A DNA stretch of 10,215 bases, taken from the NCBI GenBank assembly GCA_021413625.1, contig JAIOPY010000004.1, forward strand, positions 1 to 10,215, read 5' to 3'. This document shows positions 1 through 10,215 of the stretch, in pieces. A program made the position numbers and the translations under genes. The stretch's first letter is position 1. Each line of letters starts with the position of its first letter. The DNA is from Candidatus Nomurabacteria bacterium. Its GTDB lineage: Bacteria > Patescibacteriota > Minisyncoccia > Phycocordibacterales > UBA9973. The notes under the pieces are model-generated. The model was not told the origin of the DNA, made no database searches, and saw nothing but the letters and a program-made list of their open reading frames with translations.

Positions 1-620
1 ACTCTTTTGTCATCTAAACGCAGGGAACGCTGTTTCATCGGACTACCCATGATAGAAAAGCTATAAATAATTGCAGCTAATACTAACAAAAGTGAAACTC
101 CACCAAAAACAAAGCTAATTTTATTTTTTAATACAGCAACATTTCTAAGTGAAATTAGATAATATGCGCCAACCAAAGCCACAACCACAAGCACGGTGAC
201 AGCCTTTAAGATAAATCGTCCTGTAATTTCTCCGGAAATAAAATAGCGGACTAGAGTTACTAAGTCTATAACTGCAACAACGGATGAAAGGAATAATATT
301 ATATAAATAACCCATTTCCTTATAATTTCATCTATATGACCCATCCCTTTTTCTGCAAATTTCCTCCAGAAATAAGATACCGCAAGAAAAACTGGGAAAA
401 ATATGATGAGGGTAGCTAGTGCGCCACGAAGCCCTTCATACTGATAAGTAGAATAACCATATTGATAAGACGCATTTAGAACATCTGGAAAACGTTTATT
501 TAGCGTTTCAAAAACAAGATTAAGAAATGCTGAAACGGAAGTTATTAATGTAACTAAAACACCTAATGATAAAAAGAAAAACTCTGCACTTAATTTTGGT
601 TTTGTTGTTTGTGTTTCCAT
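1..620 (-). CDS. DUF5671-like multi-pass membrane protein (partial, N-terminal 206 residues)
   Basis: An open frame from ATG at 620-618 reads leftwards without a stop to the window edge, so the C-terminus is missing. It predicts five hydrophobic helices at about residues 13-37, 66-85, 103-127, 136-157 and 169-190. A Gly-Ser-Pro plus Arg/Asp-rich stretch follows (GSPMKQRSLRLDDKR, about 192-206). This layout, with the charged post-membrane motif, resembles DUF5671-domain proteins that are frequent in Parcubacteria; I recognise the family by pattern and cannot confirm it by search. Its function is unknown, and the protein should sit in the cytoplasmic membrane. The start is supported by a perfect extended -10 (TGATATAAT) seven bases upstream, which predicts a leaderless mRNA. 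The gene is transcribed divergently from the small DUF1003-like gene, and their promoters overlap. Confidence 0.72.
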   Translation of the reverse strand, partial: METQTTKPKLSAEFFFLSLGVLVTLITSVSAFLNLVFETLNKRFPDVLNASYQYGYSTYQYEGLRGALATLIIFFPVFLAVSYFWRKFAEKGMGHIDEIIRKWVIYIILFLSSVVAVIDLVTLVRYFISGEITGRFILKAVTVLVVVALVGAYYLISLRNVAVLKNKISFVFGGVSLLLVLAAIIYSFSIMGSPMKQRSLRLDDKR

Positions 621-623
621 AAA

Positions 624-632
624 TGCTATTAT
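624..632 (+). promoter_or_regulatory. Extended -10 promoter of the small DUF1003-like gene
   Basis: The plus strand reads TGCTATTAT at 624-632, overlapping the opposing -10 of the divergent gene. The predicted start of transcription is near 639, giving a leader of about 19 bases. That leader carries AGGA at 648-651, six bases before the ATG at 658. This is the only well-placed Shine-Dalgarno-like site in the window. Confidence 0.45.
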
Positions 633-636
633 ATCA
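628..636 (-). promoter_or_regulatory. Extended -10 promoter of the DUF5671-like gene
   Basis: On the minus strand the sequence reads TGATATAAT, then seven bases (AGCATTT), then the ATG at 620. The -10 hexamer is a perfect consensus with the TGn extension. The predicted transcription start falls at or one base before the A of the ATG. No good -35 box is visible. Confidence 0.6.
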
Positions 637-657
637 TATATAAGCATAGGAATAAAT

Positions 658-999
658 ATGGATAGAAAATTTGAGAATTTTTCAAAAAAATTAACGAATT
701 GGATTGGCTCTGTCCAGTCTATTATTTTTCATACTATATTTTTCATAGCTATTTTTAGCTTAAGATTATTTAACGTTTCTTCAACAGATGTTTTGCTCAT
801 TTTAACCACCATAGTATCTCTGGAAGCTATTTACCTCTCAATTTTTATTCAAATGACCGTCAATAAACATGGAGAAGAATTGGAGGAGGTTTCAGAAGAT
901 ATTGAAGAGATTCAAGAAAACGTGGATGAAATTCAGGAGGACGTTGAAGAAATTCAAGTGGACGTGGAAGAAATCCAAGGAGAGAAAGACTCTATTTAA
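658..999 (+). CDS. Small DUF1003-like membrane protein with C-terminal heptad coiled coil
   Basis: A 113-residue protein with two hydrophobic helices at about residues 17-37 and 45-66. The pattern NWIGS...FHTIFF...SLEAIYLSIFIQMTVN resembles DUF1003 and low-affinity iron-permease-like small membrane proteins; function in this group is unknown. Residues 80-107 form four tandem heptads of the form x-D/N-V/I-D/E-E-I-Q, with I/V at every a and d position, so a strongly acidic coiled coil should extend from the membrane. A six-base-spaced AGGA precedes the ATG. The stop (997-999) overlaps the end of the convergent methyltransferase gene (stop at 992-994), leaving no room for a separate terminator. 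The start is well supported; the family call is moderate because the N-terminal match is short. Confidence 0.7.
   Translation: MDRKFENFSKKLTNWIGSVQSIIFHTIFFIAIFSLRLFNVSSTDVLLILTTIVSLEAIYLSIFIQMTVNKHGEELEEVSEDIEEIQENVDEIQEDVEEIQVDVEEIQGEKDSI
895..978 (+). repeat. Four tandem 21-bp units encoding coiled-coil heptads
   Basis: In-frame units start at 895, 916, 937 and 958. Each encodes a seven-residue unit ending E-I-Q, and the units are clearly related at the DNA level (for example GTGGATGAAATTCAG and GTGGAAGAAATCCAA). The pattern fits tandem duplication of one heptad codon block. Confidence 0.8.
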
Positions 1000-1918
1000 T
1001 ACTCCAAACAGCGGTATTCGCAAGAGAGATTAATCTTTGATTTGATTTTTCTAACACACAAAGTTCTCCTTGTTCTACTTCTCCACCAAAACCCCCGCCT
1101 GCACCAGCTGTGCCGGAAGCATTGCGAGCAGGTTTCATCATCTCCTCTAGCGCATAACCTAAAGATAAGCTGGAAGAATCAGTAGCGTAAGAAGTTAAAA
1201 TTACAAAAAGCGGTTTATTATTTAAAACTTTTCTTACTTGGGTTAAAAGTTTAGGCAGGTTATCTTCTAACTTCCAAATCTCCCCTTTCGGACCTCTACC
1301 AAATTTAGGCGGGTCCATAATTACACAATCATATTTGTTACCTCTTTTTTCTTCCCTCTCTAAAAATTTAATTACATCATCTTCTATGACACGCATAGGC
1401 AAACTTTGTAGGTCTGCATTTAGTTCCTGATTTTCTTTTGCTAATTTTAAGCTTTGCTTGGAAGCGTCTAGATGAGTGACATCAGCCCCCGCGCGAAGAG
1501 CAAACAAGGAAGCCACGCCAGTATAACCAAATAAGTTTAGGAATTTTATTGGTCTTTTGGCTTCTTTTATTGTTTTCTCAATAAAATCCCAATGTGGAGC
1601 TTGTTCTGGAAAAAAACTCAAGTGACGAAAAGGTGTTGGAGAGGCTAAAAATTTAATCCCCTTATATTCCATCTCCCATCTCTCTGTAAATTTACGCTCC
1701 ATTTTCCAACCAGCCTTTGCTCCAACCTTACTACTCCAAAATTTACCATCTATATCCGCCCACTCACTTTTTGCTAGTGTTTTTAACCAAACAGCATCTT
1801 CATATGGACGCACAAATTTATGGGAACCAAACATCTCCAATTTTTCCCCCTCTCCGGTATCTAGAAGTTCGTAGTCTTTCCAATCCTTAGTATAAAAAAT
1901 TTTAATTTGATTATTCAT
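992..1918 (-). CDS. Class I SAM-dependent methyltransferase, RlmI/RlmK-like (COG1092 type)
   Basis: A 308-residue enzyme of the class I Rossmann methyltransferase fold, predicted to transfer methyl from S-adenosylmethionine to a nucleic-acid base, most likely rRNA. Visible motifs are motif I (LNLFGYTGVASLFA, 127-140), the acidic ribose-binding Asp151 after the second strand (HLDAS), EDD at 179-181, and motif IV DPPKFGRG at 202-209. DPPKFGRG is characteristic of the RlmI/YccW-like group. A Gly-rich segment (GAGGGFGGE, 272-280) lies near the C-terminus. It lacks the N-terminal PUA domain of E. coli RlmI, as do many short relatives, so the exact rRNA position cannot be assigned. The ATG follows the ychF stop after two bases (TAA-TT-ATG), indicating co-transcription. 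Its stop overlaps the convergent small gene. Confidence 0.88.
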   Translation of the reverse strand: MNNQIKIFYTKDWKDYELLDTGEGEKLEMFGSHKFVRPYEDAVWLKTLAKSEWADIDGKFWSSKVGAKAGWKMERKFTERWEMEYKGIKFLASPTPFRHLSFFPEQAPHWDFIEKTIKEAKRPIKFLNLFGYTGVASLFALRAGADVTHLDASKQSLKLAKENQELNADLQSLPMRVIEDDVIKFLEREEKRGNKYDCVIMDPPKFGRGPKGEIWKLEDNLPKLLTQVRKVLNNKPLFVILTSYATDSSSLSLGYALEEMMKPARNASGTAGAGGGFGGEVEQGELCVLEKSNQRLISLANTAVWSIK

Positions 1919-1920
1919 AA

Positions 1921-2910
1921 TTATATTTTGAATTCTATAACATCACCGTCTTTAACGATATACTCTTTACCTTCAGTACGAACAAGCCCTTTACTGCGAG
2001 CAACACCATAAGAACCAGCGTCTAACAAATCTTTCCAATTTACAACTTCCGCGCGAATAAATTTGTCTTTGAAATCGGTATGTATCGCCATCCCAGCTAC
2101 TGGCGCGGTAGAGCCTATTTTTATAGTCCAAGCGCGAGATTCATCTTCTCCTGTTGTAAAATATGTTTCTAGTCCCAATAGTTTATAACTACCCGTAATT
2201 AAATCATCAAAACCTTTTTCAAAAACAGAATCAATTTTTACATATGGTCCAGGCACCGCAAACTCTACATTTTGATTAGCTTCCGAGGTGTTTAAAACAT
2301 AAAGCATAGGCTTCAAAGTAAGTAAGTTAAGTGATTTTATTTTAAATTTTTCTTCTTCACTCAAGTCTGCGCTTGTTGCCATTTTGCCTTCTTCTAAAAC
2401 TTTTTCTACTTTTTTTAAAATACTATCTTCTAGAATTATGTCTTTATCTCCCTTTTTTATTTCTCTAGATAGGTTTGCAAGTCTTTTAGAGACAATTTCC
2501 ATATCCGACAAAACCAATTCTAAATTTATAATGCCTATATCCGACAACGGGTCAATTTTATTGGCTACGTGTATAACCGAAGGGTCTTCAAAAACTCTGA
2601 CCACATGCGCAATAGCATCTACTTCACGGATGTTAGATAAAAATTTATTACCTAAACCCTCACCCTTTGAAGCGCCAGCCACCAGCCCTGCAATATCCAC
2701 AAATTCTATAACTGCTGGAATGGTTTTTGCGGATTTTGAAAGTTCTGATAACTGATAAAGACGGTCATCCGGAACAGGTACAATACCTACTGAAGGGTCA
2801 ATGGTGCAAAAAGGATAATTCTCAGCTGGAACACTCTTTTTAGTGAGCGCATTAAAAAGCGTGGACTTTCCCACGTTTGGCAGACCTACAATTCCAATTG
2901 ACAGTGACAT
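1921..2910 (-). CDS. ychF: Redox-regulated ATPase YchF (Obg-family P-loop NTPase with TGS domain)
   Basis: A 329-residue member of the YchF/OLA1 family, cytosolic ATPases that bind ribosomes and are linked to stress and translation control. Visible are the Walker A GLPNVGKS (9-16), G2-region NYPFCTIDP (31-39), G3 VDIAGLVAGA (71-80), the family signature KGEGLGNKF (82-90) and His114 at the position of the catalytic His114 of E. coli YchF. The G4-like NTSE (207-210) stands where YchF proteins have NVDE/NMxE rather than the GTPase NKxD. A C-terminal TGS domain covers about 246-329. E. coli YchF has 363 residues; the shortfall is mainly between NTSE and the TGS domain, where the usual G5 and helical segment is replaced by about 23 residues. 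The start is supported by an extended -10 (TGCTATATT) ending six bases before the ATG; no Shine-Dalgarno is present. Confidence 0.96.
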   Translation of the reverse strand: MSLSIGIVGLPNVGKSTLFNALTKKSVPAENYPFCTIDPSVGIVPVPDDRLYQLSELSKSAKTIPAVIEFVDIAGLVAGASKGEGLGNKFLSNIREVDAIAHVVRVFEDPSVIHVANKIDPLSDIGIINLELVLSDMEIVSKRLANLSREIKKGDKDIILEDSILKKVEKVLEEGKMATSADLSEEEKFKIKSLNLLTLKPMLYVLNTSEANQNVEFAVPGPYVKIDSVFEKGFDDLITGSYKLLGLETYFTTGEDESRAWTIKIGSTAPVAGMAIHTDFKDKFIRAEVVNWKDLLDAGSYGVARSKGLVRTEGKEYIVKDGDVIEFKI

Positions 2911-2916
2911 AGGAGA

Positions 2917-2925
2917 AATATAGCA
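2917..2925 (-). promoter_or_regulatory. Extended -10 promoter of ychF, leaderless geometry
   Basis: The minus strand reads TGCTATATT, then six bases (TCTCCT), then ATG. This places the predicted +1 on the A of the start codon. The site lies in the short gap between the 71-residue gene and ychF, so ychF may be transcribed both from here and by read-through. Confidence 0.5.
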
Positions 2926-2937
2926 GAATTTTATATT

Positions 2938-3153
2938 CTAAACCAGTTTTCGCAGTTCACTTTCGTATTTCTTCATCACCACCAAACTAGCTGTGTTTTG
3001 GTCCATACCATTCTTTGTTTTTTCCTGTATTTCGTCGGCAATAGTTTTAAAAAGGTCTGGATTTTTTTCCATCATTTTTATAAACATATCTATCTGGGCT
3101 TCAGGCACGCCTTGAGCTTTTAACATTTTTCTAAGTAAAAAATTTTGAAACAT
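2938..3153 (-). CDS. Small helical protein of unknown function (71 residues)
   Basis: The protein starts MFQNFLLRKMLKAQ and is predicted to be almost wholly alpha-helical, with no membrane segment or signal peptide. It has the pattern GVPEAQIDMFIKMMEKNPDLF followed (after KTIA) by DEIQEKTKNGMDQNTAS, then a final amphipathic helix. I recall similar short proteins (an NFLL-KML start, a 'KNPELF..I..EIQ.K...GMDQ' core) in Parcubacteria genomes, annotated as hypothetical, but no function is known. The gene lies 15 bases after the surface-protein gene and 27 bases before ychF. The start is supported by TTGATA, 16 bases, TATAAT, then exactly seven bases to the ATG. There is no Shine-Dalgarno sequence. 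The reading frame is credible from its helical pattern, conserved look and operon position. Confidence 0.72.
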   Translation of the reverse strand: MFQNFLLRKMLKAQGVPEAQIDMFIKMMEKNPDLFKTIADEIQEKTKNGMDQNTASLVVMKKYESELRKLV

Positions 3154-3160
3154 GTCTGCA

Positions 3161-3188
3161 ATTATAAATTATTCATCTAAAATATCAA
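3161..3188 (-). promoter_or_regulatory. Candidate promoter of the 71-residue gene, leaderless geometry
   Basis: On the minus strand a -35 TTGATA (3188-3183) is separated by 16 bases from a perfect -10 TATAAT (3166-3161). Seven bases (TGCAGAC) then lead to the ATG at 3153. The promoter lies across the 3' end of the upstream gene. Confidence 0.5.
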
Positions 3189-4557
3189 AATCATGACCGA
3201 GCTGATTGGATATTTTTTTACTACGAATAAAATAAACTGCAATAGAGCTAATACTAATCAAACCAAGGGCAACCAGTGTCCAAAGGTAAGATATATTATC
3301 TTTGTTAGAAGCTAGTGTTTGAGCTAATAAATCTTCATTTGGAATAATGTTTTCTTCTAATACAAGCCCTTCGTTAGTTGAAATATTAGAATCACTAACT
3401 GTGGGGCTTATTTGGGTTGTTCGTTTGGCAACTTTTGGCTTAACTAGAGACTTACCATATTCAAACACTAATTGTCCCTCTTGGTCGTTTAATTTTAAAT
3501 TATTTTTATCTAAAAAATCAAAATTTGTAACTTTAGGAGATAATATTATTTTTTTCTTTCCAAGAATAACAGTATTTCTAGGAAAAATAAATTTTTTATC
3601 CAGCGAAGATAAAATCCAGCCAGATACATTAACTTCATAAGCGGTATTATTAATAAGTTCAATAAAAAAATCTTTCTGGTCTCCTACTCTAGAGATTGAA
3701 ACACTCATAGGAACAACTTTCACCATTACTTCTGCAGTAAGGTCTGGGGTTTTGGAAAGATTTTTAGGAAAATGTTCTAAGGAAATTAAATACTCCCCTT
3801 CATAGAAATATGTGTGGGAAAAAGTTTCTACATCTTTTGTTTCTTTTGTATTACCATCACCAAAATTCCAAAAATATTTCCCTTTTTCTCCGCCAATCAT
3901 TTCCGACTGTAATTCAAACGGAGTATTTATGAAAACAACTTTAGGCGCAATGATTCTTAATTTTGGTTTCAAAGGAACTGTTTCCGTTTTCTTAGAAGAC
4001 TTGGAACTACTAGAAGAACTGTTGCTACTAGTGCTATTACTAGAATTATTTTCAACATCAGAGCTCTCGTTAGAATTCTCATTATTTGAAGAAGTTATAT
4101 TTTCCACTCCAGGCGTAGGTGGAGCACCCGACCAAGAACCATTTATAAGCTGAAAAGAGTCCCCGCCTATTGCAGACCCTTCAGGAACCAAGACTGTATC
4201 AACAGTTTCGGAATTAATTTTAAGAATTACAGTGTCCTCTGCGGTGGACTTTATTCCAAGCGCACTTTTACACAGCGCAAAAGTGGGATTAGAAAAATCT
4301 TCTGGCACTTTGGCTATAATTGCATAAGAGTTGGGTGAAAGTAGTCCAGAACAAAGAGAAATACCATGTCCATTAATTGCCGCACCTGCATCTAGAATTT
4401 TATATTGAGTAAGGTCAATAGCATCATTGCTGTCATTGTAAATTTCAATCCACTGCTTGGAAGTGGGAGAATAGAATATCTCGTTGATGATTACACCTGC
4501 ATAAATAGAGTGAAATCCAGAGAAGAAAATAACTATGAGCAAAAACTTTTTGAACAT
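3169..4557 (-). CDS. Surface-anchored lamin-tail / PKD domain protein (LTD-PKD-LTD)
   Basis: A 462-residue predicted exported protein. A signal peptide (residues 1-20, positive MFKKF start, hydrophobic core, AYA before Gly21) leads into a first lamin-tail domain (about 21-150; VIINEI, KQWIEIYN, and Cys70/Cys96, which could form a disulphide). A Ser/Asn-rich linker (about 154-189) precedes a PKD domain (about 198-283, with WNFGDG at 230-235 and SHTY followed by GEY). A second, divergent lamin-tail domain covers about 286-370 (FFIELINNT, VSGWILSS). A low-complexity stretch leads to one transmembrane helix (about 424-444) and a short basic-then-acidic cytoplasmic tail. The protein is therefore type-I-like, with its binding domains outside the cell. 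Function is unknown; such domains usually mediate protein, carbohydrate or surface contacts. It heads the minus-strand cluster and is divergent from the sugar kinase gene. Confidence 0.85.
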   Translation of the reverse strand: MFKKFLLIVIFFSGFHSIYAGVIINEIFYSPTSKQWIEIYNDSNDAIDLTQYKILDAGAAINGHGISLCSGLLSPNSYAIIAKVPEDFSNPTFALCKSALGIKSTAEDTVILKINSETVDTVLVPEGSAIGGDSFQLINGSWSGAPPTPGVENITSSNNENSNESSDVENNSSNSTSSNSSSSSSKSSKKTETVPLKPKLRIIAPKVVFINTPFELQSEMIGGEKGKYFWNFGDGNTKETKDVETFSHTYFYEGEYLISLEHFPKNLSKTPDLTAEVMVKVVPMSVSISRVGDQKDFFIELINNTAYEVNVSGWILSSLDKKFIFPRNTVILGKKKIILSPKVTNFDFLDKNNLKLNDQEGQLVFEYGKSLVKPKVAKRTTQISPTVSDSNISTNEGLVLEENIIPNEDLLAQTLASNKDNISYLWTLVALGLISISSIAVYFIRSKKISNQLGHDFDILDE

Positions 4558-4568
4558 AATTTTGATTC

Positions 4569-4574
4569 TTTATA
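4569..4574 (-). promoter_or_regulatory. Weak -10 candidate for the surface-protein gene
   Basis: The minus strand reads TATAAA followed by 11 bases and the ATG at 4557, implying a leader of only about four bases. There is no TGn extension and no convincing -35. It shares a 47-base divergent spacer with the kinase promoter. Confidence 0.3.
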
Positions 4575-4589
4575 TTTTGTAAGAAGATA

Positions 4590-4598
4590 TGCTATTAT
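4590..4598 (+). promoter_or_regulatory. Extended -10 promoter of the pfkB-family kinase, leaderless geometry
   Basis: The sequence TGCTATTAT ends six bases (TATAAC) before the ATG at 4605, so the predicted +1 is the A of the start codon. No Shine-Dalgarno precedes the ATG, and no -35 is placed correctly. A second in-frame ATG at 4614 would not fit this geometry. Confidence 0.55.
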
Positions 4599-4604
4599 TA
4601 TAAC

Positions 4605-5600
4605 ATGGAAAAAATGGATTTTTTAGCAATTGGGGATACTGTAATAGACGCATTTATAAAAATAAAAGATGCCCACGTGCATTGCAAAATAGACACCGAT
4701 GCGTGTGAACTTTGCTTTAGGTTTGGTGACAAAGTTCCCTACGAAGAAGTAACTGTAGTGCCTGCAGTGGGCAACGCCGCAAATGCTGCTGTGGCGGCAA
4801 GCCGTTTGGGTTTAAAATCAGCACTGGTAACAAACATAGGAGATGATAGAGACGGCGAAGAATGTTTAACTTCATTAAAAAAAGACAAAGTAGATACGAG
4901 TTTTGTGAAAGTTAATACTGGAATTAAAACAAATTATCATTACGTGTTATGGTATGTGCCTGAACGGACAATTTTAATAAAACATGAAAAATATGAATAC
5001 TCTTTGCCAGATATCGGAGAGCCTAAATGGCTTTATTTTAGTTCAGTAAGTAGCACTGCCTTCCCTTTTCATAACACCATAGCCGACTATTTAGAAAATC
5101 ATAAAGGAGTTAAGCTTGCTTTTCAGCCTGGAAAAAATGAAATTAAATTAGGTAAAGAAAAATTAGAAAGACTTTATAAAAACGCAGAAATATTTTTCTG
5201 CAACGTGGAAGAAGCAGAAACAATTTTAGGTAAAGAAACTAAAGACGTTTTAGAACTATCCAAAGGAATTTCAGCCTTAGGTCCTAAAATGGTTGCCATA
5301 AGTGATGGGCCAAACGGCGCTTATCTTTATTTAAATAATGAACTTTGGTTTATGCCAATATATCCTGACCCTGTACCTCCATTTGAACGTACTGGCGCTG
5401 GAGATGCTTTTTCCTCTACATTTACTGCAGGACTTGCATTAGGCATGTCTCCACTAGAAGCGTTAGCATGGGGACCAATAAACTCTATGGCAGTAGTTCA
5501 AGAAATCGGTGCCCAAAAAGGCTTGCTCTCACGCGAAAAATTAGAAGAATACCTAAAAAACGCTCCAGCAGACTATAAACCAAAGAAAATTGTAAAATAA
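4605..5600 (+). CDS. PfkB/ribokinase-family carbohydrate kinase
   Basis: A 331-residue kinase of the ribokinase-like (PfkB) fold, which phosphorylates sugars or nucleosides with ATP. The first strand DFLAIGDTVID starts at residue 5. The substrate-binding signature GNAANAAVAASRLG is at 56-69, the NVEEAE element at 200-205, and the C-terminal signature with anion hole and catalytic Asp is TGAGDAF (263-269, Asp267). Between strand one and the substrate motif lies an unusual lid segment with His24, His26, Cys27, Cys34 and Cys37, a possible metal site. This lid is, as I recall, typical of CPR relatives. The substrate cannot be read from sequence; ribose, fructose-6-phosphate-like or nucleoside substrates are possible. 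It is convergent with the pentose phosphate operon, which suggests but does not prove a link to that pathway. The start is set by a leaderless-type promoter. Confidence 0.9.
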   Translation: MEKMDFLAIGDTVIDAFIKIKDAHVHCKIDTDACELCFRFGDKVPYEEVTVVPAVGNAANAAVAASRLGLKSALVTNIGDDRDGEECLTSLKKDKVDTSFVKVNTGIKTNYHYVLWYVPERTILIKHEKYEYSLPDIGEPKWLYFSSVSSTAFPFHNTIADYLENHKGVKLAFQPGKNEIKLGKEKLERLYKNAEIFFCNVEEAETILGKETKDVLELSKGISALGPKMVAISDGPNGAYLYLNNELWFMPIYPDPVPPFERTGAGDAFSSTFTAGLALGMSPLEALAWGPINSMAVVQEIGAQKGLLSREKLEEYLKNAPADYKPKKIVK

Positions 5601-5666
5601 ATTTTTGAAGGGGTTTTGAGGCTGGCGAGCCGAAAACTTCAGGATTTTTAAAGCTTCAAAAAATCC
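5601..5666. terminator. Hairpin-rich convergent spacer, possible bidirectional terminator
   Basis: This spacer separates the converging kinase and transketolase C genes. One imperfect hairpin (5607-5640) pairs GTTTT (5613-5617) with AAAAC (5633-5637) and GGCT (5620-5623) with AGCC (5628-5631). A second (5642-5666) pairs GGATTTTT with AAAAATCC across a nine-base loop. A longer-range pairing of ATTTTTGAAG (5601-5610) with CTTCAAAAAAT (5654-5664) is also possible. Neither hairpin is followed directly by a clean T-run, so a canonical intrinsic terminator is not proven. The region is locally more G+C-rich than its flanks. Confidence 0.4.
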
Positions 5667-5686
5667 GTACCGTAAAAAATTTCATT

Positions 5687-6697
5687 TTATAATTTTCTCT
5701 CTAGTGCTTTTTTTACAGCTTCTTTTATAGAGTCCTTGCCAATACCATAATGCTCCACCAATTCATCAGGTGTGCCAGACTGTCCAAATTTATCTTGGAC
5801 TCCAATAAACTCTATCGGCACGGGAAAATTTTTAGCTAAAACTTCTGCAACAGCGGAGCCCATACCCCCAGCTACTTGATGTTCTTCTACTGTCACAATT
5901 GCCTTACATTCTTTGGCTAATGCTAAAATTGCTTCCACGTCTAGTGGTTTTATTGAAGCCAAATTCATTACTTTAATTTTTACACCTTCAACTTCTAATT
6001 CTTTTGCAGCCAACAATGCACGATGCATTAGGCTGCCAGTAGCAATAATTCCTACGTCTGCAATACCTACTTCAGGTAGCCAATAAATTTCTGCCTTTCC
6101 ATGCTCATATGGGGTTTCGTCAGTAGTAATCACTGGTGTTTTTTCACGAGCCAAACGTAAATAGGCAGGCTTACCTGTTTTAGCTAAAACAATCGTAGCT
6201 TTCTTTGCTTCTATAGAATCACAAGGAGAAATCACATCCATATTTGGCATTACTCGCATAAGAGCAATATCTTCAAGCGCTTGATGAGTGCCACCATCTG
6301 GTCCAACAGAAATACCGGCATGGGAACCGACAACTTTTACGGGTCGGTCATTGTAAGCTATAGTAGTTCGGATTTGCTCCCAATTACGTCCTGGAGAAAA
6401 CATGGCATAAGAAGAACAAAAAGGAATTTTACCCATCGCCGCCATACCTGAAGCAACAGTTGCTAAATTTTGTTCTGCGACACCTATTTCAACAAATCTC
6501 TCAGGAAATTTTTCTGCAAATAAATTCATTTGTGTTGATTCAGTTAAATCCGCACAGAGAGCTACAACATTTTTATCTATCTCGCCTGCCGCAGCCAACC
6601 CTTGCCCAAAACCTTTACGTATTGGCACTTGTTCGCAAGCATTTTCGCCTGCAGTGTTCCAAAGCTTTGGATTTAATTTTAATTTTGGATTTAACAT
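5687..6697 (-). CDS. Transketolase, C-terminal subunit (split transketolase)
   Basis: A 336-residue protein matching the pyrimidine-binding and C-terminal domains of transketolase. With the N subunit it would transfer two-carbon ketol units between sugar phosphates in the non-oxidative pentose phosphate pathway. Motifs include ALCADLTEST (46-55), the catalytic Glu75 in IGVAEQN (71-77), which activates the thiamine diphosphate aminopyrimidine ring, SYAMFSPGR (96-104) and DGGTHQALEDI (134-144). The C-terminal domain has VEEHQVAGGMGSAVAE and the GxxDxFGQSG pattern. Residues 1-12 contain a short repeat (LNPKLKLNPKL). The ATG is three bases after the N-subunit stop (TAA-TTT-ATG), so the two subunits should be made together and pair in the cytosol. 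Related pairs are also called 1-deoxyxylulose-5-phosphate synthase-like, but the gene context favours transketolase. Confidence 0.93.
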   Translation of the reverse strand: MLNPKLKLNPKLWNTAGENACEQVPIRKGFGQGLAAAGEIDKNVVALCADLTESTQMNLFAEKFPERFVEIGVAEQNLATVASGMAAMGKIPFCSSYAMFSPGRNWEQIRTTIAYNDRPVKVVGSHAGISVGPDGGTHQALEDIALMRVMPNMDVISPCDSIEAKKATIVLAKTGKPAYLRLAREKTPVITTDETPYEHGKAEIYWLPEVGIADVGIIATGSLMHRALLAAKELEVEGVKIKVMNLASIKPLDVEAILALAKECKAIVTVEEHQVAGGMGSAVAEVLAKNFPVPIEFIGVQDKFGQSGTPDELVEHYGIGKDSIKEAVKKALERKL

Positions 6698-6700
6698 AAA

Positions 6701-7564
6701 TTATTCATGCTCGCTCTTAATTTTTCCACCTAGTGTTCGCAGTTCTTTCAAAGCCAAGCTAGCTTCTTCTTTATTTGGCGGTTTACCATGCCATTTATAA
6801 TCTCGCTCAAATTCATGCACGCCTTTGCCAGGTATGGTATGAGCGATAATTACCGTCGGTTTTTCATATATTGCTTGAGCTTCTTCTACCGCTTCATTCA
6901 ACCTCTCAAAATTATGTCCGGAAGTTTCTATCACATGCCAATTAAAAGATTTCCATTTATCAGCAAGTGGTTCCAGCGGCATTATGTTTTCAGTAAAACC
7001 ATCTATTTGAATATTATTTCTATCAATAACCACGATTAAATTTCGTAATTTATTTTTCCCAGCAAGCATTACTCCTTCCCAAGAATTACCTTCATCAAGC
7101 TCACCATCTGACATAAAGCAATATATGAATCTATCATTTTCTTTTTTATCAATTCTATCTGCAAGCGCCATACCTACGGCTTGAGAAAGCCCAGCGCCTA
7201 GTGGCCCAGAGCTATTTTCCACCCAAGGCATGTATTCACGGTGTGGATGCCCTTGCAGTCTGCTGCCAAATTTACGTAGAGTTTTTAATTCTTCTAGTGG
7301 AAAATACCCTGCATGCGCCATGGTTGCATACAACACCGGACAAATATGTCCATTAGATAAAACCAGACGGTCTCGCTCTGCCCATAATGGATTCTTGGGG
7401 TTATGTTTTAAAATATGAAAATAAAAAAGAGTAAAAATATCTGCCATACCAAGTGGTCCAGCAGTATGCCCGCTTCCAGCTTCTAACAGCATTTCAATAA
7501 TAGACTCCCGAATTTGATTTGCTTTTTTTTCTAAACTTAAAATTTTTTCTTGAGTTAACAACAT
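6701..7564 (-). CDS. Transketolase, N-terminal subunit (split transketolase)
   Basis: A protein of 287 residues from the second of two adjacent ATGs, holding the thiamine diphosphate pyrophosphate-binding domain of transketolase. Counting from the first ATG, visible elements are the GSGHTAGPLG loop (31-40, active-site His34), SNGH (71-74), SSGPLGAGLS (119-128), and the metal/ThDP motif SDGELDEGNSWEG (153-165) with its partner DRNNIQIDG (182-190). HGKPPN (260-265) lies near the end. The first residue of the usual GDG is Ser here, which I recall as common in CPR relatives. Two ATGs stand at 7567 and 7564. The TGGTATAAT promoter lies exactly seven bases before the second, matching other genes in the window, so 7564 is preferred. 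The gene follows the epimerase after about 25 bases and is coupled to the C subunit. Confidence 0.93.
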   Translation of the reverse strand: MLLTQEKILSLEKKANQIRESIIEMLLEAGSGHTAGPLGMADIFTLFYFHILKHNPKNPLWAERDRLVLSNGHICPVLYATMAHAGYFPLEELKTLRKFGSRLQGHPHREYMPWVENSSGPLGAGLSQAVGMALADRIDKKENDRFIYCFMSDGELDEGNSWEGVMLAGKNKLRNLIVVIDRNNIQIDGFTENIMPLEPLADKWKSFNWHVIETSGHNFERLNEAVEEAQAIYEKPTVIIAHTIPGKGVHEFERDYKWHGKPPNKEEASLALKELRTLGGKIKSEHE

Positions 7565-7566
7565 CA

Positions 7567-7581
7567 TTGGTATTATACCAA
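7567..7581 (-). promoter_or_regulatory. Extended -10 of the transketolase pair inside a perfect inverted repeat
   Basis: On the minus strand TGGTATAAT (7580-7572) is followed by seven bases to the ATG at 7564. The whole site TTGGTATAATACCAA is a 15-base inverted repeat with seven-base arms around one central base, so the -10 box is embedded in a possible operator. A weak -35 (TTGGTG, 7600-7595) is 17 bases upstream. It could allow the two transketolase genes to be expressed independently of GAPDH. Confidence 0.5.
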
Positions 7582-7591
7582 TAAATTAAAA

Positions 7592-8290
7592 TCACACCAA
7601 GCTTTGAAAATATTCTAAGGCGCCAATAGGGTCCTCACTTTTCCAAATACTAGAACCAATAACTAAACGGTCAGCACCAGCGTCAAGTATCATCTGCGCA
7701 TCTTCCATGTTAATACCAATATCAACCGACATCACAACTCCTGGTAAGTTTTTTCTAAGAAATTTTATATTTTCTAATGCTTTTTCGGAAAAAGACTCAC
7801 CTTGAAAACCAACCTTGTCCGAACCCATAACATGCAGAAAGTCCACCTTGTTGGCTAAATCAGATACAACAGCTAGGTCATCACTCGGTTTAAATGCTAA
7901 ACCAATTTCTACACTATCTCTTATATACATATCTAAACCTTCCAGAAAATGTTTAAAATCTTCAATATTTTTCTGCGCGCCTAAATGAAAAATTATTCTC
8001 TTCGGACCTAATTTCATATAAATATCAAAATCCTCCACAGCATTCATGACCATAAGGTCTAACTCAAAATCAAATTCTTGCCAAAATGGCAATCCTTCTT
8101 CTTCATTCATGATTCTTTGAAAATCAGCGTCTTCAAAACCACCAGATGCAAAAGGCCAAGTTTGATTTGGCACAAAAATTCCATCTTCAATATCTAAATG
8201 CACGCATTTTACTCTACCACTTAGAGTAGTAAGTTTATTTTTGATTTCACTTATTTTTTTTTCTAAAATTGCAGGAGTTATACTTCTCAT
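7592..8290 (-). CDS. Ribulose-phosphate 3-epimerase family protein (divergent)
   Basis: A 232-residue TIM-barrel protein of the Rpe family, expected to interconvert ribulose-5-phosphate and xylulose-5-phosphate. Family elements are PAILE at the N-terminus (6-10), HLDIEDGIFVPN (31-42, with His31 and Asp33), LDLMV (77-81), the phosphate-loop counterpart GSDKVGFQGESF (156-167), SVDIGIN (188-194, Asp190) and GSSIW (212-216). It departs from canonical Rpe: the usual PSIL serine is Ala7, the metal-ligand His of DVHLMV is Asp78, and the NPGFGGQ loop is altered. The acid/base pair Asp33/Asp190 is kept, so epimerase activity is plausible, perhaps with altered metal or substrate preference. It sits between RpiB and transketolase, as a pentose phosphate enzyme would. 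The ATG at 8290 has only a distant AGGAG (about 20 bases). Confidence 0.8.
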   Translation of the reverse strand: MRSITPAILEKKISEIKNKLTTLSGRVKCVHLDIEDGIFVPNQTWPFASGGFEDADFQRIMNEEEGLPFWQEFDFELDLMVMNAVEDFDIYMKLGPKRIIFHLGAQKNIEDFKHFLEGLDMYIRDSVEIGLAFKPSDDLAVVSDLANKVDFLHVMGSDKVGFQGESFSEKALENIKFLRKNLPGVVMSVDIGINMEDAQMILDAGADRLVIGSSIWKSEDPIGALEYFQSLV

Positions 8291-8319
8291 ATTCTTTTAT
8301 TCAAAAAAACTCCTATGAT

Positions 8320-8805
8320 TTACTTTGGGTCACGTATATTAATCTTATCTATTTTAGCCAAACGCCTTACATGTCTCTCACCCTCACCATAAGGAGTATT
8401 AAGCCATGTATTCACAGCGCTCATCATAGATTCTTCAGTTAGATATCTAGCACCTAAAGACAAAATATTGGAATTGTTATGGTCACGAGAACGGATAATT
8501 ATATCTGCCTCATCATCTACTACGGACTTTGCTTTGCCGTAATAAACCACTGCCCGAACATGTGGAAATTTATTTGCAGCAATAGCCTCTCCTTGTCCTG
8601 TTGCTCCCATAATAATACCTCTTGCGTTGTTAGGGTCATGGGACACCTCACGTGCGACTGGCACAACGAAGTCAGGATAGTCATCCGTCTCGTTGTAACT
8701 AAAAGCACCTTTATCTAAAACTTCATGTCCTTGAGCTCGTAATAGAGTTACAAGTCTTTCCTTTAAAACATATCCTGCATGGTCTGTGCCGATAAAAATT
8801 TTCAT
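8320..8805 (-). CDS. rpiB: Ribose-5-phosphate isomerase B (RpiB/LacAB family)
   Basis: A 161-residue cytosolic enzyme that interconverts ribose-5-phosphate and ribulose-5-phosphate. The N-terminal motif is IGTDHAG (5-11, Asp8 and His9), followed by DYPDF (42-46), the glycine loop GATGQGEAIAANK (67-79), SRDHNNSN (106-113, His109) and GERHVRR near the C-terminus. The catalytic Cys of the E. coli type CGTG loop is missing; Glu73 is present instead. This resembles the Mycobacterium tuberculosis enzyme, in which a Glu at this place replaces the Cys as base. The length fits the family. The ATG follows the GAPDH stop after three bases (TAA-TTT-ATG) without a Shine-Dalgarno site. A TATAAA lies seven bases before the ATG, but it is encoded by the end of GAPDH and may be coincidental. 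Confidence 0.92.
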   Translation of the reverse strand: MKIFIGTDHAGYVLKERLVTLLRAQGHEVLDKGAFSYNETDDYPDFVVPVAREVSHDPNNARGIIMGATGQGEAIAANKFPHVRAVVYYGKAKSVVDDEADIIIRSRDHNNSNILSLGARYLTEESMMSAVNTWLNTPYGEGERHVRRLAKIDKINIRDPK

Positions 8806-8808
8806 AAA

Positions 8809-9837
8809 TTATTTTATAAAACTACCAGTTTTTAAAACATGGTCTACTAATGTGTAAGTATATCCCATTTCGTTATCATACCAACCCATAACTTTGACCA
8901 AGTTGCCGCCCACTACTCGAGTTAGTCCTAAGTCGGCTACTGAACCGTGGTGAGTACCTAAAATATCCGAGGAAACAAGAGGCTCATCAGTAACTCCAAA
9001 TACTCCTGCCCATCTTTTCTCTTTTGCTGCTTTCCTAAGAATTTCATTTACTTCTTCTACGGTTGTGTTTCTTTTTGAAATAAAAGTAATATCCGCGATT
9101 GATCCAGAAATAATTGGCACACGAACAGAAATACCATCAAACAAACCTTCAAGTGCTGGAATAGCTTTAGTTACAGAAATCGCTGCGCCAGTCGATGTCG
9201 GAATCATGTTGTGTCCGCCAGCTCTACCTTCACGAAAATTGCTCTTGTTTATGCCATCAACAGTTGGTTGACTATTAGTCAATGCGTGCGTTGTATTCAA
9301 AAGTGCTTTTTCTATTCCAATAGTTTCATGCAAAATAGCGACCAAAGGACTCGCCCCATTAGTGGTGCAGGAAGCATTCGCGGTTATATCACATGTGCCA
9401 AGCTTATCTTCATTAACACCCATTAAAATAGTTTCACCAGCTACTCCCCCAGCCTCACTCTTCACTGGCGCAGAAATCACAACTTTTTTTGCTCCTGCTT
9501 TTATATGAGCACTCGCCTTATCGTAGGAATTAAAGAAGCCGGTTGATTCTACTACTACATCTACTTCTAAGCTCTTCCATGGCAACATAGCTGGATCTTT
9601 CTCTGTCAAAACTTTTACTTTCTTGCCATCAATTACAATACTGTCTCCTTCGACTTGGACATCATGTTCTCCCCACTTTTTATAAACGGTGTCGTATTTC
9701 AAAAGGTAAGCTAAGTTTGCAACATCTGATAAATCATTGACTGCTACAATTTCCAATTCTGGATGCTCCCAAGCAAGCCTTAGAAATATCCTACCAATTC
9801 TGCCAAAACCATTAATACCAACTTTTATTCGTTTCAT
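8809..9837 (-). CDS. gap: Glyceraldehyde-3-phosphate dehydrogenase, type I
   Basis: A 342-residue enzyme that oxidises glyceraldehyde-3-phosphate with NAD and phosphate to 1,3-bisphosphoglycerate in glycolysis. It shows the Rossmann motif INGFGRIGR (8-16), Asp35 in VNDL (a mark of NAD preference), the catalytic SCTTN (156-160, Cys157), the base His184 in NTTHALTNSQ, NMIPTSTGAA (210-219) and WYDNEMGYT (319-327). The second Cys of the usual CTTNC is Gly161. The frame is open to an upstream TTG at 9873, but that TTG is the -35 box of a strong promoter whose -10 ends seven bases before the ATG at 9837; the start MKRIKVGING is therefore chosen. It leads the operon gap-rpiB-rpe-transketolase N-transketolase C, coupling pentose phosphate reactions to lower glycolysis. 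Confidence 0.97.
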   Translation of the reverse strand: MKRIKVGINGFGRIGRIFLRLAWEHPELEIVAVNDLSDVANLAYLLKYDTVYKKWGEHDVQVEGDSIVIDGKKVKVLTEKDPAMLPWKSLEVDVVVESTGFFNSYDKASAHIKAGAKKVVISAPVKSEAGGVAGETILMGVNEDKLGTCDITANASCTTNGASPLVAILHETIGIEKALLNTTHALTNSQPTVDGINKSNFREGRAGGHNMIPTSTGAAISVTKAIPALEGLFDGISVRVPIISGSIADITFISKRNTTVEEVNEILRKAAKEKRWAGVFGVTDEPLVSSDILGTHHGSVADLGLTRVVGGNLVKVMGWYDNEMGYTYTLVDHVLKTGSFIK

Positions 9838-9844
9838 GATATTT

Positions 9845-9873
9845 ATTATAACAACAAGTAGATAGGTTGGCAA
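9845..9873 (-). promoter_or_regulatory. Strong sigma-70-type promoter of the gap operon, leaderless geometry
   Basis: On the minus strand TTGCCA (9873-9868, five of six matches to TTGACA) is followed by a 17-base spacer and a perfect TATAAT (9850-9845) with TGn extension (TGTTATAAT). Seven bases (AAATATC) then lead to the ATG at 9837. This is the best promoter in the window and fits a highly expressed glycolytic gene. Confidence 0.72.
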
Positions 9874-9924
9874 AAGCTTGTATTGTCTTATCTAAGCCAT
9901 GTTGATAAAGAGTTTTTGAATTCA

Positions 9925-9933
9925 TGATATTAT
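9925..9933 (+). promoter_or_regulatory. Extended -10 candidate of dnaE
   Basis: TGATATTAT overlaps the first in-frame ATG (9932). A weak -35 (TTGATA, 9902-9907) lies 20 bases upstream. Seven bases after the -10 box comes an in-frame TTG at 9941, the same spacing as in other promoters here. Either the ATG is used from an upstream transcript or TTG is a leaderless start. Confidence 0.4.
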
Positions 9934-10215
9934 GGGAAAATTGCAAGAAAATAAAGAAAGCTTTATACACTTACACACCCACAGCCATTATTCTCTTTTA
10001 GACGGGCTTTCTAAGATTGAAGATTTAGTGGCTTTGGCAAAAAAATTCAAAATGCCTGCAATGGCGATAACCGACCATGGCAACATGTATGGCGCTATTG
10101 AGTTTTATAAATTAGCCAAGAAGGAAGGCATAAAACCAATTATTGGAGTAGAAGCATATATGACCGCGGGCTCTCGCACCGACCGCACAGCAGAGGCTGG
10201 AGGAAGTAAAAGATA
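9932..10215 (+). CDS. dnaE: DNA polymerase III subunit alpha, N-terminal part (PHP domain), partial
   Basis: The open frame runs off the right edge, so only about 94 residues of a protein usually over 1,000 long are present. The start of the PHP domain is unmistakable: [22 protein letters not shown] near the N-terminus, then [17 protein letters not shown] and [12 protein letters not shown]. These carry the metal-binding-type HxH and DHG elements typical of DnaE N-termini. The protein is the catalytic subunit of the replicative DNA polymerase. The first in-frame start is ATG at 9932 ([10 protein letters not shown]); an alternative TTG at 9941 would give a protein three residues shorter and fits the leaderless spacing seen elsewhere. 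It is transcribed divergently from gap across a spacer of about 94 bases. Confidence 0.95.

Follow-up and report, generated by a model that had tools for sequence, protein, structure and literature searches.

The genome from which the window comes (the window being the whole stretch of 10,215 nucleotides analyzed here), that of a tiny and uncultured bacterium, very probably combines leaderless promoters at the heads of its transcription units with translation that proceeds without Shine-Dalgarno pairing, the genes inside operons being started mainly by passage of the ribosome from stop to start; this reading is drawn from sequence comparisons. In the proposed mechanism, an extended −10 promoter is placed so that position +1 would fall on the A of the ATG or one to three bases before it, and the mRNAs of genes with such a box would be leaderless or nearly so, with the ribosome binding the 5′ AUG directly. 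Genes inside operons would be reached mainly by a ribosome that has just finished the preceding gene, with AT-rich starts helping, and some genes may carry short leaders that lack a Shine-Dalgarno motif.

Boxes before the genes of the window

An earlier, sequence-only reading of the window had claimed six −10 boxes at a nearly fixed distance from the start codon, and a possible seventh before dnaE. They are as follows (Nx gives the number of bases between box and start codon).

628..636, minus strand: extended −10 box TGATATAAT, N7 before ATG(620) of the DUF5671-like gene
2917..2925, minus strand: extended −10 box TGCTATATT, N6 before ATG(2910) of ychF
3161..3166, minus strand: −10 box TATAAT without TGn, N7 before ATG(3153) of the gene for a 71-residue protein
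4590..4598, plus strand: extended −10 box TGCTATTAT, N6 before ATG(4605) of pfkB
7572..7580, minus strand: extended −10 box TGGTATAAT, N7 before the second ATG(7564) and N4 before the first ATG of transketolase N
9845..9853, minus strand: extended −10 box TGTTATAAT, N7 before ATG(9837) of gap
9925..9933, plus strand: possible extended −10 box TGATATTAT, N7 before TTG(9941) of dnaE, overlapped by an in-frame ATG(9932)

All six boxes are present in the sequence, each at the spacing claimed, and the counts of four perfect TATAAT hexamers and five TGn extensions among the six both hold. The seventh, TGATATTAT-N7-TTG(9941), also exists, but its use is undecided, since the box is overlapped by ATG(9932). 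Of the 21 readable dnaE orthologs (22 of 24 loci were readable, counting the window's own), 14 carry a site 5 to 9 bases before an ATG. Among the 29 ychF loci listed, L042, L044, L109, and L113 likewise show TGCTATATT/TGGTATATT-N6-ATG, and in L045 and L070 the box stands at N9. For gap, 30 genes of the order were compared, including that of the window, with starts located by a widened regular expression in 20 loci and by tblastn in the remaining 10; nine of them have a site at N5-N9, 16 have a box at least 12 bases (12-48) upstream only, and five have neither.

Position of the boxes in the genome and the phylum

Genome-wide counts were made on 270 kb of the 527 kb genome with naive ORF starts as start codons, and a strong site was defined as one of TGnTATAAT type scoring at least 10 of 12. 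Plotting hexamer position relative to starts against shuffled sequence, the check proposed with the sequence-only reading, gives a sharp peak at N6: 31 of 265 genes have a strong box at N6 before their first ATG, whereas 200 dinucleotide shuffles average 0.69 such boxes and never exceed 6. The peak is already visible in the naive first-ATG data, and a TATAAT-like hexamer stands at N6 before 40 in-frame vs four out-of-frame ATGs. Strong boxes are nearly missing at shorter spacings (1/265 genes at N4 and 0/265 at N5), which favors the second ATG of transketolase N, the start proposed earlier for that gene, over the first; the same rarity favors the downstream ATG of the DUF5671-like gene, of which an ORF version begun at ATG(647) would enclose the box TGATATAAT.

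In total, 62 of the 265 genes have a strong box 5 to 9 bases before a start. Divergently transcribed genes contribute 26 of 54 to this total, same-strand genes separated by a larger gap 19 of 83, and closely packed (operonic) genes 17 of 128. For divergent genes the box density reaches 87 per kb at gaps of 5 to 9 (20/230 positions), against 0 of 866 positions at gaps of 20 to 40 and 1.5 per kb over the whole genome. Genes with a larger gap also have strong sites further upstream, with 17 in 3,717 positions at gaps of 20 to 70 (4.6 per kb). Leaderless starts as "the rule", in the earlier wording, is therefore an overstatement, given the 62 boxed genes and the 16 of 30 gap genes with a distant box only, although the promoter-like placement itself holds across the genome and in a large part of the phylum. 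Two gene pairs of the window hinted at overlapping boxes on opposite strands of divergent promoters; a count of these was unconvincing (17/62 vs 11/62 in a control stretch).

In the 62 selected sites the TGn extension has T at 0.95 and G at 0.89, with a score that itself rewards TG; in the unselected logo of 52 divergent genes the values are 0.54 for T at −15 and 0.35 for G at −14. A −35-like TTG, which was absent from the selection criteria, lies ~17 bp upstream of the box (T 0.58, T 0.71, and G 0.32 at −23 to −21 of the hexamer), and TTGACA with at most two mismatches is weakly peaked at spacers of 14 to 17. Because of this unselected element, the boxes look like sigma-70-type extended −10 promoters (TGnTATAAT with a weak −35) that stand at many transcription-unit heads and would yield leaderless mRNAs. 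The hexamer could alternatively be an AT-rich translation enhancer in an ordinary leader, and no promoter, comparable to the AT-rich non-canonical sites of Bacteroidetes. Starts in this genome are indeed generally AT-rich (operonic genes have 80% A+T between −20 and 0), and operonic genes share some of the box excess. We consider an enhancer improbable, as the box comes with TGn and with the −35-like element at a 17-bp spacer, its excess is greater at divergent genes (46%) than within operons (13%), and gap orthologs carry the same extended box in the distant, promoter-like position as well.

The promoter-type arrangement recurs in related genomes. Over 286 genomes of the phylum, TATAAT-N6-ATG occurs 7451 times and TATAAT-N14-ATG 3425 times, and in 116 of these genomes the phase-matched N21 control gives 1113 occurrences vs 2646 at N6. 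Four families (f15, f49, f67, and f91) have no significant N6 excess, and none is seen among 394 head genes of control bacteria (Lachnospiraceae, Burkholderiales, and others). As judged from motif placement, promoters of the leaderless type are thus widespread in the phylum, though not in every family. They also bear on the suspicion that TATAAT near ATG is simply common in an AT-rich genome and that the peak is made by coding phase and naive start choice. The sampled sequence has a G+C content of 34%, and an expectation-maximization motif model was discarded because shuffled AT-rich sequence yielded equally high fractions; fixed scores, compared with shuffled sequence and with other gap lengths, took its place. 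With the real N6 count so far above the shuffles, however, the N21 and N14 controls each at about half of N6 or less, and no peak at out-of-frame ATGs or in control bacteria, such an artifact is hardly credible.

Probable starts without Shine-Dalgarno pairing

The near-absence of Shine-Dalgarno sites claimed for the window extends to its genome. With all genes pooled, motifs before starts are at background, in 20 of 274 genes (7%) vs 28 of 274 (10%) in an upstream control window, so that a substantial Shine-Dalgarno class beside a leaderless class, as in a mixed genome of Deinococcus type, is not found here; in control bacteria the same comparison gives 53% vs a background of 14% (643 genes). 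A stricter motif set is slightly above control in 30 loci of relatives (24 vs 11 of 432), which include four recorded merely as "bacterium" (L051, L056, L063, and L065), L068 and L069 being excluded from relatives and controls alike. GGAGG precedes three of 137 head genes of the window genome (0.6 expected). A whole-genome count of GGAGG-N5-8-ATG (46 vs 22 reversed) was set aside: the motif occurs once at a gap of 5 to 8 among 263 first ATGs, and most matches are therefore taken as intragenic.

16S rRNA tails were read by pattern in the genomes with a match (family, 14 of 18; order, two; remainder of the class, 66 of 85; outside the class, 69 of 86). A first reading left 1/14, 0/2, 18/66, and 23/69 tails unreadable and a second 1/14, 1/2, 17/66, and 12/69, respectively; merging the two gives totals of 13, 2, 50, and 58. 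CCUCC is lacking in all 13 readable tails of the family, two of them from the same genus as the window genome, and in both readable tails of the order. The anti-Shine-Dalgarno is lost or changed in 31 of 50 in the rest of the class, and outside it CCUCC is kept in 55 of 58. Two apparent losses outside the class were left uncounted as misread stretches, G012 of the first reading with CCTCC visible and G079 of the second being by eye without the helix-45 end; G405 is counted as a one-off in the merged tails, though its tail looks lost. In the 16S tree the family sits within a clade of 18 rows, all with a changed tail (SH-aLRT 99). The Shine-Dalgarno sites of the window genome are likely missing because the 16S rRNA of its relatives lacks the anti-Shine-Dalgarno, and with close relatives' ribosomes so altered, the window bacterium itself probably initiates translation without a Shine-Dalgarno signal.

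The 16S gene of the window genome was looked for and is absent from its assembly, the tail evidence coming from relatives. This leaves room for leaderless mRNAs read by ribosomes that retain a normal anti-Shine-Dalgarno and seldom use it, as the prevailing CCUCC outside the class and lineage G107, which combines the N6 signal with Shine-Dalgarno motifs (22/52 vs 6/52), might suggest. The uniform tails of family and clade, together with motifs at background in the window genome, make such retention very unlikely. Loss of pairing without a substitute is the preferred reading, and no pairing with the new 16S tail is enriched before operonic and head genes, complement 5- and 6-mers being at or below the shuffle level (62 vs 61.5 at most). 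Of 60 genomes examined in the order, 18 have a match to ribosomal protein bS21, mostly a weak one, and four exceed the cut-off; the window genome has none.

Operon-internal genes often start a few bases past the preceding stop codon. Two junctions of the window have this form.

6698..6703, minus strand: transketolase N stop codon, TTT, ATG of transketolase C; no Shine-Dalgarno
8806..8811, minus strand: gap stop codon, TTT, ATG of rpiB; no Shine-Dalgarno

Among close same-strand junctions, the fraction with 0 to 9 bases from stop to start is 0.47, vs 0.15 in controls. A strong box and a tight junction are both missing from 28 of the divergent genes, 64 of those with a larger gap, and 39 of the close ones.

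Relation to known systems and implications

Bacteroidetes ribosomes initiate without Shine-Dalgarno pairing because their anti-Shine-Dalgarno is sequestered, CCUCC being usually present but hidden. Such initiation is shared with the system proposed here, whereas in the window's relatives CCUCC itself is gone. Work on the sequestered anti-Shine-Dalgarno is among that cited in PMC9723584. In organisms described as lacking an anti-Shine-Dalgarno, the 16S tail has no CCUCC and genes are nearly always without a Shine-Dalgarno motif (PMC6107228; category iv of PMC10783764). The passages of PMC6107228 at hand give no variant Shine-Dalgarno perfectly complementary to a variant tail, and place the 128 exceptional taxids mainly in Bacteroidetes, Mycoplasma, and Carsonella. 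The present case is like these in the tails of its relatives, its unenriched motifs, and its lack of a complementary substitute (PMC6107228, PMC10783764), and differs from the 128 taxids in where it occurs, namely in one Paceibacteria-group family and, repeatedly, elsewhere in the same class (PMC6107228).

On the promoter side, passages of PMC12340547 describe for Deinococcus-Thermus a TANNNT motif ~6-7 bp before the start as a −10 region from which leaderless mRNA arises; almost a third of D. radiodurans genes have it, TACACT is its commonest form, and a GGAG ribosome-binding motif coexists with it. The distance is the same here; the motif (TGnTATAAT), the low-GC genome, the lack of Shine-Dalgarno enrichment, and the relatives without an anti-Shine-Dalgarno are different. 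Zheng et al. 2011, covering 953 bacterial genomes, describe in part of their paper a TA-like signal ~12 bp before the start of "TA-led genes", interpreted as a −10 box with leaderless transcription, with TG preceding it in several low-GC genomes (PMC3160421); the upstream box, the leaderless reading, and the TG are all shared here. The main text of that paper uses none of the terms "candidate division", "TM7", and "uncultured". No earlier report of leaderless genes or anti-Shine-Dalgarno loss for these bacteria was found in the open-licence literature; PMC9297842, which deals with the small ribosomes of CPR bacteria, may contain one.

The anti-Shine-Dalgarno appears to have been lost repeatedly inside the class, the timing relative to leaderlessness being the part we infer. 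No link between the two is seen in the N6/N14 ratio, which is 1.62 in seven genomes without an anti-Shine-Dalgarno vs 1.73 in 56 with one. The chances seem about even that Patescibacteria as a phylum have long initiated translation on leaderless mRNAs, that this made the Shine-Dalgarno helix dispensable, and that the Paceibacteria group afterwards lost the anti-Shine-Dalgarno in several independent decays, leaving whole families without such pairing; these would rely on binding at the 5′ AUG for the first genes of operons and on stop-to-start reinitiation for the genes inside. The candidate phyla radiation makes up a large share of bacterial diversity and is known almost solely from sequence. 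If the proposed reading is true, gene callers that reward Shine-Dalgarno sites will misplace starts in these lineages, expression systems built on E. coli will not carry over to them, and the lineages would serve as a natural test case for start-codon choice in bacteria that lack a Shine-Dalgarno signal.

The boxes in the window and in its genome

The organism is represented by an incomplete assembly (527,439 bases, 84 contigs, 94% complete, with the window as contig 12). The nearest named genomes to the window's YchF are Candidatus Nomurabacteria and other Parcubacteria/Paceibacterota, which places the genome in the Paceibacteria part of the candidate phyla radiation (CPR). All six -10 boxes proposed by the sequence-only reading, for the DUF5671-like gene, the 71-residue gene, ychF, pfkB, transketolase N and gap, are present in the window at the claimed positions and distances, four of them as perfect TATAAT and five with the TGn extension 5′ of the hexamer. 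The box suggested for dnaE is also there; the TTG it precedes is a possible start of that gene. At window positions 624-636 and 4590-4605, the -10 box of one gene of each divergent pair overlaps a TGn-TATAAT-like box on the opposite strand. This second box lies 25 and 39 bases upstream of the opposite gene and might act as its promoter; across the genome, such overlap at divergent promoters is not clearly above control. Judged by eye from its translation, the 462-residue protein encoded by the ORF at 3169-4557 has a signal-like N-terminus and, towards the C-terminus, a membrane-like segment.

The window and 40 further contigs (41 sequences, 270,282 bases, 34% G+C) were taken as a sample, with ORFs of at least 80 codons (at least 70 in later runs) and the first ATG as naive start. 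Sites were scored by weighting TATAAT and TGn (maximum 12, strong at 10 or more) and compared with 200 dinucleotide shuffles. TATAAT with at most one mismatch peaks exactly at N6, that is, with six bases between hexamer and start codon (36 of 263 genes versus 2-17 at each other distance), and a stricter hexamer stands at N6 of 40 in-frame versus 4 out-of-frame ATGs. The sequence-only reading had proposed comparing hexamer positions with shuffled sequence, and that comparison gives an excess at N6: 31 of 265 genes have a strong site at N6 of the first ATG (shuffle mean 0.69, maximum 6), and 52 have one at N5-N9 (mean 3.35, maximum 14). When other in-frame starts are admitted, 62 of the 265 genes carry a strong site (N6 33, N7 12, N8 7, N9 10, N5 0), 60 of them before an ATG; these comprise 26 of 54 divergent genes, 19 of 83 same-strand genes more than 40 bases from their neighbor, and 17 of 128 closely packed genes.

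Before divergent genes, strong sites reach 87 per kb at 5-9 bases from the start (20/230), then 6.5 per kb at 10-20, none at 20-40 (0/866) and 2-3 per kb beyond; the genome at large has 1.5 per kb. Before same-strand genes with the larger intergenic distance the density is 39 per kb at 5-9 bases and 4.6 per kb at 20-70 (17/3,717), and the latter sites indicate that some leadered promoters exist in this genome.

Promoter character and spread through the phylum

Judged from their sequence, the boxes look like sigma-70-type promoters. The 62 aligned sites share a -35-like TTG, which was not selected for, 21-23 bases 5′ of the hexamer (T 0.58, T 0.71, G 0.32), a position that corresponds to a 17-bp spacer; in a looser count, TTGACA with two mismatches is weakly peaked at the -35 position. 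A pyrimidine lies directly 5′ of the ATG at 25 of 33 N6 sites, in keeping with transcription that starts (+1) on the A of ATG, and a score-free logo of the first ATGs of 52 divergent genes gives a weaker TG-n-TA pattern in the same place. Among 29 ychF loci of relatives, L042, L044, L109 and L113 have TGCTATATT or TGGTATATT at N6 of an ATG, with a -35-like ATGACT seen by eye 17 bases upstream in L042 and L113; in L045 and L070 the box sits at N9, and the majority of the remaining loci lack one.

The 432 genes in 30 Paceibacteria-like loci of relatives show an N6-N8 peak (36, 21 and 17 versus 0-13 elsewhere), and 624 genes in 48 control loci show no peak. Over background, strong N5-N9 sites precede a further 22% of head genes (first of their transcription unit) in G130 and G161 (same genus, same family). 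The excess is 20% for two genomes of the order, 16% for the loci of relatives, 4-18% for four genomes elsewhere in the phylum and -1% for 394 head genes of control bacteria. Across 286 whole genomes of the phylum, exact TATAAT-N6-ATG occurs 7451 times and TATAAT-N14-ATG 3425 times, with N6 exceeding N14 in 250 genomes (p < 0.001 in 74) and falling below it in 29. N6 also leads in 110 of 130 families; f16 (15 genomes) has 760 versus 147, and there is no significant excess over N14 in f15, f49, f67 and f91. The same-coding-phase control N21 gives 1113 versus 2646 for N6 in 116 of these genomes; the window's own genome counts 41 at N6, 9 at N14 and 6 at N21.

The suggestion that leaderless mRNAs are the rule stands as far as the boxes are widespread and is too strong as a universal statement. 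Among 30 gap loci of the order (window included; 57 genomes had a match), a site scoring at least 9 lies at N5-N9 in 9, only at 12 or more bases in 16, and at neither in 5; the far-only sites span 12-48 bases, and L212 has an additional site at 10. For dnaE (22 readable of 24 loci, from 41 genomes), a site stands at N5-N9 before the presumed start ATG in 14 of 21 orthologues, and the window's own dnaE has none before its ATG. Promoter position is therefore not evolutionarily fixed for each gene, which limits the rule.

Shine-Dalgarno motifs and the 16S tail

The near-absence of Shine-Dalgarno sites noticed in the window extends to the genome, which is at background (20 of 274 genes versus 28 of 274 in the control interval). 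G130 and G161 likewise show no excess (1/102 versus 5/102 control), and control bacteria have 344 of 643 versus 90. Residual GGAGG precedes 3 of 137 head genes versus 0.6 expected, a stricter motif set gives 24 versus 11 of 432 in the relatives' loci, and a Shine-Dalgarno tetramer at -18 to -3 is found in 0 of 30 gap loci. Both modes coexist in G107 (f16; L168-L172), which leads all 286 genomes in TATAAT-N6-ATG (124 versus 16 for N14) and combines this with Shine-Dalgarno motifs before 22 of 52 genes versus 6 of 52.

No 16S gene was found in the window's assembly, and the 3′ tail, where the anti-Shine-Dalgarno (anti-SD) CCUCC normally lies, was read in relatives. Of 18 family genomes with a 16S match (one each where full-length), 14 were fetched and 13 were readable, including G130 and G371 of the same genus; all 13 read ...GTGGAATAATTCAATTTGA... 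or near-identical, versus ...GGATCACCTCC... in other bacteria. CCUCC is missing from both genomes read in the order outside the family (G025, G183). In the rest of the class it is lost in 21, changed by one base in 10 and kept in 19 (66 fetched, 50 of them readable); beyond the class it is kept in 55 of 58 readable (69 fetched) and changed by one base in 3. In a quick tree of 53 of these 16S rows, built with the tail left out, the family sits in an 18-row clade (SH-aLRT 99) in which all are changed, 15 lost and 3 one-off. At least 6 switches between intact and changed tails are needed over the tree, 2 of them forced by well supported branches alone. Tails and tree together indicate that anti-SD loss is real and old in the family and has probably been repeated elsewhere.

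There is no sign of a substitute pairing: 5- and 6-mers that could pair with the new tail show no enrichment upstream of genes in the window's genome (5-mers: operonic 62/128 versus 61.5 shuffled, head 58/137 versus 66), nor are complements of the canonical tail (operonic 26 versus 27.3, head 18 versus 17.2). The counts do not tie leaderlessness to the loss of the anti-SD, with N6/N14 at 1.62 in 7 genomes without anti-SD versus 1.73 in 56 with it; G043 and G269 have lost the anti-SD and show no N6 excess. A CUCC-loop-GGAG precursor hairpin, formed by the anti-SD with a GGGAG-like stretch just downstream, accompanies 93% of 74 intact tails versus 31% of 36 lost ones (16S loci L122-L151, L258-L286 and further short stretches), and several one-off tails retain it through paired changes. 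As similar 16S flanks occur in Firmicutes, the hairpin may simply belong to normal 16S processing. For ribosomal protein bS21 the order gives weak matches or none (match in 18 of 60 genomes, above cut-off in 4), with no match in the window's genome.

Precedents and a proposed mode of translation

A TA-like box before leaderless genes is described for many bacteria in passages of PMC3160421. Leaderless genes are well studied in Deinococcus-Thermus; in D. radiodurans close to a third of the genes have the box 6-7 bp from the start codon (PMC12340547), a distance resembling the N6-N7 boxes here. According to PMC6107228, 128 of 20,648 taxids have a variant or missing anti-SD; they cluster in Bacteroidetes, Mycoplasma and Carsonella and mostly have no Shine-Dalgarno. 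A 2024 survey sets apart SD-scarce organisms that lack CCUCC as one of its categories (PMC10783764), and none of the terms Patescibacteria, Parcubacteria, candidate or CPR appears in its main text; a gene-start paper sorts bacteria by leaderless transcription (PMC9581028), with Patescibacteria absent from its main text. Era binds GAUCACCUCC. It is lost in most CPR (PMC10582724, PMC12641178), which may have freed the 16S tail from one constraint. The YchF ATPase is reported to promote leaderless mRNA translation (cited in a portion of PMC12641178), and ychF (window 1921-2910) itself has a leaderless-type promoter in front. Searches of open-licence papers, a set that lacks most subscription papers, gave no recognisable report on leaderless mRNA, Shine-Dalgarno or transcription start sites in CPR. 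With leaderless TA-box genes and anti-SD loss each known elsewhere, the case of the CPR and of this family seems, within that literature, to be a new form of a known phenomenon.

Stop and start are tightly packed in this genome: a gap of 0-9 bases separates them at 47% of 124 same-strand junctions (-30 to +40 bases), versus 15% of 219 in control bacteria, and A+T is 80% at -20 to 0 of operonic genes. The simplest reading of this packing is that, at operon-internal genes, the same ribosome would reinitiate after the previous stop at the AT-rich starts present there. The remaining genes would have short leaders without Shine-Dalgarno. At operon heads, RNA polymerase would start at or beside the A of the ATG and the ribosome would bind the 5′ AUG directly, by leaderless initiation as established in other bacteria.
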